From Thermosinus carboxydivorans Nor1 (GTDB taxonomy: Bacteria > Bacillota > Negativicutes > Sporomusales > Thermosinaceae): 64,000 nucleotides of DNA. The position numbers and the translations under genes are program-made. Numbering within the stretch: position 1 is the stretch's first letter; each line of letters starts with the position of its first letter. The stretch lies in contig NZ_AAWL01000012.1 of NCBI RefSeq assembly GCF_000169155.1, positions 1 through 64,000 on the forward strand. The letters run 5' to 3'. This document shows positions 1 through 64,000 of the stretch, piece by piece. The notes under the pieces are model-generated. The model saw nothing but the letters and a program-made list of their open reading frames with translations. It searched no databases and was not told the origin of the DNA.

Positions 1-31
1 AATTTTTGTCGTTCGCCGCAGCGACGACTCA

Positions 32-220
32 ATTATATTAACACAATCACTCGGTTATGTCAATATACTAATTTTGGTAGCCATTCGCCCGAGTTTACTT
101 CAATCGAGGCGACATTTATTATACTAGCACCGCAGGTCAGTTTTGTCAACAGCTCAGCTCTTATTTTAACTACACCGCCGGTGCATAGTTATGTTAGCAT
201 AAACAAACATGGCTTGTCAA
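32..220 (-). promoter_or_regulatory. Three tandem strong promoters firing out of the window (probable rRNA operon promoters)
   Basis: Reading the minus strand, three consensus -35 boxes TTGACA occur at 220-215, 149-144 and 63-58. The first has an 18-base spacer to TAACAT (196-191). The other two each have a 17-base spacer to TAGTATAAT (126-118) and TAATATAAT (40-32). Nothing downstream of them is coding before base 1. Tandem near-consensus sigma-A promoters in a non-coding tract are typical of rRNA operons in Bacillota, and rRNA genes often follow lysS there, so an rrn operon starting just left of base 1 is inferred. The rRNA itself is not in the window. Confidence 0.75.
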
Positions 221-283
221 GGGCACACAGACTATATTGTCAAAATAGATAAAAATTTGCGATACTTAACCATTAATAAAATA

Positions 284-308
284 CTCCCCTCGGTCGGCCC
301 GAGGGGAG
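284..308 (-). terminator. Intrinsic terminator after lysS
   Basis: A GC-rich hairpin with arms CTCCCCTCGG and CCGAGGGGAG lies immediately after the lysS stop and is followed on the minus strand by a T-rich run (283-274). It would separate lysS from the downstream tandem promoters. Confidence 0.85.
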
Positions 309-316
309 CTATACCG

Positions 317-2319
<2,003 letters not shown>

Positions 2320-2421
2320 GTGTTTTTGCTCCCCTTTTCCTTGATAATTCGGTACAAAAACCTATTTTATTCTATTCTTTTTCTACACTTTTTGACCACG
2401 ACCCAAGACGGCAATATAAAT

Positions 2422-2445
2422 AGTGTCAAGTGAACACTTGACACT
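2422..2445. terminator. Perfect 11-bp inverted repeat between greA and the reductase-like gene
   Basis: AGTGTCAAGTG and its exact complement are separated by two bases. A T run follows on the plus strand and a weaker T-rich stretch on the minus strand. It sits about 40 bases after the stop of the upstream minus-strand gene, so a terminator is the simplest reading. An operator for greA-lysS is an alternative. Confidence 0.5.
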
Positions 2446-2482
2446 TTTTATCACTCAGGAATAAGGCCCTGATATTATGGCA

Positions 2483-3612
2483 TTAATTATAGGTCGTTTC
2501 CAAGACTTTGTCAATATTTTCAAATTCCTTTTCTCCCTCACCTCGTTGTTTCGCCGTAGCATTTGCTTTAATTGCCGCAATTTCTTCCGGCGTCAGCGCC
2601 CGCTCGAAGCTGCGGAAGCCGGCCAGCTTAAAACCATGCTTACGCGCCAATTGTTCGATAATCTCGACTTGCTTAACCGTTAGGTCGCGTCCCAAAGTAA
2701 AGTTCTCGTACCGCCCTTCGAGCGCCAATATCATCGTCTCGGCCATACAGGCGTAGGCTGTTTTAGGCGGGAAGCCAAAATTCAGGCCGAAATTTACGTC
2801 CCCTGGCACTTCACCACGCCGCCTTCGATGACCAAAACGTCATTGCGCATTTCGGCGACACGGCGCGAAACATTGCGCGGGCGGGCCACATCACAGACGA
2901 TGGCACCGGGCTTTAAGTCCTCCGGCTCAATAATGCTGTCGACAGCGCTTGTTACAGCAATTACGACATCGGCTGCTTTTAGAGCGGATTTAGTATTTGC
3001 CGTTACGCGCGCGGCTAATCCGGTAGAACGGAAAATTTGTTCAGCAAGTTTTTCCAGCTTTTTTTCGTTGCGGGCGACTAACGTCATATAACGGGCTTCC
3101 CGTGCTAGGATTTGAGCACAAGCCGCCCCGATGGATCCGGTGGCGCCTAAAATAACAATATTGGCCTGCGTAATATCCTTGCCCATCAGCTTCGCCGCCT
3201 GCCGGGTGCCTTCCAATGCCGTTGCTACGGTGTAACTGTTACCGGTAGTAACCGCAATATTTAAATTCTTGGCAATCGTAATTCCGGCATCGCCGACAAC
3301 CGAGGTAAAAGCTCCCAGGCCGACAACTTTAGCCCCTAATTTTTCCGCTACTTTACCGGCCTTAATAATTTTTTTTATGACGTAAGGCTCCGGCATTTCC
3401 AGCATCTGCCGCGACGTAAGCGGACAACCAACAAACCATCCCTGCGCCTCGGCATGATCGGAAACGACACCCGTAATTTCGGAAACTTTAAACGGCGGTA
3501 TGTATTTCATTATGCCTTCCACAAAGCGATCAGGCCAATTCTTAGCGAAGGGAAATTTGCGGCTAAAATCCTTGGCCGTGAGCGGGTGGATAATAAACGC
3601 AAATTTTTCCAA
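2483..3612 (-). pseudogene. Acyl-ACP-reductase-like dehydrogenase (COG5322 type), interrupted by a one-base frameshift
   Basis: Two overlapping reading frames make one protein of about 376 residues. The first (3612-2794) ends IEGGVVKCQGT. The second (2809-2483) begins VPGDVNFGLNFGFPP, which is what should follow IEGGVVK. One missing G near 2809 (AAGTG for AAGGTG) restores a single frame. The N-terminal part has a Rossmann nucleotide-binding motif, VILGATGSIGAACAQIL. The family is the predicted amino-acid dehydrogenase/long-chain acyl-ACP reductase group; its role in Firmicutes is not established. The TTG start at 3612 has AAGGAGG eight bases upstream. It sits 12 bases after the quinate-dehydrogenase-like gene, presumably in one operon. 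Sequencing error is as likely as true inactivation. Confidence 0.75.
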
Positions 3613-3624
3613 GCCAATCCCTCC

Positions 3625-4530
3625 TTACGGGTTCAGCCTTTTTACGGTCGGCTGAATACCCATCTCGTTAAGTATTCGGTCATAATCAGCAGCAGTTAGC
3701 TCCTCCGGCCGTTTCCCGGCCAGCGCAACGGCCACTCCTTCCAGCACATTGGTGCCGAAAGACCGCCCGCCCATATCGGGAGTTGTTGTTACCAGCGTCG
3801 CTACGCCCCGCTCCCTAAGCAGCGCTTCGTCCTCGCCTGTTATCGTGTTGGTGATGACGATTTTGCCGGCGAGCGACGGCGGCATATAGCGGCGAATAAA
3901 GTGAAAATCGCCGGCTACAACATCTGCTTCCGTAAAATAACGGCTAAACCGCGGCCGGGAAGAAAGCTGCCGGTCACCGGTTGGATAAAAGAAACTAACC
4001 GGCAATTGGGTTATGACCGGCGCTACTACTTTGGCCAAACGAGCCAGGCCGTCCAAACTGCGGATAGGCAGCGGTAGACCCAGTCCGAATAAGAGATCGC
4101 CAAAAACAACAGAGCTGCCGGCGTTAACCAGCGCTTCGGCCAAACCAAAGCGGTCGACGGCGCAGACTATCAATACCCTTTTCCCTTGGAACCGGTAAAC
4201 TTCATTTTCTTCCAAAAACCTGACCACCCGCCGCTCCAGCGTGTTCTTGACGCCGCTACCATCAACAATGGGCGTTTTTTGAGCGGCCGCGGCGATTTGC
4301 GCCGATTCGCGGAAAGTGTAGCGCCGATTGCCGGCATAAATGTACAGGTCAGTGCCACCCAGGCCAAAAGCATCAACTTGGCCGTCTAACAGGCGGATGA
4401 GTTCAATCGCTTTTTGTTTATCACCATCGGTGCCAATCCGCTCAATGGAAAAAGTCTGCCCGGCAAATTGCTGGATGGTCTTGTGGTTGCGCCGGGAAGA
4501 GCCCAGACTGACGCTTATTATGCGTTTCAT
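3625..4530 (-). CDS. Quinate 5-dehydrogenase-like protein of unconfirmed function
   Basis: This is a soluble protein of about 301 residues. It resembles proteins annotated as quinate 5-dehydrogenase in Sporomusa-type and related anaerobes, but I see no experimental basis for that name. The start is one of two adjacent ATGs (4533 or 4530); AGGAGG at 4544-4539 favours the second by spacing. N-terminal SLGSSRRNHKT, GLGGTDLYIY, and a central segment KRVLIVCAVDRFGLAEAL that could be a nucleotide-binding strand-turn-helix are visible. It lies between an HTH regulator and the acyl-ACP-reductase-like gene with very short gaps, so the three probably act together. Confidence 0.6.
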   Translation of the reverse strand: MKRIISVSLGSSRRNHKTIQQFAGQTFSIERIGTDGDKQKAIELIRLLDGQVDAFGLGGTDLYIYAGNRRYTFRESAQIAAAAQKTPIVDGSGVKNTLERRVVRFLEENEVYRFQGKRVLIVCAVDRFGLAEALVNAGSSVVFGDLLFGLGLPLPIRSLDGLARLAKVVAPVITQLPVSFFYPTGDRQLSSRPRFSRYFTEADVVAGDFHFIRRYMPPSLAGKIVITNTITGEDEALLRERGVATLVTTTPDMGGRSFGTNVLEGVAVALAGKRPEELTAADYDRILNEMGIQPTVKRLNP

Positions 4531-4546
4531 CATAGTTGCCTCCTGC

Positions 4547-5068
4547 TCAGTACCTGAGTTGGCGGATGATGGCCCGCAGGTCTTCCGGATTAACATACCG
4601 GTCGTCCGCAATGGGCGATTCGCCAATTTGGATGCCGATCACTTCTTTGTCAAGCAGCGTTTCAACCAGTTTAATGCGCATATTGGACCCCAAAATGATA
4701 ACAATATCATATTGGCGCAGCAGCGCGATCATTTCCGTTATCTGGTTAAATAGTTCCACGCCTGTCTTGCTTTCCACAAAATGCCACCGCTCCTGCTCGG
4801 ACATGAGCAGGCAGTAGTCAATCCCTTCCTGCCGGGCTACCGCCTCCAGTTCATGGCAGTTTTTGATCGGAAAACCGATGAGGGCAATGCGCGCCCCCTT
4901 TCGTACCTCCCCGATCGTTTCCAGCCGGGAAATAAATGTGCGGTCGATCCCCAACTGGTTGGCCACTTCTTGCTGAGACATGCCTTGGCCGCGCAGTTCC
5001 AGGATCTGGTCAATCACCTGGTAAATTTTCTGTCGATTGACGATCTTATCGCCAATGCGCCGCAGCAT
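4547..5068 (-). CDS. HTH (XRE-like) transcriptional regulator with an unknown C-terminal domain
   Basis: The protein is 173 residues from the ATG at 5068, which has GAGGAG nine bases upstream; the open frame extends further but lacks a ribosome site there. The N-terminal third holds a helix-turn-helix, GMSQQEVANQLGIDRTFISR. The rest (from about residue 60) is an alpha/beta domain with RIALIGFPIKNCHELEAVA and IVIILGSNMRIKLVETLL, which I do not recognise. It is the first gene of a three-gene operon with the quinate-dehydrogenase-like and acyl-ACP-reductase-like genes. A near-perfect palindrome lies 24 bases upstream of its start, suggesting autoregulation. Confidence 0.75.
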   Translation of the reverse strand: MLRRIGDKIVNRQKIYQVIDQILELRGQGMSQQEVANQLGIDRTFISRLETIGEVRKGARIALIGFPIKNCHELEAVARQEGIDYCLLMSEQERWHFVESKTGVELFNQITEMIALLRQYDIVIILGSNMRIKLVETLLDKEVIGIQIGESPIADDRYVNPEDLRAIIRQLRY

Positions 5069-5091
5069 GGGTTCATCTCCTCGCCATAGTA

Positions 5092-5115
5092 TATGTGCAC
5101 AAACTTGTTCACATA
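5092..5115. promoter_or_regulatory. 24-bp near-perfect palindrome, candidate operator of the HTH regulator
   Basis: The outer arms are TATGTG and CACATA, and 10 of 12 symmetric positions can pair. It lies directly upstream of the ribosome site of the HTH gene, where a promoter must be. Self-binding by the adjacent regulator is an inference from position and symmetry. Confidence 0.5.
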
Positions 5116-5181
5116 CATATTGTACCAGTTTTTTCACTGCAGCTCAATGACTGCTATTTTGCCAACTACCGTCAGGAAAAT

Positions 5182-5206
5182 AAAAAAAAAACGGGGCGTT
5201 AGCCCC
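5182..5206 (-). terminator. Intrinsic terminator overlapping the end of the upstream gene
   Basis: On the minus strand GGGGC-TAAC-GCCCC is followed by a run of ten T. The loop contains the stop codon of the gene ending at 5199. It isolates the gene from the HTH operon. Confidence 0.85.
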
Positions 5207-6161
5207 ACGGTTCAAAGGGGAACCGGCTAATTACCTTTTTACACGTCTCGACTTTGAGCGGCGTATCGTCATGGCTCATGCCCTTTTTCAGCCCTTGCAG
5301 CGTCCTGAGTCCCTGCTGCATCGTCAAGCCCAATTCCTGGGTAAGCTGCGACATCGTCGACCGCCGGGCGGCGGCCAGCGACGCATCCAGCGATTTACCG
5401 GCCCGTACGTTGTCGACAAACTCTTTAGCCAAGTAGAAGTGGGCCAGGTTAGTCATTGGATTGCCGCACACGCCGCTTGACGTAACGCCCAAAAACTCAG
5501 GCATAGTGTATTTAATGCTAAATTCCAGGGTCTGTTTGAGCTCATCCGTTTCCCTGGCAATGGAAGCGAGCAGCGTCCGAACCGAGCACAGACCGTATAC
5601 TTTCAAGGCCCGGATGATAGCATGCTCGATGGTATGAGCCTGTTCCTGCTCGACTAAGCCGCCCAGATTGGCCGTTATACTTACTTCTTCACCAGTCATC
5701 AGATCGGTACCATAGATGGTCACCGGAATGTCGCTCTTGTCGCGAAATTCGGTATAACCGCCCGCCGGCGACCAGCCCGCCCCGGAAATGACCGGGTACT
5801 CCTTGCGCATCCCTTGCAGATCAAGCACTTCGACAGAGCTGGAAAAAATATAGCCCCCTGCCGTGCGCAGACTGTGCCAGCGCGCATGTTCCCGGCCTTC
5901 CAGAACCGCCAGCAGCACCGCCCGTTCCTGGCCATGCTCGCCAATAACGGTATGCTGCCTTATGTCTACCAGCCGGGCCAGTACGCCTACTGGATAAAGC
6001 GACTGACTATCCATCACCCAGGGACAAACGAGAAGGTCGCGGCCCACCCCGAGTTCGGCCAGCATTTTCCCCTGCTCCATGGCAAACATGCCGGCGATTG
6101 TCCCGCCATTGGGCCGCGGTAGCACGCCGTTGGCTACCGGTAAAATCAGCATGGGTGGCAT
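5199..6161 (-). CDS. Conserved-looking protein of unknown function
   Basis: This soluble protein of about 320 residues is not recognised. There is no signal peptide or membrane segment. The N terminus (LPVANGVLPRPNGGTIAG) faintly recalls the start of a LON substrate-binding domain, but this is weak. The middle has a HTIEHAIIRALKVYG helix, followed by a CGNPMTNLAHFYLAKEF segment with a cysteine and a histidine that could bind a ligand. Three clustered starts exist (6170 GTG, 6167 ATG, 6161 ATG); AGGTGA at 6172-6167 is best spaced for 6161. It follows dusB with essentially no gap, so it is translated from the dusB message. Confidence 0.7.
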   Translation of the reverse strand: MPPMLILPVANGVLPRPNGGTIAGMFAMEQGKMLAELGVGRDLLVCPWVMDSQSLYPVGVLARLVDIRQHTVIGEHGQERAVLLAVLEGREHARWHSLRTAGGYIFSSSVEVLDLQGMRKEYPVISGAGWSPAGGYTEFRDKSDIPVTIYGTDLMTGEEVSITANLGGLVEQEQAHTIEHAIIRALKVYGLCSVRTLLASIARETDELKQTLEFSIKYTMPEFLGVTSSGVCGNPMTNLAHFYLAKEFVDNVRAGKSLDASLAAARRSTMSQLTQELGLTMQQGLRTLQGLKKGMSHDDTPLKVETCKKVISRFPFEPWG

Positions 6162-6170
6162 TAGCATCAC

Positions 6171-7124
6171 CTACAAAAACTCACTGATTATGGTATAAAA
6201 ATCTTGACGGGTTTCCGCCCGGTTGAACCGCCGCCTAAGATCCGCCGCATTGGGCAGACCCTTGGTATACCAGGCAGCGTGGCTACGCATCTCCCGGATG
6301 CCGATATATTCACCCTTATATTCGATCAGCATATCAAGGTGACGGAGCAGCATGTTAAACCGCTCCTGGAGCGTCGGGCCAGGCAAAATTTCGCCGGTAG
6401 CCAAGTAGTGGGCTACCTGTCTGAGCAGCCAAGGATTTCCTTGCGCTCCCCGCCCTATCATTATGCCATCACAACCTGTTTCCGTCAACATCCGCGCCGC
6501 ATCCTGGGGCGTGCGCACGTCGCCGTTGCCGTTGACTGGAATGGTAACCGCTTCCTTTACCGCCCGAATAATCGACCAGTCGGCCTGGCCGGCATAAAAC
6601 TGTTCCCGGGTCCGCCCGTGCACGCTGACCGCACTGGCCCCAGCCCGTTCGGCCAGCCGGGCAATTTCCACGGCATTAATCGATGACTCATCCCACCCCT
6701 TGCGCATCTTCACCGTCACTGGCACCTCTGCCGCCTCCACCACACTGGCGATGATGCGGTACGCCAGTTCCGGCCGGCGCATCAGGGCGGCACCCTCACC
6801 GTTCTTGACAATTTTGGGGGTGGGACAGCCCATGTTGATATCGATGATATCAGCGCCGGCCCGAGCAACGATGCGAGCGGCGGCGGCCATGCTCTCCGGT
6901 TCGGAGCCGAAAATTTGAATAGCTACCGGCCGCTCGCGCTCGTCGATCCGAATAAGGCTTAAAGTGTTGGCGTTATTATAGAGCAGTCCTTTATCGCTCA
7001 CCATCTCGGAATAAACCAGCCCGCAGCCCATCTCTTTGGCTAAAAGCCGAAAGGGCAAATCGGTCACCCCGGCCATAGGCGCCAAAATTACCGGATTGGC
7101 TAATTCAATCGTACCGATCCGCAT
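6171..7124 (-). CDS. dusB: tRNA-dihydrouridine synthase B
   Basis: This 317-residue flavoenzyme reduces specific uridines in tRNA to dihydrouridine with NADPH and FMN. The TIM-barrel start (NPVILAPMAGVTDLPFR), the substrate-site motif INMGCPTPKIVKNGEGAALM and the C-terminal IGRGAQGNPWL are all present. Residues KMRKGW and HGRTREQFYAG are typical of DusB. The ATG at 7124 has AAGGGGTGAG upstream; the open frame extends much further upstream, but that part overlaps coaX and is not plausible protein. Confidence 0.95.
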   Translation of the reverse strand: MRIGTIELANPVILAPMAGVTDLPFRLLAKEMGCGLVYSEMVSDKGLLYNNANTLSLIRIDERERPVAIQIFGSEPESMAAAARIVARAGADIIDINMGCPTPKIVKNGEGAALMRRPELAYRIIASVVEAAEVPVTVKMRKGWDESSINAVEIARLAERAGASAVSVHGRTREQFYAGQADWSIIRAVKEAVTIPVNGNGDVRTPQDAARMLTETGCDGIMIGRGAQGNPWLLRQVAHYLATGEILPGPTLQERFNMLLRHLDMLIEYKGEYIGIREMRSHAAWYTKGLPNAADLRRRFNRAETRQDFYTIISEFL

Positions 7125-7161
7125 CCTCTCACCCCTTATTAGTATGTACTGAAAACAACAA

Positions 7162-7181
7162 GGGCAACCCGAAGGTTGCCC
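7162..7181 (-). terminator. Intrinsic terminator after coaX
   Basis: GGGCAACC and GGTTGCCC flank a TTCG tetraloop, followed by TTGTTGTTTTC on the minus strand. It lies between coaX and dusB, so dusB may depend on readthrough. Confidence 0.85.
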
Positions 7182-7189
7182 CGCGTTAG

Positions 7190-7957
7190 TCAGGCGCGGT
7201 TGCGTTCGTAGATGATCCGTAATCCCTCTAAGGTGAGAAGCGGCTCGACCACATCGATGGTACGCGATTCCTGAGCGATGAGACCAGCCAGCCCGCCGGT
7301 GGCGATTACATGCGCATCGCCGCCCAGCTCCTCTTTCATGCGGCGAACGATTTCGTCGACCTGCCCAACAAAGCCGTAAATAATGCCAGCCTGCATACTG
7401 GTAACCGTGTTGCGGCAGATGACCGTTTTCGGTTTTAACAGTTCGATCCGCGGCAACTTTGCCGCTCGCTGGAACAGCGCCTCGGTCGAAATGCCAATGC
7501 CGGGAGCAATAGCGCCGCCTAAGTAGTCGCCGTTTTCCGCAATCGCGCAAAAAGTGGTGGCTGTACCAAAGTCAACAATAATCGATGGCCCGCCGTACTT
7601 GGAGTAAGCAGCAATGGCATTGACAATGCGGTCAGCGCCCACTTCCCGCGGGTTTTCGTACTTAATGGCAATCCCTGTCTTAATACCGGGACCGACCACC
7701 AACGGTTCAAGGCCGAAATAGCGCTGCGCCATGCGGGTTAGCGGCGCCATAACCGGGGGTACTACCGAAGAAATGACAATGGCCTGAATTTGCTTCATGT
7801 CAAGGCCCCGGAAGCTGAACAGGTTGTGAATGAGCATGCCGTACTCGTCCGATGTTTTTTGCCGGTCGGTGGACACCCGCCAGTTCACCACCAGCTTATC
7901 GCCATCATATACCCCGAGCACAATATTGGTATTACCGACGTCAAAAACCAACAGCAT
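7190..7957 (-). CDS. coaX: Type III pantothenate kinase
   Basis: This 255-residue enzyme phosphorylates pantothenate, the first step of coenzyme A synthesis. Family marks are the phosphate-binding [16 protein letters not shown] at the N terminus, [11 protein letters not shown] in the middle and [11 protein letters not shown]. It is usually a dimer needing a monovalent cation. It belongs with panC and panD upstream and with birA and bioY in a vitamin cluster. GGGGGA lies about 11 bases before the ATG. Confidence 0.96.
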
Positions 7958-8012
7958 ATAAATTTTTGTCCCCCTATAAATTCTCGCAATAAATTTCCCC
8001 GCTTGCGCGTTT

Positions 8013-8564
8013 TTAGTTTATATAACCGGCCCGCAGCAGCGCCCGGCGCACTTTTACCCCAATGTAAGCCGCCATCACGCTTTTGATGACGTCAAAAGGG
8101 ATGAAAGGCAGCACAGCCAGGCTAATCGCTTTGTCCCACGTCATCGGCTTATGCAAAAAATATTTAAAGCTAGCCATGAACCCCACAAGGCCGAGGACGT
8201 AAGCCGTCACCAGACCAGCGAGCATCGCGCCGACAGCACGCCAGACCGTAAGCTGCGCCCGCTCAGTCATCAGCCCAACCAAATAAGCGCATACCATAAA
8301 TCCTACCAAAAAACCGCCCGTAGGACCGGCCAGCACAGCCACCCCGGCCTTACCCTGGGCAAACACGGGCAATCCGAAACAGCCGAGCAAAATCCATACG
8401 GCCACGCTAGCAACAGCCCAGCGGCTGCCGAGAATGACCCCGGCCAGCATGACAAAGAAGACCTGCAGCGTATGTGGCACCGGGCCGAGCGGTATCGAGA
8501 CCTGGGATCCTACCGCTAACAGAGCGGCAAATAAACCGGTTAAAATCATGTTGCGAATTGGCAT
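8013..8564 (-). CDS. bioY: BioY biotin transporter substrate-binding subunit
   Basis: This is an integral membrane protein of 183 residues with about six helices. It is the S-component of an ECF-type biotin importer. The N-terminal [24 protein letters not shown] and the middle [18 protein letters not shown] are characteristic. No ECF ATPase or EcfT gene is in the window, so it must use a shared energising module or act alone. The ATG at 8564 has AGGAGGAG seven bases upstream. The start lies just after the birA stop, coupling uptake with biotin ligase. Confidence 0.93.
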
Positions 8565-8577
8565 AGACTCCTCCTGT

Positions 8578-9553
8578 TCATGTGCGGGGACGGATGGTGA
8601 CGTCACCGGCCAGAATGCGGCGCACGCCTTGACCGGTATCTACCAGCAGCGCCCCCTCGTTGTCGATGTTTACTGCAATACCCGCAAAGGTTTCCCCTGG
8701 CGCCAGGACGTTAACCTGCTGGCCGAGCGTAATAGTGAGCTTCCGCCACTCGTCCAGCACCGGACCAAATCCCTGGCGCACGGCCAAACTATAGACCGTC
8801 TCCAGTTCGGCAAGCACCTCAGCCAGCAGCGCCAAGCGAGATACAGGACGGCCGGCGGCAGCGGCCACGGAGGTGGCAATGTCGCGCAGTTCGGGAGGAA
8901 ATTCCTCGGGTGCAATGTTCACGTTGATGCCCATGCCTATAACCACATAGTTGATGGCATCCATCTCAGCGCTCATCTCGGTGAGTATCCCCACCAGCTT
9001 TTTGCCCTCATACAGAATGTCATTCGGCCACTTAATACCGCAAGGCGCCTCCGTTACCTTACGGATCGCCTTTGTCAGGGCAACGGCGGCCATTAACGTA
9101 CATTTCGGCGCATCCAGGGGATGAAAAGGCGGCCTGAGCACCACTGACAGCCAAATGCCTTTGCCAAACGGCGAAAACCAGCCTCGGGCTAAGCGCCCCC
9201 GGCCGGTGCTTTGCGCTTCGGCGACGACAATCAGTCCTTCCGGACAGCCTTCGGCGGCCAACCGTTTCGCTTCATTGTTGGTCGAGCCGATTTCGGAGAA
9301 ATAGCGTATTTCTTTGCCAAGCACCGTTGTTTTGAGCCGGGCGACAATTTCCGCCGGCAACAACAGGTCGGGTGCTTGCCGGAGCAAATAACCAAGCCGC
9401 GAATGGGCCTCAATATCATACCCTTCGTTTTTGAGAGCCTGGATATGTTTCCAAACGGCGGTACGCGATACCGCGAGCTGTTTCGATATCTCCTCGCCTG
9501 AAACATACTGGCCGGCATGGTTGGCGCAATAGTTCCAAGATGCGCGTTCGCAC
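8578..9553 (-). CDS. birA: Biotin-[acetyl-CoA-carboxylase] ligase/biotin repressor BirA, with an N-terminal frameshift
   Basis: The enzyme attaches biotin to carboxylases and in many bacteria represses biotin genes. The catalytic domain is intact: STNNEAKRLA, the biotin-binding GRGRLARGWFSPFGKGIW and KWPNDILYEGKKLVGILTE. Upstream in the same frame lies a winged-helix HTH (GEEISKQLAVSRTAVWKH). The proper start, GTG at 9553 with GGGGAG nine bases upstream, gives VRTRILELLRQ in another frame. One extra C near 9508 breaks the join to HAGQYVSGEEIS. Correcting it gives about 324 residues, normal for a bifunctional BirA. As the ligase is usually essential, sequencing error is the likely explanation. 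Confidence 0.85.
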
Positions 9554-9621
9554 AGCGCTACACTCCCCTGTGAATTGTCACCTCTATCATAAGCCGAAGT
9601 TAACGCTTATGTCAATTCCTG

Positions 9622-10005
9622 CTAACCTATTTTACCATGCTGCTCTTGCCGCTTAATTTCGACAATACGGTTCGCCTCATCCAAGAATACTACGGTCGGC
9701 CGGAAAGTGCGCGCTGCGGTGTCATCCATCATTGCATAAGTTATAATTATTACCTTATCACCCGGCTGGACGAGTCGGGCGGCTGCGCCGTTCAGGCAAA
9801 TCGTCCCTGATCCTCGTTCACCGGCTATGACATAAGTTTCAAAGCGGGCGCCGTTATTGATATTTACCACTTGCACCTTCTCATTAATAAGAATGTCGGC
9901 GGCGTCCATGAGGTCTTCGTCAATAGTGATGCTGCCCACATAATTGAGGCAGGCCTCGGTCACGGTCGCGCGGTGCAGTTTAGACTTAAAAAGCGTGCGA
10001 AACAT
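9622..10005 (-). CDS. panD: Aspartate 1-decarboxylase
   Basis: This 127-residue pyruvoyl enzyme makes beta-alanine from aspartate for pantothenate synthesis. The self-cleavage site is Gly24-Ser25 in NYVGSITID, where Ser25 becomes the pyruvoyl group. Catalytic-pocket residues of [19 protein letters not shown] are present. The ATG at 10005 has GGAGGAG eight bases upstream and lies inside the end of panC (20-base overlap), so the two are translationally coupled. Confidence 0.96.
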
Positions 10006-10864
10006 GCTGCTTCTCCTCCCAGAGCAAATTATCAATCAGCCGTGTTCTGCCAATTTTTACTGCCAACGCCACCAGCGCCGGTGCGCGGACAGTATCAAGT
10101 TCTTCCAGCGTCGCGGCATCGCTGACCGAAATATAATCAATGGTTGCCAGCGGCTCACGGTCAATTAGCTCCCGCATGGCCGCAATCAGCGCCGCGGCAG
10201 AGCGTTCACCGGCATCGAGCTTTTCTTTCGCCAGTTTCAGCGCCCGGGACAGTACCAGGGCCGCCTGCCGCTCGGCCGGCGCCAGATAGACGTTGCGCGA
10301 CGACATGGCCAGGCCGTCCGGCTCGCGCACGATTGGCACCGTCACAATGCGAACATTCATGTTCAGGTCGCGGACCATGGTGCGGATGACAACTACTTGT
10401 TGGGCATCTTTTTGACCGAAATAGGCCACATCAGGTTCAACGATATTAAACAGTTTTGTAACCACGGTAGCAACACCCCGAAAATGGCCCGGCCGGGACG
10501 CGCCGCACAACCGCTCGGTAATTTTACGCACATCCACAAAGGCCAGCATATTTTCGTAGCCCTGGGGATACATTTCTTCCACCGGCGGAGCAAACAGCAC
10601 ATCCACGCCGGCAGCTGCGGCAAGTTTGCTATCACGGTCAAGATCGCGCGGATAAACGGCGAAATCTTCGTTCGGGCCGAACTGCAACGGGTTAACAAAA
10701 ATGGTGGCGACAACCACATCCTGCTCTGCCTTGGCCCAGCGCATGAGCGTCAGATGTCCCTCGTGCAGATACCCCATGGTCGGCACCAAGCCGATCGTCT
10801 TGCCTTGACGGCGTAGCTGTCTGACCAAGTTTTTTACCTCATCAATACGGGTCACAATTTGCAC
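9986..10864 (-). CDS. panC: Pantothenate synthetase
   Basis: This 292-residue enzyme joins pantoate and beta-alanine using ATP. The HIGH-like [24 protein letters not shown] and the AMP-binding MSSRNVYL are present. The GTG at 10864 is preferred because a perfect AAGGAGG ends eight bases before it. That ribosome site lies inside an apparent upstream ATG-initiated extension (10885), which is therefore rejected. panB is absent from the window. A structured leader with a terminator directly precedes the ribosome site, implying attenuation control. Confidence 0.96.
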
Positions 10865-10885
10865 GGTTAATGCCTCCTTAAACAT

Positions 10886-10916
10886 AAAAACGCCTTCTTG
10901 CTAAGACAAGAAGGCG
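10886..10916 (-). terminator. panC: Attenuator-type terminator in the panC leader
   Basis: Arms CGCCTTCTTG and CAAGAAGGCG (10916-10891) close a small loop, followed by TTTTT directly abutting the panC ribosome site. A strong terminator between promoter and first gene implies premature termination that some signal must relieve. Confidence 0.85.
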
Positions 10917-11068
10917 CATGTTCCCTATGCCGAAACACTGTTGGTCCCTTCCGTCTCAGTCCCTTTGGGCTCTAAGCGGGGTAAGACACATACTATTAAA
11001 TTCATAAACTTAACTTGTTAGGTGTGGCTCGTGATGATGCCACCCTAGCTTTTGGTTGTCCCGTAACT
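10917..11068 (-). ncRNA. Structured 5' leader RNA of panC-panD, candidate pan-motif or other riboswitch
   Basis: Transcription from the promoter at 11103-11075 would give about 150 non-coding bases before the terminator. A clear hairpin is seen at 11047-11019, with TAGGGTGGC pairing to GCCAC-A-CCTA and leaving one bulged A. Bulged-A hairpins ahead of panB, panC or panD are what is described for the pan RNA motif. I cannot check the consensus here, so the family name is tentative. A further conserved-looking stretch contains GACTGAGACGGAAGGGACC. Confidence 0.5.
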
Positions 11069-11074
11069 AATTTC

Positions 11075-11103
11075 ATGATAGCACGTTTTTGTCTACCCAG
11101 CAA
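11075..11103 (-). promoter_or_regulatory. Promoter of the panC leader
   Basis: TTGCTG (11103-11098) and TATCAT (11080-11075) are separated by exactly 17 bases on the minus strand. The predicted start lies about 7 bases further, at the 5' end of the structured leader. Confidence 0.6.
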
Positions 11104-11131
11104 GCAAAACCTACAGAGTCGGTATTGCAGC

Positions 11132-11403
11132 GTAAACTTTGCTCACCCCTATTTTCCCTAAGAGAGGGGGCACGAATGAACGCCATAACGGCCTCATCCG
11201 CTTAATTTTCCCAAGGGAACCAGCATAACCGCATTAGATGACTCTGTTATTCAGCGCGTCCAGGACTGGTGTAATTACCTGCCACGCAAAATCATCGGCT
11301 ATAAAACCCCTCAGCAATGTTTTGCCGAGGAATTGGCCCATATTTCTTATTAACTCTTTTCATACCGTTAATTTTTCTGGGGGTTGCATTTGCTATTGCA
11401 ATT
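11132..11403 (+). mobile_element. Degenerate 3' remnant of an IS30-family element
   Basis: Conceptual translation gives FAHPYFP-ERG, then GTNERHNGLIRLIFP, then KGTSITALDDSVIQRVQDW and LPRKIIGYKTPQQCFAEEL before a TAA at 11353. These match the C terminus of IS30-family transposases, including the NE..NG region with the catalytic glutamate. At least two frameshifts and one internal stop separate the pieces, and the N-terminal three quarters is missing. About 30 bases after the stop, TTGCATTTGCTATTGCAATT (to 11403) looks like the terminal repeat. Confidence 0.8.
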
Positions 11404-11418
11404 AGAGAGGGAGAGCAG

Positions 11419-11763
11419 CTAGTTCTCTCCCTCTTCGTCATCTTCCCGTGTTGACTGGAACTGCTCTAAGAGCAGCGTCCCTTCTTTCAGTGTTTCAGCA
11501 AGTTCCCACGACTCAACGATCGCCATCGCCGTCCGATAATCATAGCCCACCCCCATCAAGTAGGCAATCATTGCCGTCTCAAAAAGGACATGGCGGGTGT
11601 TGGTCGCCGTAAGCTCGTTCAGCCCGTGTCGCACCACCGGCTGCAGATTAAGCAGCAGGTAAAAGGGATTAACGGCCTGGAGAGGGTTAACAACCGGCAA
11701 TAGCGGCATCACCGGCCCGGCCGGAAGTTGACGCAAGCGTTTAAAGAAAAATCTTCTGCCCAC
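11419..11763 (-). CDS. Small protein of unknown function
   Basis: This protein of about 114 residues has a basic N terminus (GRRFFFKRLRQLP), a proline- and leucine-rich middle and a very acidic C-terminal tail (TREDDEEGEN). I do not recognise it. GTG at 11763 is chosen because AAAGGAG lies eight bases upstream, inside a six-codon in-frame extension. It lies between pssA and the panC leader, on the same strand as both, next to an IS30 remnant. Confidence 0.6.
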   Translation of the reverse strand: MGRRFFFKRLRQLPAGPVMPLLPVVNPLQAVNPFYLLLNLQPVVRHGLNELTATNTRHVLFETAMIAYLMGVGYDYRTAMAIVESWELAETLKEGTLLLEQFQSTREDDEEGEN

Positions 11764-11843
11764 AACAAAAACTCCTTTCACCTTCTTATGTCAATATATC
11801 ATATGCGGTGAAAGGATGTTTGGTAACTAGATAACAGCCGCAA

Positions 11844-12347
11844 TCACCATTTCGGCACCCGCAGCGTCGAAACCATCAGGCCGGACAGCACCAATAACAC
11901 CAGCGCCTGCACTGCTACCGGCAAGAAATCGCCGAACAGGGCCGTACCGGCGAGTACCGGACCGGCGACGGTGATGGGCAGGCCGACAAAGTATCCCCGC
12001 ACATTCATGCTGTTGAAGCGGGCCAGGCGCAGCGCACCGCAAATAGGAAACAAAGCGGCCAAAAGATAGCCGCTCCAGCCAAGTAAGCTAAAATTCAACA
12101 TATAGTCAATTGTAGCGGGCGCTACGCCAAAGGATACCAAGTCAGCCAGCGAATCGAGCTCTTTGCCGAATTCACTAGTCGCGTTAAGCCGGCGGGCTAC
12201 CCGCCCATCAAGGTTGTCAAACAAAGCCGCCCCGAGGATTAAGGCCGCCGCCAGCGTCCAATTCCCGGTAAAGGCCAACATAATAGCGAGCAAGCCGGCA
12301 AAAAGGTTAACGATGGCTAGCAGGTTGGGGATCCATTTACGCGACAT
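11844..12347 (-). CDS. pssA: CDP-diacylglycerol-serine O-phosphatidyltransferase
   Basis: This 167-residue membrane enzyme makes phosphatidylserine from CDP-diacylglycerol and serine. The CDP-alcohol phosphatidyltransferase motif D-G-x2-A-R-x8-G-x3-D-x3-D is complete in the segment starting DNLDGRVARRL and ending KELDSLAD. Several membrane helices follow. The ATG at 12347 has a G-rich site (GGGGGGA) upstream. No phosphatidylserine decarboxylase is in the window. It follows the thioesterase gene by 21 bases. Confidence 0.9.
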   Translation of the reverse strand: MSRKWIPNLLAIVNLFAGLLAIMLAFTGNWTLAAALILGAALFDNLDGRVARRLNATSEFGKELDSLADLVSFGVAPATIDYMLNFSLLGWSGYLLAALFPICGALRLARFNSMNVRGYFVGLPITVAGPVLAGTALFGDFLPVAVQALVLLVLSGLMVSTLRVPKW

Positions 12348-12368
12348 AGCCGTCCCCCCCACTCTATC

Positions 12369-12779
12369 CTAAATACCGCTGCCTGCTTTAGCAGCAACTT
12401 TTTCTAGAAACGAAGCTGTCTTAATAATATAGCGCTCGTGCCACCCCTCGCCGACCTTTTCCCGGTCGTCATAGGCCGACACGGCGAAGACCAGCCGTTT
12501 ACCGGCCACTTCCACCAGTTCGGCCGTAGCCCGTACGGTCATACCGACCGGCGTTGCGGCCAAATGCTGCACATCCACCCGGGTGCCTACCGTACCTTCC
12601 CCCGGCGCCAAACAGCCGGCAACGGCGGCAATCGCCGCCTGTTCCATGAGTGCTACCAGCATCGGTGTGGCAAATACGGCGGCGCCGGCGTTACCGAACC
12701 GTTCGGCCGTGTTGTCCGGCGTCACTTTAATTGTTACTTCCCCTCTTAGACCTACTGTTAGCGCTTGCGCCAAGGCCAA
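12369..12779 (-). CDS. Hot-dog thioesterase related to fluoroacetyl-CoA thioesterase FlK
   Basis: This 136-residue protein carries the three FlK active-site positions with identical spacing: Thr38 in VFATP, Glu46 in ALMEQAA and His72 in [10 protein letters not shown]. The family hydrolyses small acyl-CoAs; resistance to fluoroacetate is only one member's role, and general thioester clearance is as likely here. The TTG start at 12779 overlaps the end of ftsH by 22 bases, which couples their translation. A later GTG with AAGAGGGGAAG upstream is possible but would cut the first strand. Confidence 0.8.
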
Positions 12780-14683
12780 TCACCATCCCGTCGGGAAATG
12801 TAGACAATCTTCGGTCCCGGCCCGTCATCCGGCCCGGGTTGGGTATTTTGCGGAGCCGTGTCCGGTTCTTGTTCGTCAGAAGACTTATCGGTAATTTTCC
12901 CTTCTTTAAGGAGTTGCTCCAATTCCTCGCCTTCGAGCGTTTCTCGTTCAAGCAGCGCTTCAGCAATGAGATGGAGCTTATCCATGTTGGTCTTCAGCAT
13001 TTCTTCCGTTTTGGCATAAGCGTCTTCAATAATGCGGCGTACTTCCTTATCAATCGCATAGGCCACTTCTTCGCTATAGTTGCGGTCACGGGCAATATCG
13101 CGGCCCAGGAATACTTGTTCCTGACGCCGGCCGAAAGTAATAGGCCCAAGCACTTCGCTCATACCGTATTCGGTAACCATCTTCCGCACCAGTTCGGTGG
13201 CCCGTTCCAAGTCGTTCTGGGCGCCGGTGCTGATTTCCCCGAGCACAAGCGCTTCTGCCACCCGGCCGCCGAGCAGCGTCTTAAGCTGATCGAGCAATTC
13301 CGACTTAGTGGCATAGTAGCGGTCTTCCTTGGGCAGCATTAACGTGTAGCCGCCAGCGCGGCCGCGGGGGATAATGGATACCTTGTGCACGGGATCGGTA
13401 TGGGTTAGCAGCATACCGACCAAGGCATGACCAGCTTCATGATACGCCGTTAGTTTCTTTTCCTTGTCGCTGATAACCCGGCTCTTGCGCTCCGGTCCTG
13501 CTACCACCCGCTCAATCGCTTCTTCCAGTTCAGGCATTTCGATGCGTTTCTTGCCGCGGCGGGCAGCGAGTAGCGCTGCTTCGTTGACCAGATTGCTCAG
13601 GTCGGCGCCGGTAAACCCGGGCGTGCGACGAGCCAGGATTTCAAGATTAACTTCTTTGCTCAGCGGTTTACCACGAGTATGCACTTTAAGGATCTCCAGC
13701 CGGCCCTTGACATCCGGCCGGTCAACGACAATCTGGCGGTCAAACCGCCCGGGGCGCAGCAGCGCCGGATCCAGGATGTCCGGCCGGTTGGTGGCCGCAA
13801 TAATGATAATGCCCTCGTTAACGCCGAAGCCATCCATCTCAACCAACAATTGGTTGAGGGTCTGTTCGCGCTCATCGTGGCCGCCACCCAGACCGGCACC
13901 ACGTTGACGGCCGACAGCGTCAATCTCGTCGATGAAAACAATGCAGGGGGCGTTCTTCTTCGCCTGTTCAAAAAGGTCGCGAACGCGTGACGCGCCGACA
14001 CCGACAAACATTTCCACGAAATCAGAGCCGCTGATGCTGAAAAACGGCACGCCCGCTTCCCCGGCTACCGCCCGAGCCAGCAGCGTCTTGCCCGTACCCG
14101 GCGGACCGAACAGCAGCACGCCTTTCGGAATGCGCGCGCCTAAATCATTGAACTTCTTGGGATGCTTGAGGAACTCAACAACTTCCTCAAGCTCCTGCTT
14201 AGCTTCATCGGCCCCGGCTACATCCTTGAAGGTGACCTTGATTTTGTCCTCTGTATGCAGTTTCGCCCGGCTTTTACCGAACGACATCACCCGGTTGCCG
14301 CCCCCCTGGGTCTGCTGCATGATGAAAAACCAAACGCCTATGAGCAGCAACATGGGGAGAATGGATGAGAATATCGTCGTCCACCAGGGCGGCTGGGGCG
14401 GCTGTTCGGCCTTTATATCCACTCCCGTTTCGCGCAGAGTATTAATCAGGGTCGGATCATTGGGAGCAATGGTCGTAAACTCTTGTCCGTCCTTGAGCTT
14501 CCCGCGAATGGTATTTTCTATGATGGTTACGCGCTCCACCTTTTTTTCTTCTACCTGGCGCAGAAACTGCGTATAGCTTATTTCCTGCTTGTTAGTGGTG
14601 CGCGACGAGTAATAGTCGATTATCGAGATAGCGATGATGATAATCAACAAATAGAAACTGACGTTGCGAAAAAATTTATTCAA
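12758..14683 (-). CDS. ftsH: ATP-dependent zinc metalloprotease FtsH
   Basis: This 641-residue membrane-anchored AAA+ protease forms hexamers and degrades misfolded membrane and regulatory proteins. Two N-terminal transmembrane helices (about 8-24 and 103-123) flank an extracytoplasmic domain. Then come Walker A GPPGTGKT, Walker [12 protein letters not shown], the second region of homology [20 protein letters not shown] and the zinc motif HEAGH. The TTG at 14683 has GGAGGG seven bases upstream and gives the usual N terminus (LNKFFRN). The spoIIE-tilS-hpt-ftsH order is standard in Firmicutes. Confidence 0.97.
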
Positions 14684-14822
14684 CCAGTAGCCCTCCTCTC
14701 GCTGGAGCAACACAAGGAATAACCCAAGGACGTTCCATAGGCAATTATTATACCACAAAATAGCATATGTAGCAATGAAGCCGCAACTGGCGGAGTGTTA
14801 CATTGTAAATTGTATTCACCGC

Positions 14823-15362
14823 TTAGCTCTTATAAGCCTCCGGTTTTAGTATGCCGATAAAAGGCAAATTGCGGTACTTTTCCGCGTAATCAAGGCCATA
14901 GCCAACCACAAAATGGTCGGGAATGGTAAAGCCGTTGTAGTCGACCTGCACGTCCACCTTGCGTCGCTCCGGCTTGTTAAGCAGTGTGCAGATCTTAATG
15001 CTCGCCGGCTTGCGAGACCGCAGGTTGTCGAGGAGGTAATTGAGCGTCAGGCCGGAATCAATGATATCTTCTACAATCAAAAGGTGCTTGCCCTCCACGT
15101 CTTCGTCCAGGTCTTTGAGGATCCGGACCACGCCGCTGGAAGTAGTGGATGCGCCATAACTGGAAACGGCCATGAAATCGAGCGCGACCGGCACATCAAT
15201 GGCGCGAGCCAGGTCGGCCATGAAAATAACGGCGCCACGCAGTACGCCGATCATTAAAATTTCTTTGCCGGCATAGTCAGCGCTGATTTGGCGGCCCATT
15301 TCCCGGATACGGGCGCTCAATTGCTCAGAAGAAAGCAAAATTTCCTGAATGTCCTCTAACAC
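14823..15362 (-). CDS. hpt: Hypoxanthine phosphoribosyltransferase
   Basis: This 179-residue purine-salvage enzyme converts hypoxanthine or guanine plus PRPP into IMP or GMP. The PRPP loop is [18 protein letters not shown], and the early [10 protein letters not shown] flexible loop is present. The GTG at 15362 has AGGAGG upstream and overlaps the tilS stop by 7 bases. Coupling of hpt with tilS is the typical Firmicute arrangement; the two proteins are reported to control ftsH in Bacillus. Confidence 0.95.
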
Positions 15363-16762
15363 GTAATTTCCTCCTGCCTTATTAAAGTAAGCTCTAGAAC
15401 CCGGCGCGTCGCACTGTCAGGCCGTCCCCGCGCAGACTGCCGGTAACCGGCTACCCACAGGATGCCGTCCTGATCGCAAATGAGCGGCACGCGGTCGCGC
15501 TCGCTCCGCGGCACTTTGGCGTCAATAAAAAATTCTTTGAGTTTTTTGCTCCCCTGCATGCCAGCGGGCCAAAACCGGTCGCCAGCAACGCGAGTGCGCA
15601 CGACGAGCGGTGGCGACAGCGCCTGCCAGTCAAACACCGCTGTTAAGCGGCCTGTCGCCGCCGGAATCTCGTCATGCAAAGCGGCGGCAACCGCAAGGTT
15701 AAGCTCCGGCACTTCGGTCACCCCGGGAACGACAAGCGCACGGCCGGGCGGCGCAATGCCAACAGCCGCCCTAGCGCTTCCGGCACGGTCGACCGTTGCC
15801 AGTCCATCGTAGGTCCGGACGAACGACAGTCCACCCGGCAGGGTAAACAAACTACCCACTTTGCCGTCAAGCGCCATCTCTAACAATTTTTCCACATGCC
15901 AAAAACTTATTCCTGTCAGGCTGCCCCGTTTTTTTTCGATGGCCAGCCTTAGCACCTCCCGCCGGAGCGCAGTCGGCAGCGCCGCAAGGGCCGCGCTGTC
16001 CAGCGCCAACCTGCCCTCGGTCTCGTCTGCCACGCGCGTGTAGACATCGGCGGCACATTGCTTGAGAAAATCATATTGATCGGCCATAATTTCTGCGAGC
16101 CGGGCAAGGTTTTCGCCGATAGCTGGATTGTACTCGCGTGCCAGTAGCGGCAAAAGCTCCAGGCGCACCCGGTTGCGGAGATAGTCGGTGTGTAAATTAG
16201 AACTGTCCAAACAAGGCGTCAGACCCTCGGCCGCGCAATAATCCTCGATTTCCTGCCGCGTCACGCTTAAGAGGGGCCGAATAATGCCGCCGGCGGCAGG
16301 CTGCATTCCTCTCAAGCCCCCTGGCCCCGCGCCCCGCAAAAAATTTATCAGCACCGTTTCGGCCTGATCGTCGCGGTGATGACCGGTGGCAATTTTCGCC
16401 CCGCCCAGGCTGTCAGCCACCCGGCGCAGAAAAGCGTAGCGCAACGTGCGGGCAACCTCCTGGGTTGAGCCGCCCCGCTCCGCCAACACACCGGGAACAT
16501 CGATGGCCGCTACCTGACAGTCAAGGCCGAGACGCCGGCAAAAAGCGCGCACAAACTCCGCCTCCCGCGCCGACTCGGCGCCACGCAGCATGTGATCGAC
16601 ATGGGCCACGACCATATCAAAGCCATAGGCGGGCTGCAGCCGATGCAAAAGATGAACAAGGGCCAGCGAATCGGGGCCGCCTGAGCAGGCGACCACCACC
16701 CGGTCGCCGGCCGTCAGTAGCCGGCGCCGCTCCACCAAAGCCTTAACTTTTTCCAGTATCAT
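15356..16762 (-). CDS. tilS: tRNA(Ile)-lysidine synthetase
   Basis: This 468-residue enzyme puts lysine on C34 of the tRNA-Ile that reads AUA, an essential modification. The PP-loop ATP pyrophosphatase motif is [18 protein letters not shown] near residue 24. Substrate-recognition elements [18 protein letters not shown] and a C-terminal TilS domain with [23 protein letters not shown] follow. It starts inside the last codons of the upstream exporter gene (20-base overlap). Confidence 0.95.
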
Positions 16763-17195
16763 TTGCCTTCGCCACCCTGTAATTTATCACCAGCCGGTAC
16801 ACGGTCGCGCTAAGAAAAATGCCAAAGGCGATAGCACCGCCAGTCAGCATGGTCTGCATGGCCGTCGCTACTCCCTGTCCATACTGGCCTTCCACCATAT
16901 AGCGCATGGCCGTATAGGCCTCCCGGCCCGGCACCAGCGGCAAAAAACCAGGAATTACAAAAATGGTGGTCGGCTTTTTCAGCAGCCGGGCCAAAAATTC
17001 AGATAAAAAGCCGACGGCGACACTGCCGAGAAAAGCGCCAAAAATAACATTCGCCCCGCTGGTTATGGCGATGTAGTATATAAGCCAGACGACGGCGCCG
17101 GTAAAGCTGCTGTATAATAGCAAATGGCGCGGGATGCGGTACAGCACTCCGACCGCCGTACCCATTAGAAAGACAGCGGCCAGTTTTATCGCCAT
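16743..17195 (-). CDS. ThrE-type threonine/serine exporter, small membrane subunit (DUF3815-like)
   Basis: This 150-residue hydrophobic protein has about four to five membrane helices. The motif FVIPGFLPLVPGREAYTAM is typical of the ThrE_2 half. Its partner (17208-17990) is the ThrE_1-type half, 12 bases upstream. In two-gene systems the halves correspond to one full-length ThrE exporter. The substrate is inferred from the family only. Confidence 0.85.
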   Translation of the reverse strand: MAIKLAAVFLMGTAVGVLYRIPRHLLLYSSFTGAVVWLIYYIAITSGANVIFGAFLGSVAVGFLSEFLARLLKKPTTIFVIPGFLPLVPGREAYTAMRYMVEGQYGQGVATAMQTMLTGGAIAFGIFLSATVYRLVINYRVAKANDTGKS

Positions 17196-17207
17196 AGACT
17201 TCTCCCC

Positions 17208-17990
17208 CTATATCGAAATCGCGAGAACGATAACCACGCCCATCGCTACCGCTATCGACGTCAAGGCCGCTTCCAGCCCGCGCGATAAGCCGCTAAGCAG
17301 ATCGCCGGCGATAACGTCGCTGATGGCATTAGTAACCGCCACGCCCGGCACGAGGGGAATGATGCCACCGACAATAACAATATCACGGCTGATCTGGGGC
17401 CACAGCCAATTGACCGTCACGCCGGTAAGCGCCGCCACCATTGCGCCAAGAAACTCAAAAGTGAAGCGTACGCCATGCAGCCGCGATACAATGTGGGCAA
17501 TATACCGGACCAGGGCGGCCGCCAGAAAAGCAAAGCCGGCTTCGCCCGGACCGGCGTTCTGGAGAACGGCAAATCCGACGCCGACCACGCCGGAAGCGAC
17601 TACCGACGGTCCGAGAGAAAAGCCGCTCCGCTCTTTAGCAATATATTCCAGCAGGCTTAGAGCCGCCTCATAGTCCAGCCGTTGGTCGGCCAGCCGCCGC
17701 GACAGTTCATTGACCTTAGCGATGCGGTCCAGGTTAATCGTACGGTTATAAACCCGCCGCATCGTCGTCAGGGAATTGCCGGCGCTGTCAGTCACGGTAA
17801 CAAACACGCCGGTCGGAATGACAAAACTCTCTACTTTAGCGGCCCCGCACGCGCGGGCCATGTGAGCCATCGTCTGCTCCACCCGGCTTGTTTCGGCGCC
17901 GTTTTTCAGCATGACTTCACCGGCCAGGATCACTAGGGCGACAATTTTCTCCAAAGAGATACCGTTCACCTGCTCACCATCCCGTAACAT
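17208..17990 (-). CDS. ThrE-type threonine/serine exporter, large subunit (DUF1212-like)
   Basis: This protein of about 260 residues has a soluble N-terminal portion containing AGEVMLKNGAETSRVEQTM, a hallmark of the DUF1212 family, then five or so membrane helices ending with GGIIPLVPGVAVTNAISDVIAGD. The open frame extends to 18125 but would run across the spoIIE terminator, so a start near 17990 (ATG LRDGEQ) or slightly later is chosen. With the small subunit it is inserted between spoIIE and tilS, which are normally adjacent. Confidence 0.85.
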   Translation of the reverse strand: MLRDGEQVNGISLEKIVALVILAGEVMLKNGAETSRVEQTMAHMARACGAAKVESFVIPTGVFVTVTDSAGNSLTTMRRVYNRTINLDRIAKVNELSRRLADQRLDYEAALSLLEYIAKERSGFSLGPSVVASGVVGVGFAVLQNAGPGEAGFAFLAAALVRYIAHIVSRLHGVRFTFEFLGAMVAALTGVTVNWLWPQISRDIVIVGGIIPLVPGVAVTNAISDVIAGDLLSGLSRGLEAALTSIAVAMGVVIVLAISI

Positions 17991-18100
17991 GGTCAAACTT
18001 TCTGCTATACCCTCTATTCTCCCGGCTCCGGACAATTTCCTGCTTAGATTTTTCACTGGCGATAGTCTGTCCCAATCAGGCGATTTTATCATCAACAAAG

Positions 18101-18118
18101 AAAAAAGCCCCCGGGGGC
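18101..18118 (-). terminator. Intrinsic terminator after spoIIE
   Basis: A GCCCCCGGGGGC palindrome is followed by TTTTTTC on the minus strand, 27 bases past the spoIIE stop. It makes the exporter pair a separate transcription unit unless read through. Confidence 0.75.
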
Positions 18119-18144
18119 CTGGCATTATTCGTGATAAGTCATAC

Positions 18145-20598
18145 TTACTGGACCAACAGTGACCGGTGGCAGATTTTGGCCACCAGCACCGTCATGTCAT
18201 CCCGGAGTTTTGCGCCTGATAACTCCAGCGCCTGGTGCAAAAGTTTATCGGCGATTTCCTGCGGATCAGCGCTTGCCGTCCGCCGTAGGAAGTTAGCTAC
18301 CCAATTCTCTTTGTCTGGACCGCGGTAAGGCGCATCGGCTACCCCGTCGCTGGCCATGACGATAATATCGCCGGACGCCAGCTGCGCTTTTACCGGATCA
18401 AACTCAATCTGGCTCAAGATCCCAACCGGCAACGAAGCTGACTTAATGGTCGCAACTTCCCGCACCCGCTTGACAAAACTGGGCGCCGAACCAATTTTGA
18501 GAAATTCGACTTCACCCGAATAGGTATCGATAATCGCCATATCAATGGTAGCAAAAGTCTCGTCCGGCGAGCGAAGCATAAACATTGAGTTGACCGTTTT
18601 TACCGCCAGGTCGACATCAAAACCGGCGGCGAGCAGCCTCTTGAGAAACTTGACCGCCCGGCCGCTTTCCGTCGCCGCCTCGTTGCCGCTGCCCATGCCG
18701 TCGCTAAGCACGAGAGCCACCCGTCCGCGGCTTAGCGGCATTACCATGCAGGTATCGCCACATACCCCCTTTGCATCTTTGGCGGCTGATGCCATGCCAG
18801 TCAGCACCTGGTAACTTTGGGCGGCCTGCATGGTTAACCGGCACTTTTTCCGCCGCATGGCATTGCCGCACTCGGCATGGAGAATCATCTTCTCATGAAA
18901 CAGGTTGGCCGCCAGCGGCAGAAGGGTATTAAGACACTCCCGGGCGCCGCTGCAGGGATGTTTGCAGATTTCTATCGTAGCTCTGGCGCCGATGCCCTCT
19001 ACCCGCACCTCGTCGACCGGACATTCGATTAAGGCGGCCTTGTCCTTAAGCGACCGGGCCATTTCCTCGTTGGTCTGCGGCTGACGGCCAATTTCCTGGA
19101 CCAAATTGACTATGATGGCGCCAATGGCCTTGATCTGTTCGCTTACCATCCGGCGGCTTTCCCCGATTTTTTTGTACCAGAAGAAGGCAGTGCGGTTGCG
19201 TTCGGCCACCGCGCCGACCGTTTCGACCAACTCCTTACGCCGGACACAAGTGTCCCTAAGCGGTTTGGGCAGACTGCCGGCCGTGAGCGGCCCCGCCTCG
19301 GCCAGCGCGAGCGTATCCAGCATCGCCTGATAAGTACGGTAAAAATCGTAATCCCAACAGGCAGACCGCCGTTCGCAGGGGCCGCATACGCGCTCGCCCA
19401 CCGCAGCCAGCAGAGCGGTCAGCTCATTGTGGCGCAGTTTCCCCTGCGCTTCATCGGCGGAAAACTCCCCAAAGGCACCGGCCAAATCCTGAAACAGTTC
19501 GGCCAGACAGGTCAATTTGGCAGCGGCCGCGGCCAGCCGCTCACTGTCTTCATCCAGGCCAGCTTCTCCGGCCGCAGCTTGTCCAGGCTGCCACCAAGCC
19601 AACCGGCGCGCCGGCACAACCAATAGCAGCCCACCGGCCACCGCTATCTCGGTGAGGATTGTCGCCAATTCCACCATATGCCCAAAGTAAAGCACAGTCA
19701 GGGCGCCCCCTAGGACAAAACCGCCAATTACGGCAAACTTGCCAAGCTGGCGCACCAGGCCGGCTGACAGCCCGGCCAGGGCATAGAGAGCGATAGCCAT
19801 CGATGCGTTGCCATCACTTAGCCCCACTACCAGCCCTACGGCGACGCCCGCCGCTGCGCCCAATCCCGGACCGCCGGCCAAAGCTAAGGCCATAACGAGT
19901 AGGCTGCCGGTCATGTTGCGCAGGCTGTAGCCCCACACGCTGAAATCGCCGAGACCGGCAACGGCAACGGCCAGAATAATGACTGCGTAGAGAACGCCCT
20001 CACCGGCAAGCGCGCCAGGCGACCGCGCGATAAATAACGGCGTCCCGTAGGCGAACAGACACGAGAGAACCATACATAGGGCGGCGTCAAACAGAACCAG
20101 CAGAATGCTGTACAGGGTGGCCTGCTGCCAGACGACAAAGGCCAGGCCGCTCAAGGTTACCGTGGCAAAAAAGAAAAGCGGTACGGCCAACATTTTACGC
20201 TCGAGGCGCGATAGCTTGTCCACTAAACGTAAATATAGCAAAATCGAAAAACCATAAACGCCGGCCTCGGGATAATAGCCGGCCGACAGCACCCCGGCCG
20301 TCGCCCATAAACCGGTGGTAAAGGCCAGCTGCGGCGCCGCCTGGGCAACGGCCGCAAAAAAGGCTAGGCCAAAGGGCGCCATTTCACCAAGAATGGAAAC
20401 GCGGGCCAATAAAAACGCCAAAACGTTGACCAGAAGGTAGTCGGGACGTACAATTGACGACACAAGTTCACCCAAACGGCTGAATATGTGCGGACGGGAT
20501 ATTTTTCGCGCCAGCCGGCCGGGCGCCGTCGGACGGCCAGGCACCTGTACTGGCTCCGATGGTAAATTAATGACTGATACTTTTGGCATATTTTCCAC
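18145..20598 (-). CDS. spoIIE: Stage II sporulation protein E (PP2C-type phosphatase)
   Basis: This 817-residue protein dephosphorylates SpoIIAA to activate sigma-F in the forespore and localises to the polar septum. The N-terminal part (to about 320) has around ten membrane helices. A cysteine-rich linker includes CGPCERRSACWDYDF. The C-terminal PP2C domain shows VALVLSDGMGSGNEAATESG and DIIVMASDGVADA, which hold the metal-binding aspartates. The size matches the family. The protein and its position before tilS-hpt-ftsH mark the organism as a spore former. Confidence 0.96.
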   Translation of the reverse strand: MENMPKVSVINLPSEPVQVPGRPTAPGRLARKISRPHIFSRLGELVSSIVRPDYLLVNVLAFLLARVSILGEMAPFGLAFFAAVAQAAPQLAFTTGLWATAGVLSAGYYPEAGVYGFSILLYLRLVDKLSRLERKMLAVPLFFFATVTLSGLAFVVWQQATLYSILLVLFDAALCMVLSCLFAYGTPLFIARSPGALAGEGVLYAVIILAVAVAGLGDFSVWGYSLRNMTGSLLVMALALAGGPGLGAAAGVAVGLVVGLSDGNASMAIALYALAGLSAGLVRQLGKFAVIGGFVLGGALTVLYFGHMVELATILTEIAVAGGLLLVVPARRLAWWQPGQAAAGEAGLDEDSERLAAAAAKLTCLAELFQDLAGAFGEFSADEAQGKLRHNELTALLAAVGERVCGPCERRSACWDYDFYRTYQAMLDTLALAEAGPLTAGSLPKPLRDTCVRRKELVETVGAVAERNRTAFFWYKKIGESRRMVSEQIKAIGAIIVNLVQEIGRQPQTNEEMARSLKDKAALIECPVDEVRVEGIGARATIEICKHPCSGARECLNTLLPLAANLFHEKMILHAECGNAMRRKKCRLTMQAAQSYQVLTGMASAAKDAKGVCGDTCMVMPLSRGRVALVLSDGMGSGNEAATESGRAVKFLKRLLAAGFDVDLAVKTVNSMFMLRSPDETFATIDMAIIDTYSGEVEFLKIGSAPSFVKRVREVATIKSASLPVGILSQIEFDPVKAQLASGDIIVMASDGVADAPYRGPDKENWVANFLRRTASADPQEIADKLLHQALELSGAKLRDDMTVLVAKICHRSLLVQ

Positions 20599-20704
20599 CC
20601 CTGCTCAGTTGTCGTATCATTATTTTACAGAAAATTCCAGATAAAACATGTCTGAATAACTACTGCCAGGAAAAAAAAATCCGACACTGAGTGGGCGAAA
20701 ATAC

Positions 20705-20736
20705 AAAAAACTACCGGCCACAAATCCGGCCGGCAG
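20705..20736 (-). terminator. Intrinsic terminator after ppx
   Basis: Arms CTGCCGGCCGG and GGCCGGTAG with a 6-base loop are followed by TTTTTTG on the minus strand, ending ten bases beyond the ppx stop. Confidence 0.85.
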
Positions 20737-20745
20737 TAAAAATAG

Positions 20746-21690
20746 TTACAGGACCGGCAGTTTCTTGTCGAAGTGCCAGGAGCCATGGTAGACAGCCAGA
20801 TAGTTAACTACCCCTTCCAAAATATCCTGGTCGCTGACCGTGATGCCGTCGGCGCCGAACCGTTTGACAACAGCCGCCAGGATGGCGGCGCCATAGACAA
20901 TAATGTCGGCCCGCTCAGGCTGCAGTCCCGGTACACGCCGCCGCTCATCAAGGGGCATAGCGGCCAGCTCTGCCAATAGTTGTTCAATGTCGCCGAGCGT
21001 CAAGTAAAACCCGTGCACTTTGGCGCTGTCATACACCGTAAGCTGCTGCTTAATAGCGGCAAGCGAAGTTGCCGTACCGCCGACGCCAATCAGGCGGGAC
21101 GGCCAAGGCAGCCGCGGCGCAGCCGCCAGTGCGGCGCCAATATAGTCATTCACCGCCGCCAAATCACTAACCGCCCCGCCGGGCCCGGCGGGGAAGAGTT
21201 CAGCTAGCCGCACGGCGCCAAGTTTGAGACTTTCCGCCGCCTGAAGCACCCCGTCATGGCCATAGGCCAGTTCGGTACTGCCGCCGCCGATATCAACGAC
21301 AAGACAATCCCCCCGGCCCGTGTCGCCAAGCATCGCCCCGGCATAGGCAAGACGCGCTTCGGTCACTGCGTCAAGAATATGTACGTCCACCCCTGCTAAA
21401 TCGCGGCACAAATGCGCGAACCGCAAGCCGTTAACCGCTTCCCGCACGGCGCTGGTGGCAAAGGCAACTACTTCGTCCGCGCCGCGTGCGCGGGCGGCGC
21501 GAGCCATATTCGCTACCGCCCGCACGGTACGCGCGATGGCGTCGGCACTGAGAGCGCCGCTATGGTGCACTCCCTGTCCCAGGCGCGTACTGTCCAGGTC
21601 TTTGTAGAGCGGGCGAAGCCGCCCGTCCTGCCACTCGGCGACCAAGAGCCGCACCGAGTTTGTGCCAATATCAATCGCCGCTTTGATCAT
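20746..21690 (-). CDS. ppx: Ppx/GppA family phosphatase (exopolyphosphatase or pppGpp phosphatase)
   Basis: This 314-residue protein has an ASKHA fold. Phosphate-binding motifs are AAIDIGTNSVRLLVAEW at the N terminus and CLVVDIGGGSTELAYG in the middle. It is the short form without the C-terminal helical domain, as is common in anaerobic Firmicutes. Whether it prefers polyphosphate or pppGpp cannot be told from sequence. It lies between the S1-domain gene and spoIIE. Confidence 0.9.
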   Translation of the reverse strand: MIKAAIDIGTNSVRLLVAEWQDGRLRPLYKDLDSTRLGQGVHHSGALSADAIARTVRAVANMARAARARGADEVVAFATSAVREAVNGLRFAHLCRDLAGVDVHILDAVTEARLAYAGAMLGDTGRGDCLVVDIGGGSTELAYGHDGVLQAAESLKLGAVRLAELFPAGPGGAVSDLAAVNDYIGAALAAAPRLPWPSRLIGVGGTATSLAAIKQQLTVYDSAKVHGFYLTLGDIEQLLAELAAMPLDERRRVPGLQPERADIIVYGAAILAAVVKRFGADGITVSDQDILEGVVNYLAVYHGSWHFDKKLPVL

Positions 21691-21723
21691 AATTTCACCT
21701 GCTTTATGCTTTTTTATGATAAA

Positions 21724-21747
21724 AAGAGCATTCCGAAGAATGCTCTT
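21724..21747 (-). terminator. Intrinsic terminator after the S1-domain gene
   Basis: AAGAGCATTC-TTCG-GAATGCTCTT followed by TTTATC on the minus strand, 16 bases after the stop at 21763. Confidence 0.85.
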
Positions 21748-21762
21748 GAAAAATATCTGTCC

Positions 21763-22182
21763 CTATTCCGCCCGGCGGGCGCTGCCGCGTCCCCCCCGTT
21801 TGGACTCGGTATTGCGTTTTAAATCAGAAAGGCGGTCTTCACTGTCGCGAAGAAACTTACTCAGTTTGTCTTCAAATGAAAGAGAATGTTGTCGGCTGTG
21901 TCGCCGGTCGTTGACAGGTGGTCTTTTTGATCCCTGCGGCGAGCTGGGCGCCTGCAGTTGCCTGATAGACAAGCCGATTTTGCCGCGTTCATCGATGGAC
22001 AGAACCTTAACTTTTACCCGGTCCTGCTCCTTCAGGAAATCTTTGACATCCCGGACGTACACATCTGCCACTTCCGAAATGTGCACCAGTCCAACCTTTC
22101 CTCCCGGCAGTTCGACAAAGGCCCCGAAGTTCGTGATCCCTGTCACCACTCCTTCAACCACGCTGCCAACCTCGATGGACAT
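21763..22182 (-). CDS. S1 RNA-binding domain protein (YabR-like)
   Basis: This protein of about 139 residues has one N-terminal S1 domain (residues 1-72: EVGSVVEGVVTGITNFGAFVE, then VGLVHISEVADVYV). A serine/arginine-rich basic tail follows. It resembles YabR of Bacillus, which follows divIC in the yabP-yabQ-divIC-yabR cluster, as it does here. The start is ATG 22182 or TTG 22191; AAGGAGG is 13 or 4 bases away respectively, so neither is ideal. Its own promoter is visible upstream. Confidence 0.88.
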   Translation of the reverse strand: MSIEVGSVVEGVVTGITNFGAFVELPGGKVGLVHISEVADVYVRDVKDFLKEQDRVKVKVLSIDERGKIGLSIRQLQAPSSPQGSKRPPVNDRRHSRQHSLSFEDKLSKFLRDSEDRLSDLKRNTESKRGGRGSARRAE

Positions 22183-22229
22183 GCTAATCAAATTTCCTCC
22201 TTAAAAACTACTAGTGTTTTTGCAACCAT

Positions 22230-22259
22230 ATTATACCCTTGACCTAAAAAATGTGTCAA
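22230..22259 (-). promoter_or_regulatory. Sigma-A promoter of the S1-domain gene
   Basis: TTGACA (22259-22254), an 18-base spacer and TATAAT (22235-22230) on the minus strand form a near-perfect promoter between divIC and the S1-domain gene. Confidence 0.8.
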
Positions 22260-22290
22260 GGAATGTTGCCGTCATCAAAATATTACAAGC

Positions 22291-22587
22291 CTAGTCGCGG
22301 CCGGCCGGAATGAACGGCACTTCGCCCGGTTTGACAAGTCCCAGTTCCTCACGAGCCAGTTTTTCCACATAGGCCGGCGTTGTCAGGCGCTGCCTCTCTT
22401 CCTGCAAAGCCTTGTTCTGCTGCCGGACCTCCTCCAGCCGGGCCCGGGTTGCCGCCATTTCCTGGCGGATGGCGGCGAGTTCGGTATACTGACCGTACAG
22501 TACATAGCCGAAATAGCCGATAAGCCCCAGCATTACCAGCCGGAACCAATTAAAACGGTATTTTTTCCCTTGCCGAAGATGCGCCAT
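22291..22587 (-). CDS. divIC: Septum formation initiator, DivIC/FtsB family
   Basis: This protein of about 98 residues has a basic N terminus (RQGKKYRFNW), one membrane helix (LVMLGLIGYFGYVLYGQY) and then a coiled coil (IRQEMAATRARLEEVRQQNKALQEE). It ends with the conserved LAREELGLVKPGEVPF. It takes part in divisome assembly with FtsL. The ATG at 22587 is preferred over a GTG a few codons upstream. It follows yabQ by 82 bases. Confidence 0.9.
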   Translation of the reverse strand: MAHLRQGKKYRFNWFRLVMLGLIGYFGYVLYGQYTELAAIRQEMAATRARLEEVRQQNKALQEERQRLTTPAYVEKLAREELGLVKPGEVPFIPAGRD

Positions 22588-22669
22588 TACTATCCACACC
22601 ACTTTAGTGAGATATTATGTTTTTATATTCGCGGCGGCGAGGCAAATTCCTCTTTCTGGGAATATAAAA

Positions 22670-23146
22670 TCAGTCAGGCGGCGGAACATTTTCCTCTGGC
22701 GGCGGGCCCGGCGGCCGGCGCAGCCTACTAACCAGCCGCCCAACATAGCCAAACGGCAGCCACATCATGCGCACTGCCAAAACAACGGGTTTGACCAAGA
22801 GCCACAGCAGGATTAAGCGCACCCACCGCATAACGGCGGCGACAGTCCGGACCAGGCGCATCAAAAAGTACCTGGCCGGACGGCCTAGCAGGCGATAATA
22901 GCCGGCGGCCCCCGTCGCCAGCGCCAGAAAGACATACAGCCTAAGTTCACCGCCGTTAGCCCCCAAAAGCGCCACGAAGGTGACGGCGGCCGCGGCCAGC
23001 CAGTAGGCCAGATCACCGATGGCGGTGATAAACCACCGGGGCTTAAACCAGCTGTACAGCACCCGGTAAAAATCAAATAACAGGCCAAGCAGCACGCCGG
23101 TCAGAACCATCGTCAAAAAAGCGCTGGCCTGAACGTTTATTTCCAC
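22670..23146 (-). CDS. yabQ: Spore cortex biosynthesis protein YabQ
   Basis: This 158-residue membrane protein starts with the family signature QASAFLTMVLTGVLLGLLFDFYRVLY and has four to five helices. It ends in a proline-rich cytoplasmic tail. YabQ is made in the mother cell and is needed for cortex formation. It lies 4 bases after a lytic transglycosylase gene, with which it is presumably cotranscribed. Confidence 0.93.
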   Translation of the reverse strand: MEINVQASAFLTMVLTGVLLGLLFDFYRVLYSWFKPRWFITAIGDLAYWLAAAAVTFVALLGANGGELRLYVFLALATGAAGYYRLLGRPARYFLMRLVRTVAAVMRWVRLILLWLLVKPVVLAVRMMWLPFGYVGRLVSRLRRPPGPPPEENVPPPD

Positions 23147-23150
23147 TCGC

Positions 23151-23879
23151 TCACCTCCATCGCCAGGATCGGTGCAGCTTATGCAAAAACCGCGCCAATA
23201 CGGGCAGCATAAACAGCGTCAGCGCCAGCAGCCAGCCTAACGCGCGCCGCGCCCGTTCCCACGCCGCACCGGCCGCTTGAACGGGCATAGCCGGAGACTG
23301 CATCTGATGCCAATAGTGGATAATCCGCGCGACATACTGCTGGGTTTCGGCATAAGGCGGAACGCCGCCGTAATAATCGACGGCGCCCGGCCCGGCATTA
23401 TACGCGGCCAGGGCCAGGTCCAGCCGCCCCGGATAGCGCCCGGCAAGTTCGGCTAGATACGCCGTTCCCACCCGGATGTTAAGCTCCGGGTCGAAAAAGC
23501 ACTCGCGCGTGCAATCGCCCTCATGCCGGCCGGCGCAGGCCTTGATCCGCCCGTTAACCTGCCGCCAGGTATCGGGAATAATCTGCATCAGCCCATAGGC
23601 GCCCGCCCGCGATACCGCCCGAGGCTGAAAAGAGCTTTCCGCCTGAATGACGCAGGCGACAACCTGGGCGCTTACCCCGGCGGCGCGGGAATGGCGGTTA
23701 ATCAGGTCGGCGTAAGGCACGTTTTTCACCGGCTGCCACGCCGCAGCCGCGGTATTGAAACGAATAGCAGCCGCCCGCCGGCTGTAATCGGCCAGCCACC
23801 ACGCCAGTCCATAACCTGCCACTTCCAGCGCCAGAAAGCAAAGGAGCAGATACCACAATTTAATCAGCAGGCGGCGCAA
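23151..23879 (-). CDS. Membrane-anchored lytic transglycosylase (SLT domain)
   Basis: This 242-residue protein has an N-terminal membrane helix (YLLLCFLALEVAGYGLAWWL), an SLT lysozyme-like domain and a second helix near the C terminus (WLLALTLFMLPVLARF). The catalytic glutamate is in CVIQAESSFQPRAVS; AYGLMQIIPDTW and LALAAYNAGPGAV complete the fold. It would cut glycan strands of peptidoglycan. Its place between yabP and yabQ, which are usually adjacent, suggests a role in spore cortex or engulfment; this is an inference. Confidence 0.9.
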   Translation of the reverse strand: MRRLLIKLWYLLLCFLALEVAGYGLAWWLADYSRRAAAIRFNTAAAAWQPVKNVPYADLINRHSRAAGVSAQVVACVIQAESSFQPRAVSRAGAYGLMQIIPDTWRQVNGRIKACAGRHEGDCTRECFFDPELNIRVGTAYLAELAGRYPGRLDLALAAYNAGPGAVDYYGGVPPYAETQQYVARIIHYWHQMQSPAMPVQAAGAAWERARRALGWLLALTLFMLPVLARFLHKLHRSWRWR

Positions 23880-23908
23880 GGCTTTTCTCCTTTCGCGAGC
23901 TTGTGGAC

Positions 23909-24190
23909 TTACTTAAGTAGACGGCCGAGCAGCCCTTTCTTGTTCTTCGTCTCTTCGTCATAGGTTAGCGATTTGATCACGCCCTCTACCATAATATTGC
24001 CTTTGTCAAGGCTGAGCTGCTTGATGTCGAGCCCTTCACCCTTGATAACCAGCGTGCCCCGTTCCGTTTCCATTATAATTTCGTGTTCATCATAGCTTCC
24101 AAGGCCAACAACGCCTTCGACCGTCAACTCCTCCCGGTCAACCAGGGTGATTTGGTGTCGCCACTTCGGCGTTTTATCATCTATCGGCAT
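23909..24190 (-). CDS. yabP: Sporulation protein YabP
   Basis: This 93-residue protein has the YabP/YqfC signature with repeated short beta strands: RHQITLVDREELTVEGVVGLGSYDEHEI and IMVEGVIKSLTYDEE. It is a mother-cell protein needed for cortex assembly. The ATG at 24190 has GAGGAGGGAAGG just upstream. It is the first gene of the yabP-transglycosylase-yabQ-divIC run. Confidence 0.92.
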   Translation of the reverse strand: MPIDDKTPKWRHQITLVDREELTVEGVVGLGSYDEHEIIMETERGTLVIKGEGLDIKQLSLDKGNIMVEGVIKSLTYDEETKNKKGLLGRLLK

Positions 24191-24458
24191 ACCCTTCCCT
24201 CCTCGCAACGCATCTCATTGATGTTTATGAAGAAGAGAGGTAAAAAATTACCAGTCTTTCGACCCTGGAAATTAGTAAGTGGAAAGTGGTAAGTGGTGGC
24301 AATTTATTGGCATGAACACTTTAGCGGTACATTTTATCCGATTGGGTCTTGGTTTTGGCCGCGGCATGATATTTTGCGGTTGCTTTGTCAAAAATAATCT
24401 TGGTAAGGCAATGGAAAAACAGTTTAAGGCTGAAAACAAACCGGAAAGGAAATTTGCC

Positions 24459-24692
24459 ATGAACATCGACCTATACACCGTCTGGCAAAAACTAGCCTTC
24501 CTGATCGTACATAAAACAACGCTCTGGCTGCTTATCGTCCTGCTTGGCACCGCCTTAGCCTCATGGCGGCTGGCGGTAGTCCTTGACAAGCATAATGCCC
24601 GGCAACGGGAAGCCAGCCTGGCACGAAAAACGGCTGTAGGGTATGCCGCTACAGCCGTTATCCTGTGGCTCCTAAGCGTAGTTTTAGGGTGA
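24459..24692 (+). CDS. Small two-helix membrane protein, possibly CLC_0170 family
   Basis: This 77-residue protein has two hydrophobic segments (LWLLIVLLGTALASWRLAVVL and YAATAVILWLLSVVL) joined by a basic loop. GGAAAGGA lies eight bases before the ATG at 24459. It is one of the few plus-strand genes and faces the gerC gene, ending 3 bases before it. Small proteins of this shape occur next to ger operons in clostridia; the family name is a guess from size and context. Confidence 0.6.
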   Translation: MNIDLYTVWQKLAFLIVHKTTLWLLIVLLGTALASWRLAVVLDKHNARQREASLARKTAVGYAATAVILWLLSVVLG

Positions 24693-24695
24693 GCA

Positions 24696-25907
24696 TTACT
24701 TATGCTCGCCGATATTGCGGATAGTTACATTGACGGACACTACGAGCGGAACGGTTGGATAAATCTCATCCCACCGGTCCTTAATTTTTGCCCATATTTT
24801 TGGCTTATAGGCCTTTAATTTACCGGCGAAACGGGGAGCATCCACCCCCAATTTCTGGCAAACGCCCAGAGAATATAAGACATTGCGCTTCACTTCTTCG
24901 GCAAACAGCACCTCCAGTTTACGAATATAGTCAGGATTCTTGGTATCATGGCTGGGGCACTGCACCTCGCCAATATTACCCCGCATGTAAATATCCAGAG
25001 TAAAATAAATATTGTCGCCCTCCCCATGAGGCTCGAGTTTGGTGTCATGGTTGAACAGCTCAAAGACCAGCATTTCCCCTGGGTGGTCCGGGCAGCCAAC
25101 CGTTATAATGGCCGATTTTTCGGTACCGTGGATAAATCTCAGCCCTTTTACACCATATTCGTCTAGATACCCGACAAATTTATCTTTTTTAAACAGCGCC
25201 TGGCCGCCCAGCTTCACTACCTTATTAGACAGCTCAATCCGCGGCACGATTACATCGACCCCGGCGTCGATATGCTGAGAAATATAACCAAGGTCAGCCC
25301 GTGCTGCCGCCACATGCACATTTTTCAGATGGAGGTCAGCCATTTTGGCCAGGAATATCCCGCCCGGCTCGCCGCTGGGCGGGATATACTCAAGAAACGG
25401 CCGCGCTTCACCCGGGGTAAGATAGACTTTAATCCGCCAGCGCGCTTCCCCGTCGCGGCGGAAAAAATCGAGGATGGGCTCAAGGCCACCGGCTTCTTTT
25501 ACCGCCGCCTCACTGATAATAATGGTCTGGATATGTTCAAGCCACAGACTCTTGCTGCTCTGCCCCAGCGTATCGCGAATCATTTCAAAGATGGACTGGC
25601 CAGTATTGGAAAGGACATAGGTTTTGCCTTCGGCTTCCTTTTCATCCCCTTCGCCGCCTGAGACCAAGCGCAAAACCTGCAAACTCAGCCGGTAACGCTT
25701 GGCGCCATGGGGCTGGACAAAGGTTTCGGTCCGGGTTACCGCCCCGTCTTGGCTGCCAATCTGCCCGGCATCAGCGGTATCAATGGCCGCGGCCAGGACA
25801 AAATTGCGGTCCTGCAGTTCCCGCCGGTCCCAGCATCCGGACAGCAGCAAAGCAAGGCAGATGATAGCGATATAGCCGCAGATTCGCTTATTGACTTTAT
25901 CCTTCAT
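24696..25907 (-). CDS. Spore germination lipoprotein, GerC family (copy 1)
   Basis: This 403-residue lipoprotein has a signal peptide ending in the lipobox LLLSGC and the family start CWDRRELQDRNFVLAAAID. Ger(x)C domains span the rest and end with YPTVPLVVSVNVTIRNIG. It is the C subunit of a nutrient germinant receptor in the spore inner membrane. It is a close paralogue of the gene just upstream (25954-27162); most of the two sequences can be aligned by eye without gaps. It is the last gene of the ger operon. Confidence 0.92.
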   Translation of the reverse strand: MKDKVNKRICGYIAIICLALLLSGCWDRRELQDRNFVLAAAIDTADAGQIGSQDGAVTRTETFVQPHGAKRYRLSLQVLRLVSGGEGDEKEAEGKTYVLSNTGQSIFEMIRDTLGQSSKSLWLEHIQTIIISEAAVKEAGGLEPILDFFRRDGEARWRIKVYLTPGEARPFLEYIPPSGEPGGIFLAKMADLHLKNVHVAAARADLGYISQHIDAGVDVIVPRIELSNKVVKLGGQALFKKDKFVGYLDEYGVKGLRFIHGTEKSAIITVGCPDHPGEMLVFELFNHDTKLEPHGEGDNIYFTLDIYMRGNIGEVQCPSHDTKNPDYIRKLEVLFAEEVKRNVLYSLGVCQKLGVDAPRFAGKLKAYKPKIWAKIKDRWDEIYPTVPLVVSVNVTIRNIGEHK

Positions 25908-25953
25908 ATACTACCCCGCTTTCGCTGCCAGGCCAGGATTAGCTTGGCTGCTG

Positions 25954-27162
25954 CTATTTATGGGCGCCGATATTCCGGATGGTCACATTGACTGATACTA
26001 CCATCGGAATGGTCGGGTAGATCTCATCCCACCGTTCCTCGATTTTTTTCCAAACTTTGGGTTCATGGGCTTTTAGTTTAGTACTAAACCTCAGAGCATC
26101 CACCCCAAGAGCTTGCAGAACATCCTTGGCGTACATGACCGATCGCTTCACTTCCTCGGCAAACAGCAGCTCCAGTTTACGAATGTGTTCAGGGTTCTTG
26201 GTATCGTGGCCAGTCCCCTGGATCTCGCCGATATTGCCCCGCATGGCAATATCTAGGGTAAAATAAATATTGTCGCCCACCACATGGGGCTCAAGTTTGG
26301 TATCATGATTAAACAACTCAAAGACCAGCACTTCCCCGGGATGGTCAGGACAGTTCACCGAAAAAACGGCCGATTTTTCGGTGCCGTGGATAAATTTCAG
26401 ACCGGTAACAGCGTATTCATCAATATAACCGACAAATTTATCTTTTTTAAACACCGCGAGACCGCCCACCTTGACTACCTTGTCGGCCAGCTCAATCCGC
26501 GGGATGATGACGTCAGCCTTATTGTCGATCATCTGGGTAATATACCCGAGGTCGGTGCGCGCACCGCCCACATGTACATTGCGGGGGTGAAGCTGGGCGA
26601 TGCGGGCCAGAAAGAGCCCGCCCGGTTCACCGGTAGGCGGCTTGTATTCCACCAGAGGCCGCGCTTCTCCTGGTGTTATGTATACTACAATGCGCCAGCG
26701 CATTTCCGCATCGCGGCGGAACAAGTCAATGATCGGAGACAAGCCGGCCTGCTTTACCGCCGCTTCACTGATAACAATGGTCTGGATATGCTCAAAAAAC
26801 AGGCCCTTACTGGTCTGTCCCAGCATGTCACGAAGCATTTCAAATATGGACTGCCCGGTATTGGAGATAACATAGGTCCTGACGGCTGCCGCTTTCTTGC
26901 CCTCCGGTTCGGCCGCCTGAAAGCGCATGAGCTGGAAACTTACGCGATAACGCTTCTCGCCATGAGGCTGGACAAAGGTTTCGGTGCGTGTTACCGCTGC
27001 ACTTTGGTCGCTCCTATGTCCGGCATCAGCCACATCGATAGCTGCCGCCAGAACAAAATTGCGGTCCTGCAACTCCCGCCGGTCCCAGCAGCCGGTAAGC
27101 AGTAAGCAAAGACAGATAATGGCAATATAGCCCAGGGCGCTTTTCTTAACCGCACCGTTCAT
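25954..27162 (-). CDS. Spore germination lipoprotein, GerC family (copy 2)
   Basis: This 402-residue lipoprotein has lipobox LLLTGC followed by the same CWDRRELQDRNFVLAAAID start as copy 1. The middle ISNTGQSIFEMLRDMLGQTSKGL region and the C-terminal VSVNVTIRNIGAHK are shared. The start overlaps the gerB stop by 17 bases, so it is coupled to the permease subunit. Two gerC genes behind one gerA and one gerB point to a duplication, either for alternative receptors or for dosage. Confidence 0.92.
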   Translation of the reverse strand: MNGAVKKSALGYIAIICLCLLLTGCWDRRELQDRNFVLAAAIDVADAGHRSDQSAAVTRTETFVQPHGEKRYRVSFQLMRFQAAEPEGKKAAAVRTYVISNTGQSIFEMLRDMLGQTSKGLFFEHIQTIVISEAAVKQAGLSPIIDLFRRDAEMRWRIVVYITPGEARPLVEYKPPTGEPGGLFLARIAQLHPRNVHVGGARTDLGYITQMIDNKADVIIPRIELADKVVKVGGLAVFKKDKFVGYIDEYAVTGLKFIHGTEKSAVFSVNCPDHPGEVLVFELFNHDTKLEPHVVGDNIYFTLDIAMRGNIGEIQGTGHDTKNPEHIRKLELLFAEEVKRSVMYAKDVLQALGVDALRFSTKLKAHEPKVWKKIEERWDEIYPTIPMVVSVNVTIRNIGAHK

Positions 27163-28258
27163 GCCATCGCCGCTTTCGCCGCCAGGCCAGGATTAGGGTC
27201 AGCGGCACGACCGCCAGCGAAAACCCGAGCCCCAGCCAGGTCGCTATTTTACTCATTATCTCGAATGTCTTAAAACCGGATAATAATTCATTACCTAAAT
27301 ACAACAGAGGAGCAAGCGCCATTACCCATGGCCGGTGGTCAGCATAATGGTAGTGCCGCATACAAACCTGGGCTACTATAAATAACATGACGGCCAAAGT
27401 ATCAAATACAATCGGTATCCAGGCGATAACCAGATAGTTCTCCAAGCGTTCAATAAAAGTGCCGGGCAGTTCGACCGCGCGAATGACCATGATGGCCGGA
27501 TAAACCGCATTCTTCGCGCTCGCGGCGGTCAATACCCCGACGATTATGACCATGATTGACACAAAGATCAGGCCCATACAGCCGAACGCCCCGCCCACGG
27601 CCTTTTCCATGCTAATTTTGCCCCTGGCCACTGCCGGCAAGAGCAGCAGAATAATTTCATAACCGCTGTACATGTCCCAGCTTTTCAAGCTTGCGGCTAT
27701 TACCTCGGCGATATCTTCCGGCAGCAGCGGCAGTAGGTTTTCGGGCTGGAAATTTAATAGACTAAGCAGCCACATGCCAACCAGCATCGGGACGGCAAGA
27801 AAAAATAATAATTGCAACACTCGTAAGATGGTTCCCCAGTCTTGCAAGGCACAGTATGTACTGGCTGCCAATATGCCCATGGCCACTACCGCCGGCGGCG
27901 TCCGGTCAAACATAATAAACGTGATTGCCCGGCTGAAGCAACATAAGATTAGGGTGAAAACCAGCATATAAAGTAAGTTGAACCACCAGATAACGATACT
28001 GCCGCCCCACCGTCCCCATAACCGCGGCATGTATTCCACCATTGTTTCCTCCGGATACTGCTTGCCCAGCTTGATCATCAAATAGGCTGCCCCATAAAAG
28101 ATGAAACCGCCTAGCAGGACACTCAGCCAGGTCGCCTGGGCTGTCTGTTTAATTAATTCAGCCGGCATTATGATGATTTGCGCGCCAATAGCAGTTGTGG
28201 CCACGACAAGGCCTAACTGCATCGCCGACATTTTGGTTTTAGCTTCCAGATTAGCCAA
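27146..28258 (-). CDS. Spore germination permease subunit, GerB family
   Basis: This 370-residue membrane protein has about ten helices and belongs to the APC-type superfamily. The N-terminal MSAMQLGLVVATTAIGAQIIIMPAELI and the AGVLTAASAK-type middle are typical of GerAB proteins, which bind the germinant. It follows gerA by 67 bases and overlaps gerC copy 2. Confidence 0.92.
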   Translation of the reverse strand: MANLEAKTKMSAMQLGLVVATTAIGAQIIIMPAELIKQTAQATWLSVLLGGFIFYGAAYLMIKLGKQYPEETMVEYMPRLWGRWGGSIVIWWFNLLYMLVFTLILCCFSRAITFIMFDRTPPAVVAMGILAASTYCALQDWGTILRVLQLLFFLAVPMLVGMWLLSLLNFQPENLLPLLPEDIAEVIAASLKSWDMYSGYEIILLLLPAVARGKISMEKAVGGAFGCMGLIFVSIMVIIVGVLTAASAKNAVYPAIMVIRAVELPGTFIERLENYLVIAWIPIVFDTLAVMLFIVAQVCMRHYHYADHRPWVMALAPLLYLGNELLSGFKTFEIMSKIATWLGLGFSLAVVPLTLILAWRRKRRWHERCG

Positions 28259-28325
28259 TATATTTCACCACCTTGTCCGCTTCTGTAGCCTGAAATTGTT
28301 TCGCCTAAATGGATTTCGCTGCAGA

Positions 28326-29981
28326 TTAGTCATGGTCGTCCCCTATCCTGGTCCGCTCCTGAGGGCCCATTTCTTTGGGCCGGGCCTGCAAAAATTTTGC
28401 AGGAAACCGCACCAGCATATCCTTCCAGTCTTCGAGCAGCGTAATATCCAGCAAGCCCCCAAGGTATGACTCGCCAAAACTGCGTAGCGAACACATATGG
28501 ACAGTAATAATTAACAATCCCAATATCACGCCATATAACCCTAAAACCGACGCCAAGATTAACAGCGGTACCCTCAGCGACCGAAGGGCTATGCTAAAGT
28601 GATAAGAAGGCATCGTGTAAGAGGCGATAGCAGTGGTGGCAATAACGACCACCAAGAGCGGGTTGACCAGCGCCGCCTGGACAACGGTGGTGCCGATGAC
28701 CAGACCGCCTACTACGCCGGCAGCGCCGGCGAATTTTTTCGGCAGCCGGATAATGGCTTCCTGGAAAATTTCCAGAAAAGTCTCCATCATGACCGCCTCT
28801 ATCAGCGACGGAAAAGGCGTCCGAGCCCTGAGCTCGGCAATGGAAATGGCCAGGGTCGTCGGCAACATCCCGGGGTGAAAAGAAACAATGGCAATATAAA
28901 TCGCCGGCAGGTAAATCGCCAGAAACGCCGACGCATGGCGAGTAAAGCGGATGAGGCTGGCCACGGTGGGCCGGGCGGTATAATCATCCGTGCTTTGCAT
29001 TAAATTAGCGTAGGTGCAAGGAACAATCAATGAAAACGGGGTGTTGTCCACGATGATGCCTACCCGCCCTTCATACACCGCTGCCACCATTGTTTCCGGC
29101 CGTTCCGTGACCTGCACCTGGGGAAACGGCGTCCAGGGGTGGTCGCTCAAAGCTTCTTCCACCGTTGCAGATAATATGACATTGTCGATTTTTAGCAGGC
29201 TTAACCGGCGCTCAACCTCTTCCACCAAGCCGGGCTTAACTAAATTAGCGGCGTACACCAAAGCAATGGCCGTCCTGGTCCGCTCCCCCAGCTTCAGGAC
29301 GCGGACTTTGACGTTGGGATCGCGAGTGCGGCGGCGGATGAGCACAATATTGTCACTAAGCGTTTCATTAAACGCATCCTGGGGCCCCCGCACTACCCCT
29401 TCGCTTTTAGCTTCTTCAACCGAACGCTTCACATGCTTGACCGTGCCAATTGTGAACGCCTCTGCTATGCCGTCGACCAGCAGCAGTGCGTTGCCGGTCA
29501 TAACGGCCTCAATGGCCTCGCTGGCCTGGGAAATCACAGTTAAAGACGCGGAGGTCAACAATTGATTAACCAACGCGCTGGGATCAGCGTGGACCTGCCC
29601 CCCCTGCCCGGGGGACATCAGCGTTTCCAGGACGTTTTTTTCCAGCAGGGTAAGGTCGGTTAAACCGTCGAGAAAGACCAGCAGCGCCTGGCGCTGACCA
29701 GCATTAAAGGAACGGTATTTAATATCGTCGCAGTCGCGGAACACAACGCGTAATAATTGTTCATTTTTAGCCAGCACCGGCGTAAAAATAAAGGGTTGGC
29801 CCGGAGGAGCAGCAACCTGACGAAGATCGGCAACGATTTGGCTTAGTTCTTCGCCGATTTCGGCGCTTTCGGCAGTGAGCCTGCGCAACCGGGCCAGTTC
29901 TCTGCCGGCCTCGGCCAGGGAAGCATCAGGCAAACGAGCAGATAGCTTTTTGACTGGCTGGCATTGTTTGTCCTGCACCAT
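28326..29981 (-). CDS. Spore germination receptor subunit, GerA family
   Basis: This protein of about 551 residues has a soluble N-terminal half with VFRDCDDIKYRSFN and GPQDAFNETLSDNIVLIRRR, the GerAA signature. Then come four to five membrane helices (from about residue 350) with PFPSLIEAVMMETFLEIFQEA. A short cytoplasmic tail ends it. The ATG at 29981 has AAGGGGGG overlapping closely upstream; the neighbouring GTG codon may be used instead. It is the first gene of the gerA-gerB-gerC-gerC operon. Confidence 0.94.
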   Translation of the reverse strand: MVQDKQCQPVKKLSARLPDASLAEAGRELARLRRLTAESAEIGEELSQIVADLRQVAAPPGQPFIFTPVLAKNEQLLRVVFRDCDDIKYRSFNAGQRQALLVFLDGLTDLTLLEKNVLETLMSPGQGGQVHADPSALVNQLLTSASLTVISQASEAIEAVMTGNALLLVDGIAEAFTIGTVKHVKRSVEEAKSEGVVRGPQDAFNETLSDNIVLIRRRTRDPNVKVRVLKLGERTRTAIALVYAANLVKPGLVEEVERRLSLLKIDNVILSATVEEALSDHPWTPFPQVQVTERPETMVAAVYEGRVGIIVDNTPFSLIVPCTYANLMQSTDDYTARPTVASLIRFTRHASAFLAIYLPAIYIAIVSFHPGMLPTTLAISIAELRARTPFPSLIEAVMMETFLEIFQEAIIRLPKKFAGAAGVVGGLVIGTTVVQAALVNPLLVVVIATTAIASYTMPSYHFSIALRSLRVPLLILASVLGLYGVILGLLIITVHMCSLRSFGESYLGGLLDITLLEDWKDMLVRFPAKFLQARPKEMGPQERTRIGDDHD

Positions 29982-30070
29982 ACCCCCCCTTTTTCCACTT
30001 GGTATTTTCCGCATTTTATGGGAAGCTTATACCAGGACACGTCTTTTAAAACCGTGATATAAGCAGCAAA

Positions 30071-30089
30071 GCCGGGGTCTTGCCCCGGC
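30071..30089 (-). terminator. Intrinsic terminator after the SpoIID-domain gene
   Basis: GCCGGGGCAAGACCCCGGC hairpin followed by TTTGCTGCTT on the minus strand, 7 bases after the stop at 30096. Confidence 0.75.
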
Positions 30090-30095
30090 TTTACG

Positions 30096-31079
30096 TTATT
30101 GCCAGCGTTTTTCGATTGTTATACCCCGGTAGTAGTGGCCGATAATCTCTTCCGGCTTCTTGCCGTCTTGGGCCAATTTATGGGCGCCCCACTGCGACAT
30201 GCCTACCCCGTGGCCGTAGCCCTTGCCGATAAAGGTTATACTGTCGCCGCTTACTTCCACTTTGTCTAACAGTAGTGACTTAAGTTTCGTGCTGTCTAGG
30301 GCTACGCGCAGCGCCGGCCCTGATACCTGCACATTCTTGTTGACGACAAAGACAGTCGTCCGTCCGGAAGGCCCTTTTTGCCCGATTTCGAAACTGTCGA
30401 TGCGGTCGACGCGCTGGCCCGCCTTTGCCAGAGCAGCCATTACATCTTGTTTAGAAAACGTTGCCGTCCAGTTTTGTACCTCGGGCGGCGCGAGGTCGTC
30501 GGGGGACTGGACGCTCTGGATGTAGGGCGGTTCTGGTTCCTTGTAGTCGAGCCCCTCTTTGGCAGTGGCCGTCACGCCGCCAGCGCTGGCATGAAACCAT
30601 GTCTTGGCGGGTTTACCCTGGTAGGTAATAATCATGCCGCGAGTCATCTGTACGGCCTGTTTCACCCGGTCATTGACGGCGGCGGCGTTATAGGCCTGAA
30701 ACTCCTTGATGTCGGTTGACGCCTGTGTGCCCCGCGCGGGAACACCGCCTTTTGTCTCAATGGCCTCCACGGTAAAAGTACGGGCGATAATGGCTTGGGC
30801 GGCCAGCGCCTCGACCGGCCAGTCATTTTTCATTTCGCCGGCTACTACCCCGGCGATGTAGTCTTCCATTTTCATGGTCTTCTTTTCACCGGTCTCATGC
30901 ATATACACCAGAATGTCCGGCTCGGCCCCTTGCACGGCCTGCTTTTGCGGCGGCGGCCCCGGCGGCGCGGGCTGCGGTTTTGGCTGGGGCGGTTTAAACA
31001 GATTGCAGCCGCCTAGCACTAACACAACCGCCAGCAAAAATGTTGGCAACCAAAACCATTGCTTCCACGTTTTCGACAT
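30096..31079 (-). CDS. SpoIID/LytB-domain lipoprotein
   Basis: This protein of about 327 residues has a signal peptide with lipobox VLGGC, a proline-rich linker (PPQPKPQPAPPGPPPQ) and then a SpoIID domain. Domain marks are MKMEDYIAGVVAGEM, ALAAQAIIARTFTVE, THFHASAGG-like TWFHASAGGVTATAKE and the C-terminal GYGHGVGMSQWGAHKLAQDGK. SpoIID proteins cleave peptidoglycan glycan strands lacking stem peptides. The ATG at 31079 has GGAGGTG upstream. It is upstream of gerA on the same strand but ends at its own terminator. Confidence 0.92.
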   Translation of the reverse strand: MSKTWKQWFWLPTFLLAVVLVLGGCNLFKPPQPKPQPAPPGPPPQKQAVQGAEPDILVYMHETGEKKTMKMEDYIAGVVAGEMKNDWPVEALAAQAIIARTFTVEAIETKGGVPARGTQASTDIKEFQAYNAAAVNDRVKQAVQMTRGMIITYQGKPAKTWFHASAGGVTATAKEGLDYKEPEPPYIQSVQSPDDLAPPEVQNWTATFSKQDVMAALAKAGQRVDRIDSFEIGQKGPSGRTTVFVVNKNVQVSGPALRVALDSTKLKSLLLDKVEVSGDSITFIGKGYGHGVGMSQWGAHKLAQDGKKPEEIIGHYYRGITIEKRWQ

Positions 31080-31164
31080 ATGATGCACCTCCTCACCTCT
31101 TAGTATGGCAGAAGACAAATAAAACATGTGGTTTGCTATATTTTTATCGTCAAAGATTTGTTAT

Positions 31165-31258
31165 TCCTGACAGAACGTAAAACCCGCTCACCCACACTCC
31201 CCCTATGCTTCCTACGATACTCTGTAAATTTCCAGAAGTTACATTTGCTATTGCAATT
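31165..31258 (+). mobile_element. Second, shorter IS30-type end remnant
   Basis: CATTTGCTATTGCAATT at 31242-31258 is identical to the end of the IS30 remnant at 11387-11403. About 65 bases to its left, CGTAAAACCCGCTCACCC resembles CGTAAACTTTGCTCACCC of the other remnant (its FAHPY segment). The part between is shorter than in the first copy, so this is an internally deleted fossil. The assignment rests on the shared end. Confidence 0.5.
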
Positions 31259-31286
31259 CAAAAGTATAATATTTTGTGAAAACTGG

Positions 31287-31319
31287 AACTGTTTTTGTAT
31301 TTTAAACACAAAAACAGTT
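31287..31319. repeat. 12-bp perfect inverted repeat upstream of the alcohol dehydrogenase
   Basis: AACTGTTTTTGT and ACAAAAACAGTT flank a 9-base loop in an AT-rich tract 120 bases before the start. No T run follows on the plus strand, so it is more likely an operator or the end of a mobile element than a terminator. Confidence 0.5.
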
Positions 31320-31390
31320 ATAATAACTTTTAGCAGTCGAAAATAGTTATTTTTTTCACAAATCCAAGTTTGGCAAACTATCATAAATGT

Positions 31391-31413
31391 AATATGCTCA
31401 AAATAAGCATATT
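31391..31413. repeat. 8-bp inverted repeat just before the alcohol dehydrogenase ribosome site
   Basis: AATATGCT and AGCATATT flank a 7-base loop and end 12 bases before AGAGGTG. The position suits a repressor operator or an RNA hairpin affecting translation. Confidence 0.45.
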
Positions 31414-31437
31414 ATTTATTAAAAAAGAGGTGCTACT

Positions 31438-32637
31438 ATGTGGGAAAAAAGCGTCGATATTAACCTTATCAGCGAAATACGTGCTAAAACAACGGTTTAT
31501 TTAGGCGTAGGCGCAATCGGTAAAATAACCGATATCGCCCAAGAATTGAGCAAAAAGGGCATAAACAAAGCCGTTGTTGTAACAGGTAAATCTTCACATA
31601 TTAAAACAGGTGCATGGGACAAAGTAAAGCATGCCTTAGACGCTGCCAACATCGCCTATACACTCTATAGCAAAGTAACGCCTAATCCAACTGTTGATCA
31701 AGTAGATGAAGCTGCACATCTTGCTCGCGCTTTTGGCGCCCAAGCGGTAATCGCCATCGGTGGCGGCAGCCCGATCGACGCTGCGAAAAGCGTAGCCATC
31801 CTTTTAGAGTATACTGACAAAACGGCCCGCGACATTTATGAATTTAAGTTTACACCAGTCAAAGCAGCGCCGATTGTTGCTATAAATCTCACGCATGGCA
31901 CCGGTACTGAAGTCGACCGCTTCGCCGTGGTCAGCATCCCGGAAAAAGAATATAAGCCTGCCATTGCCTATGACTGTATTTACCCGCTATATGCGATCGA
32001 TGACCCCGCATTAATGACAATGCTTCCTGTCGATCAAACAATTTATGTAACAATCGATGCCGTTAACCATGTTGTTGAAGCAGCCACAACCACGGTAAAT
32101 AATCCATTTGCCATTAGTTTGGCTCGTGAAACGATTAAATTAGTCGCCGAATACCTCCCCCGGGCAAAACAAGACCCGCAGGATTTACAGGCGCGCTACT
32201 TCCTCCTCTATGCTTCCCTAATCGCTGGCATATCCTTTGACAACGGTCTACTGCATTTTACGCACGCTCTTGAACACCCCTTAAGCGGCGTCCGTCCCGA
32301 GCTAGCCCATGGCAAAGGCCTTGGCATACTCTTGCCTGCCGTAGTCAAACAAATTTATCCTGCCAAAGGTGCCATCCTGGCAGATATTTTGGCGCCTATC
32401 ATTCCTGGCCTCACAGGTGCAGAAAACGAGAGCCCCAAAGTATACACTGCCTTGAAAAACTGGCTTAAATCAATGGGAATAAGCGCTCGCTTGGCGGATG
32501 AAGGGTTTACGGCTGGCGACATTGATAAATTAGTTAAGCTCGCCTTTGAAACACCCAGCCTTAAAACCCTGTTAGATCTAGCACCTGTGCCGGCGACTCC
32601 CGAAGTCGTACGCAATATATATAGCGACGCATTATGA
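31438..32637 (+). CDS. Iron-containing alcohol dehydrogenase
   Basis: This 399-residue oxidoreductase interconverts alcohols and aldehydes with NAD(P)H. The nucleotide-binding AVIAIGGGSPIDAAKSVA and the metal-ligand region (DAVNHVVEAATTT, then FTHALEHPLSGVRPELAHGKGLGILL with the ligand histidines) are present. The length is normal for the family. It stands alone on the plus strand, starts with AAGAGGTG upstream and ends at a strong terminator. Its coding sequence is less GC-rich than neighbouring genes and the upstream tract is very AT-rich, which together with the nearby IS30 fossil hints at acquisition. The substrate is unknown. Confidence 0.92.
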   Translation: MWEKSVDINLISEIRAKTTVYLGVGAIGKITDIAQELSKKGINKAVVVTGKSSHIKTGAWDKVKHALDAANIAYTLYSKVTPNPTVDQVDEAAHLARAFGAQAVIAIGGGSPIDAAKSVAILLEYTDKTARDIYEFKFTPVKAAPIVAINLTHGTGTEVDRFAVVSIPEKEYKPAIAYDCIYPLYAIDDPALMTMLPVDQTIYVTIDAVNHVVEAATTTVNNPFAISLARETIKLVAEYLPRAKQDPQDLQARYFLLYASLIAGISFDNGLLHFTHALEHPLSGVRPELAHGKGLGILLPAVVKQIYPAKGAILADILAPIIPGLTGAENESPKVYTALKNWLKSMGISARLADEGFTAGDIDKLVKLAFETPSLKTLLDLAPVPATPEVVRNIYSDAL

Positions 32638-32646
32638 TTTTGGTTA

Positions 32647-32684
32647 AAACCCCCCATTGCCAGCTACTGGCAATGGGGGGTTTT
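32647..32684 (+). terminator. Strong intrinsic terminator after the alcohol dehydrogenase
   Basis: AAACCCCCCATTGCCAG and CTGGCAATGGGGGGTTT form a 17-bp stem with a 3-base loop and T runs on both sides, so it can work in both directions. Confidence 0.92.
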
Positions 32685-32710
32685 ATATCCTCGTTTTTAA
32701 TTATGTCCTT

Positions 32711-32818
32711 TTACGCCTTAAACTGGCCGACAATTATTGCCAGCTCTGCTGACAGTTTTTCCATGACCACAATGGTGTTGGCAATATCCTGAGCGGCGGC
32801 TGCCTGCCAATTATTCTT
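32711..32818 (-). pseudogene. 3' remnant of a methyl-accepting chemotaxis protein gene
   Basis: On the minus strand, immediately after the pstA stop, an in-frame stretch reads NNWQAAAAQDIANTIVVMEKLSAELAIIVGQFKA and stops at 32711. The heptad pattern ending in ELxxxVxxFK is what closes many methyl-accepting chemotaxis proteins. It has no start codon or upstream part. It looks like the leftover end of a gene whose rest was replaced by the pst block. The identification is from pattern only. Confidence 0.55.
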
Positions 32819-32819
32819 C

Positions 32820-33755
32820 CTATTTCCCGTTTAGTTTTCGCTGCAGCATTTGTCCCGGAATAGTAAACATAAGATTAAAGGCTAAGATGGCGATAATCAG
32901 CAGGGCGCCGATGCCGTTGGCAATCTCGACCCGGTCTGGTACTAAACCGACAGCCATGACATACCACATGTGCACGGCCAACGTCTCCCCGGCAGCCAGC
33001 GGGTCAAAATCAGGCAGATGGCGCGACACGGTAGTCCCGGCGGTAAAGATGAGAATCGCCGTTTCTCCTAACGCCCGGCCGGCGGTCAACGTAATACCGG
33101 TAATAATGCCCGGCAAGGCATTAGGCAGTACTACCTTCCAGATCGTCTGCCATTTGGTGGCCCCTAGGGCCAGGCTGGCCTCCCGGTAGGACGCCGGCAC
33201 AGCACGGATCGCTTCTTCCGTTACCCGCACCAGTACCGGCAGGTTGAGGAGGGACAAGGTCAGCGCGCCGCCGATGATGCTGAATCCCAGCCCTAGCATA
33301 TTAACAAAAATTATCATCCCGAACAAACCAAGGACAATGGACGGCACGGTGGCGAGGCTTTCCGTGCTGAGACGAATGAGATCAGTAAGACGGCTGGCGG
33401 GCGCATATTCGGCCAAATAGACGCCGGCGCCTATGGCTATCGGAATAGAAAATAGCATAGACAAAAAGAGAATATAGAACGAGTTAAAAAACTGCGGCCC
33501 CACCCCGCCACCGGCGCGGATATCGCTGGGCATACCGGTGATAAAGTTCCACGACAGCACCGGTACGCCTTTATATAAGATATAGGCAAGAAAGGTAGCC
33601 AAAATTCCTAAAATAACCATCCCCGCCAACCACATAACCGCATTGGCCAATCTATCCATAACACGGGGGTTTGTTAGGCGTCGCCACACGACAATCATCC
33701 CCTTTAGCGGCATATGCCAGATAGAATAATGGGTATCGTCAATAGAGCGTTCCAT
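32820..33755 (-). CDS. pstA: Phosphate ABC transporter permease PstA
   Basis: This 311-residue inner-membrane permease has six or so helices. The signature EEAIRAVPASYREASLALGATKWQTIWKVVLP is the loop contacting the PstB ATPase. The start codon overlaps the pstC stop (TAATG). It is the last gene of pstS-pstC-pstA; the usual next gene, pstB, is 6.7 kb away. Confidence 0.95.
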   Translation of the reverse strand: MERSIDDTHYSIWHMPLKGMIVVWRRLTNPRVMDRLANAVMWLAGMVILGILATFLAYILYKGVPVLSWNFITGMPSDIRAGGGVGPQFFNSFYILFLSMLFSIPIAIGAGVYLAEYAPASRLTDLIRLSTESLATVPSIVLGLFGMIIFVNMLGLGFSIIGGALTLSLLNLPVLVRVTEEAIRAVPASYREASLALGATKWQTIWKVVLPNALPGIITGITLTAGRALGETAILIFTAGTTVSRHLPDFDPLAAGETLAVHMWYVMAVGLVPDRVEIANGIGALLIIAILAFNLMFTIPGQMLQRKLNGK

Positions 33756-34648
33756 TATACTGCCCTTCTTGCCGCCACCCAGCGAATAACCAAGATCATA
33801 AATAATGATAATAGCAGCAGCACCAGAGCCATGAGGAAGAGTGAATTACCCCAGGCCGAGCCAAAGGGGGTGTTGCCCATCTCAACCACAATTTCGCTGG
33901 TCAGGGTAGAAGTCGGCATAAATAACGACTTGGCCAGCTGCGGCGTATTGCCAATCACCATCTGCACGGCCATCGTCTCGCCTACAGCCCTGGCCATGGC
34001 CAAAATAACCGAAGTTAATATGCCGGGCAGCGCCGCCGGCAGGATAACGCCGGTAATCGTCTGCCAGCGAGTAGCCCCCAGTGCGAGCGATCCTTCCTCC
34101 AGTGCCCGCGGCACGGCGCGGATGGCGTCTTCCGAGATGCTGATAATCGTCGGTAAAATCATAATGGCCAGAATAACGGCGGCAGCCAGCAAGCCAAAGC
34201 CGGTGTTAACGCCAAACTGTACGCGAATAAACGGCACCAGCACGGTAAGACCCACAAAGCCATAAACAACCGACGGAATGGCCACATAGAGGTCGGTGGC
34301 CGGGCGCATGATTTGGCGGAGCCACGGTGGCGCGATTTTGGCCATGAAGATAGCGCCGGCGAGGCCGAGTGGCGTGCCAAAGAGCACCGCGAGCAGCGTT
34401 ACATACACCGAACCGGCGATAAAACTGAACGCGCCGTAATGGCCTTCCGTCGGATCCCACTTGGTCGACAGGAAAAATTCTTCGGGCCGCACGTCTTTAA
34501 AGGTGAGCAGCCCCTGCTGTCCAACAAAAATAATAATAGACAGGATGATAACGGTCATTAAAAAGGCGCTGGCAACAAACAAGTAGCGTACATAACGGTC
34601 GTAGGCCAGTTTTAGGCTATGTTCTTTGGCATTGACCAAAGTCGCCAT
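33755..34648 (-). CDS. pstC: Phosphate ABC transporter permease PstC
   Basis: This 297-residue permease partners PstA in the high-affinity phosphate importer. The EAA loop is SEDAIRAVPRALEEGSLALGATRWQTITGVILP, and YVAIPSVVYGFVGLTVLVPF is typical. The ATG at 34648 is preceded by a weak GGAG. A Pho-box triplet at 34714-34741 lies 66 bases upstream, downstream of the pstS terminator, so pstCA can be controlled separately. Confidence 0.95.
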   Translation of the reverse strand: MATLVNAKEHSLKLAYDRYVRYLFVASAFLMTVIILSIIIFVGQQGLLTFKDVRPEEFFLSTKWDPTEGHYGAFSFIAGSVYVTLLAVLFGTPLGLAGAIFMAKIAPPWLRQIMRPATDLYVAIPSVVYGFVGLTVLVPFIRVQFGVNTGFGLLAAAVILAIMILPTIISISEDAIRAVPRALEEGSLALGATRWQTITGVILPAALPGILTSVILAMARAVGETMAVQMVIGNTPQLAKSLFMPTSTLTSEIVVEMGNTPFGSAWGNSLFLMALVLLLLSLFMILVIRWVAARRAV

Positions 34649-34713
34649 TTATTCACGCTCCGCTCTAAACATAATTTCCTCATAGCTATTATAAACACCG
34701 CCGCTCCGGCCTT

Positions 34714-34741
34714 TGTTAATAGAATGTTAACTTTTCGTTAA
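34714..34741 (-). promoter_or_regulatory. Pho box (three repeats) upstream of pstC
   Basis: On the plus strand TGTTAA, TGTTAA and CGTTAA start at 34714, 34725 and 34736, an exact 11-base period. On the minus strand this is TTAACA repeats with 5-base gaps, matching the TT(A/T/C)ACA direct repeats bound by PhoP in Bacillus. Confidence 0.8.
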
Positions 34742-34766
34742 AATTGCATGTTTTACAGGAAAGCAA

Positions 34767-34789
34767 AAGCCGCGCCGGCGGCGCGGCTT
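34767..34789 (-). terminator. Terminator after pstS
   Basis: AAGCCGCGCC and GGCGCGGCTT with a 3-base loop, followed by TTTGCTTTCC on the minus strand, ending 9 bases after the stop. It probably makes pstS more abundant than pstCA. Confidence 0.8.
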
Positions 34790-34797
34790 TGGTTACC

Positions 34798-35655
34798 CTA
34801 TTGTTTCTTCATCTTGGTAATCGGCAGGAAGCCATTTTTCTCGACGTAAGTTTCCTGAAATTCTTTGCTCATGACGTAGTCAATGAACGCTTTCACCGCG
34901 CCGGTCGGCTCACCTTTGGTATACATGTGCTCATAGGCGAAAACCGGATAGGTGCCGTTGATTACGTTTTCCGGCGTATATTTTACCCCGTTGTAAGCCA
35001 GCACTTTTACGGTATTGTCTGCATAAGGTGCATCTACATAACCGATTGCGCCGGGAGTGCTGGCGACGGCGGCCCGGACAGCGCCGTTCGAGTCTTGGAT
35101 AACAGCATTGTCAGTGAAAGCGGCGCCTTTCAGGACAACTTGGGCAATGGTCGCACGGGAACCGGAAGATTTAGCGCGGTGAATAATGGTGATTTTCTGG
35201 TCTTTACCGCCAACTTCTTTCCAGTTGGTGATTTTGCCGGTGAAGATGTCGATATATTGCTGCTGAGTCAGGTTGTCGACAGTTACGTCAGGATTAGCGA
35301 TAAACACGAAGGGCGCAACAGCCACTTTGTGGTCGACCAAGCCTTTGTCTTTTAGTTCAGGGGGAAGCTCGACGTCAGAGTTGCCGATGTTGACTGACCC
35401 TGCCGCAACTTGGTTCATCCCCGTAAACGAACCGCCGCCGGCGATGTTAACGGTAACTTTGGGGTGTTTCTTTTGGAATTCTTCCTGCGCCGGCTTTAAA
35501 AGCGGCAAGAGGGCCGTTGAACCGGAAGCAGTAACCGTGCCCTGCAGCTCACTCGCCTTGGGCTCACTTTTCTGACCGCAGCCTGCCGCCAGCGACAAGC
35601 CCAGCATAAGCACCAGCGCCGCTGCGAGCATTTTCGGTTTACGGAATAAATTCAT
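34798..35655 (-). CDS. pstS: Phosphate-binding lipoprotein PstS
   Basis: This protein of about 285 residues has a lipoprotein signal ending LSLAAGC. The PBP-like domain begins GTVTASGSTALLPLLKPAQEEF, the first phosphate-binding loop, and later KSSGSRATIAQVVL supplies the second. It captures phosphate outside the membrane and delivers it to PstCA. The ATG at 35655 has AGGAGG eight bases upstream. A Pho-box triplet lies 75 bases upstream. Confidence 0.95.
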   Translation of the reverse strand: MNLFRKPKMLAAALVLMLGLSLAAGCGQKSEPKASELQGTVTASGSTALLPLLKPAQEEFQKKHPKVTVNIAGGGSFTGMNQVAAGSVNIGNSDVELPPELKDKGLVDHKVAVAPFVFIANPDVTVDNLTQQQYIDIFTGKITNWKEVGGKDQKITIIHRAKSSGSRATIAQVVLKGAAFTDNAVIQDSNGAVRAAVASTPGAIGYVDAPYADNTVKVLAYNGVKYTPENVINGTYPVFAYEHMYTKGEPTGAVKAFIDYVMSKEFQETYVEKNGFLPITKMKKQ

Positions 35656-35729
35656 GAACAAGACCTCCTGTACCATGTTTTATTAGTTTATCTTCGCGCT
35701 TTCATTATAAAACCGTTCTGCAATCGTTG

Positions 35730-35757
35730 TGTTAAACCAATGTTAACGCTATGTTAA
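35730..35757. promoter_or_regulatory. Pho box (three repeats) between pstS and phoR
   Basis: TGTTAA starts at 35730, 35741 and 35752 on the plus strand (TTAACA on the minus strand), again with an exact 11-base period. The orientation fits activation of pstS; it also sits 110 bases ahead of the divergent phoR. Confidence 0.88.
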
Positions 35758-35866
35758 ATTGCCGGGCAGAGAGACCGTAAGCTGGCCACCTATAATATAA
35801 TATAGTCATAATTGCACACAAATCCAAAATGCCGTAGTATTATTGTTAAAAACAGGAGTATAAGCC

Positions 35867-37648
35867 ATGTTTCGCTTTAGTTTACGCAACCGGCTCATTT
35901 TTTCTTTTTTGTTGCTGATTATTCTTACTTTGGCTGCCCTTGGCAGCTATATTCTCTGGTTTGTTCACAGGTATAACCTTGAGCGCCTGACCAGCAATCT
36001 GTTTACCCAGGCTCAAATCACCGAACAGCTGTTACGGATCCATTTGAGCGGTCCGCCAGAGAAAGCCGGCCTTGACGCCATCGCCAAAGAGCTCGGCGCC
36101 GAGGTCGATCTGCGCCTAACCATTATCGCCCCAAACGGCGTCGTACTGGCCGACTCGCGAGAAAACCCGGCCCTGATGGAAAACCACCGCGAGCGGCCTG
36201 AAATCGCCGCTGCGCTGGCCGACGGCCGCGGCACGGCTATCCGCCACAGCACTACCTTGGACGAAAACCTGCTTTATGTAGCTATTCCTATGCGAAGCGG
36301 CAACGAAATCATTGGCGTTGTCCGTCTCTCCACCACTCTGGCCCATGTGGAAGAGGCTTATAACCGGATTCGGTCGGCGCTGCTCGCCGCCTTTGTCGTC
36401 ACTACCCTGCTCGCCATCGCCTTCAGCATCCGCCTGGCCCGTAAGTACACGGCGCCGCTGGAAGAAATCACGGACGTAGCCCGCCTTATTAGTGAAGGGC
36501 AACTCGATAAACGCGTTCACATCAAAACCGGCGACGAAATCGAAATTTTAGGCCATACGCTAAACAACCTGGCGGCGCGGCTCGATGACAAGCTAAAGGA
36601 AATCGTGGCGCAAAAACATAAGCTCGAACTCATCCTCCAGCATATGGATAATGCCGTTCTCCTGCTTGACCGCTATGGACGGGTGACTGACGCCAACCTG
36701 CGGGCTGCTTCGCTGTTCGGCATCACCGGCGCCATGCTGGGCCAGCACAACATCCAGGTTATCGGCAACAGTTTGCTTGATAAAGCCGTCCGGGAAACGG
36801 TGGCTACCGGCGAAAACCGCCTGATTATGCTCCGCACCAACCTTCACGGCGCAAAACGCGTCTTTCAGGTTTTTCTTGCTCCCCTTGGCAATGATGGTGG
36901 CGACGGTGTCCTTACCGTCTTTCACGACATCACCGTCCTGCAGGAGATTCAGGAGCGGCAGGCCGAATTTGTCGCCAACGCATCCCACGAACTTAAGACG
37001 CCGCTCACAGCCATCAAAGGTTTTGCTGCGACCTTGCTCGACGGCGCCATCCGGGAACCGGCGCTGGCTACTAAATTCGTTACCATCATTCATGACGAAG
37101 CCGAACGAATGAACCGGCTGGTAGACGACCTTTTGCAGCTTGCCAGTTTGGACGCCCGGGAAACCGGTCAGCAAGCCCGCCTTGAGCCTACCGATATATA
37201 TAAAGTGGCGGCCGCCGTTGTCGAAGAGTTGTCGGCCCAATGGCGGGCCAAACGACTGTCCGTGCTCCTCGATGCTCCGGCCCGACCGCTAGCGGTTATG
37301 GCCAACCCCGATTGGCTGAGGCAGGTGCTCGTTAACCTGCTTGATAACAGCATCAAGTATACGCCGGAAGGCGGAAAGATACTGGTCAAATGGTGGCAGG
37401 CCAGCGACAAAGCCGTCGTCATGGTTCAGGACTCAGGGATAGGCATCCCTGCGAAAGACCTGCCCTTTATTTTTGACCGCTTCTACCGTGTCGACCGCGC
37501 CCGTTCCCGCCGCGCCGGCGGCACCGGTCTCGGCCTGGCCATTGTCAAACACATCATCGAAACACTGGGCGGCAAAATTGACGTGGTGAGCGAGCCGGAC
37601 GCCGGCACCACCTTCACCTTCACCCTGCCATTGGCCAAAACGCAATAA
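35867..37648 (+). CDS. phoR: PhoR-type sensor histidine kinase
   Basis: This 593-residue kinase has an N-terminal membrane helix (about 11-33), an extracytoplasmic sensor region (35-165), a second helix (about 168-190), HAMP (192-245), PAS (about 260-355), HisKA and HATPase. The phosphorylated histidine is His374 in ASHELKTPLTAIKGF; the ATP lid shows DNSIKYT, DSGIGIPAKDLPFIFDRFYR and GGTGLGLAIVKHI. It is the expected partner of the response regulator at 40355, but is separated from it and on the opposite strand. AGGAG lies 9 bases before the ATG. Confidence 0.92.
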   Translation: MFRFSLRNRLIFSFLLLIILTLAALGSYILWFVHRYNLERLTSNLFTQAQITEQLLRIHLSGPPEKAGLDAIAKELGAEVDLRLTIIAPNGVVLADSRENPALMENHRERPEIAAALADGRGTAIRHSTTLDENLLYVAIPMRSGNEIIGVVRLSTTLAHVEEAYNRIRSALLAAFVVTTLLAIAFSIRLARKYTAPLEEITDVARLISEGQLDKRVHIKTGDEIEILGHTLNNLAARLDDKLKEIVAQKHKLELILQHMDNAVLLLDRYGRVTDANLRAASLFGITGAMLGQHNIQVIGNSLLDKAVRETVATGENRLIMLRTNLHGAKRVFQVFLAPLGNDGGDGVLTVFHDITVLQEIQERQAEFVANASHELKTPLTAIKGFAATLLDGAIREPALATKFVTIIHDEAERMNRLVDDLLQLASLDARETGQQARLEPTDIYKVAAAVVEELSAQWRAKRLSVLLDAPARPLAVMANPDWLRQVLVNLLDNSIKYTPEGGKILVKWWQASDKAVVMVQDSGIGIPAKDLPFIFDRFYRVDRARSRRAGGTGLGLAIVKHIIETLGGKIDVVSEPDAGTTFTFTLPLAKTQ

Positions 37649-37649
37649 C

Positions 37650-37771
37650 CCAATTACGCTGCCTTCCTTCAGATTTGGTCTCGCAACCAACACCCCTTGA
37701 CTTAAGCTACAGCTACTGCTACCTTCACTGGTCGGGACTTTCACCCTATATACCGCCCATGCCGGGCGCAC
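37650..37771 (-). mobile_element. Truncated 5' end of a group II intron
   Basis: Read on the minus strand from 37771, the sequence begins GTGCGCCCGGCATGGGC, then AGGGTGAAAGTCCCGACC, TCAAGGGG and TCTGAAGGAAG. These blocks match the start of domain I of group II introns and parallel the intact intron at 49192 (GTGCGCCCGACATGGGC, GAAGGAAG). It begins one base after the T tract of the psiE terminator, the classic insertion point of class C introns. Everything past about 120 bases is lost at the phoR 3' end. Confidence 0.8.
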
Positions 37772-37772
37772 C

Positions 37773-37819
37773 AAAAAACGCACTTTTGCAGGGAATCCCC
37801 CTGCAAAAGTGCGTTTTTT
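37773..37819. terminator. Bidirectional intrinsic terminator between phoR and psiE
   Basis: A 15-bp perfect stem (CGCACTTTTGCAGGG with its complement) is flanked by six A on one side and six T on the other. It serves psiE on the minus strand and could serve phoR on the plus strand. The intron stump directly abuts it. Confidence 0.9.
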
Positions 37820-38013
37820 GTGGATACCAGAAACCTTAATGTACACGTCAACGCTCGCCTTCCAGTTTAGGCTGATGTGGAAGGCGCTTCTCTAATTAAA
37901 ACGTCTTTTTACTAGCCCAGTATGATTTGTCGCGCTGTAGTTTCCTAACTTCTAAGGCCGTTGTTTTTGCCAGAATACCACGGAATAGGTTGAAACAACT
38001 GGAGGTTTGTCTC
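37820..38013. other. Non-coding stretch between the terminator and psiE
   Basis: It holds a 9-bp inverted repeat CGCCTTCCA/TGGAAGGCG (about 37856-37886) and otherwise AT-rich sequence. No convincing gene is seen; a short minus-strand frame ending FNLFRGILAKTTALEVRKLQ has no ribosome site or recognisable family. Confidence 0.4.
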
Positions 38014-38505
38014 CTATGAGTTTTTTTTGAGTGCCGTAAGCCGGTCATCCCGCTCGCGCAGCAGCCAGTATACCACACCCAGCGCCAGGATCGCGCCGGA
38101 AAGCGCCGCGATTTTGGCGGGGCTCGTGTCGGGTTCGAGAATTACAAACTTGCGCGATAAGGCAATCATGGCGATGAGTACCACGGTCTTCACCTGGATG
38201 ATACTGTCCTGGCGCAGCGTCACCTTGATGATCGAGTGTTTGAACTCCATCGCGATGAGCAAGGTCATGATCATCCCGAACACCGTTTGAAACACCCCAT
38301 GATCGAGGGGATTGAATGTCTCCAAGACCAGCAAGACAAAGACGACGCGAATCAGTTGGATCAGCGAAATAACAATGATGCAGGCGATCACGGCACTGAG
38401 AATGAGCGCGATGACCTGCTCGAAGCGTTCGTAGAAGCTCATTACCCGCCATTGCTCCTTGAATTTCTCAAGGTGGCTGTGCGGTCTCTTGTCATGCTCA
38501 AGCAT
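38014..38505 (-). CDS. psiE: Phosphate-starvation-inducible PsiE-family membrane protein
   Basis: This 163-residue protein has four membrane helices between short charged ends. The FETFNPLDHGVFQ-like segment ETFNPLDHGVFQTVFGMIMTLLIAMEFKHS is the family signature. The function is unknown; E. coli psiE is induced by phosphate starvation and controlled by PhoB. Its place inside the pho/pst block fits that. No Pho-box triplet was found upstream, but there is a promoter and a leader terminator (38623-38712). Confidence 0.88.
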   Translation of the reverse strand: MLEHDKRPHSHLEKFKEQWRVMSFYERFEQVIALILSAVIACIIVISLIQLIRVVFVLLVLETFNPLDHGVFQTVFGMIMTLLIAMEFKHSIIKVTLRQDSIIQVKTVVLIAMIALSRKFVILEPDTSPAKIAALSGAILALGVVYWLLRERDDRLTALKKNS

Positions 38506-38622
38506 GTGCTTACCACCAATATTAAATGGCAGATTATTTTTGATAACTTATGTCATAACCCCAAGAAACCAGTGGTCATGTACGTATATAAACCCACAGA
38601 TAAAGCGGGGAAAAAAGAAAAA

Positions 38623-38655
38623 GCCCAATCAAGATGATCACAAAGGCCACTGGGC
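38623..38655 (-). terminator. Leader terminator upstream of psiE
   Basis: On the minus strand GCCCA and TTGGGC arms enclose about 20 bases and are followed by TTTTTCTTTTTTCC. It lies 30 bases downstream of a promoter and 118 bases before psiE, so it either ends a short RNA or attenuates psiE. Confidence 0.6.
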
Positions 38656-38683
38656 AGAGCTATACCGTACAATAGCTATTATG

Positions 38684-38712
38684 ATCATAGCATACTTGGG
38701 CACTTCTGCCAA
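38684..38712 (-). promoter_or_regulatory. Promoter upstream of psiE
   Basis: TTGGCA (38712-38707), a 17-base spacer and TATGAT (38689-38684) on the minus strand. The predicted transcript opens with a small hairpin (AGCTAT/ATAGCT) before the leader terminator. Confidence 0.6.
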
Positions 38713-38847
38713 GGATTATTGCCAAAATCACGGGGCCTTTTTAAACCCCGGAGAAACTTTTTGTCTTGTTGGCCAATCAGCGGTCTCCTGTCACAGAAGC
38801 AAATATAATGTTAGACTTTTTCGATGGTCACCGCGGGGGAATTTTTT

Positions 38848-39504
38848 TCACTTCTTCCTTAACCGCTGCCCAGTCACCAGATAGATGACCCATTCGGCGA
38901 TGTTGGTAGCATGGTCAGCGATACGCTCAAGGTAGCGGCCGACAAAAATAAGTTGCGTTGCCTGACTGATCGTCCGGGGATCTTCCATCATATAGGTCAA
39001 AAGTTCCCGGAAAATCTGCTGGTAAAGGTTGTCGACCTCGTCATCAGCCAGGCAGACCTGCTCGGCCAGCGTGATATCCAACTTAAAATATGCTTCAAGG
39101 GCATTGTGGAGCATCTTCTGAGCCATGCCGGCCATGCGGGGGATGTCGACTAACGGCTTGATGAGAGGCTGGTGGGCCAGCCGTAGGGTGACATTGGCAA
39201 TGTCATAGGCGTGATCGCCGATACGCTCCAGATCGGTCGTAATTTTCAGGCCTGTGCTGATGATGCGCAGGTCCCGGGCCAGCGGTTGCTGACGGGCAAT
39301 GAGGACCATACACTTGTCCTCAATGTCCACTTCCATCTTGTCAATGATGTCGTCGCCCTCAATTACCTTGCGGGCAAGGTTAACATCCTGCTTTGCCAGC
39401 GACTGGACGGCATCCTCAATGGCCATAGCCACGGCATTGCCCATGCGCAGCAGTTCCTGCCTAAGCGCCTCCAATTCCTGATCATAACTTTGTCGTGTTA
39501 CCAC
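38848..39504 (-). CDS. phoU: Phosphate transport system regulatory protein PhoU
   Basis: This 218-residue all-helical protein has two PhoU repeats (RDLRIISTGLKITTDLERIGDHAYDIA, then QLIFVGRYLERIADHATNIAEWV) with the metal-binding acidic clusters. It links PstSCAB to PhoR and keeps the kinase quiet when phosphate is plentiful. It follows pstB by 14 bases. Confidence 0.95.
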   Translation of the reverse strand: MVTRQSYDQELEALRQELLRMGNAVAMAIEDAVQSLAKQDVNLARKVIEGDDIIDKMEVDIEDKCMVLIARQQPLARDLRIISTGLKITTDLERIGDHAYDIANVTLRLAHQPLIKPLVDIPRMAGMAQKMLHNALEAYFKLDITLAEQVCLADDEVDNLYQQIFRELLTYMMEDPRTISQATQLIFVGRYLERIADHATNIAEWVIYLVTGQRLRKK

Positions 39505-39518
39505 GTCTTTCCCTCCTG

Positions 39519-40274
39519 TTAACCGAAGCGGCCGGTGATATAATCTTCGGTGCGTTTATCCTGGGGGCGGGTAAAAATGGCGCCGGTTTCGTCATGTTCA
39601 ATGAGCTCGCCGTTTAGGAAAAAGGCGGTGTAATCGGAAACGCGGGCAGCCTGCTGCATATTGTGGGTCACCAAGACAATCGTGTAATTAGTCTTAAGCG
39701 CCGTGATTAGTTCCTCGATTTTCATCGTCGAAATAGGGTCGAGCGCCGAACATGGTTCGTCCATGAGCAGCACCTCCGGTTCAACCGCCAAGAGGCGCGC
39801 GATACACAGCCGCTGTTGCTGCCCGCCCGACAGGCCCATTGCCGAGCTGTGCAGGCGGTCTTTTACCTCATCCCACAAGGCGGCGCCGGTCAGGCTTTTT
39901 TCCACAATCTCATCCAGGCGCGCCTTATTTTTTAGGCCATGAATACGGGGGCCGTAGGCGATATTGTCATAAATGGACATGGGAAAGGGGTTAGGCCGCT
40001 GAAACACCATGCCTACCCGCTTGCGCAGCATGACTACGTCGGTGCCGGGATGGTAAATATTCATGCCGTCCAGCAGTACCTCGCCCTCAATGCGGACATT
40101 GTCAATGAGGTCATTCATCCGGTTAATGGTGCGCAGACAGGTGGATTTGCCGCAGCCGGACGGGCCGATAAGGGCCAAAACGCTGTTTTTTACCACATTT
40201 AGGGAAATCTTTTTCAGTGCCAGAGTATCCCCATAATAAAGCTTCAGTTTGTTAATTTGGATTTTATATTCCAT
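39519..40274 (-). CDS. pstB: Phosphate ABC transporter ATPase PstB
   Basis: This 251-residue ATPase shows Walker [10 protein letters not shown], signature [16 protein letters not shown], Walker [14 protein letters not shown] and the switch histidine in LVTHNMQQA. It powers PstCA. It lies between phoP and phoU, away from pstSCA, and has its own Pho-box triplet at 40331-40358, overlapping the phoP stop codon. Confidence 0.96.
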
Positions 40275-40330
40275 ATAGGGCTCCTCCTAAGGTTCTCTCC
40301 CAGCACTATAGCATGAATGCGTTCTACCAT

Positions 40331-40358
40331 TGTTAAATCCATGTTAATAAATTGTTAA
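40331..40358 (-). promoter_or_regulatory. Pho box (three repeats) upstream of pstB
   Basis: TGTTAA starts at 40331, 40342 and 40353 on the plus strand, the same 11-base period as the boxes before pstC and pstS. It overlaps the last codons of phoP and would drive pstB-phoU. Confidence 0.85.
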
Positions 40359-41047
40359 ATTTCCCGAAACCGGTAGCCGACGCCGCGCACTGTCTCGATG
40401 GCCTCGGCCAGGACAGGGTCAATACTTAATTTGGCCCGCAGATGGCGGATATGAACGTCTACGGTTCGGGTATCGCCGTAGTATTCGTACCCCCAGACCT
40501 TGTCCAAGAGTTGTTCACGCGTAAATACCTTACCCATATCGGTGACGAACAGCTTCAGAAGTTCAAACTCTTTGGGCGTAAGTTCGAGTTTTACTTTACC
40601 GATATGGGCCTCATAGCGGCTAAAATTAAGTTTTAAGTTGCCAACTACCAGTTCACCGGCCAGAGGAGCATCTCTCTTGCTACGGCGCAGCACTGCCTTA
40701 ATGCGGGCCAAAAGCTCCCGCGGGCTAAAAGGTTTAACCATGTAATCATCGGCCCCTAGCTCCAGACCGATGATTTTATCCACTTCCTCCGCTTTGGCGG
40801 TCAGCATAATGATCGCCATACCGGCTGTTTCGCTGCTGCCTTTAAGAATGCGGCAAACGTCCAGCCCGTCCATGCCCGGCAGCATCAGGTCGAGAACAAT
40901 AAGGTCAGGCCGCTCGCGCCGCGCCAAAGCCAGCGCCGCATTACCGTCCTCAGCCTCAAGAACAACGTAGCCTTCCTTCGCCAGATTAAAGCGCACCAGC
41001 TCCCGGATATTGGCTTCATCTTCCACAATTAGTATTTTCCCAGTCAC
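40355..41047 (-). CDS. phoP: OmpR-family response regulator, PhoP/PhoB type
   Basis: This 230-residue regulator has a receiver domain (LIVEDE at the start, phosphoacceptor Asp in LIVLDLMLPGMDGLDV, Lys in MVKPFSPRELLARI) and a winged-helix output (LTPKEFELLKLFV, VWGYEYYGDTRTVDVHIRHLRAKL). It is placed at the head of pstB-phoU and is the probable partner of the PhoR at 35867. It should bind the TTAACA repeats described here. Confidence 0.92.
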   Translation of the reverse strand: MTGKILIVEDEANIRELVRFNLAKEGYVVLEAEDGNAALALARRERPDLIVLDLMLPGMDGLDVCRILKGSSETAGMAIIMLTAKAEEVDKIIGLELGADDYMVKPFSPRELLARIKAVLRRSKRDAPLAGELVVGNLKLNFSRYEAHIGKVKLELTPKEFELLKLFVTDMGKVFTREQLLDKVWGYEYYGDTRTVDVHIRHLRAKLSIDPVLAEAIETVRGVGYRFREI

Positions 41048-41090
41048 CGAACAAATAGCCTCCCCTTATGTCAGAAATGAGGAGAAGAGA

Positions 41091-41116
41091 AAAAACCAGG
41101 CCTGCACCTGGTTTTT
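41091..41116 (-). terminator. Intrinsic terminator after hup
   Basis: CCAGG and CCTGG arms flanked by A and T runs, with TTTTTTCTC following on the minus strand 18 bases after the hup stop. Confidence 0.75.
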
Positions 41117-41134
41117 ACACATCTATGTATCGCC

Positions 41135-41410
41135 TTACTTGTTGACAGCGTCTTTCAAACCTTTGCCAGCTTTGAAGACAGGGCTCTTCGAGGCCGGAAT
41201 ATCGATTTCCTTGCCGGTCTGCGGATTGCGTCCTTTTCTGGCTTCGCGCGTTCTTACCTCAAAGGTGCCGAACCCAATAATTTGCACTTTGTCGTTCTGA
41301 GCCAGCGCTTCTTCGATGCTGGCAAAAACGGCATTAAGCGCCTTTTCCGCGTCCTTCTTCGTCATGCCGGCTTTTTCCGCAACACTGGCGATCAATTCGG
41401 TTTTATTCAC
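41135..41410 (-). CDS. hup: HU family DNA-binding protein
   Basis: This 91-residue protein is a standard [28 protein letters not shown] helices, then [24 protein letters not shown], the DNA-binding arm, and a C-terminal helix. It compacts and bends DNA as a dimer. Its own upstream region (91 bases) precedes it. It follows yabN on the same strand, as in other Firmicutes. Confidence 0.97.
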
Positions 41411-41501
41411 AATCCTTCCTCCTCAATATAGTTGTCCATAATTGTTACGAATAGCATTATTCGCTATTCTGGTTTTTATTCCTTCTACAAATTACCAAAC
41501 A

Positions 41502-42971
41502 TTACTTATTTTTTCCTGTTTCTTTGGCCTTAGCCTCCTCCCACAGACGGTCGAGCTCGGCCAGGGTTAGATCCTGCCACCTGAGGCCCTGCGCGGCAAC
41601 CGTTTCTTCGATATGAGCGAACCGCCGCCGAAATTTGTTGTTGGTATGATTGAGAGCGGTTTCGGGATCGATGTCTAAAAAGCGCGCCAAATTAACAACG
41701 GCAAACAGTACGTCGCCCAGTTCGTCTTCGCAGCAACTTTGCTTGCCGCTTTGCACCGCGGCGCGGAGTTCGGCCAGCTCTTCGTCAATCTTCGCCCATA
41801 CCGGGCCGATGTCGTCCCAGTCAAAACCAACTTTCGCCGCCTTAGCCTGCAGTTTATAAGCTTGCATCAGACTGGGCAGGCCGTTCGGGATACCGGCAAG
41901 GACAGAGGCTGGTGCCCCGCCCTTTTCCTGCTTTTTAATTTTCTCCCAATTAAGCACGACCTCGGCGGCGTCGCGGACCGTGATATCGCCAAAAACATGG
42001 GGGTGGCGGCGGATCATCTTTTCCGTTACGCCGTCAATTACGTCCTGCATGGAAAAGGCACCGCTCTCCTCGGCGATGCGGGCGTGAAAGACAATTTGCA
42101 GGAGCAGGTCGCCAAGCTCCTCGCATAGTTTGTCCGCATCGGCCAGGTCAATGGCCTCCAGCACTTCATATACTTCTTCGACAAGATAGCGCCGCAAGCT
42201 GGCATGGGTTTGCTCAATATCCCACACACAGCCGCCTGGGGAACGCAAAGTCGCCATCACCTCGACGATAGGGTCGAGATTGAAGCGCGTGGCTTTGGCC
42301 GGTCTTGGCGGCACATACACACTGGTAAGGTGGTCGATCACCGACAGACGGTCCAGTTCATACAGGGGAATAGTCCGGACTTGTTCATCAGGCAGGCTGA
42401 GACTCTGCACCACCGTAACGGGATAATCATCGCCAAAATAGTCCATTAGTGTCAGCTTGGTCTCCGACGCTACCTGCCGGTTGTAGACCTGGGTCACGAC
42501 CAGGCCGGTCGGAAGATCGGGCGGCAGCTTGTCCAGCTCGGCCGCGTCCACAACCGTCAGGCCGTGGATGGGGTCGATACCCAACCGGGTATACAACACT
42601 TCCAGAAAACTCATGCCCGGCACAATGGCGACCGGAATGCCCTGCGCCTTGGCCTGCTCCCGGATAAGAGCCACCGCGCGCTCGGCCACCAGGGGACTGC
42701 CCGGCACGGCAAAAACCACTTCTTCGCCGCCGGCGGCGCGGGAAACTACATCAGCGGCAATCGTGCGGTAAACTTCTTCGAAAGAAGTTTTTTCGTCGTA
42801 AACAGCGTCGTAACTTGTGAACAAAAGCCCGCGCCGCGCCAAATCGTCCACGCAAGGGTGACGCGCCGTCCTCAGCAAGAGCGTTTGAGCCGCGCGAAGC
42901 GTATCCCAGGCTTCGACGGTAAGCAGGCTTAAGGCCCCCGGCCCCAGCCCAACAATCGTAATTTTGCCCAT
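41502..42971 (-). CDS. mazG: YabN: tetrapyrrole-methylase-like domain fused to MazG pyrophosphohydrolase
   Basis: This 489-residue protein combines an N-terminal SAM-type methylase fold (about 1-220: ITIVGLGPGALSLLTVEAW, VVFAVPGSPLVAERAV) and two MazG repeats. The first contains CVWDIEQTHASLRRYLVEEVYEVLEAID and EELGDLLLQIVFHARIAEE, the second EELGDVLFAVVNLARFL, each with the EExxD/E metal motifs. It hydrolyses nucleoside triphosphates; the methylase half has no proven activity. It follows spoVB with a 1-base gap. Confidence 0.95.
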   Translation of the reverse strand: MGKITIVGLGPGALSLLTVEAWDTLRAAQTLLLRTARHPCVDDLARRGLLFTSYDAVYDEKTSFEEVYRTIAADVVSRAAGGEEVVFAVPGSPLVAERAVALIREQAKAQGIPVAIVPGMSFLEVLYTRLGIDPIHGLTVVDAAELDKLPPDLPTGLVVTQVYNRQVASETKLTLMDYFGDDYPVTVVQSLSLPDEQVRTIPLYELDRLSVIDHLTSVYVPPRPAKATRFNLDPIVEVMATLRSPGGCVWDIEQTHASLRRYLVEEVYEVLEAIDLADADKLCEELGDLLLQIVFHARIAEESGAFSMQDVIDGVTEKMIRRHPHVFGDITVRDAAEVVLNWEKIKKQEKGGAPASVLAGIPNGLPSLMQAYKLQAKAAKVGFDWDDIGPVWAKIDEELAELRAAVQSGKQSCCEDELGDVLFAVVNLARFLDIDPETALNHTNNKFRRRFAHIEETVAAQGLRWQDLTLAELDRLWEEAKAKETGKNK

Positions 42972-42972
42972 A

Positions 42973-44574
42973 TTATCGCCTCAACAATCGGAATGTGTGT
43001 AGCAGGCGGGCTAAATCCGGCCCTACCCGCGGAATGCGCTGGACGTCCCGTTCGCTAACGCCGCCTACCAGTAAGAGAACAATACCGTATACGGCGCCGC
43101 CCGCAGCAATGGCCGCCAACGTAGCCAGCGTGTTGCTAAAGGTCTTAGTCATAATGGCGTCATAAACAAGCAGCACAATACCGCCCATGACGGCTGTCGC
43201 TGCCATTGTTTTAAACGTGTCTTTCCAATCAATGCTGAAACCCACATAGCGATAAACAAAATACATATTGAGCAGGGCGGCAACACCGAAGTCAGCTACC
43301 GACGCCCAGGCGGCCCCTTTAATCCCCAGGGACGGCATGGCGGTTAACGTCCAGCTCATAATGACCTTTACCACCGCCGAAATAACCATGTTAACAAGGG
43401 GAATGGCCGTATGCCCAAGGCCCTGCAGCACCCCGGTCGTCACCTGGTGAATGCCGAGCAAGACGATACCTACCGATAGGATGGCAATCGGCACTCCGGC
43501 GTTAGGCGTGCCGTACAGCATCTGCGAAATGGGCGTAGCCAGCAGCCACATCCCAACAAAAGCCGGAATGGTAATAAGATTGGAGATGCGCATGGCCGTT
43601 GCCGTACGCTGGTAAATGCGCGCGCGGTTGCCCAGCGTATAAGCTTCGGACACGGCCGGCACTAAGCTGGCCGCCAGCGATGCGGTAAGGATGGTGGGCA
43701 GGTTGATCAGGGCCACCGCCATCCCGGTCAGATAACCGAAAAGTTCCGTCGCCTGCTCGACCGTAAACCCTGCGACTTCCAGACGGGCCGGCACAATCAA
43801 GAGGTCAATATTGGAAACAACCGGCAGCATAATGTTAGCCAGCGATACCGGAAAGGCCAGACGGACAATACGGGTGATGATTCTGAAACCCGATTCCTGC
43901 CGCATATCAGGCTGGGCAGCGATTTTGCGCTGAAATTCCCTCCGCTGGCGCCAGTAATAATAGATAAGAACGAGCAGACCGGCGGCCGCACCCGGACCGG
44001 CACCGAAACTCGCGCCGGCGGCCGCGTACTCCAGGCCATATGGCATTAGTAGATAAGCCAGGACGATCATGGTGACGACGCGCAGCAGCTGTTCCACAAT
44101 CTGGGAAACGGCCGTGGGCGTCATGAGCTGCAATCCCTGAAAATAGCCGCGATAACTGGAGAGGATGGTGACAAAAAAGATGGCCGGCGCCAAAGCGGCA
44201 ATGGCGTAGTAGGCCCGCGGATCGCGCACAAACTGGTATTCGACCAGCCAATTTGCGCCGTAGTAAAGTAAAAACGTAAAAATAATACCGGTTGCTGCCA
44301 GTACCGCCAGCGAAATGCGGAAAACACGGTTAGCGCCGCGATAGTCGCCAAGGGCAATCTTCTCGGCAATTAAAATGGAAATTGCTACCGGAATGCCGGC
44401 CGACGAAATACTGAGGGCTAAAAGATAAATGGGATAGGCCATTTGGTACAGACCAATCCCTTCGCCGCCCAGTAGCCGTGATAATAAAATACGGTTCACC
44501 GACCCGATAACCTTGACGATAATGCCGGCAACCGTCAAAATCAAGGCGCCCTTTAGGAATGTATCCTTGCTCAA
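42973..44574 (-). CDS. spoVB: Stage V sporulation protein B / polysaccharide biosynthesis flippase
   Basis: This 533-residue integral membrane protein of the MOP superfamily has about fourteen helices. It starts FLKGALILTVAGIIVKVIGSVNRILLSRLLGGEGIGLYQMAYPIY, typical of SpoVB/YabM. It likely flips lipid-linked precursors for spore cortex or envelope. It lies between spoVT and yabN, the common Firmicute order. Confidence 0.92.
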   Translation of the reverse strand: MSKDTFLKGALILTVAGIIVKVIGSVNRILLSRLLGGEGIGLYQMAYPIYLLALSISSAGIPVAISILIAEKIALGDYRGANRVFRISLAVLAATGIIFTFLLYYGANWLVEYQFVRDPRAYYAIAALAPAIFFVTILSSYRGYFQGLQLMTPTAVSQIVEQLLRVVTMIVLAYLLMPYGLEYAAAGASFGAGPGAAAGLLVLIYYYWRQRREFQRKIAAQPDMRQESGFRIITRIVRLAFPVSLANIMLPVVSNIDLLIVPARLEVAGFTVEQATELFGYLTGMAVALINLPTILTASLAASLVPAVSEAYTLGNRARIYQRTATAMRISNLITIPAFVGMWLLATPISQMLYGTPNAGVPIAILSVGIVLLGIHQVTTGVLQGLGHTAIPLVNMVISAVVKVIMSWTLTAMPSLGIKGAAWASVADFGVAALLNMYFVYRYVGFSIDWKDTFKTMAATAVMGGIVLLVYDAIMTKTFSNTLATLAAIAAGGAVYGIVLLLVGGVSERDVQRIPRVGPDLARLLHTFRLLRR

Positions 44575-44720
44575 TACCAGTCAGTCCTCTCCTGAATGTT
44601 AACCCATGGCATAACCTTTCATGTTTGAAGCATTTTATATTATAGCAAAATTCCCCCCTCAGGGGAAATACTTTCCAGGCAAAAGCGCTTGCCATTCATA
44701 AGAACGCCGGCCAATAGAAA

Positions 44721-44744
44721 AGTAGCGAACGGCGTCCGCTACTT
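44721..44744 (-). terminator. Probable terminator after spoVT
   Basis: AGTAGCG and CGCTACT arms with a 10-base loop, followed by TTTTC on the minus strand, 19 bases past the spoVT stop. Confidence 0.65.
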
Positions 44745-44762
44745 AAACCAACCAAGAAGGCG

Positions 44763-45329
44763 TTATTGAGACATTTGCTTAGCGAGAAAGCCCGCAGCGG
44801 TTTCGGCTAGTTTAACTTCCATTTCTCCCATTTGGACGCCTGGTTGCTTGGAGCAGATAATTACTGCCCCAATGGTGTCCCCCTCGACAATAATGGGCGA
44901 AATTACTTGCGCTGTGAATTTGCAGGTATGGTCGTCTTCGCAATCCGTGACGCAACCTTTGCAGTGCTTGTATTCACCGGGATTATTTATGACCGTCGTC
45001 TTGCGTTCTTCCATGACTTTTTCGACAGCAGGCCCTAGCGGCTTACCGAGAAATTCTTTCTTCGACGCGCCAGCGACCGCAACTACGTTATCCCGGTCGG
45101 CGATCATGATGATATGGCCAATTGCTTCATAGAGGGAGTCACAGTATTCCTTGGCAAAATCGCCCAATTCGCCAACTGGTGAATATTTCTTGAGAATTAC
45201 TTCGCCTTCACGGTCGACATATATTTCTAATGGATCACCTTCACGAATCCGTAATGTCCTTCTAATTTCCTTCGGAATGACAACTCTGCCCAGATCGTCA
45301 ATCCTTCTGACGATGCCAGTCGCTTTCAC
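44763..45329 (-). CDS. spoVT: Stage V sporulation regulator SpoVT
   Basis: This 188-residue protein has an N-terminal AbrB-type swapped-hairpin DNA-binding domain (GIVRRIDDLGRVVIPKEIRRTLRIREGDPLEIYVD) and a C-terminal GAF-like domain with CKGCVTDCEDDHTC. It tunes sigma-G genes in the forespore. The GTG at 45329 has AAAGGGGGG six bases upstream and gives the canonical start VKATGIVRRID; an upstream in-frame extension is not needed. Confidence 0.95.
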   Translation of the reverse strand: MKATGIVRRIDDLGRVVIPKEIRRTLRIREGDPLEIYVDREGEVILKKYSPVGELGDFAKEYCDSLYEAIGHIIMIADRDNVVAVAGASKKEFLGKPLGPAVEKVMEERKTTVINNPGEYKHCKGCVTDCEDDHTCKFTAQVISPIIVEGDTIGAVIICSKQPGVQMGEMEVKLAETAAGFLAKQMSQ

Positions 45330-45397
45330 CAGTAATCCCCCCTTTTCTACAGTTTTTGACATTTGTCTAGTGATAGTATATATCCGGCTTCCGCGTT

Positions 45398-48300
45398 TTA
45401 TTCATTGTCCCCGCCGGCAGCGGACGGCGCTAATGCCGTCTTTTTTTCGGCCGACTCGCTAAGGGGGCGTAAAACCTTGACCAGCCAGTCAAGAACCGGT
45501 TCGGTCAAATTCACCGTCTTCAGCCGCAGTGTCTGCGGGGGACCGGGCTGAATGGACACACGGCCAGGATAGGTGCTTTTCAGCGCCATAATATCGTCAA
45601 GGCCAATATTGGGGCGGTCGGTAAACTGGATCTCCACATGGTCGCGTCGCTGAAATATGGAGCGGATGCCCAGCACCCGGGCGTAGTTTTTGATGCGGGC
45701 GACCATAAACAGATTTTGTACGGGCTGTGGCGGCTCACCAAACCGGTCGATCAGCTCATCGACCAATTCACTAATATGTTCTTCCGTACGAATGGCGGCA
45801 ATCCGCTGATATACCTCGATTTTGTGCATCGCATCACTGATATAGTCACCGCTGAGGTAGGCGTCAACATTGAACTCCAATACCGGCTCGGGCGGCGGCT
45901 GCACAACTTTACCGGTACGAAGTTCCTGCACCGCTTCGTCAAGCAACCGGCAGTACATTTCAAAACCAACGCTCAGAATATGGCCGTGCTGCTGGGGCCC
46001 CAGGATATTGCCGGCGCCGCGGATTTCCAGGTCACGCATGGCAATTTTGAAACCGGCGCCCAGTTCGGCGAACTCCTTGATGGCCTGCAGGCGCTTTTCC
46101 GCCACCTCGGTCAGCACCTTGTCCCGCTGATAGGTAAAATAGGCATACGCCATGCGGTGGGTGCGCCCGACCCGGCCGCGCATTTGGTAGAGTTGGGCCA
46201 GGCCAAATTTGTCGGCGTCATAAACGATAATGGTATTGGCATTGGGCACATCGAGGCCGCTCTCGATAATGCTGGTACAGACTAAAATATCGTAGTTTCC
46301 CTCATAAAAATCGAGCATCACCCGTTCAAGCCGGTCCTCGCTCATTTGCCCGTGCGCCACGCCAATGCGCGCATCCGGCAAAATCTCACTCAGCCGGCTG
46401 TGCATCTTATCGATGGTCTGAACGCGGTTATAGACAAAATACACCTGCCCGCCCCGCCTAAGTTCGCGGCGGATGGCGTCGCGGACGACTTCTTCGTGGT
46501 ATTCGACAACATAGGTTTGGACCGGGTAGCGCTCCTCCGGCGGCGTCTCGATAATGCTCATGTCGCGGGCGCCGACCAGCGACATATGCAGCGTGCGCGG
46601 GATGGGGGTGGCGCTCAAAGTCAATACATCTATATTGGTGCGCCACTTCTTAAGTTTTTCTTTTTGGGCAACTCCGAAGCGCTGCTCCTCGTCCACGATT
46701 AAAAGGCCGAGGTCTTTGAACTGGACATCGGGATTGAGCAGGCGATGGGTACCGATGAGAACGTCCACCTGGCCGGCGCGCACCTTGGCCAGTGTGGCTT
46801 TCTGTTCTTTGGGGCTGCGGAAGCGGCTGATAACGTCGACCACCGGGCCGAAACCGGCGAAACGGCTGCTGAACGTCTGGTAATGCTGCTGAGCCAAAAC
46901 GGTGGTGGGCACCAGCACGGCCACCTGTTTGCCACTCATCACGGCCTTGAAAGCGGCGCGAATGGCTACCTCTGTCTTGCCAAAACCGACATCGCCACAG
47001 AGCAAGCGATCCATCGGGCGCGGCGCTTCCATGTCGCGTTTGATCTCGCTAATGGCCTGCAGTTGGTCAGGCGTTTCCTCATACGGAAAGGCTTCCTCAA
47101 ACTCCTTCTGCCACGGCGTATCGGGCTCGAAAGCAAAGCCCGGCGTCACCTGGCGGGCGGCATACAGGGCAATAAGTTCCTTGGCCAAATCGGCCACGGC
47201 CGCTTTGGCCCGGCTCGTCGCCTTCTGCCACTCGGTGCCGCCCATCCGATGAAGACGCGGCACTTCGCCTTCGGCGCCAATGTATTTCTGCAGCAGATGT
47301 ACCTGGTCGGTAGGCACGTAAATTTTGTCTTCGCCGGCATAACGGATAAGAAAATAATCGCGATGCACGCCCCCGACCTCAAGCGTCTCGACACCGGCAT
47401 ACTTGCCAATGCCGTGATTGACATGGACAACATAGTCGCCGACCTTGAGATCGCGGAAATAAGTGATTTGCTGTCCTTTAGCGGCGCGGGGGCGTATGCC
47501 TTTTTTCTGGCGGCCGAAAATGTCCTTTTCGGTTAGCACTGCCAGTTTGGCATGGGGCAGTTCAAAGCCGCCGGCCAGCACGCCGACGGTAATCATGACC
47601 GTGCCGGGAACAAGGGTAGTCAGCTGCTCGCTAAAGACCGCGCTAACACCTTCCTGCGTCAAATTATGCTGCAAATGCACCGCCTTGTCGCGGTTGGTCA
47701 TGAAAATAACGGGCTGCAGCTTGCGGTCAAGCCAAGCTTTAAGCTCGTCAACAAGCATCTCCATCTGCCGGTGAAACGGGGCGATCCCCTTAGCGGTGAT
47801 GCTGTGAATCTCGCCCGGTTCGGTGTACGGCGTTTTCTGGAGGAGCAGCGACAAATAAACAACATTGAAGGCTTGCGCCGCGGCGGCAATATCGGGCCAG
47901 GTATAAACGCGGCGTTTTATTTCCGGGTTTTCCTTGATCAGCTTGGCCATCGCTTCCCGCACCCGGGCCGGTTCATCAAAAACGACGCAGCCGTCGGCCG
48001 GAAGATACGACAGTACCGTCGTCCGTTTACCGCTGTGTTCGGGCTCGATGATGGGCATGATGTCTGCTTTGTCCAAGGCGCCGATCGACCGCTGGGTAGC
48101 CGGGTCGAATTCCCTAAGTGAGTCGATTTCATCGCCAAAAAGCTCTAGTCGCAGCGGATAGGGGCGATTAAGCGGAAAAATATCGATAATGCCGCCCCGG
48201 GCGCTGAACTGGCCAACATTGTCGACCTGGTCGACCCGTTCGTAGCCAAAGCGCACCAGGGTTGCCAATAGTTTTTCGAGCTGAACTATGCCGCCGGCAG

Positions 48301-48727
48301 CAAGGCTGACGCGGCTGTTTACCAGTTCCTCTTTCGGCGGCGCCTTCTGCATAATGGCTTCGGCTGTCGCCAGGACAATGACCGGCTCCCCGCCCAGCAG
48401 GCGGCTGTAAATATCCAGCCGCTGGGCCGTTAATTCCAGGCTTTTAGCCGTTACCGAAAAGGTAACAAAGTCAAGGGCCGGCAGCTCTAAGACCGGCGCC
48501 GCTGGCAAAAGCGTGGCTAAATCGCTCTTAAGCTGGCTGAGACTTTCGCCGGAGACGGTGATAATAAACGTGGCACGCGGTTTTTTATGGTAGGCGGCTG
48601 CGAGGAGAACGCTTTTCTGCGTTCCCGTCAAGCCGTAGATCAGGCTCGCCTTGTTGGCCGCGGTGCAGGCGGCCAAGGCCTGCTGCAAGGCCTTGTCGGT
48701 CTGGATTGCGTCAAATAGCGGTTGCAT
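45398..48727 (-). CDS. mfd: Transcription-repair coupling factor
   Basis: This 1109-residue translocase removes stalled RNA polymerase and recruits UvrA. From the N terminus: the UvrB-homology region, the RNA-polymerase-interacting CarD-like domain ([19 protein letters not shown]), helicase motifs with Walker [15 protein letters not shown] and [10 protein letters not shown], and the C-terminal TRCF domain. The ATG at 48727 has AAGAGGTG five bases upstream; the open frame extends 71 codons further but that part lies in the structured leader. The length is normal. Confidence 0.96.
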
Positions 48728-48759
48728 TATCACACCTCTTTGCTCGGAAAACACGCCTA

Positions 48760-48811
48760 GCCTGTTGCTTGACCGGTCGGGGCTGTCCTTGCCAGACCGG
48801 AACCAACAGGC
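48760..48811 (-). ncRNA. Structured leader hairpin upstream of mfd
   Basis: On the minus strand GCCTGTTG pairs with CAACAGGC. Inside, CCGGTC pairs with GACCGG, enclosing TGGCAAGGACAGCCCC. A nearby TATGAT (about 48829-48824) could be the -10 box. An AGGCGTGTTTTCC tail follows, so it may act as an attenuator. I do not recognise an RNA family. Confidence 0.45.
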
Positions 48812-48959
48812 GTTAGTACTATCATATTCCTTATTACAATACCATATCCCTCGGCGGGCGTCAAAAGGGCCTAGTTGCACGGATAGTGTCAAGACATTGT
48901 AGTTTTTTAAGAAGACATACATCCTCGGATGAGTTAACATAATTTTTTAAACAAGGGCC

Positions 48960-49191
48960 CAAGAAAGTCCTTGTAGTGTCTTATATAGAAAGCTTTTCAG
49001 CGTGAATATGTCATATTACTTTACGGGCTGCTTTTAGCCCTTCTGATGTTTTTGTTAACCATCAAGACCGACAAAAAATAGTGACGAGTGCGTTGTTGTT
49101 TCAAGTACTGCGAACGGATTAGCAAACTTGGACTATGACCGAAACCTTACTTAAAGTTATAGCGCTTGTTGCATCACTGGTGCTAATATAC
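48960..49191. other. Non-coding sequence between the mfd leader and the group II intron
   Basis: AT-rich sequence with one GGGCT/AGCCC hairpin followed by T-rich sequence on the plus strand (about 49025-49055). No gene, tRNA or known RNA was seen. The gene pth, often upstream of mfd, is not here. Confidence 0.4.
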
Positions 49192-51079
49192 GTGCGCCCG
49201 ACATGGGCTCTGGCTAGGTGGTAAAAGTCTACTGCGGGCGAGGCAGCACCAGCCCGCTAGCCAAGGGCAAGGGCGCCAACCGTGAGGTAGGGTCTGAAGG
49301 AAGCCGGAGGCAAAACCGCGGCCTGATGAACAAGAACCCCATACGAGGCTAGACCGTTCGGATGAGCTGGCGTAACACAGCTAAATCCCAGGCTGCCAAA
49401 GGACGGTAGAGTAAATGGGGCAGGCGTGCGGGGAAAATCAGCGTTCTTACCCGGGGAGGCCTGTCGGCAAGCTAGCTAAAGCTGGCAACCCGGGTCGAGA
49501 GGCTCGGCTGAGCCGGCAGGAGTCAGCAGAGGGCATAGTACCTCGAAGGTCATGAACTTCAGGGGAGGCCCGAACATCAAGTAGAGGTGAAACCGATGCG
49601 TTCGCAAGAAGGACGAAGAAAGCAGAATACCCCGAAAGGGGCCTACCTGCGGGAGGAAGTGGTGAAGCGATGGCGAACTGCAGGAGGGCCGAGCCCTTCT
49701 TCGGCACAAAGCGGAACATCACCTCGCGGGGACCAGGGTAACAGCCTGATGGAACAGGTGGTGGCCACAAGTAATATGACGGCCGCGCTGAAACGGGTAG
49801 AGCGAAACGGAGGCGCGCCCAGAGTTGATGGCATCCCGACCGACCGGCTTCGGGACCAAATACGCGCCGAATGGCCGCGCATCCGGGAAGAACTGCTCGC
49901 GGGTACCTACAAACCGATGCCCGTGCGCCGGGTCGAAATCCCGAAAGTGCGGAGGAGGTACACGGATGCTGGGGATACCCACCGTGATGGACCGCCTGAT
50001 CCAGCAGGCCCTTCTGCAGGTACTGACGCATATCTTTGACCCGCACTTTTCCGAAGCCAGCTACGGGTTCCGTCCTGGCAAGAAAGCACATGATGCGGTA
50101 AGGAAGGCGCGCCAATACGTGGAAGAAGGCTATGAATGGGCTGTGGACATGGACCTTGAGAAATTCTTCGACAGGGTAAACCATGATATACTCATGGCCC
50201 GAGTGGCCCGAAAAGTAACAGACAAAAGAGTGTTAAAACTCATCCGCCGCTATCTCCAGGCAGGCATCATGGTCAATGGTGTGGTCATGGACAGGGAAGA
50301 AGGAACACCGCAAAGCGGACCATTAAGCCCACTCCTGGCCAACATCCTACTGGATGACCTGGATAAGGAACTGGAGAAACGTGGCCACAAGTTCATGCGT
50401 TATGCCGATGACTGCAATATCTACGTAAAGACTAGGCGCGCGGGTGAAAGAATATTGACTAGTGTCCGCAACTACTTGCAGGAGCGGTTAAAACTCAAAC
50501 TGAACGAAGAGAAAAGCATGGTAGACCGACCGTGGAAACTGAAATTTCTGGGCTTTAGCATGTATAAAGCCAAAGGTGGGAAAATCCTCATCCGCCTGGC
50601 GTCACAAACAATCGACCGGGTGAAACAGAAAATCCGGGAAGCGACTGCTCGTAGTGCTCCACAATCAATGGCGGAGCGGATAGAACGCCTGAACACCTAT
50701 TTGGGAGGATGGATAGGATACTTCGCCTTGGCGGATACTCCCAGCGTCTTTAAGAACATAGACGGCTGGATACGGAGAAGATTACGCATGTGCCTGTGGA
50801 AGCAGTGGAAGCGAGTGAGGACCAGATACAGTGAGTTAAGGGCTTTGGGACTACCGGAATGGGTAGTGCATGAATTCGCCAATACCCGCAAAGGACCATG
50901 GCGAATGGCCCACGGGCCAATGAATAGAGCCCTGGGCAATGCCTACTGGCGAGCCCAGGGCCTGATGAGTTTAACCGAACGTTACCAAAAGCTTCGCCAA
51001 GCTTGGCGAACCGCCGGATGCGGACCCGCACGTCCGGTGGTGTGAGAGGACGGGGGCTAGCCGCCCCCTTCTACTCGAT
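49192..51079 (+). mobile_element. Group II intron, near-complete
   Basis: The 5' end GTGCGCCCGACATGGGC at 49192 and GGGTCTGAAGGAAGCCGG match group II domain I. The 3' part has a domain V hairpin (about 51004-51050: GAACCGCCGGATGCGG, then CCGCACGTCCGGTGGT) and a domain VI hairpin (CGGGGGCTAGCCGCCCCC), ending about CTACTCGAT at 51079. A reverse transcriptase/maturase lies inside, frameshifted. The exact 3' boundary is inferred from the family pattern. Confidence 0.88.
49587..51045 (+). pseudogene. ltrA: Group II intron reverse transcriptase/maturase, frameshifted
   Basis: The N-terminal part (49587-50039) reads ATSNMTAALKRVERNGGAPRVDG and runs to RRVEIPK, then loses sense. The rest is in another frame from GGGTRMLGIPTVMDRLIQQA (about 49955) to the stop at 51045. 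One extra base at about 49948 separates them. The RT active site MRYADDCNIYV, the GTPQSGPLSPLLANILLDDLD motif and the C-terminal maturase domain (WRMAHGPMNRALGNAYW) are intact; no HNH endonuclease is present. If the shift is real, the intron needs a helper protein. Confidence 0.9.
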
Positions 51080-51415
51080 AGAACAACCAAAAGATTAATC
51101 TACCCGGTCCATAGTGCATTTTACTGTTTTTTCCAGCAAACGCCGAAAAGCAGCGTATTATCCGGTACCAGCATGTTGATAAACATGGCTGCTGTCGTAG
51201 TGAGGAATCCGATAGTTCACGAGAAGGTTAAATTTTTAGTTACCTCTGTCTCTTCCGGGTTAGTGAGTTGTGTAGCTCTTGGATCCTCAGAAGTGCCGCA
51301 TACCCGCGGCCCTTTATCCGGATCGGCTACTTTGATGCCACGTTTATTCAACAAGATGCGTAAAACATGCAGTTTGCACGTAATACTTTCAAATCGATCA
51401 AAGGTCGATTTTAGG
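51080..51415. other. Non-coding or unresolved stretch after the group II intron
   Basis: This 336-base tract has no convincing gene. A minus-strand frame (51217-51468) with TFDRFESITCKLHVLRILLNK overlaps the end of the DUF1667 gene and is not recognised. Another minus-strand frame ends MLVPDNTLLFGVCWKKQ. Both may be debris of a lost gene. Confidence 0.35.
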
Positions 51416-51796
51416 TTAATTTTTATCAACGACTGACAAATCCCTACTAGCGACAATATCAACGCCAAGGCCGAGGATGTTTTCGCAAATAATATTGCCT
51501 TCGCTGACCGGCGCAGTTACCGTTACCGTTGACAAGAACCGCGCGCAAGCAACAATCTTGTCCTTTGGCAGCGGTCCTTTCGAGACCACCGGTAAGAGCG
51601 GCAGCTGGCCACCGACCACCCGGACGGTCGTTGTCAGCATCCGTTTCGGCGCCGTTACTTCCTCCCGGGCGTACTGTTGGCCGCGTGGGCAGGTGAACCC
51701 GGTTACGGCGGTAATCTGCTCTCCTTCGAGTATGATTTCTCCCTCACAGCTTAGCGGACAAACAATGCAGCTGATGCGCCGCTTTATCTCACTCAT
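51416..51796 (-). CDS. DUF1667 cysteine-containing protein of a glycerol-3-phosphate oxidase operon
   Basis: This 126-residue protein starts with CIVCPLSCEGEI and later CPRGQQYAREE, four cysteines suited to an iron-sulfur cluster. It ends ILGLGVDIVASRDLSVV, typical of DUF1667. The start overlaps the upstream stop (ATGA), so translation is coupled to the FAD oxidoreductase. The trio GlpA-like, FAD oxidoreductase and DUF1667 recurs in anaerobes such as Thermotoga; electron transfer from glycerol-3-phosphate is inferred. Confidence 0.9.
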   Translation of the reverse strand: MSEIKRRISCIVCPLSCEGEIILEGEQITAVTGFTCPRGQQYAREEVTAPKRMLTTTVRVVGGQLPLLPVVSKGPLPKDKIVACARFLSTVTVTAPVSEGNIICENILGLGVDIVASRDLSVVDKN

Positions 51797-53088
51797 TGCT
51801 TTTCACCACCCTGACGTCTCACTGACACGACGATTTCGCCATCAACATTGTGCAACTTTTCGGCAGGAATATCCACCACAACCATTTCGCTCGGTTTGGC
51901 AACAGGCAACCGGCGCTCCTGAATTACCTTATCGCCTGCTGCTATTTGGATAGTGACGCGCTGCTCGGGCCGGGCAACGCGCATGAATAAGCGAACAGGA
52001 TCATCTGATCCGGAGCAGAGGCTAAGGCGCTGCGGTACAACCGACCGCATCCCGTCGCCGGTCAAGACGCTGATCTTCCGAACATAATCGCCCATTTGAC
52101 CTTGTGCGTACAGCACTGCATATTTTCCTGCTGTTTCCCCCTCTTCTGATACAAAATCTACAAGGTCATGAACATGCACTACATTGCCTGCGGCAAAAAA
52201 ACCGGGTAGCGAGGTCTGGCGGAACTGGTCTACTACCGGGCCACCAGTGATGCTGTCGATTTCCACTCCGGCGGATCGCGACAGCTCGTTTTCCGGTATA
52301 AGGCCGACTGACAGGAGTACACAGTCGCACTCTAGTTCAAATTCCGTTCCCGCCAGCGGCAGCCGGTTTTCGTCTACTTTGGCAACGGTGACCCCAGTAA
52401 CCCGTTCGCCGCCGTGAATAGCGGTGATGGTGTGGGACAAATACAAGGGAATGTTATAGTCCTCCAGGCACTGAACAATGTTGCGCGTCAGGCCGTTGGA
52501 ATACGGCATTATCTCGATGACCGCTTGGACCGTTGCACCCTCGAGCGTCATGCGTCGGGCCATGATGAGGCCAATGTCGCCAGAGCCTAAAATAACGACC
52601 TTCTTCCCGGGCAAATACCCTTCCATATTGACCATCCGCTGGGCAGCCCCTGCCGTGAACACCCCTGCCGGCCGACCGCCAGGAATGCGGATAGCGCCCC
52701 GGGTCCGTTCCCGGCAGCCCATGGCGAAAACAATCGCCTTGGTCCTGATCGCCAGCAGCCCTTCGCGGGGATTGACCGCCCAGACAGTTTTGTCCCGACC
52801 GACTTCCAACACCATTGTGTCAAGTAGTACGACAATTCCCGGGTCATTGGCCACCAGTTTCACATAACGGCTGGCATACCCCGGGCCGGTCAGTTCCTCA
52901 CGAAAACGGTGGAGGCCAAAGCCGTTGTGAATGCACTGCTGCAATATGCCGCCCAGCTCCCGATCCCGCTCGATAATGAGTACCTGTCTGGCGCCGTTTT
53001 GTCGCGCGCTGTATGCGGCGGCTAGTCCGGCCGGCCCCCCGCCGATTACCGCTACATCGTAACAAAGTTCAGCACTCCGTTTTGTCAT
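51793..53088 (-). CDS. FAD-dependent pyridine-nucleotide-type oxidoreductase of the DUF1667 trio
   Basis: This protein of about 431 residues has an FAD-binding start YDVAVIGGGPAGLAAAYSARQNGARQVLIIE, a central NAD-type motif KVVILGSGDIGLIMARR and the FAD-closing LPGFFAAGNVVHVHDLVD. It lacks the redox-active CxxC of thioredoxin reductases at the usual place. The ATG at 53088 is within the 3' end of the GlpA-like gene. It probably passes electrons between the GlpA-like subunit and DUF1667. Confidence 0.9.
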   Translation of the reverse strand: MTKRSAELCYDVAVIGGGPAGLAAAYSARQNGARQVLIIERDRELGGILQQCIHNGFGLHRFREELTGPGYASRYVKLVANDPGIVVLLDTMVLEVGRDKTVWAVNPREGLLAIRTKAIVFAMGCRERTRGAIRIPGGRPAGVFTAGAAQRMVNMEGYLPGKKVVILGSGDIGLIMARRMTLEGATVQAVIEIMPYSNGLTRNIVQCLEDYNIPLYLSHTITAIHGGERVTGVTVAKVDENRLPLAGTEFELECDCVLLSVGLIPENELSRSAGVEIDSITGGPVVDQFRQTSLPGFFAAGNVVHVHDLVDFVSEEGETAGKYAVLYAQGQMGDYVRKISVLTGDGMRSVVPQRLSLCSGSDDPVRLFMRVARPEQRVTIQIAAGDKVIQERRLPVAKPSEMVVVDIPAEKLHNVDGEIVVSVRRQGGEKQ

Positions 53089-54556
53089 GACAGTCCACCT
53101 CACAGCTTCTGGGGATTTTGTCGTAAAACAGGTAGGACCGGGCAGTGTCCTTGCGTACGGCAGTCACCGGGATACCAAGTTCTCGTGCTAGGATAGCGAC
53201 AACACGCGGGCCGCAAAATCCGCCCTGGCACCGTCCCATTCCCGCCCGGGTGCGCCTTTTTACGCCGTCAACCGTCCTGGCGCCACAGGGGGCGTGAATG
53301 GCAGCGACAATCTCTCCTTCCGTCACCGTCTCGCAGCGGCAGATAACCCTCCCATATAGCGGATTTCTTGCTACAAGTTCCCGTTGTTGGTCCCTTGTCA
53401 GCTCATTAAACCTGATCCGCCGCGGTTTTATAGGGTTGAAAGAGGCCTTCGGCCTTAAGTTAAGCCCTTCCTCGCGCAGGATATCCACTACTTTTTCGGC
53501 AATGGCTGGCGCCGCCGTCAGCCCCGGCGACTGTATGCCCGCGGCATGGACAAGCCCGCGCACCGTCGCCGACGGCCGAATAATAAAATCGCCGCCGTCT
53601 GCTGCTGCCCGCAGACCGGCAAACTGGGTGATTGCGGCATGCAGCGGCAAGTCAGGTACCAACTGTCGGGCGCCGTTGATAATTTCGGCAAGTCCTTGCG
53701 ACGTGGTAGACAGGTCGGCGCGGTCATCCACCTCCCGGGCATTAGGCCCGATAAACAAATTGCCGTGCACGGTAGGGGCAACCAGTATGCCTTTTGATAC
53801 TTTGCTCGGCGTCGGGAAAATAATACTGTTCACCCATTTTCCTACCGTCTTATCGAACAAAATATATTCACCCTTGCGCGCCCTGATGGAAAAACTTTCA
53901 TCCCCCGCCGACCTACTCAGGTCATCAGCTTGCACACCGGCGGCGTTGACGACGAACTTGGCACTGATAAACCCCCGGCCGGTATGCACTCCCTTTATTC
54001 GGCCGCCCTCGGCTTCGATTTTATAGACCGGGCACTCAGTGATGACGTGTACGCCGTTCTGAACGGCATTTTCCGCCATCGCAATCGCCGCGCCAAAGGG
54101 GCAAATCACTCCCGCCGTCGGCGCCCACAACGCGCCCACAACGTCTTTAGTCAACTTAGGTTCGCGCGCCAGTACTGCCTCCCTGTCTAAAATGGCCAGG
54201 CCGGGAACGCCATTGGCACGGCCGCGGTCCAGCAGTTCGTGAATTGTTTGCATTCCTTCGGCATCGTGGGCTATCACCAGTGAGCCGGTCCATTTGATTT
54301 CCAGGTCCAGCTCCTCCTGCAGGCGACGGTATAAATCATTACCACGCACATTGAGCTTCGCCTTAAGCGTGCCCGGTTGCGCGTCAAAACCGGCATGTAA
54401 AATGCCACTGTTGGCTTTGGAAGTTCCCATGGCGACATCGGGATGGCGTTCTACCAATACGGTATCAAGTTCAAACCTTGCCAACTCCCGCGCAATCGCC
54501 GCGCCGACAATCCCGCCGCCGATGATTACTACATCTGCTTTCATTCGTTCAGCCAT
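53069..54556 (-). CDS. GlpA-like FAD-dependent glycerol-3-phosphate dehydrogenase with C-terminal BFD-like domain
   Basis: This 495-residue protein starts ADVVIIGGGIVGAAIARELARFELDTVLVER, a DAO-type FAD fold. The C-terminal BFD-like [2Fe-2S] domain has CRCETVTEGEIVAA and CGARTVDGVKRRTRAGMGRCQGGFC, with its cysteines intact. It is shorter and distinct from the GlpA at 61985. Glycerol-3-phosphate is the likely substrate from family and locus, though related proteins oxidise other hydroxy acids. GAGGGAAG lies just before the ATG. Confidence 0.88.
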   Translation of the reverse strand: MAERMKADVVIIGGGIVGAAIARELARFELDTVLVERHPDVAMGTSKANSGILHAGFDAQPGTLKAKLNVRGNDLYRRLQEELDLEIKWTGSLVIAHDAEGMQTIHELLDRGRANGVPGLAILDREAVLAREPKLTKDVVGALWAPTAGVICPFGAAIAMAENAVQNGVHVITECPVYKIEAEGGRIKGVHTGRGFISAKFVVNAAGVQADDLSRSAGDESFSIRARKGEYILFDKTVGKWVNSIIFPTPSKVSKGILVAPTVHGNLFIGPNAREVDDRADLSTTSQGLAEIINGARQLVPDLPLHAAITQFAGLRAAADGGDFIIRPSATVRGLVHAAGIQSPGLTAAPAIAEKVVDILREEGLNLRPKASFNPIKPRRIRFNELTRDQQRELVARNPLYGRVICRCETVTEGEIVAAIHAPCGARTVDGVKRRTRAGMGRCQGGFCGPRVVAILARELGIPVTAVRKDTARSYLFYDKIPRSCEVDCHDKTEC

Positions 54557-54758
54557 AACTTCACTTCCCTCATTACTCCACCTTTACTGTTTGTACGACA
54601 TGAAGCTTAACATTTTGCCCAGGCATATTTGTCGTACTTAAAAACAGCCCAATTTTATATTGGATTTCTTAACATGGTAGGCTTGACTTTTTTATAGCTG
54701 GTCTTTCCAGGCAAACATTGTACATAGACCAACGCATTAAGCCAAATCGCAAAAAGGC

Positions 54759-54813
54759 AAGAGATGGTGCAATGGCACCTGCCGCTACAGGCGCTACTTG
54801 ATGACCATCTCTT
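54759..54813 (-). terminator. Intrinsic terminator after glpT
   Basis: AAGAGATGGT and ACCATCTCTT arms enclose a second small stem (GCGCCTGTAGCGGC region). GCCTTTTTGCG follows on the minus strand. It lies 38 bases past the glpT stop. Confidence 0.8.
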
Positions 54814-54850
54814 GTTCTCTCCAGTCCAGATATTAAGTTTAATTTGCTAT

Positions 54851-56254
54851 CTACGCCTTGCAGGCGGCATCGTCAGCTTCGCACGTCGGCTTGTAATTCC
54901 AGGTAAACAGCAGGAACAACATTGCCAGCAAGCACGAGCCAATCAGAATGTAGAAACCGGCATCCCATCCGAAGGCTTTCACGGCGTAGCCAATGCCCGA
55001 GCTCGCGCCGACCGTCCCAAAGAGATAACCGAATAATCCGGTAAACCCGGCAGCTGTACCGGCGGCTTTTTTCGGTACCATGTCCAGGGCGCTAACGCCG
55101 ATCAACATGACCGGTCCGTAAATGAGAAAGCCGATAGTCGCCAGGGCGATAATGTCCACCAGCGGGTTGCCAGCTGGGTTTTTCCAGTAAACAAACACGG
55201 CGGCCAACACTGCAATCATGTAAATAAAGCTAACCGGCGAACGGCGCCCCCGGAAGTATTTGTCGCTCAGCCAGCCCGCCAGCAATGTTCCTGGTATTCC
55301 GGCATACTCGTAAATAAAATAACCCCAGCCGGCGTTCTTAACCGATAGCTGTTTCATGTGCATAAGGTATGTTGGAGCCCAGTCCACCACGCCGTAACGC
55401 ACGCAATATACGAAAGCGTTGGCAATAGCAATTGTCCACACATATTTATTGTTCAATACATATTTAAACAAAATCTCTTTGACCGACAATTCTTTTTCCG
55501 CGTCAATGCCTTTAGCAGCAACAGGATAGTCATTTTTGTACTCTTCAATGGGCGGCAAGCCAACTGACTGCGGCGTGTCCCGCAAAGTAGCAATAATAAA
55601 GAAACTAATGGCGATGGCAATGACAGCGGGTACGTAGAACATGCCCTGCCAGCCGAAGGAGAACAACGCCCAGATACAGATAGGCGCGATGATGCCGCCG
55701 CCAATATTGTGGGCGCAGTTCCAGATGGCCATCTTGGTGCCGCGCTCACTCACCGAAAACCAGTGCGTCATGGTACGGCCGCTGGGAGGCCAGCCCATCC
55801 CCTGGAACCAGCCATTGAGAAACATGAGGATAAACATGATTGTAACACTGGTTGTCAGCGGGAAGAACAGGTTCACGACCCCGGACAAAAACAGGCCAGC
55901 GGCCATAAAATAGCGGGGATTGCTGCGGTCGGACCAGGTTGCCATGACAAACTTGCTCAGGCCATACGCTAGGCCAAGCGCAGCACGAACATTGCCGATA
56001 TCGGCGGTAGTAAAACCTAAATTTCTGATAAGGTGCGGAGCCGCCATGGGAAAGTTGCTCCGCGTGAGATAATAAGTTGCATAACCAATAAAAATGCTCA
56101 TGAACACCTGCAAACGGTACTTGGGGTACAGTTTGGCGACTTCCGCGTCCGGCAAGCGCGGTATGTGCGGAGCCGGTTCAAAAAAACTGAACAACCCACC
56201 TTTTTTCGCTTGTGCTGCCGTTGATGTTGATGTAGCCTTAGAATTTTCCGACAT
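54851..56254 (-). CDS. glpT: Organophosphate:phosphate antiporter, GlpT/PgtP-type MFS transporter
   Basis: This protein of about 467 residues has twelve membrane helices. The N-terminal FIGYATYYLTRSNFPMAAPHLI and FLNGWFQGMGWPPSGRTMTHWFSVSERGTKMAIWNCAHNIGGG are family signatures with substrate-binding arginines. It exchanges glycerol-3-phosphate, or a related phosphate ester, for phosphate. Locus context favours glycerol-3-phosphate. The ATG at 56254 has GAGAGGGTG eight bases upstream. It follows the three-gene sensing module, which may control it. Confidence 0.9.
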   Translation of the reverse strand: MSENSKATSTSTAAQAKKGGLFSFFEPAPHIPRLPDAEVAKLYPKYRLQVFMSIFIGYATYYLTRSNFPMAAPHLIRNLGFTTADIGNVRAALGLAYGLSKFVMATWSDRSNPRYFMAAGLFLSGVVNLFFPLTTSVTIMFILMFLNGWFQGMGWPPSGRTMTHWFSVSERGTKMAIWNCAHNIGGGIIAPICIWALFSFGWQGMFYVPAVIAIAISFFIIATLRDTPQSVGLPPIEEYKNDYPVAAKGIDAEKELSVKEILFKYVLNNKYVWTIAIANAFVYCVRYGVVDWAPTYLMHMKQLSVKNAGWGYFIYEYAGIPGTLLAGWLSDKYFRGRRSPVSFIYMIAVLAAVFVYWKNPAGNPLVDIIALATIGFLIYGPVMLIGVSALDMVPKKAAGTAAGFTGLFGYLFGTVGASSGIGYAVKAFGWDAGFYILIGSCLLAMLFLLFTWNYKPTCEADDAACKA

Positions 56255-56366
56255 AAAAATTTCACCCTCTCTTTCTCCATTTCTCCACTTCATTTACAAT
56301 TATTGCCGTTAACAGAAAATTCTCATATCGGTAAAATGCTGATTTTGCAGTAAGAAAAAATGAGAA

Positions 56367-56395
56367 AACCCCGTAGGAAAAATTCCTACGGGGTT
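56367..56395 (-). terminator. Intrinsic terminator after the LuxR-type regulator gene
   Basis: A 13-bp perfect stem (AACCCCGTAGGAA and complement) closed by 3 bases, followed by TTCTC on the minus strand. It overlaps the stop codon of the regulator and separates it from glpT. Confidence 0.88.
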
Positions 56396-57050
56396 AATTT
56401 TGTTGTCAATAGCCCATGCTTTAAGGCATATTCCACCAACTGGCTTTTTTCCGTATATCCTAGCTTATTCATAATCCTGGTCTTGTGCGTATCCACCGTC
56501 TTAACGCTGATACATAACATTTTCGCAATCTCGCTCAATGAATAGCCTCTAACCATATATTTAAGCACTTCCCGCTCCCGAAAGCTCAACAGCGTGTAAG
56601 GATCATCGGCCGCGTGTGCGGCAGCGCCTGCCAAGAGACTGCCCAGCAGTTCCTGAGTCTTGGCTGGGTTTAAGTACCGCCGTCCTTTAGCGACCGTCCG
56701 GATTGCCTGAAATAGTTCCGTATCGACGGCTTTCTTTTCCACATATCCTAACGCCCCCGCCCGCATTGCCTCTTTTAAATACTGTTCATCTTCATGCATC
56801 GTGAGCACCAAGATTTTTATCTGGCAGCCCCGGCTCTTAAGCTCCCTGATGACTTCCAGCCCACCCATGACAGGCATAGCCAAGTCGAGTATCAATACGT
56901 CTGCCGTTTCTCTTTCCAGCAAACGCAGCACTTGCTGCCCGTCGGCCGCCTCACCCACGACAGTAAAGTCCGGCTCATTATTGAGCAGTAGTTTCAGACC
57001 AGCCCGAAGAACCGCATGGTCATCGGCCAGGATATTTTTATTTTCACCAT
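56386..57050 (-). CDS. NarL/FixJ-type response regulator, with an apparent frameshift at codon 6
   Basis: The receiver domain (ILADDHAVLRAGLKLLLNN, then phosphoacceptor VLILDLAMPVMGGLEV) is followed by a LuxR HTH (LSFREREVLKYMVRGYSLSEIAKMLCISVKTVDTHKTRIMNKL). The natural start, ATG at 57050, gives MVKIK and then leaves frame. One more A in the A run near 57035 would give MVKIKNILADDHAV. Without it the frame has no start before 56958, which would lose the first beta strand and acidic pocket. About 221 residues if corrected. It lies 14 bases after its kinase. Confidence 0.88.
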
Positions 57051-57064
57051 ATGATCAACCCCGC

Positions 57065-58486
57065 TCACTTAAGGACGTTAGACAAAATTTTCGGCAATGT
57101 AGCAATGACAACGGTGCCGCACCCGTTTTCCGAATGTATGTCGAGGCTGCCGCCCAAAAGTTCAGCCCGTTCTTTCATGCCATAAATTCCTAACCGGTTC
57201 TTTTGGCCGGCAGACTCAAGTCCCCCGTCAATTCCCAGGCCATCGTCCCGGACAACCAGCCTTACTGTTTGTCCGGCAGCGGACAAACAAACATAGACAT
57301 TTGATGCCCTTGCATGTTTGGCAATATTTGTAAGACTTTCCTGCAGTATGCGGTAAAGCGCCAGGGAGACTTCCGGATCCAACTCCAGCTGTTTCTCCGG
57401 AACAGAAAAATGTACCTTCAACCCCTGTTGTCCACTAAAAGTCTGGATATATTTTTGCATAGCCGCTGTGACCCCCAAATCGTCCAATACCGGAGGCCTT
57501 AGTTCTACGGCAATTTTTCGCAAGCCTTCCAACGCGTTAACCGCTACGTCACGCGCCTCCTGCAAAAGCTCTTTTTGCTGTTGGTCGGTCAGCTTGGAAA
57601 GCAAAAGTTTCATATAAGCAAGTAGCGACGCCAGCAACTGTCCCGTTTCATCATGGAGTTCCCTTGATATGCGCTTTCGTTCATCCTCCTGAATGGTGAA
57701 AAGTTTTTTTATCAGAAAGGCGCGCATGGCTTCCTTATGCCTGAGCTCTTCCAACAATAAATTGTTTTCCTTTTCTTTCTCCTTGAGACCGGCGACCATC
57801 TGATTAAACGCGACTGCCAACAGCCCAACTTCATCGCCCGTTTTTGCCTCTACCCGGGCGGAAAGATTGCCGCTCTGGATTTCAGCAACAGCGTCAGCCA
57901 GACTGCGGATAGGCCTGATAATTAGGGAAGTCAGCCATGTAGCCAAAAAAGTGGCAATAACACACATCATTATAATACCAATAAAAAAGTTGCGGTTTGT
58001 TTTATTTAATAACTGCTGAGTGCTGTTTTCCGACATGCCAACGCGGACAAAACCGATGTCCCCGTTTTCAATGGGAACCATTACTTCCCGGATAATACCT
58101 TCATTGGTGTCAAACTTAATTACCGCTGATGAACCGCCGCTATCCCTCAGCGTTGCCAGTCCTCGCGGCAGCCCGTCAGAAAATGTATGGGCCAGAATGC
58201 GGCCAGTATAATCGGTAATCAGAACATACCTTACGTCTTCCGTATTGTGTTGTGTTTTACTTATTCGTTCATAGAGAGCGTAATGGTTGTCCAGCAAAAT
58301 ATCATTGGCACTGAGAGCAGCAATATAATTAGCCACTTCCAGGCCACGCTTTTCCATTTGTTGGCCCAACAGATCAACGGTGGCCTGACGGATCACAATC
58401 CATACCAACAGCCCTACCAACAGCAGCATACCAACAATAATGCCGTTTACCTTATAGTAGATACTCAAGCGCCCCAGCCACCTCAT
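57065..58486 (-). CDS. Sensor histidine kinase, HisKA_3 (NarX/DesK-like) family
   Basis: This 473-residue kinase has two membrane helices (about 13-32 and 167-190) around a 130-residue extracytoplasmic sensor, HAMP (190-240), then HisKA_3 with phosphoacceptor His278 in RISRELHDETGQLLASL. The ATPase domain contains LQESLTNIAKHA, VRDDGLGID and LGIYGMKERAELLGG. Its start overlaps the stop of the PhnD-like gene (ATGA), so the sensor lipoprotein and the kinase are coupled and probably interact. Confidence 0.93.
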   Translation of the reverse strand: MRWLGRLSIYYKVNGIIVGMLLLVGLLVWIVIRQATVDLLGQQMEKRGLEVANYIAALSANDILLDNHYALYERISKTQHNTEDVRYVLITDYTGRILAHTFSDGLPRGLATLRDSGGSSAVIKFDTNEGIIREVMVPIENGDIGFVRVGMSENSTQQLLNKTNRNFFIGIIMMCVIATFLATWLTSLIIRPIRSLADAVAEIQSGNLSARVEAKTGDEVGLLAVAFNQMVAGLKEKEKENNLLLEELRHKEAMRAFLIKKLFTIQEDERKRISRELHDETGQLLASLLAYMKLLLSKLTDQQQKELLQEARDVAVNALEGLRKIAVELRPPVLDDLGVTAAMQKYIQTFSGQQGLKVHFSVPEKQLELDPEVSLALYRILQESLTNIAKHARASNVYVCLSAAGQTVRLVVRDDGLGIDGGLESAGQKNRLGIYGMKERAELLGGSLDIHSENGCGTVVIATLPKILSNVLK

Positions 58487-59409
58487 GGCAACCCACCCGC
58501 TCGATCATATAGTCGGCGCAGGGGTTCATAAAGTTCAGGCTGAGGCGGCACAAACCGGTCGATCAACAGGCCTTGGAGGGCTGCCCGCATTTGGGGATCT
58601 TTATCCATGTCAAGAAAAACCATCCTAAGTTGTGCTTTCAGTTCGGGACTTAAGTTTTTGCGTATTACCACCGGCCCGGTCGGCGCTGGGCCGATGGTGG
58701 CAATAATCCGCACATTGGCAGCAATTTCGGGGCTCGTTGCGGCCACATAGTCATAAATCATGCTGTCGACACTGGCGCCGTCAGCGAGATTGTTCGCCAC
58801 TGCCCACACCGATTTGTCATGATTATAAGTATAAATATACCGGCTAAAAAATTTTTCCGGGACTTCCCGCCGCTGCCACAAGTAATCGACGATGCACATG
58901 TGACCGGAATAGCTAAGCGGGTCGGTAAAGGCAAAAACTTTTCCCCTAAGGTCGTCCAATTTTTCCACGGGGCTGGTTTTCGGCACAATTACATACGCCA
59001 TATATAAAGTAGTACCCTGATATTCAGCCATGGCCAGAATTTCCGTCTCGACCATACCGCGGTAAGCACTGTAAGCGCCGGTGGAGGAAAACGCTACATC
59101 CGCTTCGCCATTAGCAAGAAGCATATTCAGTTCTTCATAGGTGGTACGCTGAACAAGGACAGCGGGAAACCCCAGCCGCCCCGAAATATATTGGGCAATT
59201 CTGCGGTAGTGACTAATAGTCTCCTTCGGCGACAGCACGGAAGCCAGGGCAATGCGCAACGGCTTTGGGGAAGCTTCAACCGGGTTATAGGCAGCCTGAG
59301 TTTCTTTTTGACGAAAATCAATATATGGCCTTGCATTTTGTTGGCAGCCACTGATAAGCACACACAAAAAAATGATAAGCAGACAAACGGCACAACGTAT
59401 ATTCACCAT
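58483..59409 (-). CDS. PhnD-like phosphate/phosphonate-type substrate-binding lipoprotein
   Basis: This protein of about 308 residues has a lipoprotein signal ending VLISGC. The PBP-like fold follows: LRIALASVLSPKETISHYRRIAQYISGRLG, VLVQRTTYEELNMLLANGEADVAFSSTGAY and DLRGKVFAFTDPLSYSGHMC. No ABC permease or ATPase is nearby. Instead it heads an operon with a histidine kinase and response regulator, so it most likely serves as the ligand-binding part of a signalling system, comparable in layout to PgtC-PgtB-PgtA. ATG 59409 or GTG 59415 can start it. Confidence 0.88.
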   Translation of the reverse strand: MVNIRCAVCLLIIFLCVLISGCQQNARPYIDFRQKETQAAYNPVEASPKPLRIALASVLSPKETISHYRRIAQYISGRLGFPAVLVQRTTYEELNMLLANGEADVAFSSTGAYSAYRGMVETEILAMAEYQGTTLYMAYVIVPKTSPVEKLDDLRGKVFAFTDPLSYSGHMCIVDYLWQRREVPEKFFSRYIYTYNHDKSVWAVANNLADGASVDSMIYDYVAATSPEIAANVRIIATIGPAPTGPVVIRKNLSPELKAQLRMVFLDMDKDPQMRAALQGLLIDRFVPPQPELYEPLRRLYDRAGGLP

Positions 59410-59545
59410 AATCACCCGTTAACCAGTATGTCCCACCCTAACACTATTTTTTCTATGCTGCTTCCGTTCATACCTGCTGCTCGAGCTCCAGAGGGCCTAC
59501 CAAACTTTTTGCGAATAACATTGTTGGGTAAAATGCCTGAGTCAG

Positions 59546-60742
59546 TTACCCGACCCAGTCAAAGCGCAGCGCTTGTTTAAACAGCGATACGGGGTGCACC
59601 GCCTTAACCCCGGTAGCATATTCAATCTGAATACGGCACGTCCCGCATTCCGTCACCACCATGTCTGCCTGGCTGTCCTTTATTTTCGTGAACAAGCGCT
59701 CGCCGATTTTCATGGCAATATCGTATTTATCTTTTTTAAAACCGTAACTACCGGCAATGCCACAACAACCAGCATCGGCCACGTTAACCTCGCAGCCGGG
59801 AATAGACTGCAACAACTCCAGACTGGGAAGGCCGATGCCCTGGGCCCTTAGATGACAAGGGGCATGATACAGGTACTTGCCCGCAAGGGGAATAAACTCA
59901 GAATTCAAACGCCCTTGTTCAAGCATTTCCAATAAAAACTCTCCGGCATCGTAGTGCTGGCTGGCGACCTCGTCCGCCCCATTTGCCCGAAACAGTTCAC
60001 AATATTCCTGCCGCAGCGTCAAACCGCAGCTGGTGCAGCAAGTGACAATCGGCCAACCCTCCCGGGCCCAGCGCCTTAATTCACGCAGGTTGCGCCTTGC
60101 CTTTTCTTCCGCCAGTTCAAGGTAGCCGTTAGCAACGGCAGGGGTACCGCAGCAAACAACGTCAGGAACTATAACTTCATAGCGGCTGGCCTGCAATATT
60201 GCTACCAGATCCATTCCTACCCGCGGATCATTGTAGCCAATGTAACAGCCTGGGAAAAACACGACCTTGTCTGGAAAACGTTGCTGTTTTAATTCTGCGA
60301 ATTGACGGTAAAAGTTTTTTTCGGCATACTTGGGCAACGGACGGTCGGCAATGCCGACAGCTCTCAACATCGTTCTAACAACGGCATTATTCATAGTTAT
60401 ATTAGCGAACGATGCAACCGGACTGGCTAACCGGGCAAACATTTCGCCGTTTACGAGTATCCAGTCGCGCAGGCTTTTGCCGTTTTGCCGACGGTACTGG
60501 GCTTTGGCCAACGTACTGAACAGTGAAACCGGCACACTTGACGGGCACGTTATATCGCAGTTTTTGCAGTTTGTACAATAATCAGCAGAAATTTCAATGT
60601 CCTGGTCGAACAGGCGGAATCTTTCCAAAGCCGGCCCAACCATTTTCGGACCGGCAAACTCGCGTGCCGCGGCTGTTACCGGGCATTGTACGGTACAGGC
60701 CGTGCAGGCGATACATTGGTCCAAGCATTTGTGTTTTAGCAT
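59546..60742 (-). CDS. glpC: Anaerobic glycerol-3-phosphate dehydrogenase subunit C
   Basis: This 398-residue membrane-associated iron-sulfur subunit has two ferredoxin-type clusters (CIACTACTVQCPVTAA and CTNCKNCDITCPSSV) and two CCG-type domains (FFPGCYIGYN, CCTSCGLTLRQEY; APCHLRAQG, DAGCCGIAGSYG). It passes electrons from GlpAB to the quinone pool. Its length is close to that of E. coli GlpC. The start overlaps the glpB stop by 7 bases. Confidence 0.95.
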   Translation of the reverse strand: MLKHKCLDQCIACTACTVQCPVTAAAREFAGPKMVGPALERFRLFDQDIEISADYCTNCKNCDITCPSSVPVSLFSTLAKAQYRRQNGKSLRDWILVNGEMFARLASPVASFANITMNNAVVRTMLRAVGIADRPLPKYAEKNFYRQFAELKQQRFPDKVVFFPGCYIGYNDPRVGMDLVAILQASRYEVIVPDVVCCGTPAVANGYLELAEEKARRNLRELRRWAREGWPIVTCCTSCGLTLRQEYCELFRANGADEVASQHYDAGEFLLEMLEQGRLNSEFIPLAGKYLYHAPCHLRAQGIGLPSLELLQSIPGCEVNVADAGCCGIAGSYGFKKDKYDIAMKIGERLFTKIKDSQADMVVTECGTCRIQIEYATGVKAVHPVSLFKQALRFDWVG

Positions 60743-61998
60743 CCCTTCACCCCCGCCAACGCCATTATTGCTGCCTGATAACCGGAAACGACCGCTACAC
60801 CGTTCCCCGACTTTTCGAGGCAGTAATCATAGCCGGCTAGCATCTTGCCAGCTAGATAAACATTTTGCAATACGATTTCCCCTCTTGAATCAATAGGGTT
60901 CAATTGTCGGTTTACCCGAATCCCTGTTCGTCCAAACATCTGCCCGGTACAAGCAAACAAATCATGTTTGCTCCACATTTTCCAAGCAGCATAGGTTTCT
61001 ACTGGCAACCCCATGATTGGCTCATATACACGGCCCGGCTCTGCGATGATCCCCCCGCCTAGGAACCCGCCTGTTGCCAGGATGAACGCATCGGCAAAAT
61101 ATTCACGCTCACGGCCCAACCCCTGGGATATCACTGCCCGGCAGTGGTGCTTGCTGCAATCGGCTGAGCGCACGAAAGCGTTTTCAACGATATTTACTCC
61201 CAGCCGCCTAAGGTGGCGTACAAATAATTTATGCAGCCTGCTTCCGGTAACCGCCGGCGGCGGAGCGACCAACTCGACCAGTCGGCAGCCAAGTTCTTGT
61301 TCTAATTGTTTCCATATGTTATAGTCCGGTTCCGTCCCCAGGACAGGGGGCAGCAGCACCCAGTCGCCAGACCCGACATGGGCGCTCAAACATTTAACCA
61401 GACTGCCACGGCCCTCAGCCGTGTCCAGTCGCCGGGCAATGTCCAGGAAAGTTACATCCCGACCGCCGGTCAGCTGCAGGTCGATTCCCACAATATGGTA
61501 ATTACTGCGGTAAGGCGCGCTATGCTTCAGGCCTTTCACCACAAGCCGCGGATAAAAGTCCTTTAGGCCCTGAAAGCCTACAACAACCACTTTGGCCGCA
61601 CATTCCATACCCAGTGGGTTCATCGATTCAGGCGCGAGACAGCTGGGTTTGAGCGTACCTGCGACAGTCGGCAGCCAAATATTTTGATGTAAGCTGCCAG
61701 TAAAAGGGTAACCTTCTTCCCGGCAAATGGCCAAAAAACTCTCCAGTCCCTGCTCTACGGTTTCCCGGCCCATTATCGTATAGGGGTGATCTGCACTTAA
61801 GGCAGTAATTGACTGATAAGGGCTGATTACTGCTGTGGCATTCACATAGCCCAAAACGTCTATGACGCCACTGCCAACCGTCAATGTCCCCGCACCTTTT
61901 GTTAACAGTGTCACCTTTTTGCCCTGCCGGGCAGCCGTAGCGGCGGCCATAAGCCCTGCCAGGCCACCGCCGATGACAATTACATCACTTTCTCTCAC
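60736..61998 (-). CDS. glpB: Anaerobic glycerol-3-phosphate dehydrogenase subunit B
   Basis: This protein of about 420 residues matches the usual GlpB length when started at GTG 61998. It begins SDVIVIGGGLAGLMAAATAARQGKKVTLLTKG, a flavin-binding fold, and ends with GNGVAVVSGYQAAIMAL. An ATG five codons upstream is an alternative. The start lies within the glpA 3' end. GlpB links the dehydrogenase GlpA to the membrane iron-sulfur subunit GlpC. Confidence 0.95.
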   Translation of the reverse strand: MRESDVIVIGGGLAGLMAAATAARQGKKVTLLTKGAGTLTVGSGVIDVLGYVNATAVISPYQSITALSADHPYTIMGRETVEQGLESFLAICREEGYPFTGSLHQNIWLPTVAGTLKPSCLAPESMNPLGMECAAKVVVVGFQGLKDFYPRLVVKGLKHSAPYRSNYHIVGIDLQLTGGRDVTFLDIARRLDTAEGRGSLVKCLSAHVGSGDWVLLPPVLGTEPDYNIWKQLEQELGCRLVELVAPPPAVTGSRLHKLFVRHLRRLGVNIVENAFVRSADCSKHHCRAVISQGLGREREYFADAFILATGGFLGGGIIAEPGRVYEPIMGLPVETYAAWKMWSKHDLFACTGQMFGRTGIRVNRQLNPIDSRGEIVLQNVYLAGKMLAGYDYCLEKSGNGVAVVSGYQAAIMALAGVKGC

Positions 61999-63595
61999 AC
62001 CGCACCACCCCATCAATATTGAGCGTAGCACCGTAAACGGCCCGCATAAGTTCCGCCTCACGCAGCTGGCTGCCCCACAAGACCGGACGGATTCCTGACC
62101 TGCGTGATTGTAGAAAATCTTTAAGCAGGCCACAGGGCGTCCTGTCTTTTCCTAGTCCTTCGGCAACTACCGCTCCGACGCTGCGTAAGGCACAAAAAGT
62201 CCCCTGACAAGTTCCCATGCCCATGCGCGTCTTACGCCGTATATCATCGAGACAAAAACTTGTATCCATTGCTGCGACTTCTCTTATTTCAGCCAATGTA
62301 ACCAGTTCGCATTCACAGACTAATTGTCGGGCAGTATTATCCTGCTTAAGCCGGTTCAGAACCCCATCAAGGTTTGATCCAAGCCTTGCCACTGCCTTTT
62401 CAACCCCAAAACTTGGAAAAAAGCGGCGTGCTTCATTAATTTTTTCGGGCGGATGCTCGGGAATAAGAGGTTCAAGAGCTGTTCGGCACGGTTCTTTTAT
62501 ATTTAAATACTGGCAAACAACATCCACCGTTTTTTCGGCCATCAATCGATAGGTCGTCAATTTGCCGCCGGCAACGCTAATCAATCCATATAGCCCATCC
62601 GTTTTGGCGTGGTCGATAACTGCAAAAGTGCGAGCAGCAGCCCGTCCTTTTGCATCTGAGCTGTATAATGGGCGGGTTCCAGCAAACGCCCGCAATATCC
62701 GATACTTCTCTAAGTTCTCGAACAAGACTTGGCCAACACGCAGTTGACTAAGAACGTCTTCCGTCCTAACTTGGAAGTCATCTGGTCTGTCGCTTGGCAC
62801 GGAAGTCGTCCCCAAAATGGAAACCGTACCGTGGGGCACAAAAATATCGGCGTCAGACGGCGGACGCAACCGGTTGATTACTCGGTTGCTAAGTCGATGA
62901 TTAAAAGCAATCAGCGTCCCACGATCAGGTTTAACATTTACCGTAACCCCTGCTAAAGCGCCAACTTGTCCTACCCACGGACCAGCGGCATTAATCACAT
63001 AATCGCAGGCAATAGCGTCCGTTTCCCCCGTTAAGGTATTCCTTACCTTCACCCCGACTACCCGGTTATTGACATGTTCAATTTTAATGACTTCAGAATA
63101 AGTACGAATACTGCCGCCGTACTTGGCGGCCGAGGCGGCATTTTGCCAAACCAATCTAAAACCGTCAATCGCAGCATCAGGGACACGGTAGACTGTTTTA
63201 ATCCGTGGTGATAAACAAGGTTCAAGACGCCGGGCTTCTTGCGGTGAAATTGGAACAGCCGGGATGCCCAATCGGCTGCATGCTTCAACCCACTGTTGTT
63301 CATATTTCTCATCATCTTCCGGCAGCCGGACGAAAAAGCCTTCTGTTTCCTCGACACAGTAACGGCCAATGCGGCGCAGTATGCGGTTTTCCTCAATGCA
63401 TTCCCGTGCCGATTCCGGGTCCTTCACGGCGTACCGACCACCGCTGTGCAACAGGCCGTGAAACCGCGAACTGGTGCCATAAGCCAGGTCGCGCTGTTCC
63501 AACAGTACGGCTTTGATCCCCCGCATTGCTAGGTCCCTTAGAATGCCGGTCCCGGTAGCTCCGCCGCCGATTACCACAACTGTAGCATATTGCAT
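61985..63595 (-). CDS. glpA: Anaerobic glycerol-3-phosphate dehydrogenase subunit A
   Basis: This 536-residue catalytic subunit oxidises glycerol-3-phosphate to dihydroxyacetone phosphate. FAD motif VVVIGGGATGTGILRDLAMRG and the substrate region TSSRFHGLLHSGGRYAVKDPE are present. The C-terminal BFD-like [2Fe-2S] domain shows CECELVTLAEIREVA and TRMGMGTCQGTFCALR. Its length is close to E. coli GlpA. AAAGGGGTGG precedes the ATG. A terminator hairpin upstream suggests control by the adjacent glpP. Confidence 0.96.
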   Translation of the reverse strand: MQYATVVVIGGGATGTGILRDLAMRGIKAVLLEQRDLAYGTSSRFHGLLHSGGRYAVKDPESARECIEENRILRRIGRYCVEETEGFFVRLPEDDEKYEQQWVEACSRLGIPAVPISPQEARRLEPCLSPRIKTVYRVPDAAIDGFRLVWQNAASAAKYGGSIRTYSEVIKIEHVNNRVVGVKVRNTLTGETDAIACDYVINAAGPWVGQVGALAGVTVNVKPDRGTLIAFNHRLSNRVINRLRPPSDADIFVPHGTVSILGTTSVPSDRPDDFQVRTEDVLSQLRVGQVLFENLEKYRILRAFAGTRPLYSSDAKGRAAARTFAVIDHAKTDGLYGLISVAGGKLTTYRLMAEKTVDVVCQYLNIKEPCRTALEPLIPEHPPEKINEARRFFPSFGVEKAVARLGSNLDGVLNRLKQDNTARQLVCECELVTLAEIREVAAMDTSFCLDDIRRKTRMGMGTCQGTFCALRSVGAVVAEGLGKDRTPCGLLKDFLQSRRSGIRPVLWGSQLREAELMRAVYGATLNIDGVVRCERK

Positions 63596-63620
63596 TTTGC
63601 CACCCCTTTGTTATGTCTTT

Positions 63621-63678
63621 AGAAAACAAAAAGTCCAATTACACCGGCAACCCGTAATTGCCGAATGTAATTGGACTT
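63621..63678 (-). promoter_or_regulatory. Leader terminator between glpP and glpA, candidate GlpP antitermination site
   Basis: AAGTCCAATTACA and TGTAATTGGACTT form a 13-bp outer stem. CGGCAA and TTGCCG extend it inside. TTTTTGTTTTC follows on the minus strand (63630-63621). The hairpin sits between glpP and glpABC. In Bacillus, GlpP with glycerol-3-phosphate prevents termination at such leaders; here it is inferred from position. Confidence 0.75.
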
Positions 63679-63708
63679 CTCCTTGTCTCGTCCGCGGTAT
63701 TAAGTTAA

Positions 63709-64000
63709 TTAAAACCTAAGCTTCCATAACTCGCGCTTGTTGGTACTCACGGCGCATATCCCCTTTTGTAGCGCCTCGGCCACATCTTCTGTGCCCTCAA
63801 TAAGCCCACCGGCCAAAATCGGCAGGCCAGTTTCCCTAATTAACTTCTGTACTACTCTCCCAGGAACAGAAGCAGGAAGAATTTCTAGCGCATCAGGCTT
63901 GAAATTGGAAAGTAAATGAATTCCGGTTCTGACGGCTTCCGAATCCATGATAAACAGCCGCTGGACAACGATCATTCCCTGTTCACGGGCTATCTTGGCC
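63709..64000 (-). CDS. glpP: Glycerol-3-phosphate-responsive antiterminator GlpP, C-terminal part (cut by the window edge)
   Basis: About 97 C-terminal residues are present: AKIAREQGMIVVQRLFIMDSEAV, then SNFKPDALEILPASVPGRVVQKL and LPILAGGLIEGTEDVAEALQKG. These are the TIM-barrel end typical of GlpP, with the phosphate-binding GG loop. The gene begins beyond 64000. It ends AVSTNKRELWKLRF, as usual. It lies just upstream of glpABC and the leader hairpin. Confidence 0.9.
   Translation of the reverse strand, partial: AKIAREQGMIVVQRLFIMDSEAVRTGIHLLSNFKPDALEILPASVPGRVVQKLIRETGLPILAGGLIEGTEDVAEALQKGICAVSTNKRELWKLRF

What the first reader, a model, noticed from the sequence alone, without database searches (positions are those of the whole stretch)
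10886..11103. Leader RNA with terminator controlling panC-panD
A promoter with 17-base spacing, about 150 bases of structured non-coding RNA including a bulged-A hairpin, and a strong terminator abutting the panC ribosome site make a complete attenuation device. It may be a pan-motif RNA, whose ligand is not established, or a new class.
Basis: partly seen in the sequence, partly recalled or inferred. Interest (0 to 1): 0.6.

Follow-up and report, generated by a model that had tools for sequence, protein, structure and literature searches.

The report
Pan-motif attenuator controlling vitamin B5 genes
This is a member of a known but unsolved RNA family (the 'pan' motif) that sits in front of vitamin B5 genes; its last hairpin competes with an antiterminator, so the leader looks like an off-switch, but what it senses is still unknown.

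Summary
On the minus strand there is a promoter with an extended -10, a tandem pan motif (Rfam RF01749, 67.8 bits; cut-off 36.2), an intrinsic terminator and the panC ribosome site, in that order. Hairpin covariation is strong in 27 relatives.

New here: in 67 relatives and in a separate set of 52 loci from several phyla, the 3' strand and tail of pan hairpin 2 are complementary to the 5' arm of the following terminator. In the window the hairpin-2 state (-43.3 kcal/mol) and the antiterminator state (-43.7) are balanced at the decision point. Hairpin 2 is best read as an anti-antiterminator: held closed, it lets the terminator form.

Relatives carry pan RNAs before panB, panC, panD and DUF2520 genes and before likely importers (PanF, PanS-like, ECF), which fits negative feedback by a pantothenate/CoA-pathway signal. 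The own genome also has a single pan hairpin at panB. PanB, PanD and DUF2520 are each absent from some pan-carrying genomes, so none is a universal effector. The effector, metabolite or protein, is unknown, and there are no expression data here.

The parts
11075..11103 (-). promoter: TTGCTG, 17 nt, TATCAT with TGC extended -10; start of transcription inferred near 11068
   Evidence: sequence; TGNTANNAT upstream of pan in 57 of 70 loci vs 4 in shuffles; kept in sister species; -35 only 3 of 6, missed by the scan
10947..11046 (-). tandem pan motif, RF01749
   Evidence: Infernal 67.8 bits, gathering 36.2, model 1-92 of 92; covariation in 27 relatives
11020..11046 (-). pan hairpin 1 (P1): AGG-GUGGC-A-UC-loop-GA-GCCAC-A-CCU, two bulged A on opposite strands
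   Evidence: alignment; 9 of 10 pairs change on both sides in relatives
10951..10979 (-). pan hairpin 2 (P2): CCG-CUUAG-A-GCC-loop-GGGA-CUGAG-A-CGG; proposed anti-antiterminator
   Evidence: P2 alone -10.7 kcal/mol
10947..10957 (-). antiterminator 5' half: GAGACGGAAGG (P2 3' strand plus the conserved tail AAGG)
   Evidence: complementarity to the terminator arm in 67 and in 52 loci; forced-state energy
10903..10914 (-). antiterminator 3' half: CCUUCUUGUCUU, inside the terminator 5' arm
10886..10917 (-). intrinsic terminator GCGCCUUCUUG-loop-CAAGAAGGCG plus U-run
   Evidence: 12 pairs, 6 G-C; -18.8 kcal/mol
10873..10879 (-). Shine-Dalgarno AAGGAGG of panC, 11 bases behind the stem of the terminator
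   Evidence: sequence
9986..10864 (-). panC, pantoate--beta-alanine ligase, likely GTG start
   Evidence: TIGR00018 377 bits, cut-off 212.75
9622..10035 (-). panD, aspartate 1-decarboxylase (ORF as listed; the true start is probably the internal ATG)
   Evidence: TIGR00223 181.9 bits, cut-off 106
7190..9600 (-). following genes of the cluster: birA (frameshifted here), bioY, coaX (type III pantothenate kinase); whether the pan leader reaches them is open
   Evidence: Pfam; same order in the sister species; promoter-like site at 9615-9586 before birA

Best explanation
It is a tandem pan-motif (RF01749) leader that controls panC-panD by transcription attenuation. P2 acts as an anti-antiterminator: its 3' strand with the AAGG tail can either close P2 or pair with the 5' arm of the terminator. 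When an effector holds the pan hairpins closed, the terminator folds and transcription stops before panC. When it does not, the antiterminator forms and panC-panD are transcribed. Shown by computation: pan fold, promoter and terminator in place, a mutually exclusive antiterminator that is kept across relatives, and near-equal energies of the two states. Inferred: that the effector reports sufficient pantothenate or CoA-pathway product, that it binds the pan hairpins, and that binding means off. The effector itself is unknown; small modular hairpins lean slightly towards a protein.
For: RF01749 full-length match. Covariation: 95.9% paired cells vs 86.3 shuffled, 14 pairs changed on both sides, slid controls 30-42%. 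P2 tail pairs with the terminator arm: -12.2 kcal/mol vs -8.9 for shuffled arms in 67 loci; -10.9 vs -7.8 in 52 loci of other genomes; own partner better than swapped partner in both sets (23 and 22 of 5000) and still with one locus per family, weakly (4%). Fully changed but still paired arms, e.g. L051, L007, L052, L167. Bistability in the window: -43.3 vs -43.7 kcal/mol. Conserved promoter. Regulon of synthesis plus import genes.
Against: No expression, binding or probing data. Free folding of growing transcripts does not show the antiterminator as the most stable state, so it must be kinetic or rest on near-equality. The locus-specific part of the complementarity signal is modest once families are thinned. 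The sign (bound = off) is deduced from topology and gene function. Pan hairpins without a terminator exist (own panB; L024 and L044), so attenuation is not their only mode.
Confidence: 0.78

Rival explanations
1. The pan RNA is a direct metabolite riboswitch: a pantothenate/CoA-pathway small molecule binds the tandem hairpins, stabilises P2 and causes termination. This is the same device with a metabolite as effector.
For: Found in many phyla with only pan-pathway and transport genes in common; PanB, PanD and DUF2520 excluded as universal partners; tandem arrangement could give cooperativity.
Against: Few conserved bases per hairpin, P1 helices change freely, and single hairpins occur; no ligand reported in the papers searched; Weinberg et al. 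proposed a protein.
Confidence: 0.3
2. A dimeric regulatory protein, not yet identified, binds the bulged-A hairpins when pantothenate/CoA is plentiful, as PyrR does with UMP in pyr leaders.
For: Two identical small hairpins with bulged A on opposite strands; units work singly or in tandem; suggestion of Weinberg et al..
Against: No candidate protein was found; the obvious local ones (PanB, PanD, DUF2520) are missing from some pan genomes. PanC is missing only from one incomplete genome, so it stays possible.
Confidence: 0.5
3. The terminator is an ordinary one, ending readthrough from upstream, and the pan RNA acts only on translation or mRNA stability.
For: Terminator-like sites are common by chance; pan hairpins without a terminator exist (own panB; L024 and L044).
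Against: A promoter lies just before the pan RNA in most relatives, so the terminator stands inside the pan transcript; its 5' arm is complementary to the pan 3' strand in two sets.
Confidence: 0.06
4. A new RNA class unrelated to pan.
Against: Full-length RF01749 match far above the gathering score.
Confidence: 0.01

Closest known systems
pan motif, RF01749 (Weinberg et al. 2010, PMC2864571)
   Same: Two stems each with two bulged A, in tandem, upstream of panB/panC/panD; the window element is a full member
   Different: That paper's main text gives no antiterminator and no importer genes; here both are described, and single units and many more phyla are seen
PyrR-regulated pyr attenuators (known from the field, not tested beyond the Rfam scan)
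   Same: Works like: a bound anti-antiterminator hairpin blocks an antiterminator so that a terminator forms
   Different: No PyrR-site match in the window; different genes and hairpin; effector unknown
Cofactor riboswitches that act by attenuation, such as TPP or FMN (general knowledge)
   Same: Leader position before a cofactor operon and feedback logic
   Different: No known riboswitch family matches here; ligand binding not shown; conserved core very small

Membership tests
pan motif (RF01749) | Covariance-model score above gathering | tested here: met
   67.8 vs 36.2 bits, model 1-92 of 92
[quoted passage not shown]
   Both hairpins in the window; A columns invariant or nearly so in 27 relatives
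pan motif (RF01749) | Usually in tandem | tested here: met
   Two units in one match
[quoted passage not shown]
   panC-panD follow
pan motif (RF01749) | Secondary structure kept by covariation in homologues | tested here: met
metabolite riboswitch | Direct, selective binding of a metabolite by the RNA | not testable with these tools
   needs in-line probing or in vitro transcription
metabolite riboswitch | Expression platform mutually exclusive with the aptamer | tested here: met
   P2 3' strand shared with the antiterminator
PyrR-type attenuator | Match to a PyrR binding-site family | tested here: not met
   No such match in the Rfam scan; resemblance is of mechanism only
T-box leader | T-box family match | tested here: not met
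   No such match in the Rfam scan

The most novel reading that the evidence does not exclude
The pan RNA is itself the long-missing riboswitch for the CoA pathway: its paired bulged-A hairpins bind a pantothenate/CoA-pathway metabolite and drive termination without any protein.
Probability: 0.3. Interest if true: 0.85.

Novelty: new member of a known kind. Interest (0 to 1): 0.42.

Why it matters
The pan motif was described in 2010, no paper found in the library gives its effector, and reviews of 2022 list CoA among the cofactors with no known riboswitch. The work here turns 'a motif near pan genes' into a switch with a stated antiterminator, an expected sign (closed = off) and a regulon that includes importers. 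That narrows the list of possible signals and gives point mutations and a simple in vitro termination assay. The host genome also has a tandem version with terminator (panCD) and a single-hairpin version without one (panB), a natural pair for separating the roles of the hairpins.

Tried and rejected
New RNA class: rejected by the RF01749 score. DUF2520 as regulator, because it heads many pan operons: rejected, no match in the own genome or in B. subtilis, which has a pan RNA. PanB or PanD as autoregulators: rejected as universal effectors (G005 has no PanB; G029 and G059 have no PanD). PanC: missing only from one 77%-complete pan genome, so undecided. Single pan hairpin before stand-alone panB in other members of the order: none found by a strict scan. 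Published ligand: none found; one likely review is not held. Minimum-energy folding of growing transcripts did not show the antiterminator as the best state; forced-state energies showed near-equality instead. First version of the hairpin extraction required pairing and so was biased; the covariation claim rests on the MAFFT alignment and its controls.

Full report
What was claimed and what is there. All are present. An Rfam scan of the whole window gives the pan motif RF01749 at 11046-10947, full length, 67.8 bits against a gathering score of 36.2. The leader folds far better than shuffles (z = -4.5). The -35 box is weak, but an extended -10 (TGNTANNAT) stands upstream of the pan RNA in 57 of 70 loci, against about 4 in shuffles, at a median of 20 nt from hairpin 1, and the window's TGC-TATCAT and 17-base spacing are kept in the sister species.

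Setting. The order on the minus strand is panC, panD, birA, bioY, coaX; the sister species has the same order. birA has its own promoter-like site at 9615-9586, so how far the pan leader's control reaches is open. The window's genome is 2.89 Mb in 49 contigs. A named Sporomusaceae contig of 198,417 bases (L129) has the same length as a contig of a genome that the tool calls 'same order' (G018:C19), so the host is probably in the order of the Sporomusaceae (Negativicutes); this is an inference.

Relatives. The Rfam model finds pan RNAs in 55 of 60 related genomes, some with two or three. Seventy loci, the window's own included, were fetched. On a 27-sequence alignment the two-hairpin structure is paired in 95.9% of cells (shuffled 86.3 +/- 0.8; slid structures 30-42%); 14 of 21 pairs change on both sides, and no shuffle of 500 reaches any of the measures. 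P1 varies in almost every pair; P2 is much more constrained.

The antiterminator. Rfam's model ends with a conserved but unpaired tail after P2. In the relatives the terminator that follows has a 5' arm such as CCUUCCUGUC, CCUUCUUGUC or CCUUUCGGAC, which is complementary to the P2 3' strand plus that tail (GAGACGGAAGG in the window). Over 67 loci the mean duplex energy is -12.2 kcal/mol, against -8.9 +/- 0.23 for shuffled arms, -4.9 with the linker and -7.3 with the P1 5' strand as partner. Swapping partners between loci gives -11.6 +/- 0.24, and 23 of 5000 swaps are as good. The arms of 14 of these loci were picked by eye because the automatic finder chose a wrong hairpin. With one locus per family the advantage of the own partner is smaller (-12.5 against -11.6 +/- 0.48, 4%). 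Some arms have changed wholly and still pair: L051 ACAGUUUU with AAGGCUGU, L007 ACGGAG-CGU with ACG-CC-CUCCGU, L052 GGAGGC with GCCUCC, L167 ACCGAGACGG with CCCUCUCGGU, one mismatch. In the window, when the polymerase has just finished the terminator's 5' arm, the state with P2 intact is -43.3 and the state with the antiterminator forced is -43.7 kcal/mol: a balanced switch by these energy rules.

What it responds to. Genes directly behind pan RNAs in the 70 loci are panC, panD, panB, DUF2520/Rossmann proteins (PF10728), BASS transporters closest to PanS (about 300 bits, below the 400-bit equivalog cut-off), PanF above cut-off behind a YhdT-like protein, an SSS symporter, ECF substrate-binding components (PF12822) and birA. 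panB in this list was recognised by reading its sequence against the panB loci and by position. PanS of Salmonella is implicated in transport of ketopantoate and pantoate, and a BASS protein binds pantoate (PMC10645422). In the 80 read, 68 have panB, DUF2520, panC or panD as first recognised gene within 500 nt. Exceptions include S58 peptidases, ECF ATPases, SIS proteins and OPT transporters. Control of both synthesis and import is what a signal of pantothenate or CoA sufficiency would explain; this is inference, not measurement.

The effector. Weinberg et al. suggested a dimeric protein-binding site (PMC2864571). Here PanB, PanD and DUF2520 are excluded as universal effectors because genomes with pan RNAs lack them. 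Single hairpins occur: the own genome has one at the presumed 5' end of panB mRNA (L071), with the same 30 bases in the sister species and a chance rate of 0.003 per 380 nt, and most of the 80 named loci show no canonical P1 upstream (found in 11 by strict and 27 by loose criteria). The panB locus is well conserved as a whole between the two species, so the identical hairpin is by itself weak evidence of constraint. These facts lean towards a protein, but a metabolite is not excluded. No paper in the library gives a ligand; transcriptome papers only annotate the motif by Rfam.

Verdict. The interest lies in the unsolved effector and in the CoA-pathway gap among riboswitches (PMC9971707, PMC10043782), not in the novelty of this locus.

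Noticed in passing
L071 about 1436-1465 (G000:C43), upstream of panB; same genome, outside the window: A single pan hairpin (GTAGGCAGTATCCTTGGCGAACTGCACTAC) stands right behind TTGTCC-18-TACAAT and just before the panB Shine-Dalgarno, with no terminator. The Rfam two-unit model misses it; the sister species has the same 30 bases, other members of the order do not.
   Followed up: partly
window 9490-9530 (-), birA: birA carries one extra base after codon 11 or so (CGCCAACCATGCC against CGCCAGCATGCC in the sister species), which breaks the frame of the HTH part; the sister copy is intact. Draft error or true frameshift cannot be told.
   Followed up: partly
L113, L130, L133, L160, L161, L172 (mostly titled Hydrogenedentota): A single pan hairpin before panB is enclosed by GAACCG/CGGUUC, and the 3' strand of this stem runs straight into the Shine-Dalgarno; this looks like a translational version without terminator.
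   Followed up: partly
L024, L044: Before ECF transporter genes the pan tail GGAGG seems to be the Shine-Dalgarno itself, with the start codon close behind and no terminator.
   Followed up: no
L102, L165, L167 (Dehalococcoidia): The first gene behind the pan RNA is an S58 peptidase (PF03576 in L102; L165 and L167 look alike), ahead of panD-panC or DUF2520. The family includes beta-aminopeptidases, so a source of beta-alanine is conceivable.
   Followed up: no
L118, L151 (Bacillota MAGs): Pan RNA with terminator directly before an OPT oligopeptide transporter (PF03169 in L118): a possible pantothenate-related importer.
   Followed up: no
L103, L110, L111, L114, L120, L121, L126, L135, L156: The stop codon of a long upstream ORF (about 215-235 codons) lies inside the pan hairpin, 12-15 bases into it, so the RNA overlaps coding sequence there.
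   Followed up: no
L020 (G044:C3:70561-70728): A remnant of panC lies between a pan leader and a PanS-like transporter gene, as if a transporter had taken over a panC leader.
   Followed up: no
window 49276-51079 (+): Group II intron RNA domains (RF02001, RF01998, RF00029), probably one group II intron.
   Followed up: no
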